Shown: piece after piece, positions 1-64,000 of the stretch
Layout of the letters: each line of letters opens with the position of its first letter
Position numbering within the stretch: the stretch's first letter is position 1
DNA from: Rhizomicrobium sp.
GTDB lineage: Bacteria > Pseudomonadota > Alphaproteobacteria > Micropepsales > Micropepsaceae
Reading direction: 5' to 3'
Assembly (NCBI GenBank): GCA_037200385.1
Contig: JBBCGL010000001.1
Coordinates: 1,674,001-1,738,000, forward strand
DNA: 64,000 nt
Program-made: the position numbers and the translations under genes
The notes under the pieces: generated by a model
What the model was told of the DNA's origin: nothing
The model's input: only the letters and a program-made list of their open reading frames with translations
The model's database searches: none

Positions 1-69
1 GAACGGCGCCTCGGCCGCTGGATAGCGCAACGGCTGGAGACGTGCGGGCCATGACAAGTCAAGGGTGGA

Positions 70-1338
70 TCACACGCGCTTCGGGATCACCACGTGGAGG
101 TGTTCATAGCCCTTCACGAACGTGGAGTAGGTCCGCTTGGGCTCGGCGACCTGCTCGATCACCGGGAAGCGCTTGAAGATCTCTTCCCAGATGATCTGGA
201 GCTGCAATTCCGCCAGCCGGTTGCCGACGCAGCGGTGGATGCCGAAGCCGAAGGAGATGTGGCGGCGCGGGTTCTCGCGGTCGACGATGTAGTCGTTGGG
301 CCGCTCTATCACCTCGTCGTCGCGGTTGCCCGAGACGTACCACATGACGACCTTGTCGCCCTTCTTGATCTGCTTGCCCTGGAATTCGAAGTCCTGCGTC
401 GCGGTGCGGCGCATATGGGCGAGCGGCGTCTGCCAGCGAATGGTCTCCGACACCATCGATGGGATCAGCGATGGGTTCTCGCGCAGCTTCTGATATTGGT
501 CGGGATTCTGATTGAGCGCCAGGACCGAGCCGGTGATCGTGTTGCGCGTCGTGTCGTTGCCGCCGACGGTGAGCAGCACGACGTTGCCGAAATATTCCCG
601 CGGGGACATGTCGCGAGTCGCCGGGTTGTGCGCCAGCATCGAGATCAGGTCGCCCTTCGTCTCGGTCGCGTTGACGCGCTCATTCCACAGATTGGTGAAA
701 TAGGCGTGGTATTCCTGGAACACCGCCATTTTCTGCTCGAAGGTGTCGATCAGGCCATGCCCCGGCACGGCGGTCACGACGTCGGACCAGTAAGTGAGCT
801 TGCGCCGGTCCGCGAACGGGAAATCGAACAGCGTCGCCAGCGTCATGGTGGTCAGCTCGATGGAGACCTTGTCGACCCAGTCGAACGGCTCGCCGATCGG
901 CAGATCGTCGAGGATCTTGCCGGCGCGCTCGCGGATGATCGGGCCCAGCACCTGCAAATTCGCGGGGCTGACGACAGGCGTCACCACCTTGCGCTGGATG
1001 TCGTGGCGCGGCGGGTCCATCGCGATGAACATGGGCAGCGGCTCGAAATTCGCCTGGCCGCCGCCGATGGTGATGCCGCCATAGGTGAAGTCGGAGGAAA
1101 ACACCTGGTGGTTCGTGTCCACCGCCATGATGTCGTTGTACTTGGTGATCGACCAGTAGGGGCCGAACTCGCTGTCCGCCGTGTAGTGGACCGGGTCTTC
1201 CTTCCGCAGGCGCTCGAAGTAAGGCCACATGGTATCGGTCTGGAACAGGATGCCCTGCGCCGGATTGAGCTCGGCGAGCGGCAGCGCGTAAGCCGCGTCG
1301 CGGGCGGATTTCATGTCGGGCTTCACGGCGATGTTCAT
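70..1338 (-). CDS. Cytochrome P450, CYP153-type alkane/fatty-acid terminal hydroxylase
   Basis: A 422-residue soluble class I P450. The cysteine-ligand loop FGFGIHRCVG lies near residues 363-372 (heme ligand Cys370), the I-helix oxygen-activation motif GGNDTT at about 259-264, and the K-helix ExxR as ETIRW near 298-302. The N-terminus and overall sequence resemble CYP153 enzymes, which put a terminal hydroxyl on medium-chain alkanes or fatty acids using electrons from a ferredoxin. ATG at 1338 is preferred over a longer frame because GGAAG precedes it and the extra N-terminus would be encoded by an intergenic repeat. It is the last gene of a minus-strand set: TetR, diiron protein, ferredoxin, P450. 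A ferredoxin reductase is not visible and may lie beyond the left edge. Substrate is inferred from family only. Confidence 0.93.
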   Translation of the reverse strand: MNIAVKPDMKSARDAAYALPLAELNPAQGILFQTDTMWPYFERLRKEDPVHYTADSEFGPYWSITKYNDIMAVDTNHQVFSSDFTYGGITIGGGQANFEPLPMFIAMDPPRHDIQRKVVTPVVSPANLQVLGPIIRERAGKILDDLPIGEPFDWVDKVSIELTTMTLATLFDFPFADRRKLTYWSDVVTAVPGHGLIDTFEQKMAVFQEYHAYFTNLWNERVNATETKGDLISMLAHNPATRDMSPREYFGNVVLLTVGGNDTTRNTITGSVLALNQNPDQYQKLRENPSLIPSMVSETIRWQTPLAHMRRTATQDFEFQGKQIKKGDKVVMWYVSGNRDDEVIERPNDYIVDRENPRRHISFGFGIHRCVGNRLAELQLQIIWEEIFKRFPVIEQVAEPKRTYSTFVKGYEHLHVVIPKRV

Positions 1339-1390
1339 CGGCGCTTCCTTTTTTGAAGGTCTTTCAGCTTGAGTTGAATCACCTGTCAGC

Positions 1391-1475
1391 GTCATGGCCG
1401 GCCTTGTGCCGGCCACCCAGGAACACCCCTGCAGCAGTTGCGATCATGGGTCGCCGGCACAAGGCCGGCGATGAC
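1391..1475. repeat. Inverted pair of GTCATGGCC...CCA palindromic repeats (family B)
   Basis: Two 29-base arms, 1391-1419 and 1447-1475, are inverted copies. Each arm is itself a hairpin built on GGCCGGC or CGCCGGC around a short loop. The two differences between arms fall at paired positions (G/C swapped for C/G), so both hairpins stay intact. It lies between the ferredoxin and P450 genes. The same family recurs at 53999-54130. Confidence 0.8.
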
Positions 1476-1502
1476 GGCGGCGGGTGTTTCAAAACAGCTC
1501 CT

Positions 1503-1978
<476 letters not shown>

Positions 1979-1980
1979 CG

Positions 1981-3108
1981 CTACTCCGCCGCGATCCGGA
2001 TCGCGGCCGCGTTGGAGCGGTCCTTGAAGTTGATCTCCTGCAGGTACTTGATGCCTTCCTCGGCGATGTCGTCGCCGACCATGCGGTCGCCCTCGGCCAC
2101 CAGCTCTTCCATGTCGACATAGGTCGCATAGAAGGCACGGGTACGGTCGGTGATCAGGCCCGCCTTGAGCAGCGTCTTGATCAGCACGCGGAAGATGTTG
2201 GTGCTCTCCTTCATCCGCTCGCGCTGCTTGGCGTCGGCGCGCAGCGCGATCAGCCCTTCCATCACCTTGGCGGGATCGAGGCCGAACTCGTTGAACATCT
2301 CGGCCTGCTGTTGCGGCGAACCCATGTTCATGATCAGCGACTGGAAGCAGTGCGCCGCCCAGTCCTCGACGATGTTGCGTTCTTCTTCCGACATCTTCGG
2401 GATCGTCTTGTCGGCCCAGATCTTCCCGAATTTGTGGTGGAAGGCCTCGTCCGTCATCACGAGCTGGAACAGCTTCTTGGCCAGCGGGTCGCGGTTGAAC
2501 TTGTAGCCGGCCGCGAAGGCGCCCATGGCGAGGCCCTCGACCAGCATCTGCATGCCGATGATCTTCTTATAGACCTCCGGCGCCGCGATGATGTCGACCA
2601 GGAGCGCCTTCAGCACCGAGCCGCAGGGCCGCGGCCGTCCCCAGCGCGCCTTGACATACTTCGCAAACGCCGTGACGTGGCGGGCTTCCTCGCGCGTCTG
2701 GTTGGCGGCGTATTCCTGCGCCCCCTGGTCCTTCAGGACGTGGCAGAGCGACGCCGACAGATTCAGCGCGCCCTGCTCGCCATGCAGGATCGAGGAGAAA
2801 TTCCACAGCGTCATCTCATTGATGAACTTGGCGACCTGGCCGGTCTTCTCCAGGTGGTCTTTCACATAGGGGATCTGCAGCGCGAAGATCTGGTCTTCCG
2901 GCTGCATCGCCTGGGTCATGTCCCACGGCTCGTCGAAGTCGATGTACTTCTTGTCGAGCGGATCCCAGAAATGGTCGTGCGTCGCGCTGATGATCTTGTC
3001 GAAGGCGGTGGAGCGCTTCTCATAGCGGTCGAGCTCGATCATCGACTCGAAATCGTCCGGCGCCACCGCGTCGTACATGATGTCCTTGGTGATGTTCCCG
3101 TCTGCCAT
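1981..3108 (-). CDS. Ferritin-like carboxylate-bridged diiron protein
   Basis: A 375-residue protein whose central helices carry the full ligand set of a ferritin-like/R2-like diiron site: Glu111 (HGEQ), Glu141-x2-His144 (EARH), Glu191 (LVEG) and Glu221-x2-His224 (EAFH). Such sites activate oxygen in oxygenases, N-oxygenases of the AurF kind, R2 proteins and desaturases. ATG at 3108 follows GGAGGAAC and starts 26 bases after the TetR stop, so the two are probably cotranscribed. Position beside CYP153 and ferredoxin suggests a role in oxidation of the same hydrophobic substrate, or in handling its products. The exact reaction cannot be told from the sequence. Confidence 0.85.
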   Translation of the reverse strand: MADGNITKDIMYDAVAPDDFESMIELDRYEKRSTAFDKIISATHDHFWDPLDKKYIDFDEPWDMTQAMQPEDQIFALQIPYVKDHLEKTGQVAKFINEMTLWNFSSILHGEQGALNLSASLCHVLKDQGAQEYAANQTREEARHVTAFAKYVKARWGRPRPCGSVLKALLVDIIAAPEVYKKIIGMQMLVEGLAMGAFAAGYKFNRDPLAKKLFQLVMTDEAFHHKFGKIWADKTIPKMSEEERNIVEDWAAHCFQSLIMNMGSPQQQAEMFNEFGLDPAKVMEGLIALRADAKQRERMKESTNIFRVLIKTLLKAGLITDRTRAFYATYVDMEELVAEGDRMVGDDIAEEGIKYLQEINFKDRSNAAAIRIAAE

Positions 3109-3134
3109 GTCCCGTTCCTCCGTCCAGCGTTGCT

Positions 3135-3725
3135 TTAATGGTCCACCAGCGACTGCAACAAAGCCGCGGTGCGTTCGATGAAGGTTTCGCGCTCGGCGCC
3201 GGCCAGCGCCTCGTCGCGGATCAGCCGCTCGACCAGGAGGCCGATGAAGATCGAGGCGAGCAGCCGCGCCCGCGCCTCGACCTCGGCGCCGCCGATCCAC
3301 TCGCGGATCGGGCCCATGAAGCGCTCCTGCACCGCCGCGTTGAGCTGCGACGCGGTCGCCGGATTGGTCGCGGCCTGGAGCAGGAATTCGAAGGCATGGG
3401 TGCGCTCGACATGCTGGTGCGCATGGCCCGCCATCATCTCGGCGACCGCGCGCCCGAAGGTGGCGCGCTCCCAGTGCGAGATCGCGTCGGGCGCGATGGA
3501 ATCCTTGAGCGCGGCGGCGAACAGCCCGTCCTTGCCGCCGAAATAGCGGTTGATCAGCGCCGCGTCGGCCCCGGCCTCGGCCGCGATGTCGCGCAGGAAG
3601 GCCCCGTCATAGCCCGACCGGGCGAAGCATTTCTTGGCCGCCGCCAGGATGGCGGCGCGGGTCGCTTCCGCATCGCGCTTGCGCGCAGGCGTGCGTTCGG
3701 GAGCAAGGGTCGTGGCGTTTGTCAT
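3135..3725 (-). CDS. TetR/AcrR family transcriptional regulator
   Basis: A 196-residue regulator. Residues about 20-65 form the TetR helix-turn-helix (ATRAAILAAAKKCFARSGYD... INRYFGGKDGLF), followed by a helical ligand-binding domain. It is the first gene of the minus-strand group that continues with the diiron protein, ferredoxin and CYP153, so it probably represses this group and is released by a substrate-like ligand. That is inference from position. No operator was identified with confidence upstream of 3725. Confidence 0.92.
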   Translation of the reverse strand: MTNATTLAPERTPARKRDAEATRAAILAAAKKCFARSGYDGAFLRDIAAEAGADAALINRYFGGKDGLFAAALKDSIAPDAISHWERATFGRAVAEMMAGHAHQHVERTHAFEFLLQAATNPATASQLNAAVQERFMGPIREWIGGAEVEARARLLASIFIGLLVERLIRDEALAGAERETFIERTAALLQSLVDH

Positions 3726-3843
3726 TCTGGGATGACATCGTGGCGACGTCCGGAACCGATGTCAACGGGAAATGACTTGGCGCGCTGGCGGACCTGCCGC
3801 GGCTGATCGCGGCGGCGCCGGTGGGGAAGGATGTCAAATAGCT

Positions 3844-3975
3844 GTCATCCCCGGCCGAGCGATGCGACAGCATCGCGAGGGGAAGGGGACCCAGGCGCCA
3901 AACACCGTGACGGTATCTCCCACCTGGGTCCCCTTCCCCTCGCACTCGCTTCGCTCGCGCTCGGCCGGGGATGAC
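3844..3975. repeat. Inverted pair of GTCATCCCCGGC...GGGGACCCAGG repeats (family A), without a gene
   Basis: The left arm 3844-3895 and right arm 3923-3975 are inverted copies of the unit found around the GIY-YIG gene at 9071-9622. Each starts GTCATCCCCGGC, has a variable GAGCG-rich centre and ends GGGGAAGGGGACCCAGG. Only 27 bases lie between the arms. The whole occupies the 328-base gap 3726-4053, where no gene is supported. Confidence 0.85.
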
Positions 3976-4053
3976 AACGGTGCCTTGAACGAAGGCGGTC
4001 GAACGCCTTCTTGCTACCGCCCGGTGAGTACCGCCTCCCAAATGCGCCGCGGT

Positions 4054-4329
4054 CTACCGAACCGTTTCCTTCTCCCTCGGCGCCGAGACGCGGCGCGGCT
4101 TGCTCTCGGCCTTGGGCTTGGGCAGAAGCCGGAAACGCGTCTGGCACCAGGCGAATTCAACGCCGACATCCAGCAGCGCATCGGAACGCCCGCAGGGGCA
4201 GGCATACGCCATGACCTCGACCACACGGTAGGTCTCTCCGGCCACCAGAGGCACCGGCCGGCCGGTGACATGGTTCGGGGCGGCATTGACGCACAGAACC
4301 AAATCGCCAGGGCCGAGAGCGTCGCTCAT
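4054..4329 (-). CDS. Conserved hypothetical protein, 91 residues
   Basis: A short protein with a plausible compact fold: GDLVLCVN...GETYRVVEV near the start reads like a small beta-barrel, followed by a cysteine pair in ACPCG and a basic tail rich in Lys and Arg. The pattern of a 'GD-x-V-x-C-V' opening and 'Y-x-V' strand is seen in many alphaproteobacterial hypotheticals that may bind nucleic acid, but I cannot name the family. It lies 43 bases upstream of the frmA stop, on the same strand. The start at 4329 is ATG; the frame is open and antisense frames are not convincing. Confidence 0.6.
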   Translation of the reverse strand: MSDALGPGDLVLCVNAAPNHVTGRPVPLVAGETYRVVEVMAYACPCGRSDALLDVGVEFAWCQTRFRLLPKPKAESKPRRVSAPREKETVR

Positions 4330-4372
4330 AGCTTCCTTCCCGTCTTCCTCGCCCGTCCCCGAAAGCGATACG

Positions 4373-5482
4373 TCAATACACCACCACGCTGCGGATCGAC
4401 TTGCCCTCTTCCATCAGCGTGAACGCGTCGTTGATCTGCTCCAGCCCCATCACATGCGTGATCATCGGATCGATCTGGATCAGGCCCTGCATGTACCAAT
4501 CGACGATCTTGGGCGTATCGGTGCGGCCGCGCGCCCCGCCGAACGCCGTGCCGCGCCACACCCGTCCCGTCACCAGCTGGAACGGCCGCGTCGAAATCTC
4601 CGTCCCCGCCGGCGCGACGCCGATGATGGTGCTCTCGCCCCAGCCGCGATGGCAGGCCTCGAGCGCCTGGCGCATCACCGTGACGTTGCCGGTGCAGTCG
4701 AAGGTGTAGTCCGCCCCGCCATCGGTCAGCGCCACCAGATGCGCCACGAGATCGCCGTCGATGGTCTTCGGGTTCACGAAATGCGTCATGCCGAAGCGGC
4801 GGCCCCATTCTTCGCGCCCCGGGTTGAGATCGACGCCCACGATCATCTGCGCCCCGACGAGCTTGAGCCCCTGCAGCACGTTGAGCCCGATGCCGCCCAG
4901 CCCGAACACGATCGCGTTCGAGCCCGGCTTGACCTTGGCGGTGTTGATCACCGCGCCGACACCGGTCGTCACCCCACACCCGCAATAACAAGCTTTGTCG
5001 AACGGCGCGTCCGCGCGGATCTTCGCCACCGCGATCTCCGGCAGCACGGTGAAGTTCGAGAAGGTCGAGCAGCCCATGTAGTGGAAGATCGGCTGTCCCC
5101 GATAGGAGAAGCGCGACGTCCCGTCCGGCATCAGCCCCTTGCCCTGGGTGGCGCGGATCGCGGTGCACAGATTGGTCTTGCCCGACAGGCAGGATTTGCA
5201 CTGCCGGCATTCGGGCGTGTAGAGCGGAATCACGTGATCGCCCGGCTTGACGCTGGTCACGCCCGCCCCGACCTCGCGCACGATGCCGGCGCCTTCATGG
5301 CCGAGGATCGAGGGGAACAGCCCCTCGGAATCGAGCCCCGACAGCGTGTACTGGTCGGTGTGGCAGATGCCGGTGGCCTTGATCTCCACCAGCACCTCGC
5401 CGGGCTTGGGCCCTTCGAGGTCCAGCTCCACGATCTCCAGCTTCTTCTTCGCCTCGAAGGCGACGGCGGCACGCGTTTTCAA
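4373..5482 (-). CDS. frmA: S-(hydroxymethyl)glutathione dehydrogenase / class III alcohol dehydrogenase
   Basis: A 369-residue zinc-dependent medium-chain dehydrogenase of class III. Catalytic zinc ligands are Cys40, His62 and Cys169; the structural zinc is held by Cys92, Cys95, Cys98 and Cys106. The nucleotide-binding motif [13 protein letters not shown] is present. It oxidises the glutathione adduct of formaldehyde with NAD+ to S-formylglutathione and can also reduce S-nitrosoglutathione. It acts in the cytoplasm in formaldehyde and nitrosative-stress detoxification. No S-formylglutathione hydrolase or FrmR-type repressor is adjacent. Confidence 0.96.
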
Positions 5483-5633
5483 GCGATCTCTCCCGGGACG
5501 TTCAGCGTAAGGCGACGCGGCTTCCTAGCGCGGCGCCGCGATATTGCAAGCGGACCGCCGCATCTGTCGCTGAATTCAGGTAACGAAAGCCGCGCCCATG
5601 CGTTAACGGCGCGACAAAGAGGGAACTCCCGCC

Positions 5634-5789
5634 ATGCATCTCACATCCGTCACTATCCAGCCGCTGATCGCGCTGATTTTCGGCGTCCTCATTCTCCTGA
5701 TGCCACGCATTTTGAACTACCTGATCGCGATCTACCTGATCCTGGTCGGAATCACCGGCCTCGGCCTGCTCACCCGCTTCACCGGCTGA
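5634..5789 (+). CDS. DUF3096-type small membrane protein
   Basis: A 51-residue very hydrophobic protein: MHLTSVTIQPLIALIFGVLI, then two closely packed membrane helices ending in LLTRFTG. The length and the pattern 'IQPLIALIAGILILIxPRxLNYIVAIYLI' match the DUF3096 family, whose function is unknown. A purine-rich GAGGGAA stretch precedes the ATG. It stands alone between frmA and a small soluble protein, both separated by short gaps. Confidence 0.85.
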   Translation: MHLTSVTIQPLIALIFGVLILLMPRILNYLIAIYLILVGITGLGLLTRFTG

Positions 5790-5869
5790 CGGCAACTTTC
5801 GCCGCGCCCGGCCGTTTCCACTGTCCAAGGCGGGTGCGTCTGCGTGCTTGCCAAGAACGGAGGACACCC

Positions 5870-6112
5870 ATGTCCGTCACACCCGACAAGAAGACCCCCG
5901 AGACGAAAAAGCAGAAGCTGGACCAGAAGGTCGATCAGCAGATGGAGGACACCTTCCCCGCCTCCGACCCGCCGAGCTTCTCGGGCGGCAAGCACATCGT
6001 CGGCGCCCCGGTCGAGCGCGAAAGCGACTCGCCGACGCCGGACACGCACGCCGTGAAGGAAGCCGAGAAGAAGGTGAAGACCGGCGATGCGGCCGTGCCG
6101 CACACCTACTGA
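5870..6112 (+). CDS. Small hydrophilic protein with an ED-TFPASDPPS motif
   Basis: An 80-residue, highly charged, probably disordered protein. The block MEDTFPASDPPSFSGG at about residues 25-40 is a motif repeatedly found in short alpha- and betaproteobacterial proteins of unknown role. The C-terminal half is Lys/Glu-rich. ATG at 5870 is well supported by GGAGG eight bases upstream, and a terminator follows the stop, so it reads as a complete single-gene unit. No function is claimed. Confidence 0.8.
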   Translation: MSVTPDKKTPETKKQKLDQKVDQQMEDTFPASDPPSFSGGKHIVGAPVERESDSPTPDTHAVKEAEKKVKTGDAAVPHTY

Positions 6113-6133
6113 GCCAGACCGATTTTCGGACGA

Positions 6134-6171
6134 GGCCCTCTTCCAACCCCCGGAAGGGGGCCTTTTCTTTT
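6134..6171 (+). terminator. Rho-independent terminator after the ED-TFPASDPPS gene
   Basis: GGCCCTCTTCC and GGAAGGGGGCC pair with one mismatch around a seven-base loop and are followed by TTTTCTTTT. It lies 22 bases after the stop at 6112 and separates this gene from the next. Confidence 0.8.
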
Positions 6172-6214
6172 ATGCAGGCCATGGTGAATTCCGCTTCACC
6201 GTCCGGAGACCGTC

Positions 6215-6895
6215 ATGAATCGCATCTATGTCCCCAGCACCGGCGCCGAGTCGTGGAAGCCCTTCCTCCCCGAGCCGGAGCGGCAATGGAAGACCGGCTA
6301 TTCCGCGCGCACCCTGGCGCATAGCTGGGAAGCGGCCGACGGCCTGCCGCCCGAGATCGCCGAACGCTTCGCGGCGACGCCGGGCTTCAAGGCCGTGCCC
6401 GAATTGCTGATCGCCATCCCCGAGCACAAGGTGCCGCTGCCCGGCGGCACGACGGAAAGCCAGAACGATGTCTTCGCGCTGCTGCGCTGCGGCGACCGCA
6501 CCATCGCGATGGCGGTCGAGGGCAAGGTGGCCGAGCCGTTCGGCCAGACGGTCGGCGACTGGCGCCGCGGCGCCTCGGAGGGCAAGCAGGCGCGGCTGCG
6601 CTATCTCTGCGGCGCGCTGGGCATCGACTATCCGCCGCCCGATCACCTCTTCTACCAGCTCTTCCACCGCGCCGGCTCGGCGATCATCGAAGCGGGCCGC
6701 TTCAAGACCGATGCCGCGGTGATGATCGTCCACTCCTTCTCGCCGCACCGCCACTGGTTCGAGGAATACGCCGCCTTCGTCTCGCTGCTCGGCGGCGCGG
6801 TCTCGGAAGACGCGCTGAGCCAGATCCTGCTGCCCTCCGGCATGCCCTTCTACACCGGCTGGGTCTGCGGCGACGCGCAGTTCCTGGAGCGCTGA
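6215..6895 (+). CDS. Conserved protein of unknown function, possible PD-(D/E)xK-like fold
   Basis: A 226-residue soluble protein. The stretch ESQNDVFALL... AMAVEGKVAEPFG around residues 83-110 has an Asp followed about 15-20 residues later by E-x-K on a predicted beta strand, which is the spacing of PD-(D/E)xK nuclease-fold proteins. The rest (LFYQLFHRAGSAIIEA, MIVHSFSP) looks like an alpha/beta core. ATG at 6215 follows GGAGAC. It is single, with a terminator before it and a convergent dehydrogenase gene after it. The nuclease-fold idea is weak; function is unknown. Confidence 0.7.
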   Translation: MNRIYVPSTGAESWKPFLPEPERQWKTGYSARTLAHSWEAADGLPPEIAERFAATPGFKAVPELLIAIPEHKVPLPGGTTESQNDVFALLRCGDRTIAMAVEGKVAEPFGQTVGDWRRGASEGKQARLRYLCGALGIDYPPPDHLFYQLFHRAGSAIIEAGRFKTDAAVMIVHSFSPHRHWFEEYAAFVSLLGGAVSEDALSQILLPSGMPFYTGWVCGDAQFLER

Positions 6896-6897
6896 GT

Positions 6898-6923
6898 TCA
6901 CCTCCCCGCAAGGGGAAGGTGAA
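6898..6923. terminator. Hairpin between convergent genes
   Basis: TTCACCTCCCC and GGGGAAGGTGAA form a near-perfect stem around GCAA directly after the stop at 6895 and before the dehydrogenase stop at 6929. It lacks a strong T run. It probably works as a bidirectional terminator and resembles short copies of the CCTCCCC repeat seen elsewhere. Confidence 0.5.
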
Positions 6924-6928
6924 GACGT

Positions 6929-7996
6929 CTATTCCGCCGCCTTCGCGCCTGCCGCCCGGCCGCGCGCGATGCGCTCTTCCGCCATGCGGTCGGCGATCGT
7001 GCTGGTCGGCTCGCCGTCGCGCGCCGCGCGGCTGAAGATCGCGCCCAGCGTGTCGGCGATGCCCAGCACCCGGCGCTCGACCTCGGCGTCGCTCCAGTCC
7101 TCGATCTGTGCCGCGACGCGGATGATCCCGCCGCCATTGATCACGTAGTCCGGCGCATAGAGGATCTCGCGGTCGCGCAGCATCGCGCCGTGATGGTCGC
7201 GCGCCAGCTGGTTGTTCGCGCCGCCCGCCACCACCCGCGCGGAGAGCCGCGGGATCGTCTGGTCGTTGAGGATCGCGCCCAGCGCATTGGGCGAGAGCAC
7301 GTCGCACTCCACCGTCACGATCTGGTCCGGCGTCGCCGCCACCGCGCCCAGCGTCTCGACCGCCTCGCGCACCGCGGTCATATTGGTGTCGGCCACGATC
7401 AGCCGCGCCCCTTCGGCCTGCAGGCGCTTCGCGACGCCCATGCCGACCTTGCCCAGCCCCTGGATCGCGACCCGCAAGCCCTTCGTCGTGTCGGTGCCGA
7501 GCCGGTGCTTCACCGCGGCCTTCAGTCCCGCGAACACCCCCAGCGCGGTCGCCGGACCGCTGTCGCCGCCCGCCCGGCCCGGCTGGTCGTAGCCCGCGAT
7601 GTGCGGCGTGCCCCGCGCGATCACCGGCATGTCGGCCGGCACCACGCCGACATCCATCGCCGTGATGTAGCGGCCGCCCAGCGCGTTGATCGCCTCGGCA
7701 TAGGCGGCGAATTTCGCCTCCGACTTGTCGGTCGCCGGATTGCCGAGGATCACCGCCTTGCCGCCGCCCAGCGGCAGGTCGGCGATGGCGTTCTTGTAGC
7801 TCATGCCTTTGGACAGGCGCAGCGCGTCGGTCAGCGCCGCGTCGCCGCTCGCATAGGGATACATCCGCGTCCCGCCGCAGGCCGGGCCGAGCGCGGTCGA
7901 GTGGATCGCGATGATCGCGCGCAGCCCCGTCTGCTTGTCGTCGAAGAAGGCGACCGTCTCGTGATGGTCGAAATCGGCGGAATCGAACACGTTCAT
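6929..7996 (-). CDS. Leu/Phe/Val-type amino-acid dehydrogenase
   Basis: A 355-residue member of the Glu/Leu/Phe/Val dehydrogenase family. The substrate-binding half carries GPACGGTRMYPY and GMSYKNAIADLPLGGGKAV, which include the catalytic lysines. The C-terminal half has the NAD-binding loop IQGLGKVGMGVA. It would catalyse NAD-dependent oxidative deamination of a hydrophobic amino acid. Divergent pairing with phenylalanine hydroxylase hints at phenylalanine or branched-chain breakdown, but specificity cannot be read here. ATG at 7996 is chosen because the longer frame enters the divergent promoter region. Confidence 0.9.
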   Translation of the reverse strand: MNVFDSADFDHHETVAFFDDKQTGLRAIIAIHSTALGPACGGTRMYPYASGDAALTDALRLSKGMSYKNAIADLPLGGGKAVILGNPATDKSEAKFAAYAEAINALGGRYITAMDVGVVPADMPVIARGTPHIAGYDQPGRAGGDSGPATALGVFAGLKAAVKHRLGTDTTKGLRVAIQGLGKVGMGVAKRLQAEGARLIVADTNMTAVREAVETLGAVAATPDQIVTVECDVLSPNALGAILNDQTIPRLSARVVAGGANNQLARDHHGAMLRDREILYAPDYVINGGGIIRVAAQIEDWSDAEVERRVLGIADTLGAIFSRAARDGEPTSTIADRMAEERIARGRAAGAKAAE

Positions 7997-8174
7997 GGCG
8001 GTCGCGCTTTCGTCGGCAAGGAAGTTGCGCGACCTTAGCCTTTGCGCGCGGCAATTGGCTTGCGTTTTTCGCGCCGCAGGCCGCATGACCGGTGCGGGCA
8101 TGCCGCGGCGCGCGCAACAAAAATCACCCGGGGAAATGCTTTACAGCGCCGGTTCCGCGTTCTCTATTCCCGCC

Positions 8175-9044
8175 ATGCCGAACCTCGACACGCTGCGCGC
8201 CAAGCACCCCGAAATCCGCCCCGATTTCACCATCGACCAGCATTGGGAGCGCTACGGCGCCGCCGAGCATGGCGTCTGGAAGACGCTGTTCGACCGTCAG
8301 GCGAAGGTCCTGCCCGGCCGCGCCTGCGACGAGTTCCTGCAGGGACTGGACAAGCTCGACCTCGTCGCCGACCGCATCCCCGATTTCGCGCGCCTCTCGG
8401 ACGGCCTTCAGAAGCTCACCGGCTGGCGCGTCGTCGCGGTGCCCTCGCTGGTGCCGGACGAGATCTTCTTCGACCATCTGGCCAATCGCCGCTTCCCCGC
8501 GGGGCAGTTCATCCGCCGCCCCGACCAGCTCGACTACATCGAGGAGCCCGACGTTTTCCACGACGTGTTCGGCCATGTCCCGATGCTCGCCCATCCGGTC
8601 TTCGCCGATTACATGGAGGCCTACGGCAAGGGCGGCGTGCGCGCCCTCAACGAATTCTCGGCGCTGAAGAACCTCGCGCGGCTCTATTGGTACACGGTCG
8701 AGTTCGGCCTGATCCAGGGCCGCGACGGCCTGCGCATCTACGGCTCCGGCATCGTCTCGAGCCGCGCCGAAACCGTCTATGCGGTCGAGAGCCCCTCGCC
8801 CAACCGCATCGCCTTCGACCTAGAGCGCGTGATGCGCACCGAATACCGGATCGACGATTTCCAGGAGAGCTACTTCGTCATCGACTCCTTCGACGCGCTG
8901 TTCCAGGAGACCTACAAGGATTTCGCGGCGCTCTACACCAAGCTGCAGAGCGGCCCGACCCACAAGCCCGGCGACATCCTGCAAGCCGACCGCCTGCACA
9001 CCCGCGGCACCCACACCTATGTCGGCGGCACCCACGCGGCGTAA
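8175..9044 (+). CDS. phhA: Phenylalanine 4-monooxygenase
   Basis: A 289-residue bacterial aromatic amino-acid hydroxylase. The iron ligands are His129 and His134 in FHDVFGHVPML, and the Glu of YWYTVEFGLI. It converts phenylalanine to tyrosine using O2 and a tetrahydropterin. Length fits the bacterial single-domain enzyme, which lacks the regulatory ACT domain. ATG at 8175 is preferred; an in-frame ATG at 8136 is possible. It is divergent from the amino-acid dehydrogenase, with 178 bases between the starts that must hold both promoters. No pterin dehydratase gene is near. Confidence 0.95.
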   Translation: MPNLDTLRAKHPEIRPDFTIDQHWERYGAAEHGVWKTLFDRQAKVLPGRACDEFLQGLDKLDLVADRIPDFARLSDGLQKLTGWRVVAVPSLVPDEIFFDHLANRRFPAGQFIRRPDQLDYIEEPDVFHDVFGHVPMLAHPVFADYMEAYGKGGVRALNEFSALKNLARLYWYTVEFGLIQGRDGLRIYGSGIVSSRAETVYAVESPSPNRIAFDLERVMRTEYRIDDFQESYFVIDSFDALFQETYKDFAALYTKLQSGPTHKPGDILQADRLHTRGTHTYVGGTHAA

Positions 9045-9070
9045 GGCGGCTGTCATCCCGCAACGCCCTT

Positions 9071-9167
9071 GTCATCCCCGGCTGAGCGACGCGCCGCCAG
9101 CGCAGACTCACACGTGTCATCCCCGGCTGAGCGACGCGTCAGCGTCGCGAAGGGAAGGGGACCCAGG
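9071..9167 (+). repeat. Two direct copies of repeat family A, left flank of the GIY-YIG unit
   Basis: A partial copy (about 9071-9113) and a full 54-base copy (9114-9167) lie in the same orientation. The full copy starts GTGTCATCCCCGGCTGAGCG and ends GGGAAGGGGACCCAGG. It differs at one base from the inverted copy at 9529-9582. Confidence 0.9.
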
Positions 9168-9213
9168 TGGTCGAGCGCTACGAAATGCGGTGGGTTCGCG
9201 CTATTCTCGAAAG

Positions 9214-9579
9214 ATGAAGGAGCATGTCTATTACGTCTACATTCTCGCGAGCCGTCGAAACGGCACGCTCTATGTCGGTGTTTCGAACGACGTCATGCGA
9301 AGGACCTGGGAGCATAAGAACGACCTCATAAAGGGCTTCACGAAGAAGTATGGGGTGCACATTCTGGTCTGGTACGAGGTCCATGAGGATATCAGCGTCG
9401 CGATCGCTCGCGAGAAACGCCTGAAGCGCTGGAATAGAGCGTGGAAGGTGAAACTTATCGAACAGCATAATTCCGGCTGGAACGATATATACGATCGCTT
9501 GATGGGTGAGATCGCGCTGCCGGATATGCCTGGGTCCCCTTCCCTTCGCGACGCTGGCGCGTCGCTCAGCCGGGGATGA
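9214..9579 (+). CDS. GIY-YIG nuclease-domain protein (YhbQ/UPF0213-like)
   Basis: A 121-residue protein that is almost entirely a single GIY-YIG domain: YYVYIL and LYVGVSND form the first strands, followed by RRTWEHK, with the conserved arginine, and KGFTKKYG, then a helix rich in basic residues (AREKRLKRWNRAWK). Members are small endonuclease-like proteins with poorly known roles. The last 17 codons, from about 9529, are encoded by the inverted repeat arm, so the true conserved domain probably ends near residue 104. Base composition is lower in GC than its neighbours. Its position inside nested inverted repeats is the most unusual arrangement in the window. Confidence 0.9.
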   Translation: MKEHVYYVYILASRRNGTLYVGVSNDVMRRTWEHKNDLIKGFTKKYGVHILVWYEVHEDISVAIAREKRLKRWNRAWKVKLIEQHNSGWNDIYDRLMGEIALPDMPGSPSLRDAGASLSRG

Positions 9580-9622
9580 CACGTGCGTTGCACTGGCAGC
9601 GCGTCGCTCTGCCGGGGATGAC
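9529..9622 (-). repeat. Two inverted copies of repeat family A, right flank of the GIY-YIG unit
   Basis: The full copy 9529-9582 is the reverse complement of 9114-9167 with one difference. A partial copy 9583-9622 is the inverted partner of 9071-9113. The nuclease stop codon, TGA at 9577-9579, is part of the full copy. Confidence 0.9.
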
Positions 9623-9700
9623 AACCGTCGCCCCCAATCGACTCCCCTCCCGATTTCCGCCATCCTCCCGACGCGGCCTTTTTACGAGGACACACGCGAC

Positions 9701-10054
9701 ATGCGCCCGGTCTCTCTTGCCTTCGCACTCGCCCTGGCCGCCGCCGCGCCGGCGCTCGCCGCGCCGGCCCGCATCCCGGCGGCGCAATCCGCCGCGCATG
9801 TCGGCCAGACGGTGACGGTGGTCGGCGTGCTCTCCGGCGTGCATGTGACCGGCGGCGGCAGCGTGTTGTGGAATGTCGGCGGCGCCTATCCCGGCAATCC
9901 CATCACGATCTTCATCCCGCTGCGCGTGAGCGGCATCCCCGACGGCCATGCGCTGATCGGCAAGACACTGGCAATCACCGGCACGATCACCCGCTACCAC
10001 GACAAGCCGGAGATCGTGATCAAGGACAAGGCGCAGGTCGCGGTCGCGCGGTAG
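9701..10054 (+). CDS. Exported small OB-fold-like protein
   Basis: A 117-residue protein with a clear signal peptide (MRPVSLAFALALAAAAPALA, cleavage after about residue 20-21). The mature part has alternating short strands: AHVGQTVTVVGVLSG, GSVLWNVGGAYPGNPITIFIP, KTLAITGTITRYHDKPEIVI. The 'tVxGxV...G...L..g..yP...ftvvi' and 'v.VtGkI..y.gkpeI.v' pattern is that of small nucleotide-binding-like OB-fold domains found in the periplasm. Ligand unknown. GAGGA lies 12 bases before ATG 9701. Confidence 0.75.
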   Translation: MRPVSLAFALALAAAAPALAAPARIPAAQSAAHVGQTVTVVGVLSGVHVTGGGSVLWNVGGAYPGNPITIFIPLRVSGIPDGHALIGKTLAITGTITRYHDKPEIVIKDKAQVAVAR

Positions 10055-10065
10055 GGCCCTGTGCC

Positions 10066-10542
10066 CTACCCCTGATACGCCGCCTGCAGCGCCGCGATGT
10101 CGAACTTGACCATCTTGAGCATCGCCTGCGCGACGCGGCCGGCGCGCGCCCGGTCGCCGTCCGCCATCATCTCCGGAAAAACGCGCGGCACGATCTGCCA
10201 GCAGAGGCCGTAGCGGTCGCGGATCCAGCCGCATTGCTCCGCCGTCCCGCCATGCGCCAGGATCGCGGCCCACAGCCGGTCGATCTCCGCCTGGTCGTCG
10301 CAGGCAATCACGAACGACACCGCATGGTTGAAGGGATCGAGCGGCCCCGCGCCGATCGCCTGGAAGGGCTGCCCCGCCAGGGTGAAGCGCACCATCGTCA
10401 CCGACCCCGCCGGCCCGCTCGGACTGTCGCTGGGCAGCGTGTCGACGCTGTCGATCCGCGAATCCGGCAGCAGCGAAACATAGAACCGCGCCGCCGCCTC
10501 GGCGTCGCGGGCGTACCAGAGATGGGGAATGATCTTGGTCAT
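10066..10542 (-). CDS. VOC-family protein (PhnB-like glyoxalase fold)
   Basis: A 158-residue protein of the vicinal-oxygen-chelate fold. It opens KIIPHLWYARDAEAAARFYVSLLPDS, and the second half has CDDQAEIDRLWAAILAHGG and CGWIRDRYGLCWQIVP, the usual signature of the PhnB / '3-demethylubiquinone-9 methyltransferase-like' subgroup. Members are dimeric metal-binding proteins, mostly uncharacterised. ATG at 10542 fits the conserved start and has GGAAGGAC upstream. It converges with the OB-fold gene 12 bases away. Confidence 0.88.
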   Translation of the reverse strand: MTKIIPHLWYARDAEAAARFYVSLLPDSRIDSVDTLPSDSPSGPAGSVTMVRFTLAGQPFQAIGAGPLDPFNHAVSFVIACDDQAEIDRLWAAILAHGGTAEQCGWIRDRYGLCWQIVPRVFPEMMADGDRARAGRVAQAMLKMVKFDIAALQAAYQG

Positions 10543-10736
10543 GACGTGTCCTTCCTGATCCTTCTGAAAGACGTTCGCCCGAGCATCGCCCCGACACCAA
10601 CGCCGATCCACCGCCCCGGCACGGGGGGCCGAAATTCGGGGAGCGAATTTTCGGGTGGGATTGCCAGCCGCCGTCCCGACACGCACCGCGCCCTCGGGCG
10701 CATGAAATAAACCTCCGCAACCCTTGATTGCATAGA

Positions 10737-11111
10737 ATGAAAGCCTATCTGCGGCGGATGCCCGTGAGCCCGCGCCCCGTCCGTCCTGCCTCGCCGTCCC
10801 CGCGGCAGCGCCCGCGCGCGCCCGACCGCGCCGCTGTCCGGCCGCCCGCCGTCCCGCCCCTGTCCCCCGCGATCGTCCAATGGTGTCAGGCCCTTGGCGC
10901 GAAATCGGCGGAATTGAACCTCCAATCCGCACTTTTTCCACCGCGGCGAAAACCCGGCGCGCCGCTGGGCAACCGCAATCGCTGGATCCATGGCCGCTAC
11001 AGCCGCGCCGCCCGGGCCGCGCGTGCCGCCGCCCGCGCCGCCCGCCGTGCCTCCGCCCAGCGCCTGACGGATGCCCGCGCCCTGGGCGGCCTGCTGCGGG
11101 CGCTGGAGGGC
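10737..11111 (+). other. Possible remnant of a small GAPxGNRN...HGRY protein gene
   Basis: The plus-strand frame from ATG 10737 encodes a basic, Pro/Arg/Ala-rich stretch containing KPGAPLGNRNRWIHGRYSR, a motif seen at the start of many short alphaproteobacterial proteins. The frame has no stop until 11999, running antisense through the lactonase gene, so a normal C-terminus is missing. It could be a decayed or fused gene, or a chance GC-rich frame. The rest of the 10543-11111 gap shows nothing else. Confidence 0.3.
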
Positions 11112-11861
11112 CTAATCCACGGGCGCCGGCGCCTGCGGCACGGTTCGCCAGAATTCGCCGTCATGGCCGAAAAATATACGCGCGCCCTCGCCCTGCAGGC
11201 GCCGGAGCTCCGCCAGGCTCTCGAGCATCTGGTCCCGGTTGTAGGCCTGGGCCGGCAGGTGGAGCGTGTCGAGCGTCTGCCGGAGGTAGCAGCAATCGGC
11301 GGCGAGCACGACGCTGCCGCTGGCGATCCGGACGCGCAGCGATTGATGGCCGGGGGTGTGCCCCGGCGTCGGGAAGACGACGACGTCGCCGTCGCCGAAC
11401 AGGTCGAGCGCGCCGTCGAGGACGCGGACCGTCTCCATATGGGCGAAGTTGGCGGGGTTGTAGATTCCGGCCGCCTGGGTGCTGGGCAGCTGCGCCGCGC
11501 GCCACTCCTTGGCATGCACGATCAGCGTCGCGTCGGGGAAGAACGCGTTGCCGCCGCAATGGTCGAAATGCAGATGCGAGTTGACGACATAGCGGATGTC
11601 GGCGGGCCTCAGACGGAGCCGCGCGAGATGCGACGCGATGTCGGTGCCCGGCGGGAAGTCGATCGCCTGCGCCGGGCGGTCGATCGCGGCGGCCTGCTGC
11701 AGCGCGAGGTTGAGCCCGGTGTCGAACAGGACGCGGCCTTGGCGGTGTTCGATCAGATAGGCCGGGATCGGCACGGTGATGCGGCCCGCCTCGCCGGCGA
11801 GGAAGGCGTCGCGCGCATCGCTGAGATGGCCGCAGGTGAAGGCGAAGAGCGCCGCCGTCAC
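11112..11861 (-). CDS. Metallo-beta-lactamase-fold hydrolase, N-acyl-homoserine-lactonase-like
   Basis: A 249-residue MBL-fold enzyme. The metal motif is H96-L-H98-F-D100-H101 (SHLHFDHCGG), with further ligands in PGHTPGHQ, the Asp of LAADCCY and the His of FFGHDGEF. The overall pattern, including 'FDTGLN' and 'YNRDQMLESL', is that of AttM/AiiA-type lactonases that open homoserine-lactone rings. Other small esters are equally possible. It begins 1 base after the dsbD-like stop, so the two are coupled, an odd pairing with no obvious functional logic. Confidence 0.85.
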   Translation of the reverse strand: MTAALFAFTCGHLSDARDAFLAGEAGRITVPIPAYLIEHRQGRVLFDTGLNLALQQAAAIDRPAQAIDFPPGTDIASHLARLRLRPADIRYVVNSHLHFDHCGGNAFFPDATLIVHAKEWRAAQLPSTQAAGIYNPANFAHMETVRVLDGALDLFGDGDVVVFPTPGHTPGHQSLRVRIASGSVVLAADCCYLRQTLDTLHLPAQAYNRDQMLESLAELRRLQGEGARIFFGHDGEFWRTVPQAPAPVD

Positions 11862-11862
11862 C

Positions 11863-13920
11863 TCAATGCTCCCCGATCGCCGCCAGCACCGTGTCCTCGG
11901 TCAGGATCTGCGGCAGCACCGTCGCCTCCGCCGCCCCCGGCGGATAATAGAGGTAGAGCGGCACGCCGTATCGTCCGTGTACGGACAAAAGCGCCGTGAT
12001 CGCCGGATCGCGCCGCGTCCAGTCGGCGACGACATAGGCGACATGGCGGCGCGCGAACGCCGCTTTCAAGCGCGGCCCCGACAGCGCGACCTCGTCGTTG
12101 ACCAGGCAGGTGATGCACCACGCCGCCGTCGCGTTGACGAACACCGGCCGGCCCTCGCCGCGCAGCGCCGCGAGCCGCGCCGCCGAATAAGGCTCCGACG
12201 CCAGACCGGTGGCGTTCACGCTCGACGCTTGCGCCGGCAGCGCCTTGAGGACGGAGAGACAGGACAGCGCCGCGAGAATGGCGACCAGGGTCAGCAGCGC
12301 CCCGATCCCGCGGCCGCGCGGCGCGAAGCTGCGCGACAGGCCCCAGATCCAGGCGCCGAATCCGACTGCGACCATCGCCGCCAGCACCGCCGCCACCGCA
12401 TTGGCGCCCGCCTGCTGCGCCAGCACCCAGACGAGCCACGCCGCGGTGCCGTACATCGCGAAGGCCAGCGCCTGCTTGAACACGATCATCCAGGTCCCGG
12501 GCCGCGGCAGCGCGCGCAGCAGCAGCGGCGAGACGCCGACCGCGACGAACGGCGCGGCGAAGCCGATGCCGAGCGCGAGGAACACGCCGAGCGCCAGGGC
12601 CGCGGGCTGCGTCAGGGCAAAGCCGAGCGCCGCCGCCATGAACGGCGCGGTGCAGGGCGCCGCGACCGCGACGGCCAGCACGCCGGTGAAGAACGAGCCC
12701 ACCGCGCCGCCCGCATGGGTGAGCCGGTCGCCGCCGCCGAAGCCCGCGACCTCGAACACACCCGACAGGTTGAGCCCGACGCCGAACATCAACAGCGCGA
12801 AACCCGCGACGACGATCGGCTCCTGCAACTGGAAGCCCCAGCCGATCGCCGCGCCGCCGGCGCGCAAGCCCAGCAGCAGGCCGCCCAGCGCCAGGAAGCT
12901 CAGCACCGCGCCGGCGCCATAGGCGACGCTCTCGCGCACCGCTTCGCGGCGGTCGCGTCCCGCCTGCGACGACAGCGCGAAGGCCTTCATCGCCAGGATC
13001 GGCAGCACGCAAGGCATCAGGTTCAGGATCAGCCCGCCGAGAAAGGCGAGCAATAACGCGGTGAGGAAGCCGCCCGACGCGCTGCCTTCCGCGAAGACCG
13101 GCGCCGCCACCGGCCCAGGCTGCGCAGCGACCGCCACCGCTTGCACCGACCCGTCGCGCGACGTCAGCACCAGCACGCCGCGCAGCTCGCGCGTCTTGCC
13201 GAAGCCTTTGCCCGGCGTCATGCGCAGCACGAGCCCGTCGCGATTGCTGCCCAGGCGCTGCGGCGCCGTGTATTTCACGGTGTCGTCGAACGGAAAGAAA
13301 TCGACGCCGACTGGCGCCGCCAACTGCAGACCCGCACTCGCGATGCCCAGATCGAGGATGCCGCCATCGGCGTGATAGCGCACCGGCCAGGGCGCCGGCA
13401 CCGGAAGGCGAGTCCGCGCTGCGGCGAACGCAGCGGCATCCCGTGCCGCGCCGGGCGCGCCCACGACGAGCGTGACGCTGAGCGTCCGGTCCTCCGGAAC
13501 GCAGACCTCCTTGCACACCAGCCAGCTTGCGGCGGCTTTCAGCGTGACGCGGTCGCCGGGCTTGGCATCGGCCGGCGCGGTGACGGACGAGAGGATCCAG
13601 ACCGTGCCCTCATAGCCGAAATCCATGAACGGCCCGACCGGCAAGCGCTTCGGATAGGGCCATTGCAGCGCGCCGGCCTTCCATCGCTGCGGCAGCGACC
13701 AGTCCAGCGTGGTCGGCTGCCCGACATCGCCGGGGTTGCGCCAATAGGTGTGCCAGCCGGCCCGGATGATCTGCTCGAAAGCCACCGTCATCGTGCCGCC
13801 CGGCGCGATGCTGTCCTGCTCGGCGATCAGCCGCGCCTGGACCTTGGGCGCGCCGTCGACCTGCGCCAGGGCGGGCACGGCGAACAACATCGCGAGCAGC
13901 AGGGTCAGGAATGCTCTCAT
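11863..13920 (-). CDS. Thiol:disulfide interchange protein, DsbD/ScsB type
   Basis: A 685-residue membrane thiol reductant carrier. It has a signal peptide (MRAFLTLLLAMLFAVPALA), a large periplasmic N-domain with the cysteine pair in VCKEVCVP, eight or so membrane segments with the redox cysteines in NLMPCVLP and AAPCTAPF, and a C-terminal thioredoxin domain with CITC in AAWCITCLVN. It moves reducing power from cytoplasmic thioredoxin to periplasmic partners. The long N-domain resembles ScsB rather than E. coli DsbD. ATG 13920 is chosen; ATG 13932 is an alternative. Followed immediately by the lactonase-like gene. Confidence 0.92.
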   Translation of the reverse strand: MRAFLTLLLAMLFAVPALAQVDGAPKVQARLIAEQDSIAPGGTMTVAFEQIIRAGWHTYWRNPGDVGQPTTLDWSLPQRWKAGALQWPYPKRLPVGPFMDFGYEGTVWILSSVTAPADAKPGDRVTLKAAASWLVCKEVCVPEDRTLSVTLVVGAPGAARDAAAFAAARTRLPVPAPWPVRYHADGGILDLGIASAGLQLAAPVGVDFFPFDDTVKYTAPQRLGSNRDGLVLRMTPGKGFGKTRELRGVLVLTSRDGSVQAVAVAAQPGPVAAPVFAEGSASGGFLTALLLAFLGGLILNLMPCVLPILAMKAFALSSQAGRDRREAVRESVAYGAGAVLSFLALGGLLLGLRAGGAAIGWGFQLQEPIVVAGFALLMFGVGLNLSGVFEVAGFGGGDRLTHAGGAVGSFFTGVLAVAVAAPCTAPFMAAALGFALTQPAALALGVFLALGIGFAAPFVAVGVSPLLLRALPRPGTWMIVFKQALAFAMYGTAAWLVWVLAQQAGANAVAAVLAAMVAVGFGAWIWGLSRSFAPRGRGIGALLTLVAILAALSCLSVLKALPAQASSVNATGLASEPYSAARLAALRGEGRPVFVNATAAWCITCLVNDEVALSGPRLKAAFARRHVAYVVADWTRRDPAITALLSVHGRYGVPLYLYYPPGAAEATVLPQILTEDTVLAAIGEH

Positions 13921-14020
13921 CCTGAGCGTCATAGCTGCGTCCGCGTGCCTCCGCCAGCGCCCTCGCGCAGGCGTGAGCGCAAGGCTAGGCTCCCGCGCAA
14001 CCACCATCGAGGAAACGAAC

Positions 14021-15022
14021 ATGCGCAACAGCAACCGCCAATGGATCCTGCGCAAGCGGCCGGAAGGCGACATCAAGCCGGGCGATCTCGAACTGGTGGA
14101 GCAGCCCATCCCCGTCCCCGGTCCCGGCCAGTTCCTGATGCGCACCGTGTATCTCTCGCTCGATCCCACCAACCGCATCTGGATGAGCGACATGGATCAG
14201 TACATGCCGCCCGTGGTGCTGGGCGAGGTGATGCGCGGCGGCACCATCGGCGTGGTCGAGCAGTCGAACAATCCGGCCTTCCAGCCTGGCGACGTCGTCA
14301 ACGCCTTCAGCGGCTGGCAGGAATATGTCGTGCTCGACGGCGCCCAGAAGCTCGACAAGTCCGTCCCCCTGCCCGCCTATATGAGCGTGCTCGGCGCCAC
14401 CGGCGCCACCGCCTATTTCGGCCTGCTCGACCTTGGCCAGCCCAAGCCGGGCGAGACCGTCGTCGTCTCCGCCGCCTGCGGCGCCGTCGGCTCCATCGTC
14501 GGCCAGATCGCCAAGCTCAAGGGCTGCCGGGTCGTCGGGCTCGCGGGTTCGGACGAGAAGTGCCGCCACGCGGTCGACGTTCTCGGCTTCGATGCCTGCA
14601 TCAACTACAAGACGGAAGATCTCCGTACCGCGCTGCGCCGCGAATGCCCGAACGGCATCGACGTCGATTTCGAGAATGCCGGCGGCGAGATCCTTGATGC
14701 CGTGATGGAGCAGATCAATCTCAAGGCCCGCATCGTGCTGTGCGGGATGATCTCGCAGTACAATGCCGTGACCCCGCCGCCCGGCCCCAGCCTCACCAAC
14801 GTCCTGATGAAGCGGGCGCGGATCGAGGGCTTCATCATCATCGACTACCTGCCGCGCTTCGCCGAATTCATCGCCGCGATGGGCCCCTGGGTGTCGGAAG
14901 GCAAGATCAAATACGACACCACCATCGTGCCCGGCATCGAGAACGCGCTCGACGCGCTCGGCATGCTGTTCACCGGCGGCAACACCGGCAAGCTGCTGCT
15001 GCAGGTCTCGCAGGAGTCCTGA
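14021..15022 (+). CDS. NADP-dependent medium-chain reductase (2-alkenal / curcumin reductase type)
   Basis: A 333-residue zinc-free MDR protein. It opens RQWILRKRPEGDIKPGDLEL, has SLDPTNRIWMSD, the cofactor loop AACGAVGSIVGQIAKLKGCRVVG and FENAGGEILDAV, all typical of the leukotriene B4 12-hydroxydehydrogenase/curcumin reductase group, which reduce the C=C bond of alpha,beta-unsaturated carbonyls with NADPH. GAGGAA precedes ATG 14021. Its stop abuts the GTG start of rsmD with no gap, so the two are probably translated from one message. Confidence 0.92.
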   Translation: MRNSNRQWILRKRPEGDIKPGDLELVEQPIPVPGPGQFLMRTVYLSLDPTNRIWMSDMDQYMPPVVLGEVMRGGTIGVVEQSNNPAFQPGDVVNAFSGWQEYVVLDGAQKLDKSVPLPAYMSVLGATGATAYFGLLDLGQPKPGETVVVSAACGAVGSIVGQIAKLKGCRVVGLAGSDEKCRHAVDVLGFDACINYKTEDLRTALRRECPNGIDVDFENAGGEILDAVMEQINLKARIVLCGMISQYNAVTPPPGPSLTNVLMKRARIEGFIIIDYLPRFAEFIAAMGPWVSEGKIKYDTTIVPGIENALDALGMLFTGGNTGKLLLQVSQES

Positions 15023-15592
15023 GTGCGGATCACGGGCGGCGCATTGCGCGGTCGGTCGTTGGCCGAGCCGCCGGACAACCGGGTGCGGCCGACCTCCGAC
15101 AAGGTGCGGCAGGCGATCTTCAACATCCTCGCGCACAACGCTTTCGGCTTCACGCTCGCGGGCGCGAACGTCGTCGACCTGTTTGCGGGCACCGGCGCGC
15201 TCGGGCTGGAGGCGTTGAGCCGCGGCGCCGGCTTCGCGCTGTTCGTCGACGACAGCGCCGACAGCCGCGCCCTGATCCGGCGCAATGTCGAGGGCCTCGG
15301 CCTCACCGGCACGACCAAGATCTGGCGGCGCGATGCCGCCGATCTCGGCCCGCTCGGCGCCGGTGCCGGCGGCCCGTTCAGCCTTGCCTTCCTCGACGCG
15401 CCTTATCGCAAGGGTCTCAGCGAGCGGGCCCTGGCCAGCCTGGCCGCGGGCGGCTGGCTTGCCCCGGACGCGCTCATCATTATCGAGACCGCAAGTGACG
15501 AGACGCTCGCCCCGCCCGATGGCTTCCGCTCAGTCGACTCCCGCAACTATGGCGAGACTGCGATTCATATCTTCAGCGCTTCCTCGGCCTGA
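15023..15592 (+). CDS. rsmD: 16S rRNA (guanine966-N2)-methyltransferase
   Basis: A 189-residue methyltransferase beginning MRITGGALRGRSL, with R-PTSDKVRQAIFNIL, the SAM loop DLFAGTGALGLEALSRGA and a motif IV reading FLDAPY, where most RsmD proteins have DPPY. It methylates G966 of 16S rRNA in the assembling small subunit. GTG at 15023 directly follows the TGA of the upstream reductase gene, and the conserved RITGG start supports it. Its 3' end overlaps the convergent MFS gene by 28 bases. Confidence 0.95.
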   Translation: MRITGGALRGRSLAEPPDNRVRPTSDKVRQAIFNILAHNAFGFTLAGANVVDLFAGTGALGLEALSRGAGFALFVDDSADSRALIRRNVEGLGLTGTTKIWRRDAADLGPLGAGAGGPFSLAFLDAPYRKGLSERALASLAAGGWLAPDALIIIETASDETLAPPDGFRSVDSRNYGETAIHIFSASSA

Positions 15593-16755
15593 GTCTGCGA
15601 CGCATCGATGAGCTCTGCCGCATGCGCCGCATAGTAGCGCTGCAGCAGGACGAACACCGTCGCGGCGCCGACGAAGGCGATGAGGATGGCGTCGGCGATC
15701 GGATAGCCGAGCCCGGTGATCGCGGCCCCGAGGCACAGGCCGCTCGTCACGCCGACATCCCAGCCGCCCTCCGCCGCGATGTGGAATCGCAGCACGCATT
15801 GCGAGCGCTTCGCCTGGTTGTACACCGCCGTCATCAGCGTCGGCACATAGAGGCAGGAGACCAGGGCGCCCAGCGCATTGGCCGCGACCGCGAGCACCGG
15901 ATGATGCGCCACGCTGGCCCGCAAGGCGATGACGGCCGACAGCAGGCCGACCGAATACCACACGGCGCGGCTGCCCTTGCCGGAATCGATCAACCTGCCG
16001 AGCACAAGGCCGCCGACCGCCCCGACCAGGGCCGCGATGGCCAGCGCGCCGCCATAGGCGAGATAGTCCTGGCCGAGGGTCACGAACAGCGCGACCTGCC
16101 AGACGATGAAATACCCCGCCGCCACCCAGCCATCGGCGACGAACAACATGACGCCGGACAACGCGGCGCGGAACACGCCGGGTGCGCTGCGCGCGACGGC
16201 GATATCCGGCGTCCAGAGCAGCGGAATGGCCGACAGCACCTGCACCGCGCCGGTCGCCCAGAAAGCGGTCTGCGGTCCGAAGACGACCAGCAGCCAGCCG
16301 GCCGCCAGCGGGCTGACGATGCCGAGCATCGCCGCGACCGCCTCGCGGATGCCGAGCTGCTGGCCGCGGTGCTCGGCATCGCCGAGGGCCGCGAAATAGG
16401 CGTGATAGCTCGGCCAGTAGACCGTGTCGGCCAGGGCCGAGACCAGCACCAGCCAGACCAGGCCCCAGCCCACGCCGTGGACCCCCGCGAGGAAGGGATA
16501 GCTGCAGCCCATCAGGACCGCCCCGAGCACCACCAGCCGGCGCAACCCGATCCGGATCCCGAGCGGAAGCAGGACGGTGCGGATCGCCAGGCGGGAACCG
16601 AAGACGATCGCGAGGGTCAGCAGCACGGCCGGTACGCCCAGACCGGCCTTCAGCAGATAGACGGAAAAGAACGCCCCGCCGCCGCCGATCGCGACGGTGC
16701 CGATGACGTAATGCAGGTTGAGCAGATTTATGGTGCGATTGTGAAAGAAGGCCAT
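15565..16755 (-). CDS. Major facilitator superfamily transporter
   Basis: A 396-residue integral membrane protein with about 12 predicted helices, such as YVIGTVAIGGGGAFFSVYLL, VVLGAVLMGCSYPFLAG and ALAIAALVGAVGGLVLG. The loop after the second helices has SRLAIRTVLLPLGIRIGLRR, a loose MFS signature. Substrate cannot be told. Start ATG 16755 is chosen over a TTG 12 bases upstream. It converges with rsmD. Confidence 0.85.
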   Translation of the reverse strand: MAFFHNRTINLLNLHYVIGTVAIGGGGAFFSVYLLKAGLGVPAVLLTLAIVFGSRLAIRTVLLPLGIRIGLRRLVVLGAVLMGCSYPFLAGVHGVGWGLVWLVLVSALADTVYWPSYHAYFAALGDAEHRGQQLGIREAVAAMLGIVSPLAAGWLLVVFGPQTAFWATGAVQVLSAIPLLWTPDIAVARSAPGVFRAALSGVMLFVADGWVAAGYFIVWQVALFVTLGQDYLAYGGALAIAALVGAVGGLVLGRLIDSGKGSRAVWYSVGLLSAVIALRASVAHHPVLAVAANALGALVSCLYVPTLMTAVYNQAKRSQCVLRFHIAAEGGWDVGVTSGLCLGAAITGLGYPIADAILIAFVGAATVFVLLQRYYAAHAAELIDASQTQAEEALKI

Positions 16756-16969
16756 GGTGGTCCCCAAGGAACGTGTTGGCGAGAATCAGGCATGCGTCTT
16801 CCTTCGGCGGGCCGCGCGCGGCGCGCACCGAAAGAGCGAGTTACCTTGTTCGTCCGACCAACACTTTTGGACCGATCCTTCCTTGATCCCGTCACGCTAG
16901 ACCGTCACGACGACACCTTCAATCGACAGGGGGGAGGAACGGCGGCGAAAATGCGCTACTGTGTCATCC

Positions 16970-17611
16970 ATGACGACACACTTCCGCCCCGCGACCGCCG
17001 CCGACGCGAAATTCCTCGGCTGGGTGATGTTCATGGCGGCGCGCGGACACCTGCCGCGCGGCTGGTTCGACATCGTGCTGCGCCGCCCGGTCGAGTTCGA
17101 CCTCGCCTTCTGCGCCCGGCTGGCGAACGCCAAGGCGAAATCGTGGTGGCACCATTCCTTCTTCACCATCGCCGAAGTCGATGGCGCGCCGGCGGCGGCC
17201 GCCTGCGCCTTTCCGGACGAGGCGCCTTACAGGGTCTCGGGCGACGCGATGGCGGAAGCGTCCGACCGGATGGGCATCGGCAAGGCCGAGCAGGCCGAGC
17301 TCTGGCCGCGCGGCCGCTTCATGATGAGCGCCACCAGCGGCGACGAGGATTGCTGGACCATCGAGAACGTCGCGACCCTGCCGGAATTCCGCGGCCAGGG
17401 CATCGCGCGGACGCTGATCGAGCACATGCTCGACGCCATGGCGACGGGCCGCGGCCCCAAACAGGTGCAGATCAGCTTCCTCATCGGCAACGCGCCGGCG
17501 GAAGCGGTCTATCGCGCCTGCGGTTTCACCTTCGCCGAGGAGAAGCTTGCCAAGGATTTCGAAGCGGCGATGGGCGTGCCGGGAATCCGGCGGCTGGCGC
17601 TCGATCTATAG
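16970..17611 (+). CDS. GNAT-family N-acetyltransferase
   Basis: A 213-residue acetyltransferase. It opens with FRPATAADAKFLGWVMFMA; the acetyl-CoA-binding motif A is IENVATLPEFRGQGIARTLIEHML (Q/R-x-x-G-x-G/A as RGQGIA), followed by LIGNAPAEAVYRACGFTFAEE, the usual motif B. Substrate unknown. ATG 16970 is chosen; a GTG nine bases upstream in frame is possible. The nearest purine-rich GGGGAGGAA is about 35 bases upstream and would better suit an ATG at 16951 in another frame, so the true start is uncertain. Confidence 0.88.
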   Translation: MTTHFRPATAADAKFLGWVMFMAARGHLPRGWFDIVLRRPVEFDLAFCARLANAKAKSWWHHSFFTIAEVDGAPAAAACAFPDEAPYRVSGDAMAEASDRMGIGKAEQAELWPRGRFMMSATSGDEDCWTIENVATLPEFRGQGIARTLIEHMLDAMATGRGPKQVQISFLIGNAPAEAVYRACGFTFAEEKLAKDFEAAMGVPGIRRLALDL

Positions 17612-17615
17612 CAGG

Positions 17616-18725
17616 TCAGGCCGCAATCGCGGCCGGCGCGCCGAGGCCCAAGGCCTTGATGTCATCCTCCAAGATCGCGTGGAAGAACTGTCCGCGTACC
17701 GCGTCGGCACCGGTGAAGTCCGGCGCCAGCGTCTTGCCGCCGGGCAGACGCAAGCTGCCGAGATTGGCTTTCTCGAACTTGGCATGCGCCAGCCGGGCGT
17801 TGCGGAAGGAGGCCCCGCGCAGGTCGGCGCCGGAGAAATCGCAGTCCCGCAGATCGGCGCCCTCGAACCGGGCGCCCTGCAATTGGCAGTCGGAAAAATC
17901 CATCCCGATCGCCAGCACGCGCCGCGCCGACAGGCCGCTCAGCGCCTTGCCGGCGAACTGGCTGCGCACGACCCGCAAGTCCTCGCCGTCGAGAACGGCC
18001 TGCGCGCCTTGCACCGCGCCGCTGGCGATGCAGAGTACATGCCCGTCGAGCATCGCGACGAGCGCGCCGGCCCTCGCCATGGCCGCGGCCGTGGCGCTCA
18101 GGATGCAGCCTTCCAGCGCCTGTGGCGGAACGCCGAGATCGGCGATGTTCACGCCGGTCAGGACGGCGTTCTTGAAGGTGACATTGGACAGTCTGGCGTT
18201 CTTGAAATTGGCGCCTTCCAGGATCGCGCCGGAAAAGTTCACGCCCTCGAGCTGGGCATGGCCGAAGGACGCGCCCTTGAGCGACGCGTTGGAGAAATCG
18301 ACGCGATAGGTCTCTTCGCCCTCCTTGGCCGCGCCCGGCCCCTTATAGGCGACGGTGACGGCGCGCAGATCCGCGCCGTCCAGTCGCGCGAAGCCGAGCC
18401 TGGCGCCGCAGATCGAGGCGCCGCGCAGATCGGCCTTGACGAGCTTGGCCGAGGTGAGGTCGCAGTCGCGCAGATCGGCGCAATGCAGATTGGCGCGGTC
18501 GAGCGTCGTGCCGAACGCGACGGCGCCGACCAGCGAGGCGAAAGAGAAATCCGCTTCGGCGAGATTGCGGTTGGCGAGGTTGAGGCGGTCGAGCTTGGTC
18601 CGCGCAAGCTCCGCCTTGGCGGCGCCGCGCTGATAGGACAGCATCCGCTCATGCGCGAGGAGCACGGCGTTGAGCTCCTGCTGGCTCAGCGCCTTCCGCG
18701 GATCCTGATAGAGGCTCTTGAGCAT
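17616..18725 (-). CDS. Pentapeptide-repeat protein
   Basis: A 369-residue protein made mainly of A(D/N)Lxx pentapeptides in two blocks: roughly residues 45-190 (LDRLNLANRNLAEADFSFAS onward) and about 275-330 (MDFSDCQLQGARFEGADLRD onward). These form a right-handed quadrilateral beta helix. The blocks flank a non-repeat segment with CILSATAAAMARAGALVAML. Roles of the family range from gyrase protection to scaffolding; none can be assigned here. ATG 18725 is used; a TTG at 18785 would add 20 residues, and neither has a good ribosome site. Convergent with the GNAT gene, 4 bases apart. Confidence 0.88.
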   Translation of the reverse strand: MLKSLYQDPRKALSQQELNAVLLAHERMLSYQRGAAKAELARTKLDRLNLANRNLAEADFSFASLVGAVAFGTTLDRANLHCADLRDCDLTSAKLVKADLRGASICGARLGFARLDGADLRAVTVAYKGPGAAKEGEETYRVDFSNASLKGASFGHAQLEGVNFSGAILEGANFKNARLSNVTFKNAVLTGVNIADLGVPPQALEGCILSATAAAMARAGALVAMLDGHVLCIASGAVQGAQAVLDGEDLRVVRSQFAGKALSGLSARRVLAIGMDFSDCQLQGARFEGADLRDCDFSGADLRGASFRNARLAHAKFEKANLGSLRLPGGKTLAPDFTGADAVRGQFFHAILEDDIKALGLGAPAAIAA

Positions 18726-18845
18726 GAACGCCCGCTGCAGCACGATTCCGGCCCGTCGGACGGATCGTGCGAGTGTCGCAGACAAGCCTTAAGGAAATGC
18801 TTGCGCCGGTGCGACGGCCGACAACATCCCAAATCCGCCGCGGCC

Positions 18846-20627
18846 CTATCGCCGCCCGAACAACCGCTCGATATCGCTGAGCTTGAGCTCCACATAGGTC
18901 GGTCGGCCATGATTGCATTGGCCGCTATGGGGCGTCGCTTCCATCTCGCGCAGCAGTGCGTTCATCTCTTCCGCATTGAGGCGCCGGCCGGCGCGCACGC
19001 TCGTATGGCACGCCAAGGTGCCGGCGACCTCTTCGAGGCGTTCCTTGAGCGAGAGCGCATTGCCCGTCTCCGCGATATCGTCGGCGAGGTCGCGGATCAG
19101 GCCCTTGATGTCGGCCTTGCCGAGCATCGCCGGCATCTCCCGCACCATCACCGCGTCGGGACCGAAGGGCTCGACCACCAGGCCGAGTTCGGCAAGCTCG
19201 CCGGCCCGCGCGGCGACGCGAGTGACCTCGGCGGGATCGAGTTCGACCACTTCGGGGATGAGCAGCGGCTGGCGCGCGATGCCGCCGCTCTCCAGGCCCT
19301 TCTTCATGCGCTCATAGACCAGCCGTTCATGCGCCGCATGCTGGTCGACGATCACGATGCCGTCCGGCGTCTGCGCGATCACATAGGTCTCGTGCAATTG
19401 CGCCCGCGCGACGCCGAGCGGAAGCTCCTGCGCGGCGTGTTGTGCCGCCGGTTCTTCGATGCGTGCGGCCGGCGCCGCATTGCCGTCCAGCAGCGGCGCA
19501 TAGAAATTCCGCCCTGGGTCGTTGGTCCCCGGGCGCGGCGTGTAATCCTGCTGGTAGAATGTCCCCGTCTGCGGCCGCAGCGCCGCGAGTGCCGCCCCTG
19601 CGACCGTGGTCGAGGCGCGATGCCCCGCATCGGCCAGGGCATGCTTGAGCGACGAAACGATCAGCCCGCGCACCAGGCCGGCGTCGCGGAAGCGCACCTC
19701 GGTCTTGGCGGGATGCACATTGACGTCGACGAAAGCCGGATCGCAGTGCAGGAACAGGGCGAGCGCGGGATGGCGGTCGCGCGCGAGGAAATCGGCATAG
19801 GCGCCGCGCACCGCGCCGACCAAAAGCTTGTCGCGCACCGGGCGGCCGTTGACGAACAGGAACTGCATCTGAGCGTTGGCGCGGTTGTAGGTGGGAAGGC
19901 CCGCGAAGCCTGCGATGGCGACGCCCTCGCGGCTGACATTCACCGGCGCGGCGTTGTCGCCGAAATCGCGGCCCATGATCTTCGACAGGCGCTTCAGCTG
20001 GGGACCGATCAGATCGGTCTCTGCGGGCAGATCGAGGGCGCGGCGGCCGTCCATGACGAGCGTAAAGCTCACATCGGGGCGCGACATGGCGAGGCGCTTG
20101 ATCACATCGAGCGTCGCGAGATCCTCGGAGCGCGCCGATTTGAGGAATTTGAGCCGCGCCGGCGTGGCGAAGAACAGCTCGCGCACCTCCACCCGCGTGC
20201 CGTGCTGGCCCATGGCCCGGAAACCCGTCGGCGACGGGCCGGACAACATGCCGCCATCGACCTTGATCTCATGCGCCTCGCCGCGCGCGGTGCGGCTGCA
20301 GATCGTCAGCCGCGCGACCGCGCCGATGGAGGGCAACGCCTCGCCGCGAAAGCCCATGGTCACGATATGCGAGAGGTCGTCGGCCGGCAGCTTGGAGGTC
20401 GCATGGCGCTCGACCGCGAGGCGCAGATCGTCGGCCTCCATGCCTTCGCCGTCATCCTCGACCAGGATGAGGTCGACGCCGCCGCTGGCGGTTGTGATCT
20501 CGATGCGGTGCGCGCCGGCGTCGAGCGCGTTCTCGACCAGTTCCTTCACAGCGCTCGCAGGCCGTTCGACCACTTCGCCGGCGGCGATGCGGTTCACGGT
20601 TCCCTCGGACAGGCGGCGAATCTTCAT
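18846..20627 (-). CDS. mutL: DNA mismatch repair protein MutL, endonuclease-proficient type
   Basis: A 593-residue MutL. The N-terminal GHKL ATPase has [34 protein letters not shown], and [13 protein letters not shown]. The C-terminal dimerisation domain carries the nuclease metal motif [12 protein letters not shown], matching DQHA(x)2E(x)4E, and a GQCNHGRPT sequence matching C(P/N)HGRP. It therefore probably nicks DNA itself, as in bacteria without MutH. It couples MutS recognition to strand removal. ATG 20627 fits the conserved MKIRRL start. Confidence 0.97.
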
Positions 20628-20691
20628 GCGCCGACTATACACGGCCATTGCCGCACACCCGCAAAAGCGCTGTGGATGAAGGGTTTCATCG

Positions 20692-20720
20692 TTTCCTCCC
20701 CCGTGGTTACGGGGGAGGAA
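20692..20720. repeat. CCTCCCCCGTggttACGGGGGAGG hairpin (family D)
   Basis: A single near-perfect palindrome between mutL and pgi. Closely related paired copies are at 25976-26123 and 29217-29353, and shorter variants end several other genes. Confidence 0.75.
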
Positions 20721-20735
20721 GACGGCGACGCGGCT

Positions 20736-22016
<1,281 letters not shown>

Positions 22017-22107
22017 GGGCGTGTCCTTTGTGTTCCTACCCTCCCGCTGGGAGGGGCGAAAATCGGGCGGAGCGACCCTCCCGCAAGGGACGGGCCGAAG
22101 CAACAAC

Positions 22108-23448
22108 TCACCCGCGCGAGGCGGGTTTCCTGGCCGGCTTGTGACCGGTCGACGCGACCGCGATGCTGCCGCCGACAACGACCGTGAGGCGGGCGGGATC
22201 GAACAGGCGAGCCGCGGCGCGCTTCACATCGGCCAGCGTCAGCGCCCGGATCAGGCCGTTGCGCCGCGCCACATAGTCGAGCGGCAGACCGGCCCGCTGG
22301 AAGCTGTTGAGCTGCGAGGCGATTCCAGCATTGGATGCGAAGGCCAGCGGATAGGAGCCGGTCAGATAGGTCTTGGCGTCGTCGAGCTCGGCCTGGGTCG
22401 GGCCGTGCGCGGCGTAGTCGGCGAGAACATGCCGGACGACGGCCAGCGAAGCATCCATCGCGTCGTTGCGGGTCGCGACCTGGCCGACCACCAGGCCGCC
22501 GCCATGGAAATCGCTCAAACCCGTCGAGATTCCATAGGTCAGGCCGCGCTTCTCGCGCACCTCGTCCGTCAGGCGCGAAGAGAATCCACCGCCGCCCACA
22601 ATGTGATTGGCGACGTAGGCCGCAAGATAGTCGGGATCGGCGCGGGAGAGACCCGGAAGGCCGAAGACCGCGGTCGGCTGCGGCACGGCCATCGCGACGA
22701 CGCTCTCGCCCGGCGCCCCGGCGTGCAGCACGGGCGGCGGCGGCGCAGGCACCGCGGCCGGCAGCGCATCGAACGTCGACTTGAGCAGTGTGGTCAGCGT
22801 CGCCGGATCGACGTCTCCCGAGACCGCGATCTTTGCGCCGCCCTTGACCCAGTGGTCGCGCGCGAAGGCTTTGAGGTCCGCCACGCCGATATGCTCAAGG
22901 CCCGGTTCGTCGCCGCCGACGGCGTGGGCGTAGGGATGCGTGCCGAAATAGACTTTGTAGAATCGGTCGCCCGCCACGGCGGCGGGATCGGAGGCGTCCT
23001 GGCGCAGGCTCTGCAGCATCTGCACGCGGACGCGCGCGACGGCGTCGGCATCGAAGCGCGGATGCTGGAGCGCGAGCGCGAAGAGCCGGAAGGCCTCCTT
23101 GCTTTGCGAGGATAGCATGGTGAGCGAAAGGACGAGGTAATCGCGGTCGGGCGCGATCGAAAGCTGGATGCCGCGGTCGGCGAGCGCGCGCTGATAGTCC
23201 TCGGAGCGCAGCGGGCCGGCGCCCTCATTGAACATATAGGCGGCGAGCGCGGCGAGGCCGGCTTTGCCGGCCGGGTCGTAGCCCGAGCCGGCGGGCAGCG
23301 AGATGCTGAGCGCCACCATCGGCACGGTGTGGTCTTCCTCGAACCAGACCTGCTCGTTCGCCCCGATCTCAAGGATGCGCGGCGGCGATGCGAAGGCGGG
23401 CACGGCGCACATCGCCGTGAAACAGAGCGCGGCGACGAGCTTTCTCAC
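22108..23448 (-). CDS. M16-family peptidase homologue, non-catalytic partner, exported
   Basis: A 446-residue M16B protein with a signal peptide (MRKLVAALCFTAMCAVPAFA). It lacks the HxxEH zinc motif but keeps the substrate-binding R/Y signature in SRLTDEVREKRGLTYGI. In bacterial two-subunit M16 peptidases one chain binds zinc and the other supplies this R/Y element. Its start overlaps the stop of the zinc-binding partner by 4 bases (ATGA), which fits equal production of the two subunits. Periplasmic peptide or signal-sequence breakdown is the likely role. Confidence 0.9.
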   Translation of the reverse strand: MRKLVAALCFTAMCAVPAFASPPRILEIGANEQVWFEEDHTVPMVALSISLPAGSGYDPAGKAGLAALAAYMFNEGAGPLRSEDYQRALADRGIQLSIAPDRDYLVLSLTMLSSQSKEAFRLFALALQHPRFDADAVARVRVQMLQSLRQDASDPAAVAGDRFYKVYFGTHPYAHAVGGDEPGLEHIGVADLKAFARDHWVKGGAKIAVSGDVDPATLTTLLKSTFDALPAAVPAPPPPVLHAGAPGESVVAMAVPQPTAVFGLPGLSRADPDYLAAYVANHIVGGGGFSSRLTDEVREKRGLTYGISTGLSDFHGGGLVVGQVATRNDAMDASLAVVRHVLADYAAHGPTQAELDDAKTYLTGSYPLAFASNAGIASQLNSFQRAGLPLDYVARRNGLIRALTLADVKRAAARLFDPARLTVVVGGSIAVASTGHKPARKPASRG

Positions 23449-24815
23449 GCCGGCCCCGGTGTCAGGTAGAGCGTCACGGATTCGCGGCGTTGCAGGGCTT
23501 GCGCCGCCGCATCGCGCACGGCCGCGGCGCTGACGGCTTCGATGCGGCGCGGCCAGCTCTGCACCTCCGCGACGTTCTGGCCGACGACCAGTGCCTGGCC
23601 GTATTCGGTCGCGAGCGACAGCTGGTTGTCGCGGCGGAAGACCTCGCCGGCGACGAGCTGGGTCTTGGTGCGTGCCAGGTCCGGCGCTGCGGCCGCCCGG
23701 TGCGCGAGTTGTGCGATCAGCGCGTCGACCGCGCGTTCCACGACGGCGAGCGCGACACCGGACCGCGGCACGGCATAGACCGAGAAAGAGCCGGAATTGC
23801 GCGCGTCGCCGTCATAGCTTGCGCCAGCATCGGTGGCGAGCTTCTGCTCGACCACGAGCTTGCGGTAGAGCAATCCGTTGGCGTCGCCGCCCAGAAGCGC
23901 CGCGAGCACGTCGAGCGCCTCGGCCTGGCCGGACCGGGCGGTGGAATAGCTCGGGACCCGATAGGCGCGCGTGAAGCTCGGCACCGTCGCATCGGGGCGC
24001 GAGATCGCGAGGCGCGTCTCGCCCAGCCGCTGCGGCTCGGCGAACACGGTGCGCGGCTCCAGCGGACGGGCGGGAACGCGCGCGAGGGTCGACGCCGCGT
24101 CGGCCTTCACCTCGTCCGGCGTGACGTCGCCCGCGATCACCAGGATCGCGTTGTTGGGCGCATAGTGATGGTCGTAGAAGCTCTGCGCCGCGGCACGATC
24201 GAGGCGCTGCACCTCCTGCGGCCAGCCGATCACCGGGCGGCCATAGGGATGGGAGAGATACAGCGCGGCGTCGACCTGCTCGCCGGCCAGCGCGGCCGGA
24301 CTGTTCTCGATACGCATGCGGCGCTCTTCCAGCACCACGTCCCGCTCGGTGCGCACGGCGGCGTCCGAGAGGTCGAGATGCGCCATGCGGTCGGCCTCGA
24401 GCGTCATGGCGAGCTTGAGGCGGTCGCGCGCGATCTGCTCGTAGAACGCGGTGTAGTCTTCGGTGGTGAAGGCGTTGTCGTCGCCGCCATTGCGGGCAAG
24501 GTCGCGGCTGAAGGCGCCGTTCGGCTCCGCCTTGGTGCCGCGGAACATCATGTGTTCGAAGAAATGCGCGAGACCGGAGCGGCCCGGCGGATCGTCCATC
24601 CCGCCGACGCGGTACCAGATCATCTGGGTGGCGACCGGGGCGCGGTGGTCGGGAATGACCACGACCTCCATGCCGTTGGCGAGCGTGAACTGCGAAACGA
24701 CGGGATCGGCGGCCCGCGCGGGCGCAAGGGCGAAAAACGCGACGGCACATAGGACGGCGCAGCATCGCCGGAAATCGCCTCCCCACAAGGGGGAGGTCGT
24801 CGAAGACGGATGCAT
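23445..24815 (-). CDS. M16-family zinc peptidase, catalytic subunit, exported
   Basis: A 456-residue M16 peptidase. The inverted zinc motif is His84-Phe-Phe-Glu87-His88 (GLAHFFEHMMF), with the third ligand in RTERDVVLEERR. An N-terminal signal segment (CCAVLCAVAFFALAPARA) follows an unusual leader. ATG 24815 is the only ATG before the conserved region but has no clear ribosome site, and its first codons overlap a CCTCCCC repeat, so a start slightly downstream is possible. It lies 20 bases after the DUF3035 lipoprotein gene and forms a pair with the next gene. Confidence 0.9.
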   Translation of the reverse strand: MHPSSTTSPLWGGDFRRCCAVLCAVAFFALAPARAADPVVSQFTLANGMEVVVIPDHRAPVATQMIWYRVGGMDDPPGRSGLAHFFEHMMFRGTKAEPNGAFSRDLARNGGDDNAFTTEDYTAFYEQIARDRLKLAMTLEADRMAHLDLSDAAVRTERDVVLEERRMRIENSPAALAGEQVDAALYLSHPYGRPVIGWPQEVQRLDRAAAQSFYDHHYAPNNAILVIAGDVTPDEVKADAASTLARVPARPLEPRTVFAEPQRLGETRLAISRPDATVPSFTRAYRVPSYSTARSGQAEALDVLAALLGGDANGLLYRKLVVEQKLATDAGASYDGDARNSGSFSVYAVPRSGVALAVVERAVDALIAQLAHRAAAAPDLARTKTQLVAGEVFRRDNQLSLATEYGQALVVGQNVAEVQSWPRRIEAVSAAAVRDAAAQALQRRESVTLYLTPGPA

Positions 24816-24834
24816 CACATGAAGGAGCAAGTGA

Positions 24835-25440
24835 TCAGAACGGCCACAGACCGCTGAGCCAGCCGTCGTCGCTCTTGGCCGGCGGCGGAGCGGGCGGTGG
24901 TGCCGGCGTTGCCGTGGCGGCGGCCGGCGCGTTGGCCGCGCCGCCATTGCGGGCGGCATCGACCCGGCGCGCCTCGGCGTCGGCATCGACCGGCGTCGAG
25001 CCCGGCGCCGGCGTCGGGCCGTTCCAGAACAGCACGTTCTTGGTGAAATCGTCGTCGGAGCCCCGCATGCCGGCGCCGTCGGCGGCGATCTGGCGGCGGA
25101 TCGTCGGGTCGGCGTTCTGCACGCCGGCCGAAGCAAGCAGATAGCGCTCGCCCATGCTCATGCTGGGCGGCAGCGAAGCCGCGACGGTGGCCGGATCGGC
25201 GTTGAACAGGGCGTTCTGCGCCGCCTGGGTCGGCTCGACCTGGTTGGCGGGCGCCGTGCCCGGCGCCGGCGGCTTCAGGTTGAAGTCGGGCGGGATGACC
25301 AGCGGCGCCTTGGTGACGACCGCGAACTCGTCCGGCGAATCCTTGCCCTGCCCCGCGGCATTGCGCAGCGTGTCGCAGCCGGCCAGCGTGACGGCGGCGC
25401 CGGCGAGAAGCGCGATGCCAAGGACTTTGCGCGAAACCAT
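24835..25440 (-). CDS. DUF3035-family lipoprotein
   Basis: A 201-residue protein with a lipoprotein signal ending in LAGC (cysteine near residue 22), followed by a region with DEFAVVTKAPLVIPPDFNLKPP, the hallmark of DUF3035, and a Pro/Ala-rich C-terminus. It is found between lspA and M16 peptidase genes in many alphaproteobacteria. Function unknown; an envelope role is likely. Three bases separate its start from the lspA stop. Confidence 0.9.
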   Translation of the reverse strand: MVSRKVLGIALLAGAAVTLAGCDTLRNAAGQGKDSPDEFAVVTKAPLVIPPDFNLKPPAPGTAPANQVEPTQAAQNALFNADPATVAASLPPSMSMGERYLLASAGVQNADPTIRRQIAADGAGMRGSDDDFTKNVLFWNGPTPAPGSTPVDADAEARRVDAARNGGAANAPAAATATPAPPPAPPPAKSDDGWLSGLWPF

Positions 25441-25443
25441 CGA

Positions 25444-25962
25444 CTACTCCTGAACAGATCTACGTTTTTCCGGCTCCGGGCCGCTCTCCGGCCGCATCAG
25501 CGCATCATACAGCAGCGCGATGACGCCGAAAGTAATGGCGGCGTCGGCCACGTTGAACACATACCAGTGATAGCCGAAGCCGTGAAAGTCAAAAAAATCG
25601 GCCACCCAGCCATAGATCAGCCGGTCGACCAGATTGTTCCCGATCGCCCCGCCGATCACGAGCCCCAGCCCGACCGTCAACGCCCGGCGCGGTGCGTTCC
25701 ATAGCCACCAGCCAAGCCCGATTACCGCCAGAAACGAGAGAAAAACGAGGAGGGCGACGCCCCAGCTGCTATGGGCCGGGAACAGGCCGTAGCTGACGCC
25801 ATGGTTGCGGACCATGGTCAGATTAAAGAACGGCAATATGGGGATGGAGACATAGTCCTCCGCCGCCTTGAAGCCGAGCCCATAAAGGATGGCGAGCTTG
25901 CTCGCCTGGTCGAGGAAGAGCGCCCCTGCCGCCGCCGCAAGCCCCCAGTCGCGCGGTGTCAT
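25444..25962 (-). CDS. lspA: Lipoprotein signal peptidase (signal peptidase II)
   Basis: A 172-residue inner-membrane aspartyl protease with four membrane helices. Catalytic aspartates are Asp113 (GNNLVDR) and Asp140 (FNVADAAITFG); VRNHGVSYGLF is the other conserved block. It removes the signal peptide from diacylglyceryl-modified prolipoproteins, such as the DUF3035 protein encoded next. ATG 25962 fits the family; the longer frame runs into a repeat. The ileS-lspA order is widely conserved. Confidence 0.96.
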   Translation of the reverse strand: MTPRDWGLAAAAGALFLDQASKLAILYGLGFKAAEDYVSIPILPFFNLTMVRNHGVSYGLFPAHSSWGVALLVFLSFLAVIGLGWWLWNAPRRALTVGLGLVIGGAIGNNLVDRLIYGWVADFFDFHGFGYHWYVFNVADAAITFGVIALLYDALMRPESGPEPEKRRSVQE

Positions 25963-25975
25963 GCGCAACGTCACT

Positions 25976-26123
25976 TTCCTCCCCCGTTGTAACGGGGGAG
26001 GTGGCTTGGCGCGGCAGCGCCAAGACGGAAGGGGCCGGCGCAGGCGGCTGCCCCCCTCCACCATCCGCCTACGCTAAAGCTTCGGCGGATGGTCCCCCTC
26101 CCCCGCAACAGCGGGGGAGGAGA
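25976..26123. repeat. Inverted pair of CCTCCCCC...GGGGGAGG repeats (family D)
   Basis: Hairpins at about 25976-26001 and 26094-26123 flank inner inverted sequences including CATCCGCC...GGCGGATGG. The block fills the ileS-lspA gap. Confidence 0.8.
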
Positions 26124-26136
26124 TTTCGGAGCGATG

Positions 26137-29031
26137 TCAGCCGGCCGCATCCACCGCCTCGCTGCAGCGGTTGCAGAGATCCGGATGCGCCGGATGCGTC
26201 CCGACTTCCTCCAGGATCATCCAGCAGCGGGCGCATTTGTCGCCCTCGGCATGATGGAATTCCGCCGCGACGCCAGCGATCTCCGGCAGGCGGAAGGCGT
26301 CGACGGGTGCCTCATGCGTCGAGACCCTGGCGCGCGAGGTGATCGCGATCTCGCCGAGGTCGAGGCCGTCGAACAGCGCGGCGTCCTTCGGCTCGCTCAC
26401 ATAGAGCACCGGCCGCGCTTCGAGGCTGGCGCCGATCACCTTGTCGCGGCGCTTGATCTCCAGCGCGCCGGTGACCACACGGCGCAGGGTGCGAATGCGA
26501 TCCCATTTCTGGATCAGGGCATCGTCCTGCCAGGTCGCCGGCGTCTCCGGAAAGGTCTGCAAGTGGACGCTGTCGTCGGCACCTGGGAAGCGCAGCAGCC
26601 AGGCTTCTTCCATGGTGAAGCACAAGATCGGCGCCAGCCAGGTCGCGACCCGCCGGAACACCTCATCGGTCACCGTGCGCGAGGCGCGACGGCGCGCCGA
26701 CGACTTCGCATCGCAATAGAGCGCGTCCTTGCGGATGTCGAAATAGAAGGCCGACAGCTCGTTGGTACAGAAGCTGAACACCGTGTTGTAAGCGCGGTTG
26801 AAGTCGTAGGTGCGATAGCTCTCGCGCACCACCGCGTCGATCTCGGCCAGCTTGGCGAGGATGAAGCGCTCGAGCTCCGGCATCTCGTCCACGCCGATGC
26901 GCTCCTTCGCGTCGAACCCTTCGAGGTTCGCGAGCATGAAGCGGATGGTGTTGCGCAGCCGGCGATAGGCGTCGGTGTTGGACTGGATGATGTCGTTGCC
27001 CATCCGCAGGTCCTGGGTGAAGTCGGACGACGCCACCCAGAGGCGGAAGATGTCGGCGCCGTTCTTGTCGGCGATGGTCTGCGGCAGGATGACGTTGCCG
27101 ACCGATTTCGACATCTTGTCGCCCTCGCGGTCGAGCACGAAGCCGGCGGTCAGCACCTCGTCATAGGGCGCGCGGCCGCGGGTGGCGCAGCTTTCGAGCA
27201 GCGAGGACTGGAACCAGCCGCGATGCTGGTCGGAGCCTTCCAGATAAAGGTCGGCGTGGTCCTTCTGCGGCCACTCGGGCTCCAGCGGCTGCTCCACCGT
27301 GAAGACATGGGTCGAGCCGGAGTCGAACCACACGTCCAGGATGTCCTTCACCTGCTCGTAATCGGACGGATCGCGTTCGTTGCCGAGGAAGCGGGCAGCG
27401 GAGTCGGCCTTGAACCAGGCGTCGGCACCCTCGACCTCGAACGCATCGCCGATGCGCTGGTTGACGGCCGGATCGTTGAGGATCTCGCCGGACGCCTTCT
27501 CCACGAAGATCGCGAGCGGCACGCCCCAGGCGCGCTGGCGCGACAGCACCCAGTCGGGGCGGTCCTTGACCATGCCCGCGATGCGGTTCTGGCCCGAGGG
27601 CGGATACCATTTGGTGTCGCCGATGGCGGTCATGGCGCGCTCGCGCAGCGTGCCGCCGCCGGGGATCTCCTTGTCCATCGCCGCGAACCATTGCGGCGTG
27701 GCGCGGAAGATCACCGGCGCCTTGGAGCGCCAGGAATGCGGATAGGAATGGCGCAGCGTGCCCTTGGCGAGCAGCGCGCCGGCATCGATCAATTCCTTGA
27801 TCACCGCGCCATTCGCATCGCCCTCCTTCTTGCCGTCGCGCGACAGGATGAACTTGCCCGCGAAGATCGGGACATGGGCGTTGAAGGAGCCGTCTTCCTT
27901 CACGACGTTGAAGGCATCCGGATTGCTTGCGGCATAGCCCGGATAGGTGTCCATCATCAGGACGAAGTCTTCCTCGCCATGGCCGGGCGCGGTGTGGACG
28001 AAGCCGGTGCCGGTGTCGGCGGTGACGTGATCGCCGGGCAAGACCGGAACGTCGAACTCGTAGCCCTTGCCGCGGAACGGATGCGCCGCGACCGCGTCCT
28101 TCGGATCGGCGGCGTGCAGCCGCTTAAGAGTGATCTTGGAATGCCGCGCGGTCTGGTCGGCCAGCGCATCGGCCAGCGCGATCTTCTCGCCGACGGAGGC
28201 GAGCGCGCCCTCTTCCGCTACCACTACCTCATAGACGCCGTAGTCGAGCGTCGGGGCGAAGGCGATGGCGCGGTTGCCGGGGATGGTCCAAGGCGTGGTC
28301 GTCCAGATGACGATGCTCGTGTCCTTGAGCGAGTCCGAGCCTTTCACGATGGGAAACTTCACATAGATCGTCGGGCTGGTCTTCTCGTGATACTCGACCT
28401 CGGCCTCGGCGAGGGCGGTCTTCTCGACCGGCGACCACATCACGGGGCGGAAGCCGCGATAGAGCAGCTTGTTGTCGACGAATTTGTGCAGCTCGCGTGC
28501 GATGGTCGCCTCGGCGCGATAATCCATCGTCGTATAGGGCTTGTCCCACTGGCCCATGCAGCCCAGGCGCTTGAACTGCGCGCGCTGGACGTCGATCCAG
28601 TGATTGGCGAAGTCGCGGCAATCCTTGCGCAGCTGGTCGATCGGCACGTCGTCCTTGGACTTGCCTTCCTTGCGGTATTTCTCCTCGATCTTCCATTCGA
28701 TCGGCAGGCCGTGGCAATCCCAGCCCGGGATGTAGGGCGCGTCGAAGCCGAGGAAGCCGCGGCTGCGCACCACGATGTCCTTGAGCACCTTGTTGAGGCC
28801 GGTGCCCGAATGGATCTCGCCATTGGCGTAGGGCGGGCCGTCATGCAGCACGAAGAGCGGACGGCCCTTCGCCTGTTTGCGGATGCGGCCGTAGAGGTCC
28901 ATAGCCTCCCAGCGCGCGAGCCATCTGGGCTCGGCTTCGGGCAGGCCGGCCTTCATCGGAAAGTCGGTCGAAGGCAGGAACAGGGTGGCACGATAGTCGT
29001 GCGCGTCGCTCGGTGTGTCGGTCTTGGCCAT
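26137..29031 (-). CDS. ileS: Isoleucyl-tRNA synthetase
   Basis: A 964-residue class I synthetase. The KMSKS loop is DKMSKSVGN; the editing (CP1) region has WTTTPWTIPGNRAIA and GTGFVHTAPGHGEED; the C-terminus has a zinc-binding set CARCWMI...CNRC. The first signature reads PPYANGEIHSGTGLNK, so HIGH is H-S-G-T here. The frame is otherwise full length and intact, so this is probably a natural lineage variant. It charges tRNA-Ile and edits valine. It sits between ribF and lspA as in many bacteria. Confidence 0.97.
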   Translation of the reverse strand: MAKTDTPSDAHDYRATLFLPSTDFPMKAGLPEAEPRWLARWEAMDLYGRIRKQAKGRPLFVLHDGPPYANGEIHSGTGLNKVLKDIVVRSRGFLGFDAPYIPGWDCHGLPIEWKIEEKYRKEGKSKDDVPIDQLRKDCRDFANHWIDVQRAQFKRLGCMGQWDKPYTTMDYRAEATIARELHKFVDNKLLYRGFRPVMWSPVEKTALAEAEVEYHEKTSPTIYVKFPIVKGSDSLKDTSIVIWTTTPWTIPGNRAIAFAPTLDYGVYEVVVAEEGALASVGEKIALADALADQTARHSKITLKRLHAADPKDAVAAHPFRGKGYEFDVPVLPGDHVTADTGTGFVHTAPGHGEEDFVLMMDTYPGYAASNPDAFNVVKEDGSFNAHVPIFAGKFILSRDGKKEGDANGAVIKELIDAGALLAKGTLRHSYPHSWRSKAPVIFRATPQWFAAMDKEIPGGGTLRERAMTAIGDTKWYPPSGQNRIAGMVKDRPDWVLSRQRAWGVPLAIFVEKASGEILNDPAVNQRIGDAFEVEGADAWFKADSAARFLGNERDPSDYEQVKDILDVWFDSGSTHVFTVEQPLEPEWPQKDHADLYLEGSDQHRGWFQSSLLESCATRGRAPYDEVLTAGFVLDREGDKMSKSVGNVILPQTIADKNGADIFRLWVASSDFTQDLRMGNDIIQSNTDAYRRLRNTIRFMLANLEGFDAKERIGVDEMPELERFILAKLAEIDAVVRESYRTYDFNRAYNTVFSFCTNELSAFYFDIRKDALYCDAKSSARRRASRTVTDEVFRRVATWLAPILCFTMEEAWLLRFPGADDSVHLQTFPETPATWQDDALIQKWDRIRTLRRVVTGALEIKRRDKVIGASLEARPVLYVSEPKDAALFDGLDLGEIAITSRARVSTHEAPVDAFRLPEIAGVAAEFHHAEGDKCARCWMILEEVGTHPAHPDLCNRCSEAVDAAG

Positions 29032-29216
29032 TGTCTCTAAAGGCTTTCGCGGAAAGTGGTTGGCGAGGTTTCGAACCCGGCCTCCGCGCGTGAGGGGTCA
29101 GCCCCGGCGCAGAGCCGGGTGGCGAATTCGCGAAAATCCCGCGAAATCAAGCATTTGCGTTCGAGCCTAAATCGGTTTGGTTGGTTCTAACAGCGCCGGA
29201 GGGGGAGCGTCCATCC

Positions 29217-29353
29217 TTTCCTCCCCCGTGGTTACGGGGGAGGGGGACCGCATCGCGCAGCGATGTGGTGGAGGGGGCGGCCACCGGCGTCGGCCCCCTC
29301 CGTCTCATCGCTGCGCGATGAGCCACCTCCCCCGTAACAACGGGGGAAGGAAA
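29217..29353. repeat. Inverted pair of CCTCCCCCGT...ACGGGGGAGG repeats (family D)
   Basis: Two hairpin arms (about 29218-29252 and 29325-29353) flank inner inverted sequences with CATCGCGCAGCGATG. It fills most of the 322-base gap between ribF and ileS. The remaining 29032-29216 shows no gene. Confidence 0.8.
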
Positions 29354-30301
29354 CTATGGCGCGGTCGCCAAAGCCTTCCGCGCCGTCTCGCTGTCGCGGT
29401 TCATCTGCGCGACCAGCGCGTCCAGCGAGTCGAACTTCGCCTCGGGCCGCAGATAGGCGATCAGCTCGACCGCCATGTGCTTGCCGTAGAGATCGCCGGC
29501 AAAATCGAACAGATGGGTCTCCAGCAGCGGCACGTCCGTCTCGAACATCGGACGGATGCCGAAATTGGCGACGCCGTCATGCACCGCGACCACGCAGCCC
29601 TCCTCGATGATTTTCGCGCGCACCGCATAGATGCCGAAGGCCGGCTTCAGGCAATCGTCGAGCCGCATATTGGCGGTCGGAAAGCCGATGGTGCGGCCGC
29701 GCTTGTCGCCATGCTCGACCCTGGCCTCGATGCCCCAGTGATGGCCGAGCAGGCGCGCCGCGATTTCCGGCTTGCCGGCTTTCAGCGCGTCCCGGATTTC
29801 GGTGGACGAGATCTTGTCGTGGCCATGCGCCATGACGGGATCGAACAGTGTGACGCCGAAGCCCTCCATTTCGCCCATATAGCCCAGCAATGCGGCATCG
29901 CCGGCCCGGCCCTTGCCGAACTGGAAATCGCGCCCCACCACGACGGCACCGACGGCGAGCGCGTCGACCAGCACGTCCATCACGAAATCCTCGGCGGATT
30001 TGGCGGCCATCTCGGCGTCGAAGTGCAGCGCATAGAGGACGTCGGCGCCGAGTTCGGCGATCAGCCGCGCCTTGGCATGGAACGGGGTGAGGCGGAAGGA
30101 CTCCGGCGAGGGCCGGAAGAACTCCTGCGGATGCGGCTCGAAGGCGAGGACGCCGAACGATGCGCTCCGCTCGCGCGCCATGTCGCGCGCCGCACCGAGC
30201 AGCGCCTGGTGGCCCAGATGCACCCCGTCGAAATTGCCGACCGCCACCACCGCGCCCTTATAGGCATCGGGCACATCCTTGTAGTGGCGGAAGATGCGCA
30301 T
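29354..30301 (-). CDS. ribF: Bifunctional riboflavin kinase / FAD synthetase
   Basis: A 315-residue enzyme. The N-terminal adenylyltransferase domain has VGNFDGVHLGHQALL and ISSTEIRDALKAG; the C-terminal riboflavin kinase domain has GDKRGRTIGFPTANM and GIYAV. It makes FMN and then FAD from riboflavin and ATP. Its start overlaps the MaoC stop by one base, so the two are coupled, and the transcript probably continues to ileS. Confidence 0.96.
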   Translation of the reverse strand: MRIFRHYKDVPDAYKGAVVAVGNFDGVHLGHQALLGAARDMARERSASFGVLAFEPHPQEFFRPSPESFRLTPFHAKARLIAELGADVLYALHFDAEMAAKSAEDFVMDVLVDALAVGAVVVGRDFQFGKGRAGDAALLGYMGEMEGFGVTLFDPVMAHGHDKISSTEIRDALKAGKPEIAARLLGHHWGIEARVEHGDKRGRTIGFPTANMRLDDCLKPAFGIYAVRAKIIEEGCVVAVHDGVANFGIRPMFETDVPLLETHLFDFAGDLYGKHMAVELIAYLRPEAKFDSLDALVAQMNRDSETARKALATAP

Positions 30302-30723
30302 CAGGCTTTCGGACGCGCCGGCGCCATGACCATCGCCTCGCCGTCGACCACCGTGGTGTCGCCCACCTTGGCGACGCAGTCGAACACGACGCGGCGCTTG
30401 TCGGCCACGACCTCGCGCACCGTGCAGGTCGCGGTGACCGTGTCGCCGATCCGCACCGGCGCCTTGAAGCGCGTCGTCAGCGACAGGAAGATCGTGCCGG
30501 GGCCCGGCATCTTCATGCCCAGCACCGTGGAGATGTAGGACGCCGACAGCACGCCATGCGCGATGCGGCCCTTGAAGATGGTCTTGGCGGCGAACGCTTC
30601 GTCGAAATGGACGGGGTTCACGTCGCCCGAGACCTCGCCGAACAGTTCGATGTCGCGTTCGGTCACCGTCTTGGTGAAGCTTTCGGACATGCCGGGCTTC
30701 AGGTCGTCGATATAATAGGTCAT
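30301..30723 (-). CDS. MaoC-family (R)-specific enoyl-CoA hydratase-like protein
   Basis: A 140-residue hot-dog-fold protein. The hydratase motif is seen as GDVNPVHFDEAFAAKTIFKGRIAHG, with the Asp and His of the D-x4-H catalytic pair, and the second half has FLSLTTRFKAPVRIGDTVTATC. Members hydrate trans-2-enoyl-CoA to the R-3-hydroxyacyl-CoA, as PhaJ does for polyester precursors. It is coupled to ribF, a common arrangement in alphaproteobacteria without known reason. Confidence 0.92.
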   Translation of the reverse strand: MTYYIDDLKPGMSESFTKTVTERDIELFGEVSGDVNPVHFDEAFAAKTIFKGRIAHGVLSASYISTVLGMKMPGPGTIFLSLTTRFKAPVRIGDTVTATCTVREVVADKRRVVFDCVAKVGDTTVVDGEAMVMAPARPKA

Positions 30724-30748
30724 GGCTCCGTTCTAACGGAGCCCACGC

Positions 30749-31594
30749 CTACCAGACAAGCGCCCGCATCGCCGCGCGGGCATGCACGCCCTCCTTGGCG
30801 AAGAGTTCGGCCATATGAGCCGGCGTGAACTCCCGGACGTCCTCGCCATGGATGCCGTCCGCGATGAACAGCGCGTCGAAGCCGGCGGCGTTGGCGCCCT
30901 TCACGTCGGTCTTCAGGCCGTCGCCGATGCACAGCATCCGCCGCGCCCCGCCGGCCACGGCGCGGACATGGTCGTAGATCGGACCGTGCGGTTTGCCATA
31001 GTAAACGACCTTCCCGCCGATCGCCTCATAGGCCTTCGCCAGCGACCCCGCGCAATAGACCAGCTTGCCGCCGCGCTGGACCACGAGGTCGGGATTGGCG
31101 CAGAGCATGGCGAGGTCCCGCGCCTTCAGGTCGGCCAGCATCGCCTTGTAGTCGTCGGGCCCTTCGACGTCGTCATTGTAGGGGCCCGTGCAGAGGACGA
31201 TCTCCGCCTGGGCGAGGTCGACGAGGTCGACCCCGAGGCCGTCGAACACGCCGTGATCGCGCGCGGGTCCCAGATGCAGCATGGCGACGCCGCCGCGGGC
31301 GGCGCGCCTGGCGAGATCCTCGCGCGCGGCGCCCCCCGAGGTGACGATGGTGTCGTAGCAATCGAGCGGCACGCCGAAGCGCTCGAACTGGCTCTCGATA
31401 TCGCTGGCCGGGCGCGGCGCATTGGAGAGCAGGATGACGCGGCCGCGGGTTTCGCGGAACGCCTTGAGCGCGGCGCAGGCCGGCGCGAAGGCCGCCACGC
31501 CGTTGTGCAGCACGCCCCAGACGTCGCAGATCAGGGCGTCATAGTCCTGCGCGATGTCCGAAAAGTGCTGCAACAGCAAGGGCTCGTCCGTCAT
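30749..31594 (-). CDS. HAD-superfamily hydrolase (TIGR01459-like)
   Basis: A 281-residue phosphatase-like protein of the NagD/p-nitrophenyl phosphatase class. Motif I is ALICDVWGVLHNG, motif II LLSNAPR, motif III near YYGKPHGPIYDH, and motif IV CIGDGLKTDVKGANAAG. In motif I the usual DxDG is DVWGV, so the acid/base Asp is replaced by Trp, as is typical of this alphaproteobacterial subgroup. Substrate unknown. It heads the run HAD - MaoC - ribF - ileS - lspA. Confidence 0.9.
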   Translation of the reverse strand: MTDEPLLLQHFSDIAQDYDALICDVWGVLHNGVAAFAPACAALKAFRETRGRVILLSNAPRPASDIESQFERFGVPLDCYDTIVTSGGAAREDLARRAARGGVAMLHLGPARDHGVFDGLGVDLVDLAQAEIVLCTGPYNDDVEGPDDYKAMLADLKARDLAMLCANPDLVVQRGGKLVYCAGSLAKAYEAIGGKVVYYGKPHGPIYDHVRAVAGGARRMLCIGDGLKTDVKGANAAGFDALFIADGIHGEDVREFTPAHMAELFAKEGVHARAAMRALVW

Positions 31595-31658
31595 GTGCTA
31601 GCGGTCGCATGTCCGGCGCCGCGCGGTCAATGGGGCGTGTTGGATTCGGGCGGAGTCG

Positions 31659-32900
31659 TCAGCCGGCCTTGCGCAAGGGCACGACCGTGGCGTTGTCCTT
31701 GTCCATCGCCTTGAGCGATTCCTCGCGCACCGCGCGCGGCTCGCCGAACAGATAGCCCTGCGCGAAATCGACGCCGTAATCGAGGAGCTGGACCACCGTC
31801 CGCTCGTCCTCGACGCGCTCGGCGATGAGGTTGAGGCCGTTGCGCTCGAGCAGTTTCTTGAGGTCCTCGGCGGCGACGGCGGCGCCTGCCCCGCTCATGC
31901 CGTCGGTCAGCGTGTGGGCCCGGACCTTGATGTGGCGGAAGCCGATCTTCTTGAGCTTCGCGAAATCGAGCGCCAGCGAGCCCACATGGTCCATCGACAG
32001 CGCGAAGCCGAGGCTCGCGAGATAGGCGAGGTTGGATTCGCCCTGGGCGCCGGATTTGAGCACCGCGTCCTGGCTGAACTCGAACACGATCTGGCTCGCG
32101 AGATCGCGATTGTGATGCATGTATTCCAGGAATTGCGGGAAGAACTCCGCATCGGTCAGCGTGTCGCCGGAGATGTTGCAGAACACGCCGATGTCGCGGT
32201 GCTTCTGGGTCAGGCGGCGCACGATCTGGACGCAGCGGAACAGCAGCAGGTTGTCGACCACCGACATCAGGCCGGCGGGGGCCGCGACCTTGATGTACTG
32301 CTCGGGCATGATGACCTTGCCGTCCTCCGAACGCAGCCGCGACAGCGCCTCGTAGAAGCGCAGCTTGCGCTGCGGCAAGCTCACGATCGGCTGGAGATAG
32401 AGGTCGACGCGATTCTGCTCCAGCGAGGCGCGGATGGTCTCGAGCATGCCGGAATCGCCCAGCGTGTTCATATAGGCGCCGACCGTCCCCTGGCGCGGCG
32501 CAGGCGCGGAAGCGGCCGCCAGCGGCTCCTTCTTGGCGCTGCCGGAGACCTTGCTGGCGAATTCGCGCATCAAGGTTTCCAGCACCTGGAGCTCGGCGAC
32601 GATCTTCCGGTTCTGAGCGGACGTCTTCGCCTCGATCGCCTGGGACATGCCGTCCATCTTGCTGCGAGTGTCGTTCAGCGCCTGCTCGAACTGGAAGCTC
32701 ACGCGCTTGAGGCCGGCGATCTCGCGATCGGCGATCCGCTTGTCGTGGCGGCGGCCGAACGCGGCATGGATCTGGGTGCAGGCCAGCGCCAGCACGACGC
32801 CGGTCAAAAGGCCGATCGGAATCCCCGCGACCATGAACATCGCGGTCGCGACGGTGGCGCAGGCCATCAGATAGGTCACGACGATCAGGGCACGCGTCAT
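31659..32900 (-). CDS. TipF-like membrane protein with a degenerate EAL domain
   Basis: A 413-residue protein with two N-terminal membrane helices (about residues 4-45), a coiled-coil region (about 55-115) and a C-terminal EAL domain (about 150-400). EAL itself is kept (FYEALSRL), and CNIS, the lysine of HIKVRA, ERVEDE and QGYLFGEP are recognisable. The metal-binding DDFGTG loop, however, reads SMDHVGS. Phosphodiesterase activity is therefore doubtful, while c-di-GMP binding remains possible. This layout matches TipF of Caulobacter, a c-di-GMP receptor for flagellar placement. No flagellar genes are adjacent, so the equivalence is inferred. Confidence 0.8.
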   Translation of the reverse strand: MTRALIVVTYLMACATVATAMFMVAGIPIGLLTGVVLALACTQIHAAFGRRHDKRIADREIAGLKRVSFQFEQALNDTRSKMDGMSQAIEAKTSAQNRKIVAELQVLETLMREFASKVSGSAKKEPLAAASAPAPRQGTVGAYMNTLGDSGMLETIRASLEQNRVDLYLQPIVSLPQRKLRFYEALSRLRSEDGKVIMPEQYIKVAAPAGLMSVVDNLLLFRCVQIVRRLTQKHRDIGVFCNISGDTLTDAEFFPQFLEYMHHNRDLASQIVFEFSQDAVLKSGAQGESNLAYLASLGFALSMDHVGSLALDFAKLKKIGFRHIKVRAHTLTDGMSGAGAAVAAEDLKKLLERNGLNLIAERVEDERTVVQLLDYGVDFAQGYLFGEPRAVREESLKAMDKDNATVVPLRKAG

Positions 32901-33011
32901 GGCAGGGGTCCGAAATGTTCGCTGGGCAAAATTTGCATGGCTGTCATTTCAAATTGCTTAACCAAAAATCGCGCCGCTCTGTCAGGCTCATGGCCTTAAC
33001 AAAGGGTAAAG

Positions 33012-33635
33012 ATGACCCATCTCCAGGCGATTGCCGCCTTTGCGCTGGCCGCCGGTCTTCTGACCGTGACGCCGGGACTCGATACCGCACTGGTGCTCCG
33101 GACCGCGGCGGTGGAAGGCCGGGGCCGCGGCATGCAGGTCGCGGCCGGCATCGGCCTCGGCTGCCTGGCCTGGGGCACCGCGGCATCGTTGGGGCTGGGC
33201 GCCTTGCTGGCGATTTCGCAGCTCGCCTATGACGCGCTGCGGATCGCGGGCGCCCTTTACATGATGTGGCTGGGCGCACGCCTGGTGCTGGCGGCATGGC
33301 GCAAATCCGAAGCGACTGCGGCCGCGGACACGAGCGGGACCGGATCGTGGCTGCTGCGCGGTTTTCTCTGCAATATCCTGAATCCGAAGGCTGGCGCGTT
33401 CTATATCACCATCCTGCCGCTGTTCATTCCGCCCGGCGCGAACGTCGTCGGTTTCAGCCTGTTGCTGACGCTCATCCACGATGCGGAGGGCCTGCTGTGG
33501 TTCTGGCTGCTGACGACGCTGATGCGGCCGATGGCGGGCTGGATCCAGAAGAGCAGCGTAACCCGCGCGCTCGATGGCGTAACGGGCAGCGTGCTCATCG
33601 CGTTCGGCGTGGGATTGTTTTCGCAGAGGCGCTAG
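33012..33635 (+). CDS. LysE/RhtB-family amino-acid exporter
   Basis: A 207-residue protein with about six membrane helices. LLTVTPGLDTALVLRTAAVEGRGRGMQVAAG and FLCNILNPKAGAFYITILPLFI are the two family hallmarks (TPGP...G and NPK). It probably exports a small amino acid or derivative by proton exchange; substrate unknown. It lies 55 bases before the glutathione peroxidase gene on the same strand. Confidence 0.93.
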   Translation: MTHLQAIAAFALAAGLLTVTPGLDTALVLRTAAVEGRGRGMQVAAGIGLGCLAWGTAASLGLGALLAISQLAYDALRIAGALYMMWLGARLVLAAWRKSEATAAADTSGTGSWLLRGFLCNILNPKAGAFYITILPLFIPPGANVVGFSLLLTLIHDAEGLLWFWLLTTLMRPMAGWIQKSSVTRALDGVTGSVLIAFGVGLFSQRR

Positions 33636-33690
33636 CTGGCTCGCTTGGCGATCCGGCGGTACACTCGGCGGTCAATCGAGGAGAGCCGCC

Positions 33691-34173
33691 ATGACCACGG
33701 CGCATGATTTCACATTCAAGGGCATCGGCGGCGGCGATCTGCCGATGGCCGGCTTCAAGGGCAAGGCGGTGCTGGTGGTGAATGTCGCCAGCCAATGCGG
33801 GCTGACGCCGCAATATGAGGGCCTCGAGGCGCTGTGGAAATCCAAGAAGGACAAGGGTCTCGTCGTGCTGGGCGTTCCGGCGAACAATTTCGGCGCGCAG
33901 GAGCCGGGGACGGAAGGCGAGATCAAGACGTTCTGCGAAACCCGGTTCGGCGTCGATTTTCCCATGACGGCGAAGGAAGACGTGATCGGCGCCGGGGCGC
34001 ACCCGCTCTACAAATGGCTCGCCGGCGAGCTCGGCGAGGACGCCGCGCCCAAATGGAACTTCCACAAATACCTTATCAACAGGGACGGCACGATCGCCGG
34101 CGTGTTCGGCTCGCGCACCGCGCCCGACGACGCCGCGATGAACGCGGCCATCGACGAGGCCTTGGCGAAGTAG
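33691..34173 (+). CDS. Glutathione peroxidase
   Basis: A 160-residue thiol peroxidase. The active-site cysteine is Cys36 in NVASQCGLTPQY, with the conserved PANNFGAQEPG and KWNFHKYLI blocks that supply the Gln and Trp of the catalytic site. It reduces hydrogen peroxide or lipid peroxides, in bacteria often using thioredoxin rather than glutathione. ATG 33691 follows GAGGAGA. A strong hairpin follows the stop. Confidence 0.95.
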   Translation: MTTAHDFTFKGIGGGDLPMAGFKGKAVLVVNVASQCGLTPQYEGLEALWKSKKDKGLVVLGVPANNFGAQEPGTEGEIKTFCETRFGVDFPMTAKEDVIGAGAHPLYKWLAGELGEDAAPKWNFHKYLINRDGTIAGVFGSRTAPDDAAMNAAIDEALAK

Positions 34174-34200
34174 CCTTCCTCCCGCGCCGGGAGGAAGGCT
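34172..34200. terminator. Hairpin between convergent genes
   Basis: AGCCTTCCTCCCG and CGGGAGGAAGGCT form a perfect 13-base stem around CGC, just after the glutathione peroxidase stop and before the OmpA-lipoprotein stop at 34210. There is no T run, so it is called from position and stem strength. Confidence 0.55.
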
Positions 34201-34209
34201 CGCATCGGC

Positions 34210-34680
34210 TCAGGCGGGAATCAGGCGGATCACCACGCGGCGGTTGCGCGGCTCGCTGACCTCGTCGCCGGTCGGCACGGCAAGATGCGTCTCGCCGAAG
34301 CCGTGCGTCTCGATCCGCCGGTCGTTGACGCCCTCGCGCACCAGCGCATCGGCGACGCTTTGGGCCCGCGCGCGGCTGAGATCGAGGTTGTGCTCGGGCG
34401 TGCCGGTGGTGTCGGTATAGCCGTCCACCACGATCGCCGCGCCCTTATGGCGCCGCGCCTCGTTTGCGAGCGCGCCGATCACCCGCTCGGCATGCTCCGA
34501 AAGATCCGCCGAATCGTTGCGGAACAGGACCTGATCCAGCAATTCGTAGTCGATCTCGTTCCCGCTCTGGGTCATGCGCCAGGGCGCCTGACCGTCCGGG
34601 TACGCATTGTAGTCGTAATGGTCCGCACAACCGGAAAGCAGCAGAGCGGACGCGGCTACAGCCAACATCATACGCGACAT
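34210..34680 (-). CDS. OmpA-family lipoprotein
   Basis: A 156-residue protein with a lipoprotein signal ending LLLSGC (Cys18) and a C-terminal OmpA peptidoglycan-binding domain: VVDGYTDTTGTPEHNLDLSRARAQSVADAL and HGFGETHLAVPT...EPRNRRVVI. It should anchor the outer membrane to the wall. It is a relative of the protein at 35554-36189, with which it shares the GFGETHL block. ATG 34680 fits the signal peptide. Confidence 0.92.
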   Translation of the reverse strand: MSRMMLAVAASALLLSGCADHYDYNAYPDGQAPWRMTQSGNEIDYELLDQVLFRNDSADLSEHAERVIGALANEARRHKGAAIVVDGYTDTTGTPEHNLDLSRARAQSVADALVREGVNDRRIETHGFGETHLAVPTGDEVSEPRNRRVVIRLIPA

Positions 34681-34756
34681 GTTCAAATCCTTCGCTGGAG
34701 GGAACTCCCCGCTCGCGTCGGAAACGAATCTGCGGCCGAATGGTGGCGGCGGTTCC

Positions 34757-35464
34757 CTACATTTGCGGCTTGATGCCGTTCTTCTCCAGCACCACGGACG
34801 CCGCGGCGCCGTTCGAGATATTCGCGAACACCGCGAGCCCGGCCTTCGCATCGGCCGGTTTTGCCGGCACGATCGCGACGATCGGCGTCGCGGGCGTGAC
34901 CGTGACGCTGGCCACGCCGGTGCAGGGACTGGTGCCGCCCATCGCGGCGAGGCCGACGCATTTGCCGTTCACCACCGCCGAGCCGTGATAGGTCACCTTC
35001 AGCGACCAGCCGTTCGAGGTCGTCACCGTGCCGTTGGTCATGCTGCCGGCGGTCGTCGGCCCGGCATGCACGACCGCGACGGTGCCGTTGGTCATGCTGC
35101 CGGCCGTCTTGGCGCCATCGGGATGATGATCCCAGGGATAAGAGCCTTCGCCGACATGGATCGGCAGGATATGGATCTCCTCCGCCTTCAGCGTGTCGTT
35201 CGGACCCGGCACCGATGTGACGCCGACGAAATCGGTCGCCTTGATCTGCTCGAAACGGCGCGGCTCGACCGCGGCGAAGAAGGTCGTCGGCGCGAGCGTG
35301 GCGGTGACGGACGTGCCGTCCGCCTTCGCGATGGTGATCGACTTGGCATCGACGCCCGTGATGGTGCCGCGCACCAGCAGCGGCGGCGGCGCGGCCGGAG
35401 CGGCGGCCGCGCCCGTCGCGGTAAGGGCGAGGAAGGCGGTCATCGTCAGCATACGGAATGTCAT
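34757..35464 (-). CDS. Exported DUF5666-like protein with an internal 18-residue duplication
   Basis: A 235-residue secreted protein. The signal peptide is MTFRMLTMTAFLALTATGAAAA. The next part, VRGTITGVDAKSITIAKADGTSVTATL, is a small beta-barrel repeat like that of DUF5666 proteins. Residues around 115-150 hold two copies of AGSMTNGTV spaced by 18 residues, encoded by near-identical 30-base stretches at 35025-35054 and 35079-35108. No function is known. It lies between two OmpA lipoprotein genes on the same strand. Confidence 0.8.
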   Translation of the reverse strand: MTFRMLTMTAFLALTATGAAAAPAAPPPLLVRGTITGVDAKSITIAKADGTSVTATLAPTTFFAAVEPRRFEQIKATDFVGVTSVPGPNDTLKAEEIHILPIHVGEGSYPWDHHPDGAKTAGSMTNGTVAVVHAGPTTAGSMTNGTVTTSNGWSLKVTYHGSAVVNGKCVGLAAMGGTSPCTGVASVTVTPATPIVAIVPAKPADAKAGLAVFANISNGAAASVVLEKNGIKPQM

Positions 35465-35553
35465 GGCGTTTCCCCGGTTCGGATTTTCGCGCCAATGCAC
35501 ACGATATCGCGCCCCGGCGCAAGGCGGCGGCAGGTTTACGGCGTACCGCTGCG

Positions 35554-36189
35554 TCATCCCGGCGCCGGCCGCAGCGCGATCTCGATGCGGCGGTTGCGCG
35601 GCTCCTTGCGGTCGTCGCCGGTCGCGACCCGCAAATGGGTCTCGCCGAACCCAGTCGCCGTGATGCGGCCCGCCGCGGCACCCCGGCGCGCCAAGGCATC
35701 CGCGACCAGTTGCGCCCGCTTCTGCGACACGGCGAGATTCTGCTGCGCCGTGCCCGGCGTGTCCGTGTAGCCGTTCACCGCGATGCGGATATGGGGATGG
35801 TTGCGCAAGATCGCGGCCAGCGGCCCGAGCACATTGTCGCCCGCGACGCCGCCATCGTCCGGGAATAAAATGCTATTGGGAATGACGAGCGTGATGTTGT
35901 CGCCCTGCCGCGCGATCGCCCCGCCATGGACATGGCGGCGCAGCTCGCCCTCGAGCTCATCCATATAGCTGCCGACGCGCGCGACGGTGAGCGGCGTGAC
36001 CACGGGCGGCGGCGGCAACGGCTTTGCCGGAATCCGCGCGGCATTGCGTAGCGGCGGCAGCTTTGACGGTGCGGGACGGGCGCGCGCCGGCAGCGGCAGG
36101 GGCGCTTCCAGGATCGGCCGCGGGCCGCCGCACCCACAAAGCGCAACGGCGAGCGCGGAAATGAGGAAACGGGAGGCGGGGATTTTCAT
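35554..36189 (-). CDS. OmpA-family lipoprotein
   Basis: A 211-residue lipoprotein: the signal ends ALCGC, a proline-rich linker follows (PLPLPARARPAPSKLPPL, then KPLPPPPVV), and the C-terminal OmpA domain has NGYTDTPGTAQQNLAVSQKRAQLVADAL and GFGETHLRVAT...EPRNRRIEI. It anchors the outer membrane to peptidoglycan. ATG 36189 is chosen for the signal peptide. It is divergent from the SDR gene, 100 bases apart. Confidence 0.9.
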   Translation of the reverse strand: MKIPASRFLISALAVALCGCGGPRPILEAPLPLPARARPAPSKLPPLRNAARIPAKPLPPPPVVTPLTVARVGSYMDELEGELRRHVHGGAIARQGDNITLVIPNSILFPDDGGVAGDNVLGPLAAILRNHPHIRIAVNGYTDTPGTAQQNLAVSQKRAQLVADALARRGAAAGRITATGFGETHLRVATGDDRKEPRNRRIEIALRPAPG

Positions 36190-36289
36190 CGGCGGACTTC
36201 GCCTCGCAAAGGTGGCGGATATTTGGCCAGACCGCGGCCCCCTGCTAAAGAAGGCTATCGCCATTTCCAAAACGCACGGGGAAGAAAAA

Positions 36290-37054
36290 ATGACGCTGTT
36301 CGATCTGACGGGAAAAGTCGCGCTGATCACCGGTTCGACAAAGGGCATCGGCGAAGCCATCGCGCATCGCATGGCCGAGCACGGCGCAAGGGTGGTGATC
36401 TCCAGCCGCAAGGCGGATGCCTGCGAGAAGGTCGCCAACGACATCAACGCGGCGCGCGGCGCGAACGTCGCCGTGCCGATCGCCTGCAACATCAATTACA
36501 AGGAACAGCTGCAATTGCTGGTCGACGAGACCCACAGGCAGCTTGGCAAGATCGACGTCCTGGTGTGCAATGCAGCCCTCAATCCGGCCTATGGCCCGAT
36601 GTCGAAAATCGCCGACGACGCTTTCGACAAGATCCTCGGCGCCAACATCAAGTCCAACCACTGGCTGGCCCAGATGGTGCTGCCCGACATGATCGAGAAG
36701 AAGGACGGCGCGATCATCATCGTTTCGTCGATCGGCGGCTATCGCGGCTCGTCGGTGATCGGGACCTATTGCATCTCCAAGGCCGCCGACCTGCAGCTTG
36801 CACGCAACCTCGCAGTGGAGAACGGCCCGAACAACATCCGCGTCAACTGCATCGCGCCGGGCCTGGTAAAGACCGATTTCGCCAAGGCGCTGTGGGACAC
36901 GCCGGAAGGCGAGAAGCGCGCCAGTTCGGGATTTCCGCTGCGCCGCCTCGGCGAGCCGGACGACATCGCGGGCGCCGCCGTGTTCCTCGCCTCCAAGGCG
37001 GGCGCGTGGATGACCGGCCAGAGCATCGTGATCGACGGCGGCACGCTGGCATGA
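36290..37054 (+). CDS. Short-chain dehydrogenase/reductase
   Basis: A 254-residue SDR. The cofactor motif is ITGSTKGIGEAIA (TGxxxGIG), the NAG-like block is VLVCNAALN, catalytic Ser lies in VSSIGGYRG and the YxxxK pair in YCISKAA. The end GQSIVIDGGTLA is typical of FabG-like reductases. It reduces or oxidises an alcohol/ketone; the substrate is unknown. GGGGAAG precedes the ATG at 36290. Its stop overlaps the next gene's start (ATGA). Confidence 0.93.
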   Translation: MTLFDLTGKVALITGSTKGIGEAIAHRMAEHGARVVISSRKADACEKVANDINAARGANVAVPIACNINYKEQLQLLVDETHRQLGKIDVLVCNAALNPAYGPMSKIADDAFDKILGANIKSNHWLAQMVLPDMIEKKDGAIIIVSSIGGYRGSSVIGTYCISKAADLQLARNLAVENGPNNIRVNCIAPGLVKTDFAKALWDTPEGEKRASSGFPLRRLGEPDDIAGAAVFLASKAGAWMTGQSIVIDGGTLA

Positions 37055-37434
37055 GACGCGCATTGCTCGCGGCCGCGCTCGCCTGCTGCGTGTCGCCCGC
37101 CGTTCCCGCCCACGCCGCCGACGACTATGTCGATTGCGCCCACGCGATCACGCAGTTCGACATGAACATCTGCGCCGACAAGGACTATTACAAATCCGAT
37201 GGAAAGCTGAACGCGGTCTACAAGACGCTGCGTGCCGCGCTGGACGATGGCGGCCGGCTCAAGCTGCGCGACGCGCAACGCGCCTGGATTCAATTCCGCG
37301 ACCAGGAGTGTCGGCTCGAATCGGCGCAGAACGAGGGCGGCACGATCTACCCGATGGTCTATGCCGGCTGCGTCACGGCGTTGACCGATGCGCGCACCCG
37401 CCAGTTGGAGCAGCTGCTGAAAGAGGTGCGATGA
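37051..37434 (+). CDS. Exported DUF1311 (LprI-like) protein
   Basis: A 127-residue secreted protein with a signal peptide (MRRALLAAALACCVSPAVPAHA) and a mature domain DCAHAITQFDMNICADKDYYKSDGKLNAVY...LRDAQRAWIQFRDQECRLES, matching DUF1311, whose LprI member inhibits lysozyme. Four cysteines probably form two disulfides. It overlaps the SDR stop by four bases. Confidence 0.92.
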   Translation: MRRALLAAALACCVSPAVPAHAADDYVDCAHAITQFDMNICADKDYYKSDGKLNAVYKTLRAALDDGGRLKLRDAQRAWIQFRDQECRLESAQNEGGTIYPMVYAGCVTALTDARTRQLEQLLKEVR

Positions 37435-37501
37435 CGAGGCCCGCGCCGGCCGCCGCGGGCGATCGATCCGGGAAATCTCCGCGAGACGAATCCGGGCACC
37501 G

Positions 37502-39508
37502 ATGACCTCGTCACCGATCGCACGCCGCCGTCCCGAGATCGACGGATTGAGGGCCATCGCGGTCCTGATGGTGCTTTTCTTCCACGCCGGCGTGCCGCTG
37601 TTCGGCGGCGGCTTTGCCGGCGTGGACGTCTTCTTCGTCATATCCGGATACCTCATCGCCGGCATCGTGCTGCGAGAGACCGAGTCGGGGAGCTTCTCTT
37701 TCGCGGCTTTCTACGAGCGGCGGGTGCGCAGGATCATGCCGGCGCTGCTGACGATGCTGGCGCTTGCATCCGCGGTCTCGCTGCTGCTGCTGCCGGAAGA
37801 CCTGGTCGTATTCGGCAAGAGCCTGCTGTCGACCGTCACGTTCTCCTCCAATCTCTATTTCTGGCGGTCGTTCGGCTATTTCGGGATCGATCCGCAATAT
37901 GCGCCGCTGCTGAACACCTGGTCGTTGGCGGTGGAGGAGCAGCTCTACCTCGTCCTCCCGCCGCTTCTCGTCCTGGTCGCCGCGCGCTTCGGCCGGCGCG
38001 GCGCGGCGGCCTTCATCGCCGTGAGCGGCGGCCTCGCCGTGTTCGTCGGTCTCGCCGTCGTGGACCGCCTGCCCTATGCCGCCTTTTTCTCGCCTGTGCT
38101 GCGCGCAGCGGAGTTCCTGCTGGGCGCCTTCCTGGCGTCGGGCGGTCTTCCGCTACCGCGGTCGCGGGGGGTGGGCGACGCGCTGGCGGTGCTGGGTATC
38201 GCCCTGATTGCCGGCGCAGTGCCGCGCGCGCACGCCACGCCGTTTTTCCCTTGGGTCGAAGTCCTGCTCGCCTGCGCGGGCGCCGCGCTCGTCATCGACG
38301 GAACCAGCGCGCCGGGATCGCGCGTCGCGCGCGTCCTAGGCGCGCGGCCCCTCGTCCTGCTCGGGCTCGCCTCCTATTCGCTTTATCTGTGGCACTGGCC
38401 GTTCATCGCCTTCGGGACGTATTACATCCTGGACGACGGCTACAAACCCGCGGCGAAGATCGCATTGGCGCTGGCGAGCGTTCCGGTCGCATTCCTGTCC
38501 TGGCGTTATGTCGAGCGGCCGTTCCGCGCTCGCGCCGTGCTCCCGTCGCGCCCGGCCGTGTTTCTCGCCGCGGCCGGCGCCAGCCTCGTCCTGGCGCTGT
38601 TCGCCGTGGGCGTCGTCGCCCTGAAAGGCGCACCGGAGCGTTTCGATCCGCTCACCCGGCGGATCGTCCGGGACGAGGTGCGCGTGCACAATCCCTGCGA
38701 CGGGCAGTCGGCGCGGTCCGTCGCCGACGGCAGGCTCTGCAAGCTCGGCAGTCCGCTGGCGCCGCCGAGCTTCGTCATCTCGGGTGATTCCCACGCCGAC
38801 ATGTATTTCGAAGCGCTGGACGCGCTGGCGCGCCGCTTCGGCGTATCGGGCTACATGTTCAGCGCGGAAGCCTGCCGCGCGTTCGTCTTCGCCGCCGCCG
38901 AGCCGGCGGACGAAGCATGCGCTGCGCGCAACGCCGAGATCCGCAAGCTCATCGTCGCCCTCAAGCCCAAGGCCGTGATCATCGCGCAACGCTGGAGCAC
39001 CGCCGCGCTGGCCAGGCAGGCGGCCCTCGCGGGCGATCCGCGCGGCCGGCAATGGCTGGCGCAATTGGACGACGGATTGGGCCGGATGGCCCGCCTGGTG
39101 CGGGACACGGGCGGCACGCTGTACATCGCGCGGGATGTTCCCGAGGCCAGGGTTAGTGTCACGCGGACCCTGGCGAAGGCCCGCATCCTCGGCCTCGACG
39201 ATCCCAACGGCATCCCGCCGCCCACGCTGGCGCTCGGCGCCACGCGGGCCGAATTCGATGCGAGCGGAGAGGTCGCAAATGCAAGCTTCGCCGCACTGGC
39301 GCGGCGCTATCGGATCCGCTTCCTCGATCCGGCGGCGCTCTTGTGCGACGCGCAGCGATGCCGTGTCGCGCGTGGCGGGCTTCCGCTATACCGCGACACC
39401 CATCATCTCAACATCGAGGGCGCCGCCTATGCGATAGCGGCGTTCGAGCCGCTGATGCGCTATCTGGCAGGCCCCGTCACGCGCCCAGCACGCTCTCCGC
39501 CGCCTTGA
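37502..39508 (+). CDS. OafA-type acyltransferase with C-terminal SGNH domain
   Basis: A 668-residue membrane enzyme. The N-terminal acyltransferase-3 domain (about 1-370, roughly ten helices) has EIDGLRAIAVLMVLFFHAG, GGFAGVDVFFVISGYL and LNTWSLAVEEQLYL. The C-terminal periplasmic SGNH hydrolase-like domain has VISGDSHADMYFEAL and RDTHHLN. Such fusions O-acetylate surface polysaccharide, lipopolysaccharide or peptidoglycan. It is not within a polysaccharide cluster. Its 3' end overlaps the convergent alanine dehydrogenase gene by 32 bases. Confidence 0.93.
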   Translation: MTSSPIARRRPEIDGLRAIAVLMVLFFHAGVPLFGGGFAGVDVFFVISGYLIAGIVLRETESGSFSFAAFYERRVRRIMPALLTMLALASAVSLLLLPEDLVVFGKSLLSTVTFSSNLYFWRSFGYFGIDPQYAPLLNTWSLAVEEQLYLVLPPLLVLVAARFGRRGAAAFIAVSGGLAVFVGLAVVDRLPYAAFFSPVLRAAEFLLGAFLASGGLPLPRSRGVGDALAVLGIALIAGAVPRAHATPFFPWVEVLLACAGAALVIDGTSAPGSRVARVLGARPLVLLGLASYSLYLWHWPFIAFGTYYILDDGYKPAAKIALALASVPVAFLSWRYVERPFRARAVLPSRPAVFLAAAGASLVLALFAVGVVALKGAPERFDPLTRRIVRDEVRVHNPCDGQSARSVADGRLCKLGSPLAPPSFVISGDSHADMYFEALDALARRFGVSGYMFSAEACRAFVFAAAEPADEACAARNAEIRKLIVALKPKAVIIAQRWSTAALARQAALAGDPRGRQWLAQLDDGLGRMARLVRDTGGTLYIARDVPEARVSVTRTLAKARILGLDDPNGIPPPTLALGATRAEFDASGEVANASFAALARRYRIRFLDPAALLCDAQRCRVARGGLPLYRDTHHLNIEGAAYAIAAFEPLMRYLAGPVTRPARSPPP

Positions 39509-40595
39509 ACGGCAGGCCCTGCGCGTCCGCCACCGCCTTGTAGGTCAACGTGTTCTTGTAGACGTTGAGGCCGGCCAGCAGGTGCTTGTTCGCCTTCATC
39601 GCGCCGTCCGCGCCGCGCTCGGCCAGCGCGATCGTGAAGGGCAGCGTCGCGTTGTTGAGCGCGAAGGTCGAGGTCCGCGCCACCGCGCCCGGCATATTGG
39701 CGACGCAGTAATGCACCACCCCGTCAACCACATAGGTCGGATCGGCATGCGTCGTCGCATGGCTGGTCTCGGCGCAGCCGCCCTGGTCGATCGCGACGTC
39801 GACGATCACCGAGCCCTTCTTCATCTGGCTGACCATCTTGGCCGTGATCAGCTTGGGCGCCGCGGCGCCGGGCAGCAGGACGCCGCCGATGACGAGATCG
39901 GCGCTGATCACCTGCTCCTCGATCGCGTCGATGGTGGAGAACAGCGTGTGCATGCGCGAGCCGAACTGCTCGTCCAGCTCCTTCAGGCGGCCCAGAGAGA
40001 CGTCGAGGATGATGACATGCGCCTCCAGCCCCATCGCCATCCGCGCCGCATTGGTGCCGACGACGCCGCCGCCCAGCACCACGACCTTCGCCGCCGGAAC
40101 GCCCGGCACGCCGCCCAGCAGCTGGCCGCGGCCGCCCTGCGCGATCTCGAGGCAGTGGGCGCCGGCCTGAATCGACATGCGGCCCGCGACTTCGCTCATC
40201 GGCGCGAGCAGCGGCAGGCCGCCGCGCGCGTCGGTCACCGTCTCATAGGCGATGCAGATCGCGCCGCTCTTGAGCAGTCCCTGTGTCTGCTCGGGATCGG
40301 GCGCGAGATGCAGATAGGTGAACAGAACCTGGCCGGGACGCAGCCGCGCGATCTCGACCGGCTGCGGCTCCTTCACCTTCACGACCATGTCGGCGGTGGC
40401 GAAGACCTCGTCCGCCGTCGCAAGGATCTGGGCGCCGGCGCGGACGTACATCTCGTCATGCAGGCCGATGCCGTCGCCGGCATGGGTCTCGATAAACACC
40501 TGGTGCCCGCGCGAGGTCAGTTCGCGGACCGCCGAGGGCGTCATGCCGACGCGATATTCGTGGTTCTTGATTTCCTTCGGCACGCCGACGCGCAT
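39477..40595 (-). CDS. ald: Alanine dehydrogenase
   Basis: A 372-residue enzyme starting [20 protein letters not shown]. Catalytic Lys and His lie in KVKEPQ and FTYLHLA, the NAD loop is [17 protein letters not shown], and [12 protein letters not shown] and [10 protein letters not shown] are conserved. It interconverts L-alanine and pyruvate plus ammonia with NAD. ATG 40595 is chosen over one 18 bases upstream because of the conserved start. It acts in alanine use or nitrogen assimilation. Confidence 0.97.
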
Positions 40596-40925
40596 GGCGG
40601 AATCCTTTCGCAAGCGGAGCCGAAACTACGCGCGGACCTCTCCACATTCAATCGAAGGACGTTGCGCGATGCATGGTCGCAGGGGATCGAAAGTTTCAGA
40701 ACAGCGCCCGCGAGAGCCACAGAACGCGGACGTCGTCGATTCGCGCCTCGTCGCCCGGCTTCACCCGAACGCCGTGCGCCGCAATCCACGCGCATCCGGG
40801 ACATGCCGCGCGGGACAGAGAGCCGCATGCGCTCGACCCTCGCCTGCAAAAAACAGACGGCTCCCATGTTGCGCCACAGGAGCCGTCCGCGTCACGCCGC
40901 CTGACACAAGGCCGGCGTTCCGACC
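40596..40925. other. Intergenic region, no gene supported
   Basis: This 330-base stretch upstream of ald holds the terminator of the Gly/His-rich gene at its right end and presumably the ald promoter at its left. No convincing coding frame was seen. Confidence 0.6.
40848..40887 (-). terminator. Rho-independent terminator of the Gly/His-rich gene
   Basis: Read on the minus strand, GACGGCTCC pairs with GGAGCCGTC around a 14-base loop and is followed by TGTTTTTT. It starts about 40 bases after the stop at 40926. Confidence 0.85.
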
Positions 40926-41354
40926 TTAGTGGTGGTGGTGTCCACCGCCACCGCCGCCGTGACCGCCACCCCAGTGGCCGCCACCGCCATGTCCGCCGCC
41001 GCCATGGCCGCCATGGCCGAAGCCGCCGTCATGCCAGCCCGAACCGCCATGCCAGCCGCCATGGTAGTAGAACTGGCGATGTCCGCCGTACCAGCGCGAG
41101 CGGAAACCGCCGTTCAGCCAGATGCCGTCGATGAACACCGGCCCATCATAGGCGTCGTAGTTGTCGTAGTCGTCGCACCGATAGGGGTCGTACCAGCGGC
41201 TATAAGGGTCGCAATAGGCCGGTACGCGCGGGCCGTAATAGCCGTCGCCCAGGCCGATGCCGACCGTGACACGCGCCTCTGCCGGCGCCGCCGTAAAGGC
41301 GGCGGCGCCCGCCAGCATCAACGCGCCGAGTGCTGCTTTCGTGAAGAGTTTCAT
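40926..41354 (-). CDS. Exported Gly/His-rich protein
   Basis: A 142-residue protein with a signal peptide ([27 protein letters not shown]). A short tyrosine- and aspartate-rich domain follows ([20 protein letters not shown]), then a tail of about 50 residues made of Gly and His, ending in HHHH. Such tails bind nickel, zinc or copper, so metal binding in the envelope is plausible but unproven. It is a single-gene unit with a clear terminator. Confidence 0.85.
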
Positions 41355-41452
41355 GGCTCACCTCGTTTGGAATCAATTGCCGAGGATGAGAATGACGGCC
41401 GCCGCCTGAACCCAACATGAATGGCGTTGTCAGGAAACGGCGCATGAGAAAA

Positions 41453-42586
41453 TCAGGCGGAGCGCCCTCTTCCCTCGATATCCCAGATCGCTTCGAGGGT
41501 ATCGCCGCGCACCGCATGATAGCGGTCGTAGAGATTCACCGTCGGATCGCAATGCGGAACGATGCAGCGCACGACGTCGCCCGGCGCCAGCGCCCCACCC
41601 TCGCGCGGATAGCCGATGCCGCCCTGCTCGTCGCCGAAGAAGAAATAGGCCGCACCCTCCGGCGCGCCGGATTTCAGTTGCGGCAGCCCCGCATCGGTGG
41701 CGAAGGACTTGAACCCCGCATCGGTGGTGGCGAGGCCCGGCCGGTTGGCGCTGATCACCGTCGCCTGCACATAGAGGGAGGTCTCGAACGGCAGGCGCTC
41801 GCCCGGCTTCTCCCAGACGTCGTTGTACTGCCTGTCCATGAAGATGTAGGAGCCGACCTGCAGCTCGGTCAGCACATGCGCTTGCGGGTCGATATCGAAC
41901 GTGCCCGTCCCGCCGCCGGAGATGATCTTCGGCGCGACGCCCGCCGCCGCGAGCGTGTCGCGCAGCGCGCCGAGGTCCGCCATCACCTTGAGCGTGGTGT
42001 CGCGGCGCTCGTTCGGCGATTCCATGTGCTGCGCCTGGCCGGCATAGCATTGCAGGCCCAGGAACTCGAGACCGGCGGCGGCCGCGACCTGCGCCACCAA
42101 TGCGGGCGCGTCGGCGGGGCGGATGCCGGTGCGGCTGATGCCCGGATCGATGTCGACCAGCACCTTGAGCGGCTTGCCCGCCTGGCGCGCCGCATCGTCG
42201 AGCCGGGCCGCAACGGTGGCGTTGTCGCAGACGACGATCAGCTCCTCCATCCCTGCATTGAGCGTCATGAGCCGCGCCATGCCGGCTTCGGTCACCACCG
42301 GCGAGGTAAGGAGGATCGAACCGATCCCGCCGGCGGCCAGTGCTTCGGCTTCCCCCAGCTTTGCACAGCACACGCCATTGGCGCCCGCCGCGATCTGACG
42401 CTTGGCGATCTCGACGGATTTGTGCGTCTTGGCGTGGGGCCGCAAGCCGATGCCGGCCTTGCGCGCATGTTCGACCATATGCGCGACATTGCGCTCGAAC
42501 GCATCGAGGTCGAGGACGAGGGCGGGTGTCTGCAGCCTCGCGGCACCGCCGGGGATGCCGATCAGGTTTTCGTTCAGAGCTTTCAT
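41453..42586 (-). CDS. D-threonine aldolase / DSD1-family PLP enzyme
   Basis: A 377-residue fold-type III PLP enzyme. TPALVLDLDAFERNVAHM and LRPHAKTHKSVEIA open the barrel, with the PLP lysine at Lys53 (HAKTHK). GGGTGTFD binds phosphate. The C-terminal domain ends VPHCDPTVNLYD, the His/Cys pair that binds a divalent metal in D-threonine aldolases and D-serine dehydratases. It would cleave D-3-hydroxy amino acids to glycine and an aldehyde, or deaminate D-serine. Divergent from the EamA gene 69 bases away. Confidence 0.92.
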   Translation of the reverse strand: MKALNENLIGIPGGAARLQTPALVLDLDAFERNVAHMVEHARKAGIGLRPHAKTHKSVEIAKRQIAAGANGVCCAKLGEAEALAAGGIGSILLTSPVVTEAGMARLMTLNAGMEELIVVCDNATVAARLDDAARQAGKPLKVLVDIDPGISRTGIRPADAPALVAQVAAAAGLEFLGLQCYAGQAQHMESPNERRDTTLKVMADLGALRDTLAAAGVAPKIISGGGTGTFDIDPQAHVLTELQVGSYIFMDRQYNDVWEKPGERLPFETSLYVQATVISANRPGLATTDAGFKSFATDAGLPQLKSGAPEGAAYFFFGDEQGGIGYPREGGALAPGDVVRCIVPHCDPTVNLYDRYHAVRGDTLEAIWDIEGRGRSA

Positions 42587-42655
42587 CGTTCCCCGGCTGT
42601 TGCGTGAGATGACGCGGAGTATTGCGCGATCCCGGGCACATTATAAGGTCGCTGC

Positions 42656-43495
42656 GTGACCTTCGCACTCCTTCTCATCTTTCTTTCCGCCATCGTGCAT
42701 GCCGTGGTCAATGTGCTGACCAAGCGGGCCGACGACAAATACGCCATGCGGCTGCTGATCGGCGTGTTCTCCGCCGTGCTGGTCACGCCCGCCCTGTTCT
42801 TCGTACCGCTGCCGCGCGGCCCCGCCGTCTGGTTCCTGGTAGGCACGGCCTTCGTGCACGCGCTCTACGAACTGCTGCTGGTGCGATCCTACGAGACGGC
42901 GGCGTTCTCGGCGGTCTATCCGGTGGCGCGCGGGACGGGACCGCTATTCACCGCGCTGGGCGCCATCGTGCTGCTGCACGAGCCGGCGCCGCCGACCGAG
43001 ATCCTCGGCATCGCGATGGTCTGCGGCGGCGTGATCGCGATCGGATTGTCGCACCGCGCCACCGAAGGCGCGCTCAAGGGCCTGGGCTATGCCCTCGCGA
43101 CGGGCGTGACCATCGGCTGCTACACGCTGATCGATGCCTCGGGCGTGCGGGCCGTCCCCGAGCCCTTCACCTACGTGCTGTGGTTCTTCGTGGCGCATGG
43201 CGCCTGCGTGCTCGCGACCGCGCCGGGGATCCGCGGCCGCGCCGTGGTGATCGAGGCGCGGCGGCAATGGAAGCTGGGCGTCGGCGTGGCGGCGCTGTCG
43301 ATCGTCACCTATGGCTCGGCGATGCTCGCCTACCGCTTCGGCGCAACGGCGCAGCTCGCGGCCCTGCGCGAGACCAGCGTGCTGTTCGGCACCGCCCTGG
43401 CGATGAGTTTCCTCGGCGAGCACATGACCCTGCGCCGCTGGATCGCCGCCGGCGTGATTGCGGCGGGCGCGATCATGCTACAAATGGGCTCATGA
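42656..43495 (+). CDS. EamA/DMT-superfamily transporter
   Basis: A 279-residue membrane protein with ten predicted helices in two EamA repeats, for example FALLLIFLSAIVHAVVNVLT, PVARGTGPLFTALGAIVLLHEP and LAALRETSVLFGTALAMSFLGEH. These export small metabolites. GTG at 42656 is the start; no ATG is near. Its stop overlaps the deacetylase start (ATGA), so the two are cotranslated. Confidence 0.9.
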   Translation: MTFALLLIFLSAIVHAVVNVLTKRADDKYAMRLLIGVFSAVLVTPALFFVPLPRGPAVWFLVGTAFVHALYELLLVRSYETAAFSAVYPVARGTGPLFTALGAIVLLHEPAPPTEILGIAMVCGGVIAIGLSHRATEGALKGLGYALATGVTIGCYTLIDASGVRAVPEPFTYVLWFFVAHGACVLATAPGIRGRAVVIEARRQWKLGVGVAALSIVTYGSAMLAYRFGATAQLAALRETSVLFGTALAMSFLGEHMTLRRWIAAGVIAAGAIMLQMGS

Positions 43496-44523
43496 AGGTC
43501 TTCTATTCGCCCGCGCATCTGGAGCATGCCCCGCCCGAGGAATTCGAGGGCGGCCGGCTGAGTCCTGCCGTCGAGGTTCCGGCCCGCGCCGAACGCGTGA
43601 AGGCGGAAGCGGAGCGGCGCAAGCTCGGCCCGGTCCTGGCGCCAGCGGACTTTGGTCTCCAGCCGGCAGTCCGCGTGCACGACGCGGGCCTGTTGCGGTT
43701 CCTGGGCGAAGCGAACGAACTGTGGCGCAAGCGCTATGGCGACGGCGCGCCGCCCGCGATCCCGTCGGCGTGGCCGGCCCGCGGTCTACGCAACCGCTTC
43801 GAGGGCGATGTGGAAGCGCGGCTCGGAACCTATGCCTTCGACACCGCGACGCCGATCGTGAAGGGCACGTGGAGCGCCGCGCTGGCAGCCGCCAATTGCG
43901 CCCTGTCGGCGGCGCAGGCCGTGAAGGACGGCGACCGCGCGGCTTTCGCGCTGGCCCGGCCGCCCGGACACCATGCGAGCGCCGACGTGTTCGGCGGCTA
44001 TTGCTATCTCAACAACGTCGCCATCGCGGCGCAGTGGCTGGTCGACCAGGGCCTGAAGCCCGCGATCCTCGACGTCGACTACCATCACGGCAACGGCACG
44101 CAGAGCATCTTCTACCGCCGCCCCGATGTGCTGTTCTGCTCGCTGCACGGCGATCCGGTGTTCGCCTTTCCGCATTTCCTCGGCTTCGCGGACGAGGGTG
44201 GCGAAGGCCCGGGCGAAGGCGCCAATCTCAACCTGCCGCTGCCGATGTACACGGCGTGGGACGGCTATGCGCAGGCGCTCGCGACGGCGGCACGGCGCAT
44301 CGCGGCGTTCGGGCCGGACGTCCTGCTGGTGTCGCTCGGGCTCGACACCTTCGAGGCCGATCCGATCTCCAAGTTCAAGCTCGCCGCGACGGACTATCTG
44401 CGGCTGGGCGAACGCATCGCGGCGCTGAAGCTGCCGACCGTGTTCCTGTTCGAAGGCGGCTACAACCTCGAAGCGCTGGCGCAGATTACGGTGAACGTAC
44501 TGGAAGGGTTCGAAAGCCGTTAG
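43492..44523 (+). CDS. Histone-deacetylase-family amidohydrolase (acetylpolyamine type)
   Basis: A 343-residue zinc amidohydrolase. Catalytic His pair in ARPPGHHAS, zinc ligands in LDVDYHHGNGTQ and in GLDTFEADP, and the GGYN loop near the end are all present. The N-terminal loop MKVFYSPAHLEHAPP...AERVKAEA is like acetylpolyamine amidohydrolases, which deacetylate acetylputrescine, acetylspermidine or similar amines. Coupling to an EamA exporter suggests handling of a small amine, but the substrate is inferred. Confidence 0.92.
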   Translation: MKVFYSPAHLEHAPPEEFEGGRLSPAVEVPARAERVKAEAERRKLGPVLAPADFGLQPAVRVHDAGLLRFLGEANELWRKRYGDGAPPAIPSAWPARGLRNRFEGDVEARLGTYAFDTATPIVKGTWSAALAAANCALSAAQAVKDGDRAAFALARPPGHHASADVFGGYCYLNNVAIAAQWLVDQGLKPAILDVDYHHGNGTQSIFYRRPDVLFCSLHGDPVFAFPHFLGFADEGGEGPGEGANLNLPLPMYTAWDGYAQALATAARRIAAFGPDVLLVSLGLDTFEADPISKFKLAATDYLRLGERIAALKLPTVFLFEGGYNLEALAQITVNVLEGFESR

Positions 44524-44689
44524 AGCCGGCTGTTTTCAGGTTGAGGCCATGATAGGCTTCCAACGACGCAATCCGATCACAACCGCCTCCAATCACCTCC
44601 CCCTTGCGGGGCTTTGCACAAATAAGGCGCTTTCCAAGCGGTCTGCACAAAAATTTGCGACCGACTGCTGTTGAGCTTTTCGGGCGCAA

Positions 44690-44928
44690 GAAAGCACCGA
44701 GCGAGCGTCTCCGCGATGACCTGGTTCTCAACTCCATCCGCCGCCATCAGGACAATCTGCGCGCGAGGCGCAACAAGTCATCTCGATGTGGAACGCGAGG
44801 CCCAAATCGCCATGGCAATTCGGGAACAACGAGCGACCCGCATCATATTAGCTCACCGTCCACAAACAATTGCGAGCGCAGATCGTGTAATTTCACTTGC
44901 CGGTCTGAACCAACCTACAAAGTTCTAG
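44690..44928 (+). pseudogene. Remnant of an ABC transporter ATPase (peptidase-type exporter)
   Basis: The frame ending at 44928 reads ATSHLDVEREAQIAMAIREQ then TRIILAHRPQTIASADRVI, the D-loop/H-loop end of an ABC ATPase such as bacteriocin-type exporters. About 60 bases upstream, in another frame, RDDLVLNSI resembles the Q-loop block (QDDLVLxGSI). The Walker A, signature and Walker B parts are missing, so this is a decayed fragment with deletion and frameshift. The left flank 44524-44689 shows nothing recognisable. Confidence 0.65.
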
Positions 44929-44933
44929 CACCA

Positions 44934-45971
44934 CTATGATGTGCATGTCGTTCCGTAACTGGATTCGATCGTCTTGCGGTATATAGCGAGGGGTCCTAAG
45001 CCGACAGATTTTCGCCGAATATCGACGCCGTCCATATCCGTAAGCCCCTTCGGTTCGTAGCGGCCAGCGACGCACAGGAATTGTGTTCCATAGTCCTGAT
45101 GGCCGGTTATCTTCAACATCGTCCGATCAAAGAGTGCCGCGTAGTCGCCAGGGTCAACGTCACCCGCTTTGACCATTGGCTCCATCAACCTCAGAACTCT
45201 TAGTTGGAAGGCGGGATCGGCATCCGCATGCTGAACAAGCAACCAAGCATCAAAGGCAACGGTCTTTCCAACCACGGAGCTTTTCGGCCATCCACCGGAC
45301 GAGATAATTGATCTTAGCATTGCAGTGTCGGCAAAGTCGTGATGCACGAATTCTCGAGATAGGAGAAATAATAGAACCTGCTTGGCCGCTCCCGATAGCT
45401 CCGGCGGCTTTATTTCATCATGCCCTTGCCAGTGGGCACCATGACGCAATATCTGGTCGACGGTGAATGCCGCTCGTAGACGTTCACCGATCGCAGTCGG
45501 ATCGTCGGGCTCCGCGACAGCGCCCGCGACCTCAGATGCATATCGATAGCTCAAGTAGTAAGGAAGTGCTTCCTTTCGTGCCGCTTCAAAGGTCGTCCAA
45601 GAATCAAATTTGTTCGCTATGAAGTCCGCGAACAGAACCAGAGCGCAGGATTCATCCTCATAAGCGTCAGTCTGCAACGCTGTCGGCTGCACCCCCAAAG
45701 ATATCAGTTCCTCCCGAACGTGTGCCGTCGCCCGTTGCTGACACCCCTCCAGCCATTTCTTGATTTCTTGCCAATTCGCCTGATCTGTCAAAGAGGCGTG
45801 CGGAAATCGTCCTCGCATCCACCCAAGATCATCGACGCCGATACGTCCATCCACGAGATATTTGCCCAATACCGTCGGCATCGCCGGTTCCGCCGGTGGA
45901 CTATCTGCCATTGCAGAAAAGCTGTTCGCGAACGTCAGCCCGATCAAGAAAGCCAGCCGGCGGAATTGCAT
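44934..45971 (-). CDS. Exported DUF6624-family protein
   Basis: A 345-residue protein with a signal peptide (MQFRRLAFLIGLTFANSFSAMA). The C-terminal half has ISSGGWPKSSVVGKTVAFDAWLLVQHADADPAFQ, RTMLKITGHQDYGTQF and RRKSVGLGPLAIYRKTI, the hallmarks of DUF6624. Function unknown. ATG 45971 is supported by GGAGG seven bases upstream. The gene is visibly lower in GC and different in codon use from its neighbours and lies beside a decayed ABC fragment, suggesting transfer. Confidence 0.85.
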   Translation of the reverse strand: MQFRRLAFLIGLTFANSFSAMADSPPAEPAMPTVLGKYLVDGRIGVDDLGWMRGRFPHASLTDQANWQEIKKWLEGCQQRATAHVREELISLGVQPTALQTDAYEDESCALVLFADFIANKFDSWTTFEAARKEALPYYLSYRYASEVAGAVAEPDDPTAIGERLRAAFTVDQILRHGAHWQGHDEIKPPELSGAAKQVLLFLLSREFVHHDFADTAMLRSIISSGGWPKSSVVGKTVAFDAWLLVQHADADPAFQLRVLRLMEPMVKAGDVDPGDYAALFDRTMLKITGHQDYGTQFLCVAGRYEPKGLTDMDGVDIRRKSVGLGPLAIYRKTIESSYGTTCTS

Positions 45972-46374
45972 GTGCATGCCTCCATGTTCCGATGCGGTCG
46001 TTCGCATGGCATCAATACTCGAGCGCCGGAGTAAGATGGCATCGGTGCATGCGATGCTCAAGGACGAGCGTCTCCTCAGCATCAAACCTCGCGCACACAT
46101 CCTGAAAGGAAACGTCTCTGTTCGCTCTGTTGAATATTTCTCCGGCTGCCGCCGACTCCAGAAACTCGCAGAATGTGCTTAACATCTTTATATGCAACTT
46201 CGTTGGGAGCATTCTCGGCCGCCGGCGATCCGCAAAATGTGTCAATCCAACAGCCACCCGGCACCTTGGAGATTTCCTCCGTAGGAGGTCGGAAATGCGA
46301 AGCATTTCCGGGTGGGGGAAACTCCATCCGGATAGAGCGCGGTCGCTACGCGCTCCGCATGAGAGACGCGCCCA
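45972..46374. other. Intergenic region, no gene supported
   Basis: This 403-base lower-GC gap upstream of the DUF6624 gene contains short hairpins (for example TTTCCTCCGTAGGAGG near 46270 and GGAAATGCGAAGCATTTCC near 46290) but no frame with family resemblance. Confidence 0.6.
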
Positions 46375-46893
46375 TCACGGCGCGTCGCCGCCCATCTTCT
46401 GCATCGCCTCGTGCAGCTTGTCGGCGGCGGACTTCATCGCGTCGGCGGCCTTGCTCGCCGGCTTGCCCGCCGTGGCCTGCAGCCCGTCGATCGCCTTGTC
46501 GAGCGCCTGCTTCACGCTGGCCGCGGTGCCGCCCTTCTCGTATTCGCGCTTGATGACGTCCTCGAGCCTGACGATCACGGTGTCGACCGTGTAGTCCTTG
46601 TTCAGGCTGCGCTCGCGATGCTCCACGATGGAGTAGATGTCGATGGAATCGTCGATCGTCCGGCCCATCTCGACCAGCTTGTAGAAGCGCTCGCCCTCCG
46701 TCTTGCCCCCGGCGACGAGGTCGAACGCCGCCACCGCCAGCGTCAGGGGTATCTGGAAGAAATTGTGCAGATTGTTCAGCGCGAGCTTGAGTTCGAACAC
46801 CGCGACGTCGCGCAGGAAGCGCCAGCGTGCGTCCGGATCGCGTTGCGGAACGGGCTCGGCGGGCGGCGGGACGGGCACGGGCGCATCGGTCAT
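46375..46893 (-). CDS. Hypothetical helical protein
   Basis: A 172-residue protein. After a proline-rich start, residues about 25-75 form a conserved-looking helical region (FLRDVAVFELKLALNNLHNF, FQIPLTLAVAAFDLVAGG), and the C-terminal third is an Ala/Lys amphipathic helix like those of phasins (AADAMKSAADKLHEAMQKMG). The family is not recognised. Association with granules or membrane surfaces is conceivable only from helix character. It lies 49 bases downstream of the thioesterase gene on the same strand. Confidence 0.75.
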   Translation of the reverse strand: MTDAPVPVPPPAEPVPQRDPDARWRFLRDVAVFELKLALNNLHNFFQIPLTLAVAAFDLVAGGKTEGERFYKLVEMGRTIDDSIDIYSIVEHRERSLNKDYTVDTVIVRLEDVIKREYEKGGTAASVKQALDKAIDGLQATAGKPASKAADAMKSAADKLHEAMQKMGGDAP

Positions 46894-46942
46894 GGCGCCA
46901 TCCTGCCTCAGGAGGGCACGAGGGCGCCAGAACTTCGCGTCG

Positions 46943-47398
46943 TCAGGGATCGCCGAACATGGTCTCGGGCGTGGGCATGGCGCCGATCGGCGCGGTGACC
47001 TTGAAGATTGCGCTGGCCCGCAGGCACAGGATTCCATCCGCCGTCGCAAGCCCCTGGGCGAAGAACAGGCTCTTGCCCGCGCGCAGGAATTCCGCGCTGC
47101 CTTCCACCCAGCTGCCCAGCTTGGCCGGCGTGATGAAGTCGAGCGTGAGGTTGACGGTGGGCGCGAAGCCGACATCGGCCTTGCTCTGCATCCGCGCCCC
47201 GATGGGAATGAACATGTCGGCGAAGGTCGCCAGCATGCCGCCATGCGCGACCTGGCCGGGATTGCAGTGGCGCATCTCGACCCGGAAGCCCATGACCAGC
47301 TTGCTGCCGTCCCACTTGCCGTAGAGCGGCCCGATGGCTTCGATGAAGCCGGTGTTGAAGCGGAGCGGCCTGAAGCCTTCCGGGATGTTCGTCGACAT
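46943..47398 (-). CDS. PaaI-family thioesterase
   Basis: A 151-residue hot-dog-fold protein. RHCNPGQVAHGGMLATFADM is the conserved HGG..a..D block that holds the catalytic residues, followed by TVNLTLDFITPAKLGSWVEGSAEFLRAGKSL. It should hydrolyse acyl-CoA thioesters; chain specificity is unknown. ATG 47398 is chosen because the longer frame extends into non-conserved sequence. Confidence 0.9.
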   Translation of the reverse strand: MSTNIPEGFRPLRFNTGFIEAIGPLYGKWDGSKLVMGFRVEMRHCNPGQVAHGGMLATFADMFIPIGARMQSKADVGFAPTVNLTLDFITPAKLGSWVEGSAEFLRAGKSLFFAQGLATADGILCLRASAIFKVTAPIGAMPTPETMFGDP

Positions 47399-47525
47399 GG
47401 CGGCCTTTGGATAGCGGTTGCAGTCACTGTGGCGGCGAATGCTGGCGCACACAACATCGGGCTCACGATTGCGTCACCCTGTCGGCGCGGCTTGCCAGCG
47501 CGCCTGTGCAAACTTACCGTCCGTC

Positions 47526-48455
47526 ATGCCGCCCAACATTGCCGGATCACCGTTGCGAAGAGCCATTCTCCTGCTGTCGCTGCTCGCCTGCGCGCTGCTC
47601 GCGCCGGCCTGGGGCGAGGAGCACAAGGAGCGCGAATTCCAGGAATGTCCCGACTGCCCGCTCATGATCGGCATTCCGGCTGGCAGCTTCACGATGGGCA
47701 GTCCGGCGGAAGAGGTGGGCCATTTCGACAATGAGGGGCCGCGTCACGCGGTGCATGTGCGCGCCTTCGCGCTGGCCAAGTTCGACGTAACCGGCGAGCA
47801 GTTCCTCAACTTCCTCCAGGCGACCGGCTACAAGCCCGCGCCCTGCAATCCGATCCTCGATCTGCGCTGGCATGCGCCGGACAACGGCATCGCGCGCCCG
47901 CCGGTCGAAGTCGAGCCGCCGCGCTGGCCGGCGGTCTGTCTCGAATGGAAGGATGCGCAGGCCTATATCGCCTGGCTCAACGCAATGGTGCGCAAGGCGC
48001 GGCCGCAGATCGGCGGCCATGCCGGGCCCTATCGCCTGCCGACCGAGGCGGAGTGGGAGTATGCCGCGCGCGGCGGCACCACGACCGCGCGCTGGTGGGG
48101 CGACGCGCTGGGCACCGGCAACGCGAACTGCAATGGCTGCGGCAGCGCCTCGGACGCCCGCGTGCTGACCGATGTCGACAGCTTCGCCGCCAACCCGTTC
48201 GGGCTCTACGGCATGCTGGGCAATGCCTGGCAATGGACCGCGGATTGCTGGCATCCCAGCTATAGCGGCGCGCCGCAGGACGGCAGCGCCTGGACCGCCG
48301 GCGGCGACTGCACGCGCCATGTGTTGCGCGGCGGCTCCTGGGACAACGTCCCGCTTTTCGTGCGCTCCGCCGCCCGCAGCGGCGCCCCGGCGGTCAAAGG
48401 GGAATACGACTATTCGAGCTTGGCGGGATTCCGCGTGGCGCGGACGCTGCCGTGA
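47526..48455 (+). CDS. Exported FGE/SUMF1-domain protein lacking the catalytic cysteines
   Basis: A 309-residue protein with a signal segment (LRRAILLLSLLACALLAPAWG) and a formylglycine-generating-enzyme-like fold: IPAGSFTMGSP, YRLPTEAEWEYAARGGTTT, NPFGLYGMLGNAWQWTADCW, HVLRGGSWDN and LAGFRVARTL. In true FGE enzymes two cysteines follow the RGGSW block; here it reads NVPLFVRSAARS, so oxidase activity is unlikely. Similar non-catalytic forms act in c-type or siderophore maturation. No sulfatase is nearby. Confidence 0.88.
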   Translation: MPPNIAGSPLRRAILLLSLLACALLAPAWGEEHKEREFQECPDCPLMIGIPAGSFTMGSPAEEVGHFDNEGPRHAVHVRAFALAKFDVTGEQFLNFLQATGYKPAPCNPILDLRWHAPDNGIARPPVEVEPPRWPAVCLEWKDAQAYIAWLNAMVRKARPQIGGHAGPYRLPTEAEWEYAARGGTTTARWWGDALGTGNANCNGCGSASDARVLTDVDSFAANPFGLYGMLGNAWQWTADCWHPSYSGAPQDGSAWTAGGDCTRHVLRGGSWDNVPLFVRSAARSGAPAVKGEYDYSSLAGFRVARTLP

Positions 48456-48539
48456 GCGGCACGGGCTGCGACAACCGGGCCTGCGACATGGGGGCCGGTC
48501 TGCATTGTTCCGCAAGGCCTGCGGGCCTACATCTCCTCC

Positions 48540-48953
48540 ATGAACGCGCTGTCTGAAAAGCTCGCGGACTTTCTCGCGAGACCCATGGTTCGCGGCTTTC
48601 GCGGCCTCTGCCCCAATTGCGGCGAAGGCCACATGTTCCGCGCCTTCCTCAAAGTCGCCGATACCTGCCCGGCCTGCGGCGAGGAGCTGCATCACCACCG
48701 GGCGGACGACTTCCCCGCCTATCTCGTGGTCGTCATCGTCGGCCATGTGATCGTCGGCTTGACGCTGGCGGTCGAGGTGGCCTTCGCGCCGCCCCTCTGG
48801 CTCTCGGCGCTGATCTGGCTGCCGCTGACCGTGGCGATGGCGCTGGCGCTGATCCAGCCCGTCAAGGGCGCGGTCGTCGCGCTGCAATGGCAGATGGGCA
48901 TGGAAGGCTTTGCGGGCGCCAAGCGCCTGCGCGAGGCGTCGTCCGCTATCTGA
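48540..48953 (+). CDS. DUF983-family membrane protein
   Basis: A 137-residue protein. A zinc-ribbon-like N-terminus (GLCPNCGEGHMF...DTCPACGEEL, Cys pairs) is followed by two membrane helices (AYLVVVIVGHVIVGLTLAVE, LWLPLTVAMALALIQPVKG). DUF983 genes are often near cytochrome oxidase genes, but not here. Function unknown. Its end overlaps the convergent TonB-like gene by eight bases. Confidence 0.93.
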   Translation: MNALSEKLADFLARPMVRGFRGLCPNCGEGHMFRAFLKVADTCPACGEELHHHRADDFPAYLVVVIVGHVIVGLTLAVEVAFAPPLWLSALIWLPLTVAMALALIQPVKGAVVALQWQMGMEGFAGAKRLREASSAI

Positions 48954-49716
48954 GCGTATCGCGCGGGTTCAGGGTCAGCGTCACCACGATGCGGTCGCCG
49001 AACGCGCCCGCCGGCAGCGTCAGCGGCGACGACAGCAGCACCGCGTTGCGCGCGCTGAGCGCGATGTCGCGATAGAGCGCATCGTTGGTATAGCGCTCGC
49101 GGTCGAGGATCTCCGCCTTCTGGACCGTTCCGTTGCGCAGCACCGTCACCCGCAGCGCGATCTGGAAGCTGTGGCTGCCCAGCGCCACCGCGTTGAAGCT
49201 CCAGCGCCGCATCACCTGGGCGCGGATCAGGTCGCGCACGGCATAGGCGGTCTCCGCCCCCGGCTGGGCGTCGTTGCTCGTCGCCTGGTCCGACGCACCC
49301 GGCGTATCGAGCGGCGCGGTGTTGCTCTCCGGCTGCTTGAGATGCGCCAGCGCCCGCAGCTTGGTCTCCAGGTCGTCGACCGGCTTGACGCCCGTCGGCG
49401 ACGTGCCCTCGGGCGCGTTGGCCGAGGCCGGGGCGCGCGGCGGGCGGCGCGGCGTCAGCGGCTGCGGGATCTTCGCCTTGACGGGTGAAGGCGGCGACGT
49501 CGTCTCCTCGCCGATGCGCACGACATCCACCGGCACGAAGCGCGGCGGCGCCGCCGGCGGCGCGCTCAGCCCACGCAGCATCAGCAGGACCACGAGCAGC
49601 GCGAACAGGCCGTGCAGCGCCAGCGATCCCGCCAAGCCGCGGCCGTCGCCCTCGGCATAGGCAAGCCCTGCCCGCCACAGCATCTGTGCGTCCTTCAAGG
49701 TGAATCGGGCGGGCAT
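48946..49716 (-). CDS. TonB/TolA-like envelope protein
   Basis: A 256-residue protein with one N-terminal membrane helix (LAGSLALHGLFALLVVLLML), a Pro/Ala-rich periplasmic spacer (IPQPLTPRRPPRAPASANAP), and a C-terminal TonB/TolA-like domain (RAQVMRRWSFNAVALGSHSF...RVTVLRNGTVQKAEILD). It would link inner-membrane energy to an outer-membrane process. No ExbB/ExbD genes are beside it. ATG 49716 is used. It is divergent from the MarR regulator gene. Confidence 0.85.
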   Translation of the reverse strand: MPARFTLKDAQMLWRAGLAYAEGDGRGLAGSLALHGLFALLVVLLMLRGLSAPPAAPPRFVPVDVVRIGEETTSPPSPVKAKIPQPLTPRRPPRAPASANAPEGTSPTGVKPVDDLETKLRALAHLKQPESNTAPLDTPGASDQATSNDAQPGAETAYAVRDLIRAQVMRRWSFNAVALGSHSFQIALRVTVLRNGTVQKAEILDRERYTNDALYRDIALSARNAVLLSSPLTLPAGAFGDRIVVTLTLNPRDTLR

Positions 49717-49801
49717 GCGGCTTGCGCGGACGTCCTTCGCATCTCCCCCGCGCGATGCTGCCTGCGTGCCGGCAGGCTGGCAAGCGCGCACCGAAGATAT
49801 A

Positions 49802-49841
49802 GTTGACAAGGAAACAGAAGCGATATAGTTTCCTATTCAAC
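49802..49841. promoter_or_regulatory. 14-base inverted repeat overlapping a promoter, likely MarR operator
   Basis: GTTGACAAGGAAAC (49802-49815) and GTTTCCTATTCAAC (49828-49841) are inverted copies with 12 of 14 matches and a 12-base spacer. The left arm contains TTGACA (49803-49808) and the right arm overlaps TATAGT (49824-49829), a promoter with a short 15-base spacing. The GTG start of the MarR gene is 16 bases downstream. Binding by that regulator is inferred. Confidence 0.6.
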
Positions 49842-49856
49842 AAAAGGCATCTCCCA

Positions 49857-50303
49857 GTGGTCTCGAATCTCACCGCCCATGTCGGCTTCTGGCTGCGTTA
49901 CGTCTCCAATCACGTATCGCAGGCTTTCGCGCGCAAGCTCGAAGGGCATGGCGTGACGGCGGCCGAATGGGTCGTGATGCGCGAACTTCACGACGGCGAG
50001 GCCGTGGCGCCCAGCCGGCTTGCAGGACGGCTCGGCATGACGCGCGGCGCGATCACCAAGCTGGCGGACCGGCTGATCGAGAAATCGCTCGCGACGCGCA
50101 AGGCCAATCCGGACGATGCGCGCGCGCAGACATTGACGCTGACCGCGCAAGGCCGGCGCCTGGTGCCCGAACTTGCGGCGCTGGCGGACCGGAACGACGC
50201 CGAGTTCTTCGATCATTTGACGGCGGCGGAGACGGCGACGCTGAAGCGCCTGCTCAAGGGCATCGTCGAGCGCCGCGGTCTCAAAACCCTCCCGATCGAC
50301 TGA
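49857..50303 (+). CDS. MarR-family transcriptional regulator
   Basis: A 148-residue winged-helix regulator. The recognition region is VAPSRLAGRLGMTRGAITKLADRLIEKSLATR and the wing is NPDDARAQTLTLTAQGRRL. The start is taken as GTG 49857 because the longer frame from TTG 49803 would run through a promoter and operator-like palindrome. It lies 24 bases before a DUF1398 gene, which is a likely member of its regulon. Confidence 0.9.
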   Translation: MVSNLTAHVGFWLRYVSNHVSQAFARKLEGHGVTAAEWVVMRELHDGEAVAPSRLAGRLGMTRGAITKLADRLIEKSLATRKANPDDARAQTLTLTAQGRRLVPELAALADRNDAEFFDHLTAAETATLKRLLKGIVERRGLKTLPID

Positions 50304-50327
50304 CCCATCCAATTGCAGAGGCAAAAG

Positions 50328-50723
50328 ATGAACACGCACGCCAAATCCGTCGCCGAGGAATGCTCGAAGGCTTCCGACGACGGCCATCTGAGCTTTCCCC
50401 AGACGCTCGCGAAGCTCGCAGCCGCGGGGATCGAAGCCTACTACGCCGACCTGCGCCGCGGGGTGAAGGTCTACTATCTTCCCGATGGCGAGAGCATCGA
50501 GATCGCAGGGCACAGGACCGCCGCGGCGGTGGCCGAACGCTTCGACGCGGCTGCGGTCGAAACGGCCGTCCGCCTGTCGCAAGCGAATGCGCACAGCTAT
50601 GAGGATTTCCGCGGGATGATCATGGCGGCCGGCTGTCCCGGCTATCTCGTGTCGATCCTCGGCCGCCGCGTCGTCTATTTCGGGCGCACCGCGGAGACCC
50701 ATGTCGAGCACTTCCCCTCCTAG
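50328..50723 (+). CDS. DUF1398-family protein
   Basis: A 131-residue soluble protein: SFPQTLAKLAAAGIEAYYADLRRGVKVYYLPDGESI and EDFRGMIMAAGCPGYLVSILGRRVVYFGR are the two conserved blocks of DUF1398. Function unknown. It follows the MarR gene on the same strand with 24 bases between, so regulation by it is plausible. A purine-rich GCAAAAG precedes ATG 50328. Confidence 0.88.
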   Translation: MNTHAKSVAEECSKASDDGHLSFPQTLAKLAAAGIEAYYADLRRGVKVYYLPDGESIEIAGHRTAAAVAERFDAAAVETAVRLSQANAHSYEDFRGMIMAAGCPGYLVSILGRRVVYFGRTAETHVEHFPS

Positions 50724-50799
50724 CGGCGGCCGAACCTGCCGACCGGCACGAAACGATGCCCGCGCCATCGCGTTACCTTCGCGCCAAGGAGGCTCCCCC

Positions 50800-51258
50800 A
50801 TGACCGCCGCTGCCGATCGCACCCTCGTCGCCGTCTTCGATTCCGCGCATGTCCGGTTCTTCGAATACAAGGAGGCACACGGCCATCTGGAGGTCGTGCT
50901 GGGCGAGGTCGCCTCCGGCCTGCACCATGCGCGCCGCGACATCGAGGCAGACCGGCCGGGCAGCTCGATCGCGCACGGCCAGCACCACGCCTTCGAATCC
51001 GAGCACGACCCCCGCAAGCTCGAGAAGCACGACTTCGTGCGCGCCATCGCCGGCGCGATCGAGAGCGCGCTCGGCCAGCACGCCTATGGCCGGCTGGTGA
51101 TCGTGGCGCCCTCGCGCAGCGTCGGCGAATTCCGCAGCGTCGCGAGCCCCAGCGTGCTCAAGACCGTCTGGCGCGAAGTCGCCAAGGAGTACGCCAACCT
51201 CACCGATCCGCAGATCCGCGAACACCTGATCCCGCTGCTGCAGCAGCCGGCCACCTAG
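50800..51258 (+). CDS. Host-attachment-family protein
   Basis: A 152-residue protein of the Host_attach family: TLVAVFDSAHVRFFEYKEAH, GHLEVVL, the His-rich middle (HHARRDIEADRPGSS, GQHHAFESEHDPRKLEKHDF) and RLVIVAPSRSVGEFRS. The name comes from an Agrobacterium plant-attachment study, but the fold resembles nuclease/peptide-release-factor-like proteins and the actual role is uncertain. AAGGAGG precedes the ATG. Convergent with the NIPSNAP gene, 7 bases apart. Confidence 0.9.
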   Translation: MTAAADRTLVAVFDSAHVRFFEYKEAHGHLEVVLGEVASGLHHARRDIEADRPGSSIAHGQHHAFESEHDPRKLEKHDFVRAIAGAIESALGQHAYGRLVIVAPSRSVGEFRSVASPSVLKTVWREVAKEYANLTDPQIREHLIPLLQQPAT

Positions 51259-51265
51259 CCGCGGC

Positions 51266-51625
51266 CTAATCGAACACCGGCACCAGGAAGCTTCGCTCAT
51301 AGCGCGTGAAGCACCGGGTCTCGTTGAACCGCGCGGTCGCGGCGTCGCAGCCTTCGTCCTGCGCGACGTCGCGCCGATATTTCTCGTAGGCTTCGAGCGA
51401 CGGAAAGCTGAACAGCGCGACGCCGGTGTCGGGCGGCCCCGCGTGCCCCAGCTCCGGGAAGCTGAACGCGGCTTCGGGCAGCACGTCGCCCTCGCCGCCC
51501 GGCAAGAAATAGCCGTGATGCGTCCCGCCATATTTGCGGATCAGCGCGATCCAGGCATGGGCATATTCCAGGAATTCGGCCCGCTTCCCGGGCGCGATCT
51601 GGTAGCGGATGAAGCAGGTGAACAT
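51266..51625 (-). CDS. NIPSNAP-family protein
   Basis: A 119-residue dimeric alpha/beta-barrel protein: FTCFIRYQIAPGKRAEFLEYAHAWIALIRKYGG and HGYFLPGGE... ALFSFPSLEAYEKYRRDVAQD fit the NIPSNAP fold, an antiparallel ferredoxin-like unit found in many small proteins of unknown role. It runs toward the host-attachment gene, convergent, and its start faces the groESL promoter. Confidence 0.88.
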   Translation of the reverse strand: MFTCFIRYQIAPGKRAEFLEYAHAWIALIRKYGGTHHGYFLPGGEGDVLPEAAFSFPELGHAGPPDTGVALFSFPSLEAYEKYRRDVAQDEGCDAATARFNETRCFTRYERSFLVPVFD

Positions 51626-51690
51626 CCTCGACTCCCCGATGAGCGGGAAGAATAGACCTCGCGGCGCCAGACTTGCCCTGCCTGCCGCCC

Positions 51691-51719
51691 TTGACGCTGT
51701 CCGGAAGTCTCCCTAAATA
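51691..51719 (+). promoter_or_regulatory. Probable groESL promoter
   Basis: TTGACG (51691-51696) and TAAATA (51714-51719) are separated by 17 bases; the full left element reads CTTGACGC. Either the main sigma factor or the heat-shock sigma could use it. It lies 14 bases before the CIRCE element. Confidence 0.65.
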
Positions 51720-51732
51720 CCCGGCCAGTGGC

Positions 51733-51759
51733 TTGGCACTCCCCAAGGCTGAGTGCTGC
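51733..51759 (+). promoter_or_regulatory. CIRCE operator (HrcA site) of groESL
   Basis: TTGGCACTC, nine bases, then GAGTGCTGC: the standard CIRCE layout (TTAGCACTC-N9-GAGTGCTAA) with a few changes. It lies just downstream of the promoter, 48 bases before groES. It should allow HrcA to repress chaperonin genes without heat stress. Confidence 0.9.
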
Positions 51760-51806
51760 CACGAACAGATTTCGTAATCTTTTCATACCTTTAGGGAGCA
51801 AGACGC

Positions 51807-52115
51807 ATGAAATTCCGTCCGCTTGGAGACCGTGTGGTCGTCCGCCGCGTGAAAGAAGATCAAAAGACCGCCGGCGGGATCATCATCCCGGACACCGTCC
51901 AGGAGAAGCCGCAGGAAGGCGAAGTCATCTCGGTCGGCCCCGGCGCGCCGGACAACAACGGCAAGCTCATCCCCACCACGGTCAAGGCCGGCGAGTTCGT
52001 GCTGTTCGGCAAGTGGTCGGGCACCGAGGTCAAGGTCGACGGCGAGGATCTCCTGATCATGAAGGAGTCCGACATCATGGGCGTTCTCGAAGGCCGCAAG
52101 GCTTCGAAGAAGTAA
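51807..52115 (+). CDS. groES: Co-chaperonin GroES
   Basis: A 102-residue co-chaperonin: [20 protein letters not shown], the mobile loop [20 protein letters not shown] and the domed beta-barrel. It caps the GroEL ring during folding. It is 37 bases before groEL, in a single HrcA-controlled operon. Confidence 0.98.
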
Positions 52116-52146
52116 CCCGCGCCACTCAAAACAATTCAGGAGATAG

Positions 52147-53802
<1,656 letters not shown>

Positions 53803-53902
53803 TTGGACGGCGCCGCAAGGCGCCGGACAATGACCACGCCGAACCCCGGACTTGGTCCGGGGGAAGGCGGGTCGGTCCGGAACCCAGCACAGAATGCGGA
53901 AA

Positions 53903-53935
53903 GGTCCGGTGCGCGAGCACCGGGCCTTTTTGTTT
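53903..53935 (+). terminator. Rho-independent terminator of groESL
   Basis: GGTCCGGTGC and GCACCGGGCC pair around GCGA, followed by TTTTTGTTT, about 100 bases after the groEL stop. Confidence 0.85.
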
Positions 53936-53998
53936 GCGCAGTGCGGACAAATCGTTCGGCACTCTGACCGGCAATGATAGAGTCTGAACCCGTAAAAG

Positions 53999-54130
53999 GT
54001 GTCATGGCCCGCGAATGCGGGCCATCCAGGTGATCCCTGCGAAATCCAACCACAATCAACCTGATTTCATAAAACGAATGGCATCCTGCAGAACCCAGCT
54101 GGATGGCCCGCATTCGCGGGCCATGACACC
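53999..54130. repeat. Perfect 32-base inverted repeat pair (family B)
   Basis: The arms 53999-54030 and 54099-54130 are exact reverse complements. Each starts GGTGTCATGGCCCGC, contains a hairpin on GGCCCGC/GCGGGCC, and ends in CATCCAG. A 68-base lower-GC spacer lies between. It is the same family as 1391-1475. The rest of the 53936-54332 gap shows no supported gene. Confidence 0.9.
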
Positions 54131-54332
54131 GTTTATTGAGCTCGGACCCCAGGGATGACGAACAAATAAAAAGATTCGACGATTTGGTCGTGTCTTTTGC
54201 GCTGACATTGGCTCGAACAATTTGTGAGATACCCGTTGGCCAACGACGTGCGCAGAGACCTCATGGCTGTGCAGCCAGACTACGGACTCGGCCGCTCATC
54301 TCGCGGGGAATGCCAACCTGCGCTGACGCGTC

Positions 54333-54887
54333 TTACTTTCTGTCGCTGCCCGTGGTCTCAAGGTTCGTGGCGGCGTCGGCTGCCCCATCCTTCTCATCCA
54401 AATTCCATCCCACCTTCACCGTCATCGGCGCATCCGCGAGCTGGCTGTCCTGGATCGCGGGCCGGTAGTGCCATTTGGCGACGCACTCCACGGCCGCGTC
54501 GTCGAGGCGCTCCGAACCGCTCGACTTGGCGACCTTGACGTCGCGCACCGTGCCGTCGGCCGAGACCGTGAAGGCGAGCTCGGTGGTGCCCTCGTCGCCG
54601 AGGATGCGGGCGAAGAACGGATAATGGTCGCGGCAGTTCTCCGGCTTCGACAGCGCCGGCGGCCGCGAGACGTGCTGGATGACGGGCACGCGCACCGTCT
54701 GCCGCACCACCTTGACCGGCGCCTCGGTGCGCGCCTGCAGCTTCTCGTAGACGTCGTAGAAGAACAGCAGCGACGACCCCGTCGCGATGGCGCCGGCGAT
54801 CAGCACCGCCCAGATGTGGTGGCGAAACCGTCCGCTGTAGAACAGCCCGGACGACACGATGAAAATGACGAACTCGATGACGATCAC
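54333..54887 (-). CDS. TonB-family energy-transducer-like protein
   Basis: A 184-residue protein with two N-terminal membrane segments (IEFVIFIVSSGLFY and IWAVLIAGAIATGSSLLFFY) and a C-terminal TonB domain: ELAFTVSADGTVRDVKVAKSSGSERLDDAAVECVAKWHYRPAIQ. TonB domains contact outer-membrane receptors. The two-helix start is unusual for TonB, which has one. No receptor or ExbBD genes are adjacent. Confidence 0.82.
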   Translation of the reverse strand: MIVIEFVIFIVSSGLFYSGRFRHHIWAVLIAGAIATGSSLLFFYDVYEKLQARTEAPVKVVRQTVRVPVIQHVSRPPALSKPENCRDHYPFFARILGDEGTTELAFTVSADGTVRDVKVAKSSGSERLDDAAVECVAKWHYRPAIQDSQLADAPMTVKVGWNLDEKDGAADAATNLETTGSDRK

Positions 54888-55035
54888 AAAGGCCTCTGCC
54901 TGGAATGGGCGCGCAGCTTAGCCGCCCGGCGGCAAAACCGCACCGGAAAGCCTCGTGGCAGCTCGGGCCTTCCCCTTGGTCCACAATTTGTCCATTTTCC
55001 CGGGCAATGATGATCCCGGTGCTGGGAGCCTCCCG

Positions 55036-55701
55036 ATGCGCAATCCGATGTCCGCCCTCGTTGTCGCCGCCGCCCTGCTCGTGCCGGGCGCGGCGCGCGC
55101 CGCCCCGCCGCCCAAGCCCGCGCTCACCACCGCGATCCCGATGAAGAAGGACGGCGGCGTCTATGTCGTGCCGGTATCGGTGAACGGCGCGGTCACCGTG
55201 GACTGCATCGTCGACAGCGGCGCGAGCGACGTGAACATCCCCTCGCGCGTCTTCGAACAATTGCTGCGCTCCGGCTCATTGGGCGACGGCGACATGCTGG
55301 GGACGCGGACCTACACCCTCGCCGACGGCTCGACCCAGCGCGGCCGCGTGGTGCGCATCAGGGCCTTGAAGGTCGGCGGCCTCGTCGTGAAGGACGTGGT
55401 GGCGAGCGTCGGCGGCGCGGGCGCCAGCGCGTTGCTGGGCCAAAGCTTCCTGGAACGCTTTTCGGCGTGGTCGTTGGACAACCGCCATCATGCGCTCGTG
55501 CTCGTCGGAACGCCGACCGCAGCGACGCTGCCGCCACGTCCCCCGGCCCCGCACCGCCAGGGACCTGATGACGGCGGACCGATGGTGGCGCAGACGTCGA
55601 ACGGTCACGCGTCGCACAGCGAAGACGAACGTCCCTCCTCCCCCGCGCACGCCGCGCCGAACGAGGGCGGGCTCACGGCGCAGGATGGCGGGCCGCACTA
55701 G
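55036..55701 (+). CDS. Exported retropepsin-like aspartic protease
   Basis: A 221-residue protein with a signal peptide (SALVVAAALLVPGAARA) and a retroviral-type aspartyl protease domain. The catalytic motif is CIVDSGASDVNIP, followed by a flap region and GASALLGQSFLERF, typical of single-domain clan AA proteases of the TIGR02281 group, which act as dimers. The C-terminal about 50 residues are Pro/His/Asp-rich and probably disordered. Start ATG 55036. Confidence 0.88.
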   Translation: MRNPMSALVVAAALLVPGAARAAPPPKPALTTAIPMKKDGGVYVVPVSVNGAVTVDCIVDSGASDVNIPSRVFEQLLRSGSLGDGDMLGTRTYTLADGSTQRGRVVRIRALKVGGLVVKDVVASVGGAGASALLGQSFLERFSAWSLDNRHHALVLVGTPTAATLPPRPPAPHRQGPDDGGPMVAQTSNGHASHSEDERPSSPAHAAPNEGGLTAQDGGPH

Positions 55702-56042
55702 GACTCGCCGCGGCTCCCCTTGCCGACTGACTCCAGCAGCCGCGAAAATCGCCCTGGGGGATAACGCGGCCGATTGTTACAGCCGCGCCGGCGCGCCGGC
55801 GCGGATTCCATTCGCCTATTCGCGCCAGCATTAAATTTGCTATCCTCGCTGATAATCCGCGCCGCGAATCCCCAGCTTTTCCTCGACGAAGCGTTCGAGG
55901 AGATGATGTTCTAACCGCAACGGCATGGCGTGAAAGCGGCATCTGTCGTGCCGGCGCGGCGCGGGTGCGGGGCTCGACCGCTGGCGCAGGATATTGTAAC
56001 CGTAACGTTGGCTTCAGTTCGCGGACCGGTGACGGAGGAGAC
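55702..56042. other. Intergenic region upstream of the small peptide gene
   Basis: This 341-base gap has a GC-rich palindromic stretch near 55785-55805 and an AT-richer segment near 55830-55860 (TTAAATTTGC...TGATAAT) that may be a promoter. A short frame ends EAFEEMMF near 55913 but lacks a convincing start. No other gene is supported. Confidence 0.5.
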
Positions 56043-56186
56043 ATGAAAGAGCAGCAAGCGGCGCCGTCCACTCCCAAGACGACGGTCACGAAATCGGAGT
56101 GGGTCAAGCCGACGGTGGGGGTCATCCTGGTGCCGGGGAGCCAGCTCTTCGAGAATTCCGGCGTCGACTTCGACTTGTTCTCGTAA
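56043..56186 (+). CDS. 47-residue peptide, candidate RiPP precursor or small regulator
   Basis: An ATG at 56043 follows a strong ribosome site (GGAGGAGAC). The peptide begins with a polar leader-like part (MKEQQAAPSTPKTTVTK) followed by SEWVKPTVGVILVPGSQLFE and a short acidic/aromatic tail ending DFDLFS. The E-W-x-K-P-x-V element resembles PqqA and other W-x-K-P starts of ribosomal peptide precursors. No modifying enzyme (radical SAM, PqqD, cyclase) is in the window, so the idea is tentative. It is separated by 94 bases from the next gene. Confidence 0.6.
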   Translation: MKEQQAAPSTPKTTVTKSEWVKPTVGVILVPGSQLFENSGVDFDLFS

Positions 56187-56280
56187 AGTCTCGGTACCCT
56201 CTCGAGCGCGCGGACCTGGTGCGCCGATCGGCGGATCACCTGGTTCTTTGCGCGTGCCCGATAACAGATAAGAGGAACCC

Positions 56281-56787
56281 ATGGCCTATTCGATCTACGA
56301 TGCCTCCATCCCGGTGATGATCCGCGCGCTCACGAACCTGTCGAAGATCCTCGACAAGGCGGTGGCGCAGGCCAAGGGCGAAGACAAGCCGCTTTCCGAC
56401 CTGCTCGAGGCGAAGCTCGCGGCCGACATGCGGCCCTTCACCTTCCAGATCCAGTCGGCCTCCGATGCCGCCAAGGGCTGCGCCGCCCGCCTGGCCGGGA
56501 TCGCCGCGCCGGCAATGCCCGATACCGAGACGAGCTTCGCCGAGCTGCACGCCCGTCTGGCCAAGACGATCGACTTCCTCAAGAGCGTCACGCCGGAACA
56601 GCTGGCCGGCGCCGAGGACCGCGAGGTCGTGCTCAAATTCCCGCAAGGGGAGATGAAGTTCACCGGCCGCGACTTCCTCGCGAATTTCGCGCTGCCGAAC
56701 TTCTTCTTCCATGTGACGACCGCCTACGCCCTGCTGCGTCACAAGGGCATCGCGATCGGGAAGATGGATTTCCTCGGCGGCGCCTGA
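56281..56787 (+). CDS. DUF1993-family protein
   Basis: A 168-residue helical protein: YDASIPVMIRALTNLSKILDKA at the start and FALPNFFFHVTTAYALLRHKGIAIGKMDFLG at the end are the DUF1993 hallmarks. The fold is related to DinB four-helix bundles, and the conserved histidines may bind metal. Function unknown. Convergent with the DUF3297 gene five bases away. Confidence 0.92.
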   Translation: MAYSIYDASIPVMIRALTNLSKILDKAVAQAKGEDKPLSDLLEAKLAADMRPFTFQIQSASDAAKGCAARLAGIAAPAMPDTETSFAELHARLAKTIDFLKSVTPEQLAGAEDREVVLKFPQGEMKFTGRDFLANFALPNFFFHVTTAYALLRHKGIAIGKMDFLGGA

Positions 56788-56792
56788 GGCCG

Positions 56793-57062
56793 CTATTCGG
56801 GCTTGCCGTCGGGCTCGGTCTGCGGTGTGTGCTGCAGATAGGGCTCGACGGTGCCCTTGTACTTGACCGTCATCGGCCGGCCGTGGCGGTCGACCGTCTT
56901 GCCCACGGCGAGACGGACCCAGCCCTCGCTGACGCAATATTCCTCGACATTGGTCTTCTCGGCGCCGTTGAAGCGGATGCCCACGCCGCGTTCGAGCAGC
57001 GCCTGATCGTAATATTTGCTCGTCGGGTCGGTGGAGAGGCGGTCGGGAAGCGTATCGGGCAT
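56793..57062 (-). CDS. DUF3297-family protein
   Basis: An 89-residue protein starting MPDTLPDRLSTDPTSKYYDQ; GVGIRFNGAEKTNVEEYCVSEGWVRLAVGKTVDRHGRPM is the conserved core. This short family is widespread in proteobacteria and has unknown function; glutathione-related roles have been suggested for some members but cannot be seen here. Start ATG 57062, conserved. Confidence 0.92.
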   Translation of the reverse strand: MPDTLPDRLSTDPTSKYYDQALLERGVGIRFNGAEKTNVEEYCVSEGWVRLAVGKTVDRHGRPMTVKYKGTVEPYLQHTPQTEPDGKPE

Positions 57063-57147
57063 GGCGGGCCGCGCTGGGATTTCGGCGGCACTATGCGAAC
57101 CGGGCGCGGGATTGCAACCCGCCGCCGCGATCCCCATTTCCCCGATC

Positions 57148-57585
57148 ATGACCGAGACGAGAATTGTTCCCTGCCCGCATTGCGACACGCTGAACCGGGT
57201 GCCCGCCGGCCGTGCCGCCGTCCAAGGCCAGTGCGGCAAGTGCCACAAGCCGCTGTTCGAGGGGCATCCCGTTGCGCTCGGCGCGGCGCGGTTCGACCGC
57301 CATGCCCAGGCCGAGCTGCCGCTGGTGGTGGACTTCTGGGCCGCCTGGTGCGGCCCCTGCCGGACCATGGCGCCGGTGTTCGAGAAGGCCGCGCACGCCT
57401 TCGAGCCGCGTGCCCGTTTTGCCAAGGTAGATTCCGACGCGGAAGCGGCACTGGCGCAGCGCTTCAACATCCGCTCCATCCCCACCCTGGTGATGCTCAA
57501 ACGCGGCAAGGAGATCGCCCGCATCAGCGGCGCGCTGCCGCCGGCGGAGCTGGACCGCTGGCTCGAAGCGCATCTGCCGGCCTGA
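57148..57585 (+). CDS. trxC: Thioredoxin 2 (zinc-ribbon thioredoxin)
   Basis: A 145-residue thioredoxin with an N-terminal zinc ribbon (Cys9, Cys12, Cys29, Cys32 in CPHC and CGKC) and the active site WCGPC (Cys68, Cys71) in FWAAWCGPCRTMAP. It reduces cytoplasmic disulfides and is often induced by oxidative stress. ATG 57148. It is convergent with the PAS protein gene 11 bases away. Confidence 0.96.
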   Translation: MTETRIVPCPHCDTLNRVPAGRAAVQGQCGKCHKPLFEGHPVALGAARFDRHAQAELPLVVDFWAAWCGPCRTMAPVFEKAAHAFEPRARFAKVDSDAEAALAQRFNIRSIPTLVMLKRGKEIARISGALPPAELDRWLEAHLPA

Positions 57586-57596
57586 CCCGATGCGCG

Positions 57597-58067
57597 CTAC
57601 GCCTCGCGAACCGGGTAGCAGCCCAGCATCAGCGTGGTGATCTGGCCCGCGGCTCCGGAGAGCGGCAGGGCGACCTCCGAATGCCAAACCGTGATGCGGC
57701 CAAGCTGTACCGGCGAGACGGCGACCACCGGCGCCCCGGCGCGCACCGTTGCCCGCAGGATCGCCCGCAACTGCTGCGCGATGTCATCGGCCAGCTCATC
57801 GACCGCCAAGCCGGTTGCCTCGCGTCCGAACCGCCGGATCAGGTTGGTGCCGCAAAGCCTTATCCGGAAGTCGGCTTCGCCGGCGGCTTCGATCAACGCG
57901 AGCTGGCCGAGCCAGGGGCGCAATTCCTGCACCGGCAATTCGTCCCGCGAAGGCATCTCCCGGCCGGAACATTTCTGCAGCCAGTAAGACAGCAGCGATT
58001 CCAGGTGAGACGGCAGGGAGCGCGTCTGGGCACCCAGGCGATGGATTTCCTGCTGCGGCTGGCCCAT
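57597..58067 (-). CDS. PAS-domain protein, PAS_5 family
   Basis: A 156-residue single-domain protein: HLESLLSYWLQKCSGREMPSRDELPVQELRPWLGQLALIE, FRIRLCGTNLIRRFGREATG and ALPLSGAAGQITTLMLG match the PAS_5 pattern common in alphaproteobacteria. There is no output domain, so it may sense a ligand and act on partners. ATG 58067. It is divergent from the CI-like repressor, with 331 bases between; a regulatory link is possible. Confidence 0.85.
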   Translation of the reverse strand: MGQPQQEIHRLGAQTRSLPSHLESLLSYWLQKCSGREMPSRDELPVQELRPWLGQLALIEAAGEADFRIRLCGTNLIRRFGREATGLAVDELADDIAQQLRAILRATVRAGAPVVAVSPVQLGRITVWHSEVALPLSGAAGQITTLMLGCYPVREA

Positions 58068-58398
58068 CTGCGTCGACGTTCGCTTCACGCGCGACGCCGT
58101 AACGGCCGGCGCGTGACACCCAAAAAAATGTTGGACGCAACGCACAGAAGAGCCACCAGAGCGGAAGACGCTGGCGAGGACGCAACTCTTCTGTGCGCCG
58201 CTACCTTGACGCCCTCCGCATACCAACCCGATAAAGGACTAGCCTTCCCGCGATTTGCGGGCACGCATCCGCGAGAGAACCCTAGATTTACAAGGGTCAC
58301 CTTCGGAAATCCTTTGGTCTGCAAGTCGGATTGCAGACAAAAGTTTAAATACCGGGGTTTGCAACCCGGCGTCAAGATAAAAGTGCAGGGAAATCGTC
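58068..58398. other. Divergent regulatory region between a PAS gene and a CI-like repressor gene
   Basis: This 331-base region holds no gene but carries the palindromes at 58313-58342 and 58352-58369 close to the repressor start, and presumably the PAS gene promoter at its left end. Confidence 0.55.
58313..58342. promoter_or_regulatory. Palindrome upstream of the CI-like repressor, likely operator
   Basis: TTTGGTCTGCAA, six bases, TTGCAGACAAAA: arms match at 11 of 12 positions. A second, shorter hairpin (CCGGG, then GTTTGCAA, then CCCGG, 58352-58369) shares the TTGCAA core. Both lie within 90 bases of the repressor start, suggesting autoregulation. The binding protein is inferred. Confidence 0.6.
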
Positions 58399-59097
58399 TT
58401 GAGCGGCCGGAAGCCTAAAGTAAACACGAGGTCTCCGAGCAATGTCGGGGAAGGTCCGGCCGAGTTCCGCGTCGAACTGGGCTCGCGCATCCGCTGGCTT
58501 CTCGACCAGTTTTCCACCCGGGCGGAAGCGGCAGAGATCGCCGGCGTATCCCCCGAGCATCTTCCTTCCTATATCGCCGGACGGGCCAAGCCGCCCTTCG
58601 AACTGATCGCCCGGCTCGCGGCCACGAAACAGGTATCGCTCGACTGGCTGGCGAGTGGGGAAGGCGCCCGGACGACGGGCAGCGAAGAGCCCGACGGCTT
58701 CGTTGCCGTCCCGGTTCAGGCCGATGCCGATACGCGTTTCGGCGGCACAGAGGAGGAATCCGTGCTGCTGTTCTCGCGCGCCTGGCTGCGGATGATCGCG
58801 CCGGGGCCGCAGGACAAGCTCCGCATCGTCGTCCAGCGCGGCAATGCGAACGAGCCGGCGATCCGCGACGGCGATACGATGTTGGTCGACACCTCGGTCG
58901 AGAGAATCACCGACGACGCGCTCTATGTCTTCGCGCGAGATGCGCGCTATCTCGCGCGCTTCGTCGAAACCTTCATCGACGGCCGTGTTGCGCTGAAGTC
59001 GCGCAATCCCGACTACGGCATGCAGACGCTATCGCCCGAAGAGGCGGCGCGGCTCAACGTCTTCGGCCTGGTGCGCTGGCGCGGCGGTCTGATCTGA
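58399..59097 (+). CDS. CI-like repressor with an inactivated S24 domain
   Basis: A 232-residue protein from a TTG start. The N-terminal half has a helix-turn-helix (AEAAEIAGVSPEHLPSYIAGRAKPPFELIARLA, about residues 42-74). The C-terminal half is an S24/LexA-like domain (about 125-230). The catalytic Ser of the usual GDSMEP is Ala150 here (GNANEP), and the position of the Lys in VKR is Ala186 (LARF). It therefore should bind DNA and perhaps dimerise but not self-cleave. It is not within a prophage. The palindromes upstream are its likely operators. Confidence 0.85.
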   Translation: MSGRKPKVNTRSPSNVGEGPAEFRVELGSRIRWLLDQFSTRAEAAEIAGVSPEHLPSYIAGRAKPPFELIARLAATKQVSLDWLASGEGARTTGSEEPDGFVAVPVQADADTRFGGTEEESVLLFSRAWLRMIAPGPQDKLRIVVQRGNANEPAIRDGDTMLVDTSVERITDDALYVFARDARYLARFVETFIDGRVALKSRNPDYGMQTLSPEEAARLNVFGLVRWRGGLI

Positions 59098-59110
59098 CGG
59101 CCGGGACCCT

Positions 59111-59698
59111 TCACGTCTTTGCCTGTTTGCGGATCGTCTCGCGCAACTCGGCATTCTCGTCGCGCTCCGCCTCGAGCTCGCGCTCGGCATCGCGCAACCG
59201 GACCAATATCCGCTGCGCGGCCGCGCCATCCCGCCGCGCCGCGAACTCGGCGCGCAGGCCGACGAGCTCGGTGAGGTCCTCGACGCAATGGATGATCCAT
59301 TGGACATAGCCGTCGGCGCCCAGCACGGGCACGTTGAACGGGCTCCAATACCGGGTCTCGAAGACGTCCGAGCCGCGCTGCCTGATGCCGTATTTCTGGA
59401 TGGTCATCCGATCGGGGGTCCGCGATTTCAGGACCTGCAGCAGGGAGGCGCGCAGGTTCTTGACGCCGTCGGCCGCGTAGTCGTCGGGATCGTCCGGAAA
59501 GACCTCGAAGAGGTGATGACCGACGATCTTGTCGCGATCGGTCATCGTCGCCGCGCAATAGGCATCGGTCGCCGCCACGATCGTGAAGCTCGGATCGAGA
59601 ACCAGATGGAGGCCGGGCGTCTTCTCGAAGACCGCGGCGAATTGGTCTGTGGGCAGACGGCCGTGCACGTTCGCGCCGTCTTCGGATGTGCGTGTCAT
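59111..59698 (-). CDS. Stand-alone PAS-domain protein
   Basis: A 195-residue protein. Residues about 20-150 form a PAS domain: FEKTPGLHLVLDPSFTIVAATDAYCAATMTD, GHHLFEVFPDDPDDYAADGV, VFETRYWSPFNVPVLGADG and YVQWIIHCVEDLTEL. The end is a coiled coil (RDAERELEAERDENAELRET). It looks like the sensor end of a histidine kinase without kinase or output domain. Either it acts as a free sensor or it is a truncated gene; the frame ends cleanly 14 bases from the repressor stop, convergent. Confidence 0.85.
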   Translation of the reverse strand: MTRTSEDGANVHGRLPTDQFAAVFEKTPGLHLVLDPSFTIVAATDAYCAATMTDRDKIVGHHLFEVFPDDPDDYAADGVKNLRASLLQVLKSRTPDRMTIQKYGIRQRGSDVFETRYWSPFNVPVLGADGYVQWIIHCVEDLTELVGLRAEFAARRDGAAAQRILVRLRDAERELEAERDENAELRETIRKQAKT

Positions 59699-59819
59699 TG
59701 CATCCGCAGGATATCGGCTACCGCCGAAAATATTGGGTGAAACGCTCCCTGCGGCATCCCCCTTATTTTGGGGGGCGTAGAGCGCCGGGCCCTCTACCGC
59801 GAGTAGAATTCGCGCCCGG

Positions 59820-60317
59820 CTATTGCCAGTGATCGAGCTCGATCCACCAATCGCCTTCGATGTTCTTCTCGAACGAGGCGATGCGAACGCGCTTGTCGAG
59901 GTAGCTGTTCAGGTCCTTCGGCGGGGGCTCCTTGACCTCGATGATGCGGTACATGGGCGGGCCATAGCGGAATTTCTTGAATGCGGCATCGGGGCCGGTC
60001 CCCGACGACCACATTCCGATCCAGAACTGGCAGCCGCGCAGATATTTGACTCCCGTGGCGCCGATATCCGCCAGCAGCGCGCGAAAATGCCTCTCGTCTT
60101 CGGCCGGCATCTGAGGCTGGGCCCAGGCGGGGTCGCGCATGATCGTCTGGTCGTAATGCAGCTTGCACAACGCCGTGCGCAGCGCCTCGAAGCTGGCCCG
60201 CTTGGCCACGAAGAACGCCGCCATGTCCTTGTCGGCCGGAGGCGGCGGGCCGCCGCAGCCGCTGAGCACAAAAAATGAAGCCAAACAAAAGAGCGCCGCG
60301 CGCCGGATCGACCTCAT
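59820..60317 (-). CDS. Hypothetical lipoprotein
   Basis: A 165-residue protein. The lipoprotein signal MRSIRRAALFCLASFFVLSGC ends in LSGC. The mature part is small and mixed (AFFVAKRASFEALRTALCKL, GCQFWIGMWSSG, YGPPMYRIIEVKEPPPKDL, EGDWWIELDHW). No family was recognised. ATG 60317 is chosen because it gives a complete lipoprotein signal. Single gene. Confidence 0.75.
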   Translation of the reverse strand: MRSIRRAALFCLASFFVLSGCGGPPPPADKDMAAFFVAKRASFEALRTALCKLHYDQTIMRDPAWAQPQMPAEDERHFRALLADIGATGVKYLRGCQFWIGMWSSGTGPDAAFKKFRYGPPMYRIIEVKEPPPKDLNSYLDKRVRIASFEKNIEGDWWIELDHWQ

Positions 60318-60769
60318 CCCAACTCCTGGTCGCAGAGCGCAGCTACGGTCATCGACCCATGGGCTGCTAACATGAATTCGACAACGCGGAATCCAGGATG
60401 GCCTAAGCCGAAACCCATTGCAGGCATGCCGGGGCCCCAAAGCAGCAATTCGGATTGATGCACGACGAAATCCAAAATCCAGTTCGAAGGGCCATTGCGG
60501 CAATGACAGCCGAAGCGAAGGCGAAATACTTGCCCCCGGCGCCCCGTCAGGTCCAGACGATGGCTGCGGCCAATGACTGGAAAATCGCACCAACCAAGCT
60601 GTGCAACCGGGGTAAAGTGAAGGCGAGGCTATACCTGCGTCTCGAAAGCGATGCTTGGGTGGCGCGAACAGATTGTAAATGCTCTAAACTAGATCTGCTA
60701 GGCGTGCCTCGGCACCTCCCGGACCAGCCGAGGCTCCTAGGGGAGATCCACCTTTATTGAGGACAAGCC
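60318..60769. other. Intergenic region upstream of dps, no gene supported
   Basis: This 452-base gap contains an open plus-strand frame at 60455-60760 without family resemblance, and an AT-richer stretch near 60670-60700 (GATTGTAAATGCTCTAAACTAG) that probably contains the dps promoter. Nothing else was recognised. Confidence 0.5.
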
Positions 60770-61303
60770 ATGTCGAAGGCCAACAAGCAAAAAAGCAAAG
60801 CCCCAGCACGTCTGGAAACCCAGACCGACCTGTCGGACAATGCGATTCCGGAAATCGCCGAGGCGTTGAACGGCCTCGTCGCCGATTCCTATGTGCTTTA
60901 TCTGAAGACCAAGAATTTCCATTGGCACGTCTCCGGACCGCACTTCCGCGATTATCATCTTCTGTTCGACGAGCAGGCGGCGGAAATTTTCGCGAGCACC
61001 GACGATCTGGCCGAGCGCGTGCGCAAGCTGGGCGCGAAGACCGTGCACTCGCTGGCCGAGATGCTCAAGATCACTTCAATCAAGGAGAATGAGGCGGACT
61101 TCGTATCGCCCGGCGACATGCTCCGCGAATTGATGAACGACAACAAGACGGTCATCGGCAACATGCGGGCGGCGCACGAGGTCGCGGACAAGCACGACGA
61201 CGTCGCGACCGCGAGCATCCTGGAGAACTTCATCGACCAGGCCGAGAAGCGCAACTGGTTCTTGTTCGAGGCCAGCCGCGGGGTCGACGGCTCCGGCCAC
61301 TGA
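60770..61303 (+). CDS. dps: Dps ferritin-like DNA-protecting protein
   Basis: A 177-residue Dps. The ferroxidase site residues lie in KNFHWHVSGPHFRDYHLLFDEQAAEIFASTDDLAERV. The N-terminus is Lys-rich (MSKANKQKSKAPAR), which helps DNA binding. It forms a 12-mer that stores iron and shields DNA from peroxide. Many alphaproteobacterial Dps are stress-induced. GAGGAC precedes the ATG at 60770. Confidence 0.96.
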   Translation: MSKANKQKSKAPARLETQTDLSDNAIPEIAEALNGLVADSYVLYLKTKNFHWHVSGPHFRDYHLLFDEQAAEIFASTDDLAERVRKLGAKTVHSLAEMLKITSIKENEADFVSPGDMLRELMNDNKTVIGNMRAAHEVADKHDDVATASILENFIDQAEKRNWFLFEASRGVDGSGH

Positions 61304-61315
61304 CAGGTGCAAGAC

Positions 61316-61339
61316 GCCTCTCCCCGCAAGGGGAGAGGC
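61316..61339. terminator. Hairpin between convergent genes
   Basis: GCCTCTCCCC and GGGGAGAGGC form a perfect stem around GCAA, between dps and the convergent DUF6491 gene. No strong T run; position suggests a bidirectional terminator. Confidence 0.55.
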
Positions 61340-61347
61340 TGTTTCGC

Positions 61348-61680
61348 CTAGCCGTGCTTGACCGTGTCCGGCTCGAATGGCCCAAGCATGCAAAGCTCAC
61401 GCGTTTGCAGCACGCGGATCGACTGGGCGCCGCCGCAGATTTCGTCGATCGGGGTCACGTAGGAAAAGCCGTTGAACTTCAGGCCCAGGCATGGCGTGCG
61501 CAGGTGGCTGCGGTAAACCTTGCCGTCCTTCATCCGGAACAGGATATCCTGCGTGCCGACCACCGTGGTGCGGTCGATGCGGCTCGTTTCCAGGCAGATA
61601 TTGTGCCGCTCGGCCGCCGCCGGCGTCGCCAGCAACGCACCCAGCGCCAGCAGGGCGCCAAGCTCTACGATCTTCTTCAT
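61348..61680 (-). CDS. Exported DUF6491-like protein
   Basis: A 110-residue protein with a signal peptide (MKKIVELGALLALGALLATPAAA). The mature part has four spaced cysteines: NICLETSRID, TPCLGL, DEICGG and ELCMLG, as in DUF6491, and a beta-rich pattern (QDILFRMKDGKVYRSHL). It is probably a periplasmic protein with two disulfides; the function is unknown. Confidence 0.82.
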   Translation of the reverse strand: MKKIVELGALLALGALLATPAAAERHNICLETSRIDRTTVVGTQDILFRMKDGKVYRSHLRTPCLGLKFNGFSYVTPIDEICGGAQSIRVLQTRELCMLGPFEPDTVKHG

Positions 61681-61827
61681 ATCGATCCTCCAGTTTTTGA
61701 CTGCCGCTCCGAAGCCAGTTTCGCGCAGACGGGCGCCGGCGCATAGCCGGAATCTCGCGGCTTTCCTTGACTTACGTCGTCACATTGAATCATGGTCTCG
61801 CCCGCTCTTCCGTATGGAGAAACTGCC

Positions 61828-63804
61828 ATGTCCGCCGCCGCCCCGATCCACATCACCCTGCCCGACGGCAAGGCGCTGGAATTCAAAAAGGGCGTGACAG
61901 GCGCGGAAATCGCGGCCTCCATCGGTCCGGGGCTGGCGAAGGCCGCAATGATCCTGGAGGTGAATGGCCGGCAATGGGACCTGTTCCGGCCGATCGAAGA
62001 AGACGCCCGTATACGGATCATCACCCGCAAGGATCCCGAGGCGCTGGAGCTGATCCGGCACGACGCGGCCCATGTGCTCGCCATGGCGGTTCAGGACTTG
62101 TATCCCGGCACCCAGGTGACCATCGGCCCGGCGATCGATGATGGCTTCTACTACGACTTCGCGCGCGCCGAGCCGTTCACACTCGACGATCTGCCGAAGA
62201 TCGAAGCCAAGATGCGCGAGATCGTCAAGGCGGGGCTGCCGACCGCACGTGAAGTGTGGCCGCGCGACAAGGCGATCCAGCATTTCAAGGATATCGGCGA
62301 GACCTATAAGGCGGAGCTGATCGAGAGCATTCCGTCGGACGAGGATGTCTCGATCTACTATCACGGCAACTGGCACGACCTGTGTCGTGGGCCGCATTTT
62401 GCGACCACCGCACAAGTCGGCGATGCATTCAAGCTGACCAAACTCGCGGGCGCCTATTGGCGCGGCGACGCGAAGAACGCGCAGCTGCAGCGCATTTACG
62501 GCACCGCCTGGCGCGACCAGAAAGAACTCGACGAATATTTGAAGCGGCTCGAGGAACAGGAAAAGCGCGATCATCGCCGCATCGGCAAGGACCTGGAACT
62601 CTTCACCTTCTCGCCCGACGTCGGCGCGGGGCTGCCGCTCTGGATGCCCAATGGCATGGTGATACGGCAGGAACTGGAATTTCTCGCGACCCAGGAAGAG
62701 CGGAAGGACGGCTACAAGCGCGTTTCGACTCCGGAGATCACCAAGGAGAACCTCTACATCCGGTCGCGGCATCTCGCCTATTACGGCGACGACATGTATT
62801 CGCCGATCGATATCGAGGGCGAGAATTATTACCTCAAGCCCATGAACTGCCCGCATCATCACATGATCTATCTGGCGACACGCCATTCCTATCGCGAGCT
62901 GCCCGTGCGGCTGGCGGAGTATGGACATTGCTATCGCTATGAAGCGTCGGGCGGGCTATCGGGCTTGATGCGGGTGCGTGGCTTTGCCCAGAACGACGCG
63001 CATATCTATTGCCGCTTCGACCAGGCCAAGGACGAGTTCCTGAAGGTCATGCGCTTGCACGCGCGCTATTACGACCTGATGGGCATCAAGGACTACTATA
63101 TGCGGTTCTCGCTGCCCGACCTGACCAAGAAGCACAACTTCGTGGACGAGCCGGAGCAGTGGAAAGCCGCCGGCCAGGTGATCCGCGACGCGATGAACGA
63201 AAGCGGCCTGCCCTATATCGAGGCGGAAGGCGAAGCCGCGTTCTACGGCCCGAAGGTCGACTTCATGATCAAATCGGTGATCGGCACCGAATACGCGATC
63301 TCGACCAATCAGCTCGATTTCATGGCGACCCAGACCTTCGGCTTGAGGTACATCGGCGAGGATGGGCAGGACCACCCGGTCTATGTCATCCATCGCGCGC
63401 CCCTGGGTTCGCATGAGCGCTTCACCGCGTTCCTGATCGAGCACTATGCCGGCAACTTTCCGACCTGGCTGGCGCCGGTCCAGGCGCGGGTCATTCCGAT
63501 CAGCGAGAAGGCGTTCGAATACGGCCACAAGGTCGTGGAGCGGATATTCCAGGCCCCTGTGGTCAACGGGACGACCGGCCTGCGCGTCGACATCGATACC
63601 TCGAATGAGCGCATGCAGAAGAAAATCCGCGATGCGCAGCTGCAGAAAATCCCCTACATGCTGGTGGTCGGCGAACGCGAGGCTGCGGAGGGCAAGGTCG
63701 CGGTTCGCCTGCGTTCCGGCAAGGATCTGGGGCCGATGCCGGTCGAAACCGTCATCGAAAGATTGAAAAAGGAGGCCGAATCCCGCGTGGATGTGGCCGA
63801 ATAG
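61828..63804 (+). CDS. thrS: Threonyl-tRNA synthetase
   Basis: A 658-residue class II synthetase. An N-terminal TGS domain (IHITLPDGKALEFKKGVTG), an editing domain (IRHDAAHVLAMAV, HDLCRGPH) and the catalytic core with zinc-binding cysteine in MNCPHHHMIY are followed by HRAPLGSHERFTAFLIE and the anticodon-binding domain (PVQARVIPISEKA). It charges tRNA-Thr and edits serine. ATG 61828 follows GGAGAAAC; an in-frame ATG at 61792 would add 12 residues. Confidence 0.97.
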   Translation: MSAAAPIHITLPDGKALEFKKGVTGAEIAASIGPGLAKAAMILEVNGRQWDLFRPIEEDARIRIITRKDPEALELIRHDAAHVLAMAVQDLYPGTQVTIGPAIDDGFYYDFARAEPFTLDDLPKIEAKMREIVKAGLPTAREVWPRDKAIQHFKDIGETYKAELIESIPSDEDVSIYYHGNWHDLCRGPHFATTAQVGDAFKLTKLAGAYWRGDAKNAQLQRIYGTAWRDQKELDEYLKRLEEQEKRDHRRIGKDLELFTFSPDVGAGLPLWMPNGMVIRQELEFLATQEERKDGYKRVSTPEITKENLYIRSRHLAYYGDDMYSPIDIEGENYYLKPMNCPHHHMIYLATRHSYRELPVRLAEYGHCYRYEASGGLSGLMRVRGFAQNDAHIYCRFDQAKDEFLKVMRLHARYYDLMGIKDYYMRFSLPDLTKKHNFVDEPEQWKAAGQVIRDAMNESGLPYIEAEGEAAFYGPKVDFMIKSVIGTEYAISTNQLDFMATQTFGLRYIGEDGQDHPVYVIHRAPLGSHERFTAFLIEHYAGNFPTWLAPVQARVIPISEKAFEYGHKVVERIFQAPVVNGTTGLRVDIDTSNERMQKKIRDAQLQKIPYMLVVGEREAAEGKVAVRLRSGKDLGPMPVETVIERLKKEAESRVDVAE

Positions 63805-63975
63805 CCCTTGCGCAAACGGATTTGGCTCCTATTCTTAACACGTCAACGCCGCCCGCTTGGCGCGCCACGAGGACACACGCCCACGCCCCAGGAATCGGAC
63901 ATCGTTTCGCGAGGCTGACAGGCAAGGTTCTCGCGAAATGCGTTTCCGCGCGGGCTCACCACAGGAGAGAAAGTC

Positions 63976-64000
63976 ATAGTTCCCAGACGTTTCCAGCAGC
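63976..64000 (+). CDS. infC: Probable start of infC (translation initiation factor IF-3), partial
   Basis: Downstream of thrS, AGGAG is followed at seven bases by ATA GTT CCC AGA CGT TTC CAG CAG, reading M/I-V-P-R-R-F-Q-Q, before the window ends. infC commonly follows thrS and is known to use rare start codons (AUU in E. coli). A 13-codon upstream frame (ATG 63938) ends in TAG overlapping this ATA. The rest of the gene is outside the window, so this is a tentative call. Confidence 0.45.

Follow-up and report, generated by a model that had tools for sequence, protein, structure and literature searches.

We suggest that a stand-alone SLX1-like GIY-YIG nuclease of Rhizomicrobium sp. is the cognate enzyme of the palindromic repeats (REPs) flanking its gene, and that it drives the spread of both the repeat and the gene-bearing unit. 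We assign this explanation as a whole a probability of roughly 0.6. In this explanation, the unit is a REP-nuclease element, i.e. a stand-alone SLX1/UPF0213-like gene centred between two TGTC/CGTC-tagged REPs of its own in head-to-head arrangement, and gene-less pairs of ~130 nt would be the short, non-autonomous form of the same element. The unit lies in a 64,000-nt stretch of DNA (contig JBBCGL010000001.1 of assembly GCA_037200385.1, positions 1,674,001 to 1,738,000; here, the window). A first reading of these letters alone (the sequence-only reading) had proposed a repeat-spreading system similar to RAYT/REPIN systems with a GIY-YIG enzyme, and this proposal is supported by the association of gene and repeat, the sites without the unit and the repeat copy numbers.

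The unit in the window

The GIY-YIG gene is indeed nested in two layers of inverted repeats, as had been claimed. The features, in window positions, are as follows.

9111..9167, + strand: inner left REP arm, with the TGTC tag at 9115-9118, a 5-bp outer stem around a 7-bp hairpin and a CCCAGG tail
9529..9585, - strand: inner right REP arm, an inverted copy with one mismatch
9214..9579, + strand: GIY-YIG nuclease gene, 121 aa (PF01541, E 1.6e-15), with the stop codon and 3' end inside the right arm
9069..9104, + strand: outer left truncated REP copy
9589..9624, - strand: outer right truncated REP copy
3843..3976, no strand: gene-less inverted pair of 134 nt of the window-type (A-type) repeat, from repeat-core matches
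54000..54128, no strand: gene-less inverted pair of the B-type repeat (TGTCATGGCCCG class), as found on either side of L031, the second such nuclease gene of the genome

The inner arms span 57 nt and are 98% complementary, which corresponds to one mismatch; the high identity first noted (53 of 54 bases) is confirmed and its extent corrected. The outer copies form a pair of 36 nt with 92% complementarity, and because they are truncated and lack the GGGGACCCAGG half, the symmetry is near-perfect rather than perfect, as had been claimed. On each side, the repeat cores run in direct repeat (left, 24 nt, 100%; right, 25 nt, 96%). The outer truncated pair (9060-9104 and 9589-9624) is by itself nearly symmetric. 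The ORF is intact, it ends, as first read, with a stop codon inside the right arm, and its deviant base composition is evident in a GC content of 51.5% compared to 66.3% for the whole window. The unit is bordered by phhA on one side and a 117-aa ORF on the other.

A double layer of arms was found in only 2/33 loci with the outward motif described below on both sides (L038, which is the window, and L078). It is an unusual trait and not a general one and, for this reason, was dropped as a part of the system. At the window, the unit was perhaps inserted in or beside an older REP. An Rfam nhaA-I match inside phhA was discarded as sub-threshold (23.5 bits vs a gathering score of 37), and PADLOC gave no match at the window, leaving a known defence system without support there.

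The arm is a high-copy palindromic repeat

The window arm is a TGTC-tagged REP. Its exact 13-mer core, TGTCATCCCCGGC, occurs 179 times in the 5.0-Mb single-contig host genome (G000), and a 22-nt core with up to 3 mismatches has 91 places there (46 on the + and 45 on the - strand), compared to 0 matches for the reversed-pattern control. Of the pairs that these 91 places form within 200 nt, 19 are convergent and none is divergent, with lengths mostly of 119-148 nt. In a typical inverted pair, TGTCATCCCCGGC is followed by an inner hairpin and GGGGACCCAGG, then by a variable centre of ~25-30 nt and the inverse; for one such pair, the DNA fold has an energy of -58.2 kcal/mol (z -11.7). In the gene unit, the gene takes the place of the centre within the same inverted pair. 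In DNA folds of both window arms, TGTC is unpaired; the A-type arm of the window has a 5-bp stem and an inner 7-bp hairpin, and the B-type arm an 8-bp stem with a 4-nt loop. A 360-kb sample of the host genome held only 6, 7 and 3 copies of the B, C and CTTCGA types, respectively, with 0, 0 and 2 in the controls, and thus gave no evidence that the second repeat type is numerous there.

These repeats appear to fit the superfamily of CGTC/TGTC-tagged REPs, which is found mostly in alphaproteobacteria and, in the parts of its description covered here, takes in Neisseria dRS3 and Rickettsia RPE-4/RPE-6 (Di Nocera et al. 2013, PMC3733652). Common features are the CGTC/TGTC tag, which is unpaired and at one end also in both window arms (TGTC), AT at the stem base, a CCA-like tail, a predominance of head-to-head pairs, as in the 19 convergent and 0 divergent pairs here, and the mostly alphaproteobacterial distribution. 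The published stem of 8-9 bp with a 4-5 nt loop agrees with the B-type arm, whereas the A-type arm is longer and contains an internal second hairpin. Moreover, CGTC-tagged REPs were published without an enzyme gene, and in the covered parts of that paper a dedicated transposase is apparently absent, whereas here GIY-YIG genes lie inside matched arms.

The nuclease

The nuclease gene is under purifying selection, with dN/dS of 0.032-0.157 in 15/16 pairs and one pair saturated. Invariant residues include Y9, Y20, G22, R30, H34, E67 and N86, which we take to be in line with the GIY-YIG active site. A structure model (mean pLDDT 94.6, pTM 0.86) gave UPF0213 1zg2 as the best, albeit weak, Foldseek match in the PDB (E 1.2e-3), followed by Slx1 chains; a profile search against the PDB gave 1zg2 and 1ywl, and PHROG and NCBIfam gave weak matches to homing endonucleases. 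The best sequence and fold matches are Slx1-like/UPF0213 proteins, which are likewise stand-alone minimal GIY-YIG domains (PMC1564403, covered portions; PDB 1zg2, 1ywl). The covered portions of that account describe vertical descent and do not mention repeats, whereas two nuclease clades here are repeat-linked and nine other GIY-YIG loci are not.

Gene and repeat are associated across genomes

A homologue search over 147 genomes found homologues in 87. Loci were given an arm score, defined as the best inverted match between both flanks (+1/-1.5). The set of 93 relatives' loci, 91 of them testable, consisted of 30 first-picked loci, 60 further ones among the matches listed, and L031, L034 and L035. 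The score was at least 16 in 60/91 loci (60/90 without L035, a member of the second clade described below) and at least 14 in 72/91, and an outward [CT]GTCAT motif was present on both sides in 71/91. For this set, three controls never reached 16 (phhA flanks 0/23, outer windows 0/84, shuffles 0/182), and nine loci of other GIY-YIG proteins, which overlap with earlier locus sets, were 0/9 at a score of at least 14. As a further control, left and right flanks taken from different loci reached 16 in 27/300 combinations.

The association extends to several phyla. Among 80 named loci, 43 of the 78 testable ones scored at least 16 and 35 less (L214 and L216 were left out because one flank was too short), and 20/30 loci from a phylum-wide search likewise reached 16; without three repeated loci (L167 = L078, L170 = L053, L247 = the window), the counts at 16 are 41/76 and 19/29. 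Outer windows of these two sets gave 0/94. Loci scoring at least 16 are found in, for instance, Methylotenera (L171), Elusimicrobia (L184), Desulfobacteraceae (L185), Thiohalomonas (L210), Caulobacter (L215), Uhrbacteria (L220, L226), Methylomonas (L228), Chloroflexi (L233), Pseudomonas (L238, L245) and Nitrospiraceae (L246), and loci without arms in Thiobacillus (L173, L181), Methylomonas (L206), Planctomycetaceae (L203) and Accumulibacter (L221).

In a plasmid collection, 33 records had a match and 6/9 sampled loci scored at least 16. On plasmid AZO_p3 of Azospirillum lipoferum 4B, sufB and sufC are separated by a REP-flanked GIY-YIG gene (L435; protein WP_014249537.1) whose arms are of the CGTCATCCCCGCGAAGGCGGGGATCCAG sequence; this unit interrupts the suf operon. 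In a Neisseria gonorrhoeae record, the gene is inside a cluster of dRS3-type copies, which counts for less given the abundance of such copies there, and no arms were found around the gene in the Rhizobium tumorigenes and Photobacterium records.

Could dense repeats surround an ordinary gene by coincidence? REPs are abundant in the host and dRS3-type copies are clustered in the Neisseria record; nevertheless, the phhA, outer-window, shuffle and other-GIY-YIG controls rule out chance and generic gene-flank effects, and we consider the probability of coincidence negligible. The gene-repeat association is solid. The sequence-only reading had asked whether the gene always sits between inverted copies and had held that homologues without flanking repeats would count against it. 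It usually does sit between such copies, but not always: 19/91 relatives' loci score below 14, and 10 of those are also without the motif on both sides.

Several further observations concern individual loci. The GC content of the nuclease genes is constantly below that of their surroundings (median 53.1 vs 64.0, 93 loci). A B-flanked match in G069 has an in-frame stop, and G058 has a gene-sized gap, filled with N, between B-type repeats.

Repeat copy number and gene presence

Among 69 same-genus genomes, the number of A repeats was higher with a typed A-class gene (median 17 vs 4, p 5.9e-5) and B repeats were likewise more numerous where a B-class gene had been typed (15 vs 2, p 2.1e-6), with arms typed at sampled loci only, so that some genomes may be mistyped. 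A and B repeats together had a median of 20.5 with the gene and 4.0 without (p 1.6e-4); because the genomes are related and partly incomplete, all of these p values are guides only. The cross comparisons were also positive (A repeats with B-type genes, p 0.002; B repeats with A-type genes, p 0.0043), and the A/B ratio differed between A-only (8) and B-only (12) genomes (p 0.019). Thus, the specificity of copy number is not clean.

The expectation that repeat number follows the gene holds for the medians but not for every genome. G007 has 39 A and 33 B repeats and 0 nuclease matches, G061 and G006 likewise have repeats without a detected gene, and G039 has 94 A copies while its sole nuclease match has C-type arms. 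The sequence-only reading had regarded equal repeat abundance in genomes lacking the gene as evidence against it; G007, without a gene, and G039, without a typed cognate gene, show such abundance in part. Genomes of this kind are in favor of an alternative, in which another host enzyme spreads the REPs, and the GIY-YIG gene, as a passenger or an invader of the homing type, inserts into REP pairs that are already there. The weak PHROG and NCBIfam matches to homing endonucleases, and the truncated outer layer at the window, which could be an older, invaded REP, also agree with this alternative. We consider it unlikely for the reasons given in the following two sections.

Arm sequence follows the protein clade

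The host genome has seven PF01541 loci, and four of its small GIY-YIG genes carry cognate arms of four different sequences. In addition to the window gene, L031 is flanked by perfectly matching 36-bp arms with a sequence of their own, TGTCATGGCCCGC..., whose B pattern has 51 copies in the genome; L034 has a third arm sequence; and L035, which belongs to a different GIY-YIG clade, lies by inspection between CTTCGA/CTGAGG-type palindromes with a score of only 11.0. The other three loci (L033, L036, L037) have no cognate arms. Over the loci compared, arms are alike within a locus and unlike between loci.

On a tree of 83 proteins, which has few columns and unresolved forks and whose alignment can extend into the part of the protein encoded within the right arm, the four arm classes need 11 changes compared to a mean of 43.0 after shuffling (0/200 shuffles as low), and class A alone needs 2 compared to 19.0. 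In 12 genomes, a typed A-class gene occurs alongside a typed B-class gene; host kinship alone is, therefore, insufficient to explain the match between arm and clade. That arm class tracks protein clade argues against a passenger landing in existing pairs, and so does the frequency of matching arms within loci (60/91) compared to across loci (27/300). At five orthologous units in conserved position (L199, L209, L230, L240, L256), the arms differ (e.g. ATTCCGGC vs ATACCGGC) and have changed on both sides.

The second GIY-YIG clade goes with a different repeat. Among loci of L035-like proteins, 20/35 testable ones score at least 16, with 0/34 for outer windows, and the arms are of the CATCCTGAGCTTGTCGAAGGATG kind. 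L375 (G000:C1:1965140-1965400) and L376-L433 place this clade within another palindrome class, of the CATCCTGAG...CTTCGA type.

Dispersed copies and sites without the unit

One unit of ~0.51 kb is present as three near-copies in G310 and two in its congener G196 (~87-91%). The flanks of L279, L280 and L281 are unrelated and agree in no more than a few bases; homology among the three begins at CTTCGTCAT and, for L279 and L281, stops at ATGACGAAG, while the right arm is truncated in L280. L277 and L278 have some common sequence beyond the unit. In L279, conserved residues are altered, and this copy may be decaying. G013 contains two unit copies with 85% identity over 565 nt. No target-site duplication was evident by eye in the five aligned near-copies. 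These dispersed copies bring their own arms, and a free-standing homing endonuclease gene would reuse one conserved target site, whereas the flanks here are unrelated; both points are at odds with a homing-type invader and in favor of the nuclease as the cognate enzyme of its REPs.

Empty sites at related loci, for which the sequence-only reading had called, do exist. In G029, an 86%-identical phhA is followed after 22 nt by an ORF start where the window has the unit, and the neighbouring gdh is conserved as well. Of 29 relatives' loci at the L279 site, none matched the gene part; four relatives have 34-85 nt between the flank matches and seven carry arm-like pieces. No precise junction or base-exact empty site was found at the unit-less sites compared and, case by case, loss rather than gain is possible.

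Units can also keep their place. L199, L209, L230 and L240 (Gallionellaceae/Nitrosomonadales loci) and L256 are orthologously placed and, because position is conserved in this way, the gene is often static. Together with purifying selection, this would be expected if the nuclease had a host function, either trimming or policing REP hairpins or with arms that merely regulate its expression, in a mostly immobile unit. Dispersed near-copies, sites without the unit, hundreds of gene-less copies elsewhere and the constantly low GC of the gene (median 53.1 vs 64.0 in the flanks) make a host function of this kind improbable, and we favor a nuclease that spreads its own repeats.

Relation to known systems

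The element shares with REPIN/RAYT systems (REPtrons; PMC3116915 and PMC3733652, covered portions) the many palindromic inverted pairs and the small enzyme gene between cognate repeats, in that the gene is flanked by a cognate high-copy repeat (179 cores of the A type, 51 copies of the B type). However, RAYT is, in those portions, a Y1 HUH transposase, present in single copy and associated with GTAG repeats, whereas here the enzyme is a GIY-YIG protein, the tag is TGTC/CGTC and several copies of the unit are possible. A RAYT system was rejected for the host genome, where the enzyme is PF01541, the tag TGTC and PF01797 (Y1_Tnp) without a match.

A RAYT or another classical transposase could still act in trans to spread the REPs, with the GIY-YIG association being secondary. 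Y1_Tnp is present in 22/69 relatives, but PF01797 has no match in the complete host genome (G000) or in the REP-rich G013, G028, G029 and G035. Moreover, only 1/12 testable Y1_Tnp loci of relatives has the outward motif on both sides and 4/12 have other inverted repeats (e.g. TTCGGGGTCAGAGT), and the covered parts of PMC3733652 report no CGTC repeats at tyrosine transposase genes. From this survey of Y1_Tnp genes, we regard a transposase in trans as very improbable and retain the GIY-YIG nuclease as the candidate enzyme. Around the Y1_Tnp genes L330, L333, L344 and L350 of relatives, there are inverted repeats of another kind, e.g. AAGTTCGGGGTCAGAGTAAGA, which recall the published ends of TIRYTs.

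With a MITE and its parent transposon, the element shares short gene-less and longer gene-bearing forms with common inverted ends; unlike these, there is no DDE or HUH transposase and no target-site duplication was seen. A literature search, with bioRxiv outside its scope and subscription papers sparse, found no link between GIY-YIG proteins and REPs among the matches listed, and an earlier description elsewhere is possible; the covered portions of PMC1564403, PMC12306157, PMC6006769, PMC5896051 and PMC3116915 report none.

A model for repeat spread by a nuclease

Cognate action by the nuclease best explains these data, and we infer from them both a cutting and a copying step. In this model, the nuclease would recognise the hairpin of its cognate REP, in single-stranded DNA or as a cruciform, and would cut next to the TGTC/CGTC tag, which is unpaired. 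New sites would then receive copies of the REP pair, either alone or together with the gene, through the repair or replication of the host. Because DNA is hydrolysed by GIY-YIG enzymes and no covalent intermediate of the HUH type is formed, the copying step would probably rely on host enzymes. Cutting of a hairpin or cruciform is proposed because Slx1 is, in the source portions covered, a branched-DNA nuclease.

REPs are among the most abundant bacterial repeats, and as of 2013 no enzyme was known for the CGTC superfamily. We speculate, at about even odds, that small GIY-YIG nucleases are the dedicated mobilisers of a large part of bacterial REPs, one clade acting on CGTC-tagged and another on CATCCTGAG/CTTCGA-type repeats. 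The matched pair of gene and repeat in culturable organisms such as Azospirillum lipoferum 4B makes the mechanism of spread directly testable. If the model is true, these units would represent a class of mobile elements that spreads transposase-free, by a hydrolytic, structure-selective nuclease and host repair. REP dispersal would then need no transposase, and the annotation "GIY-YIG nuclease family protein" would gain a function.
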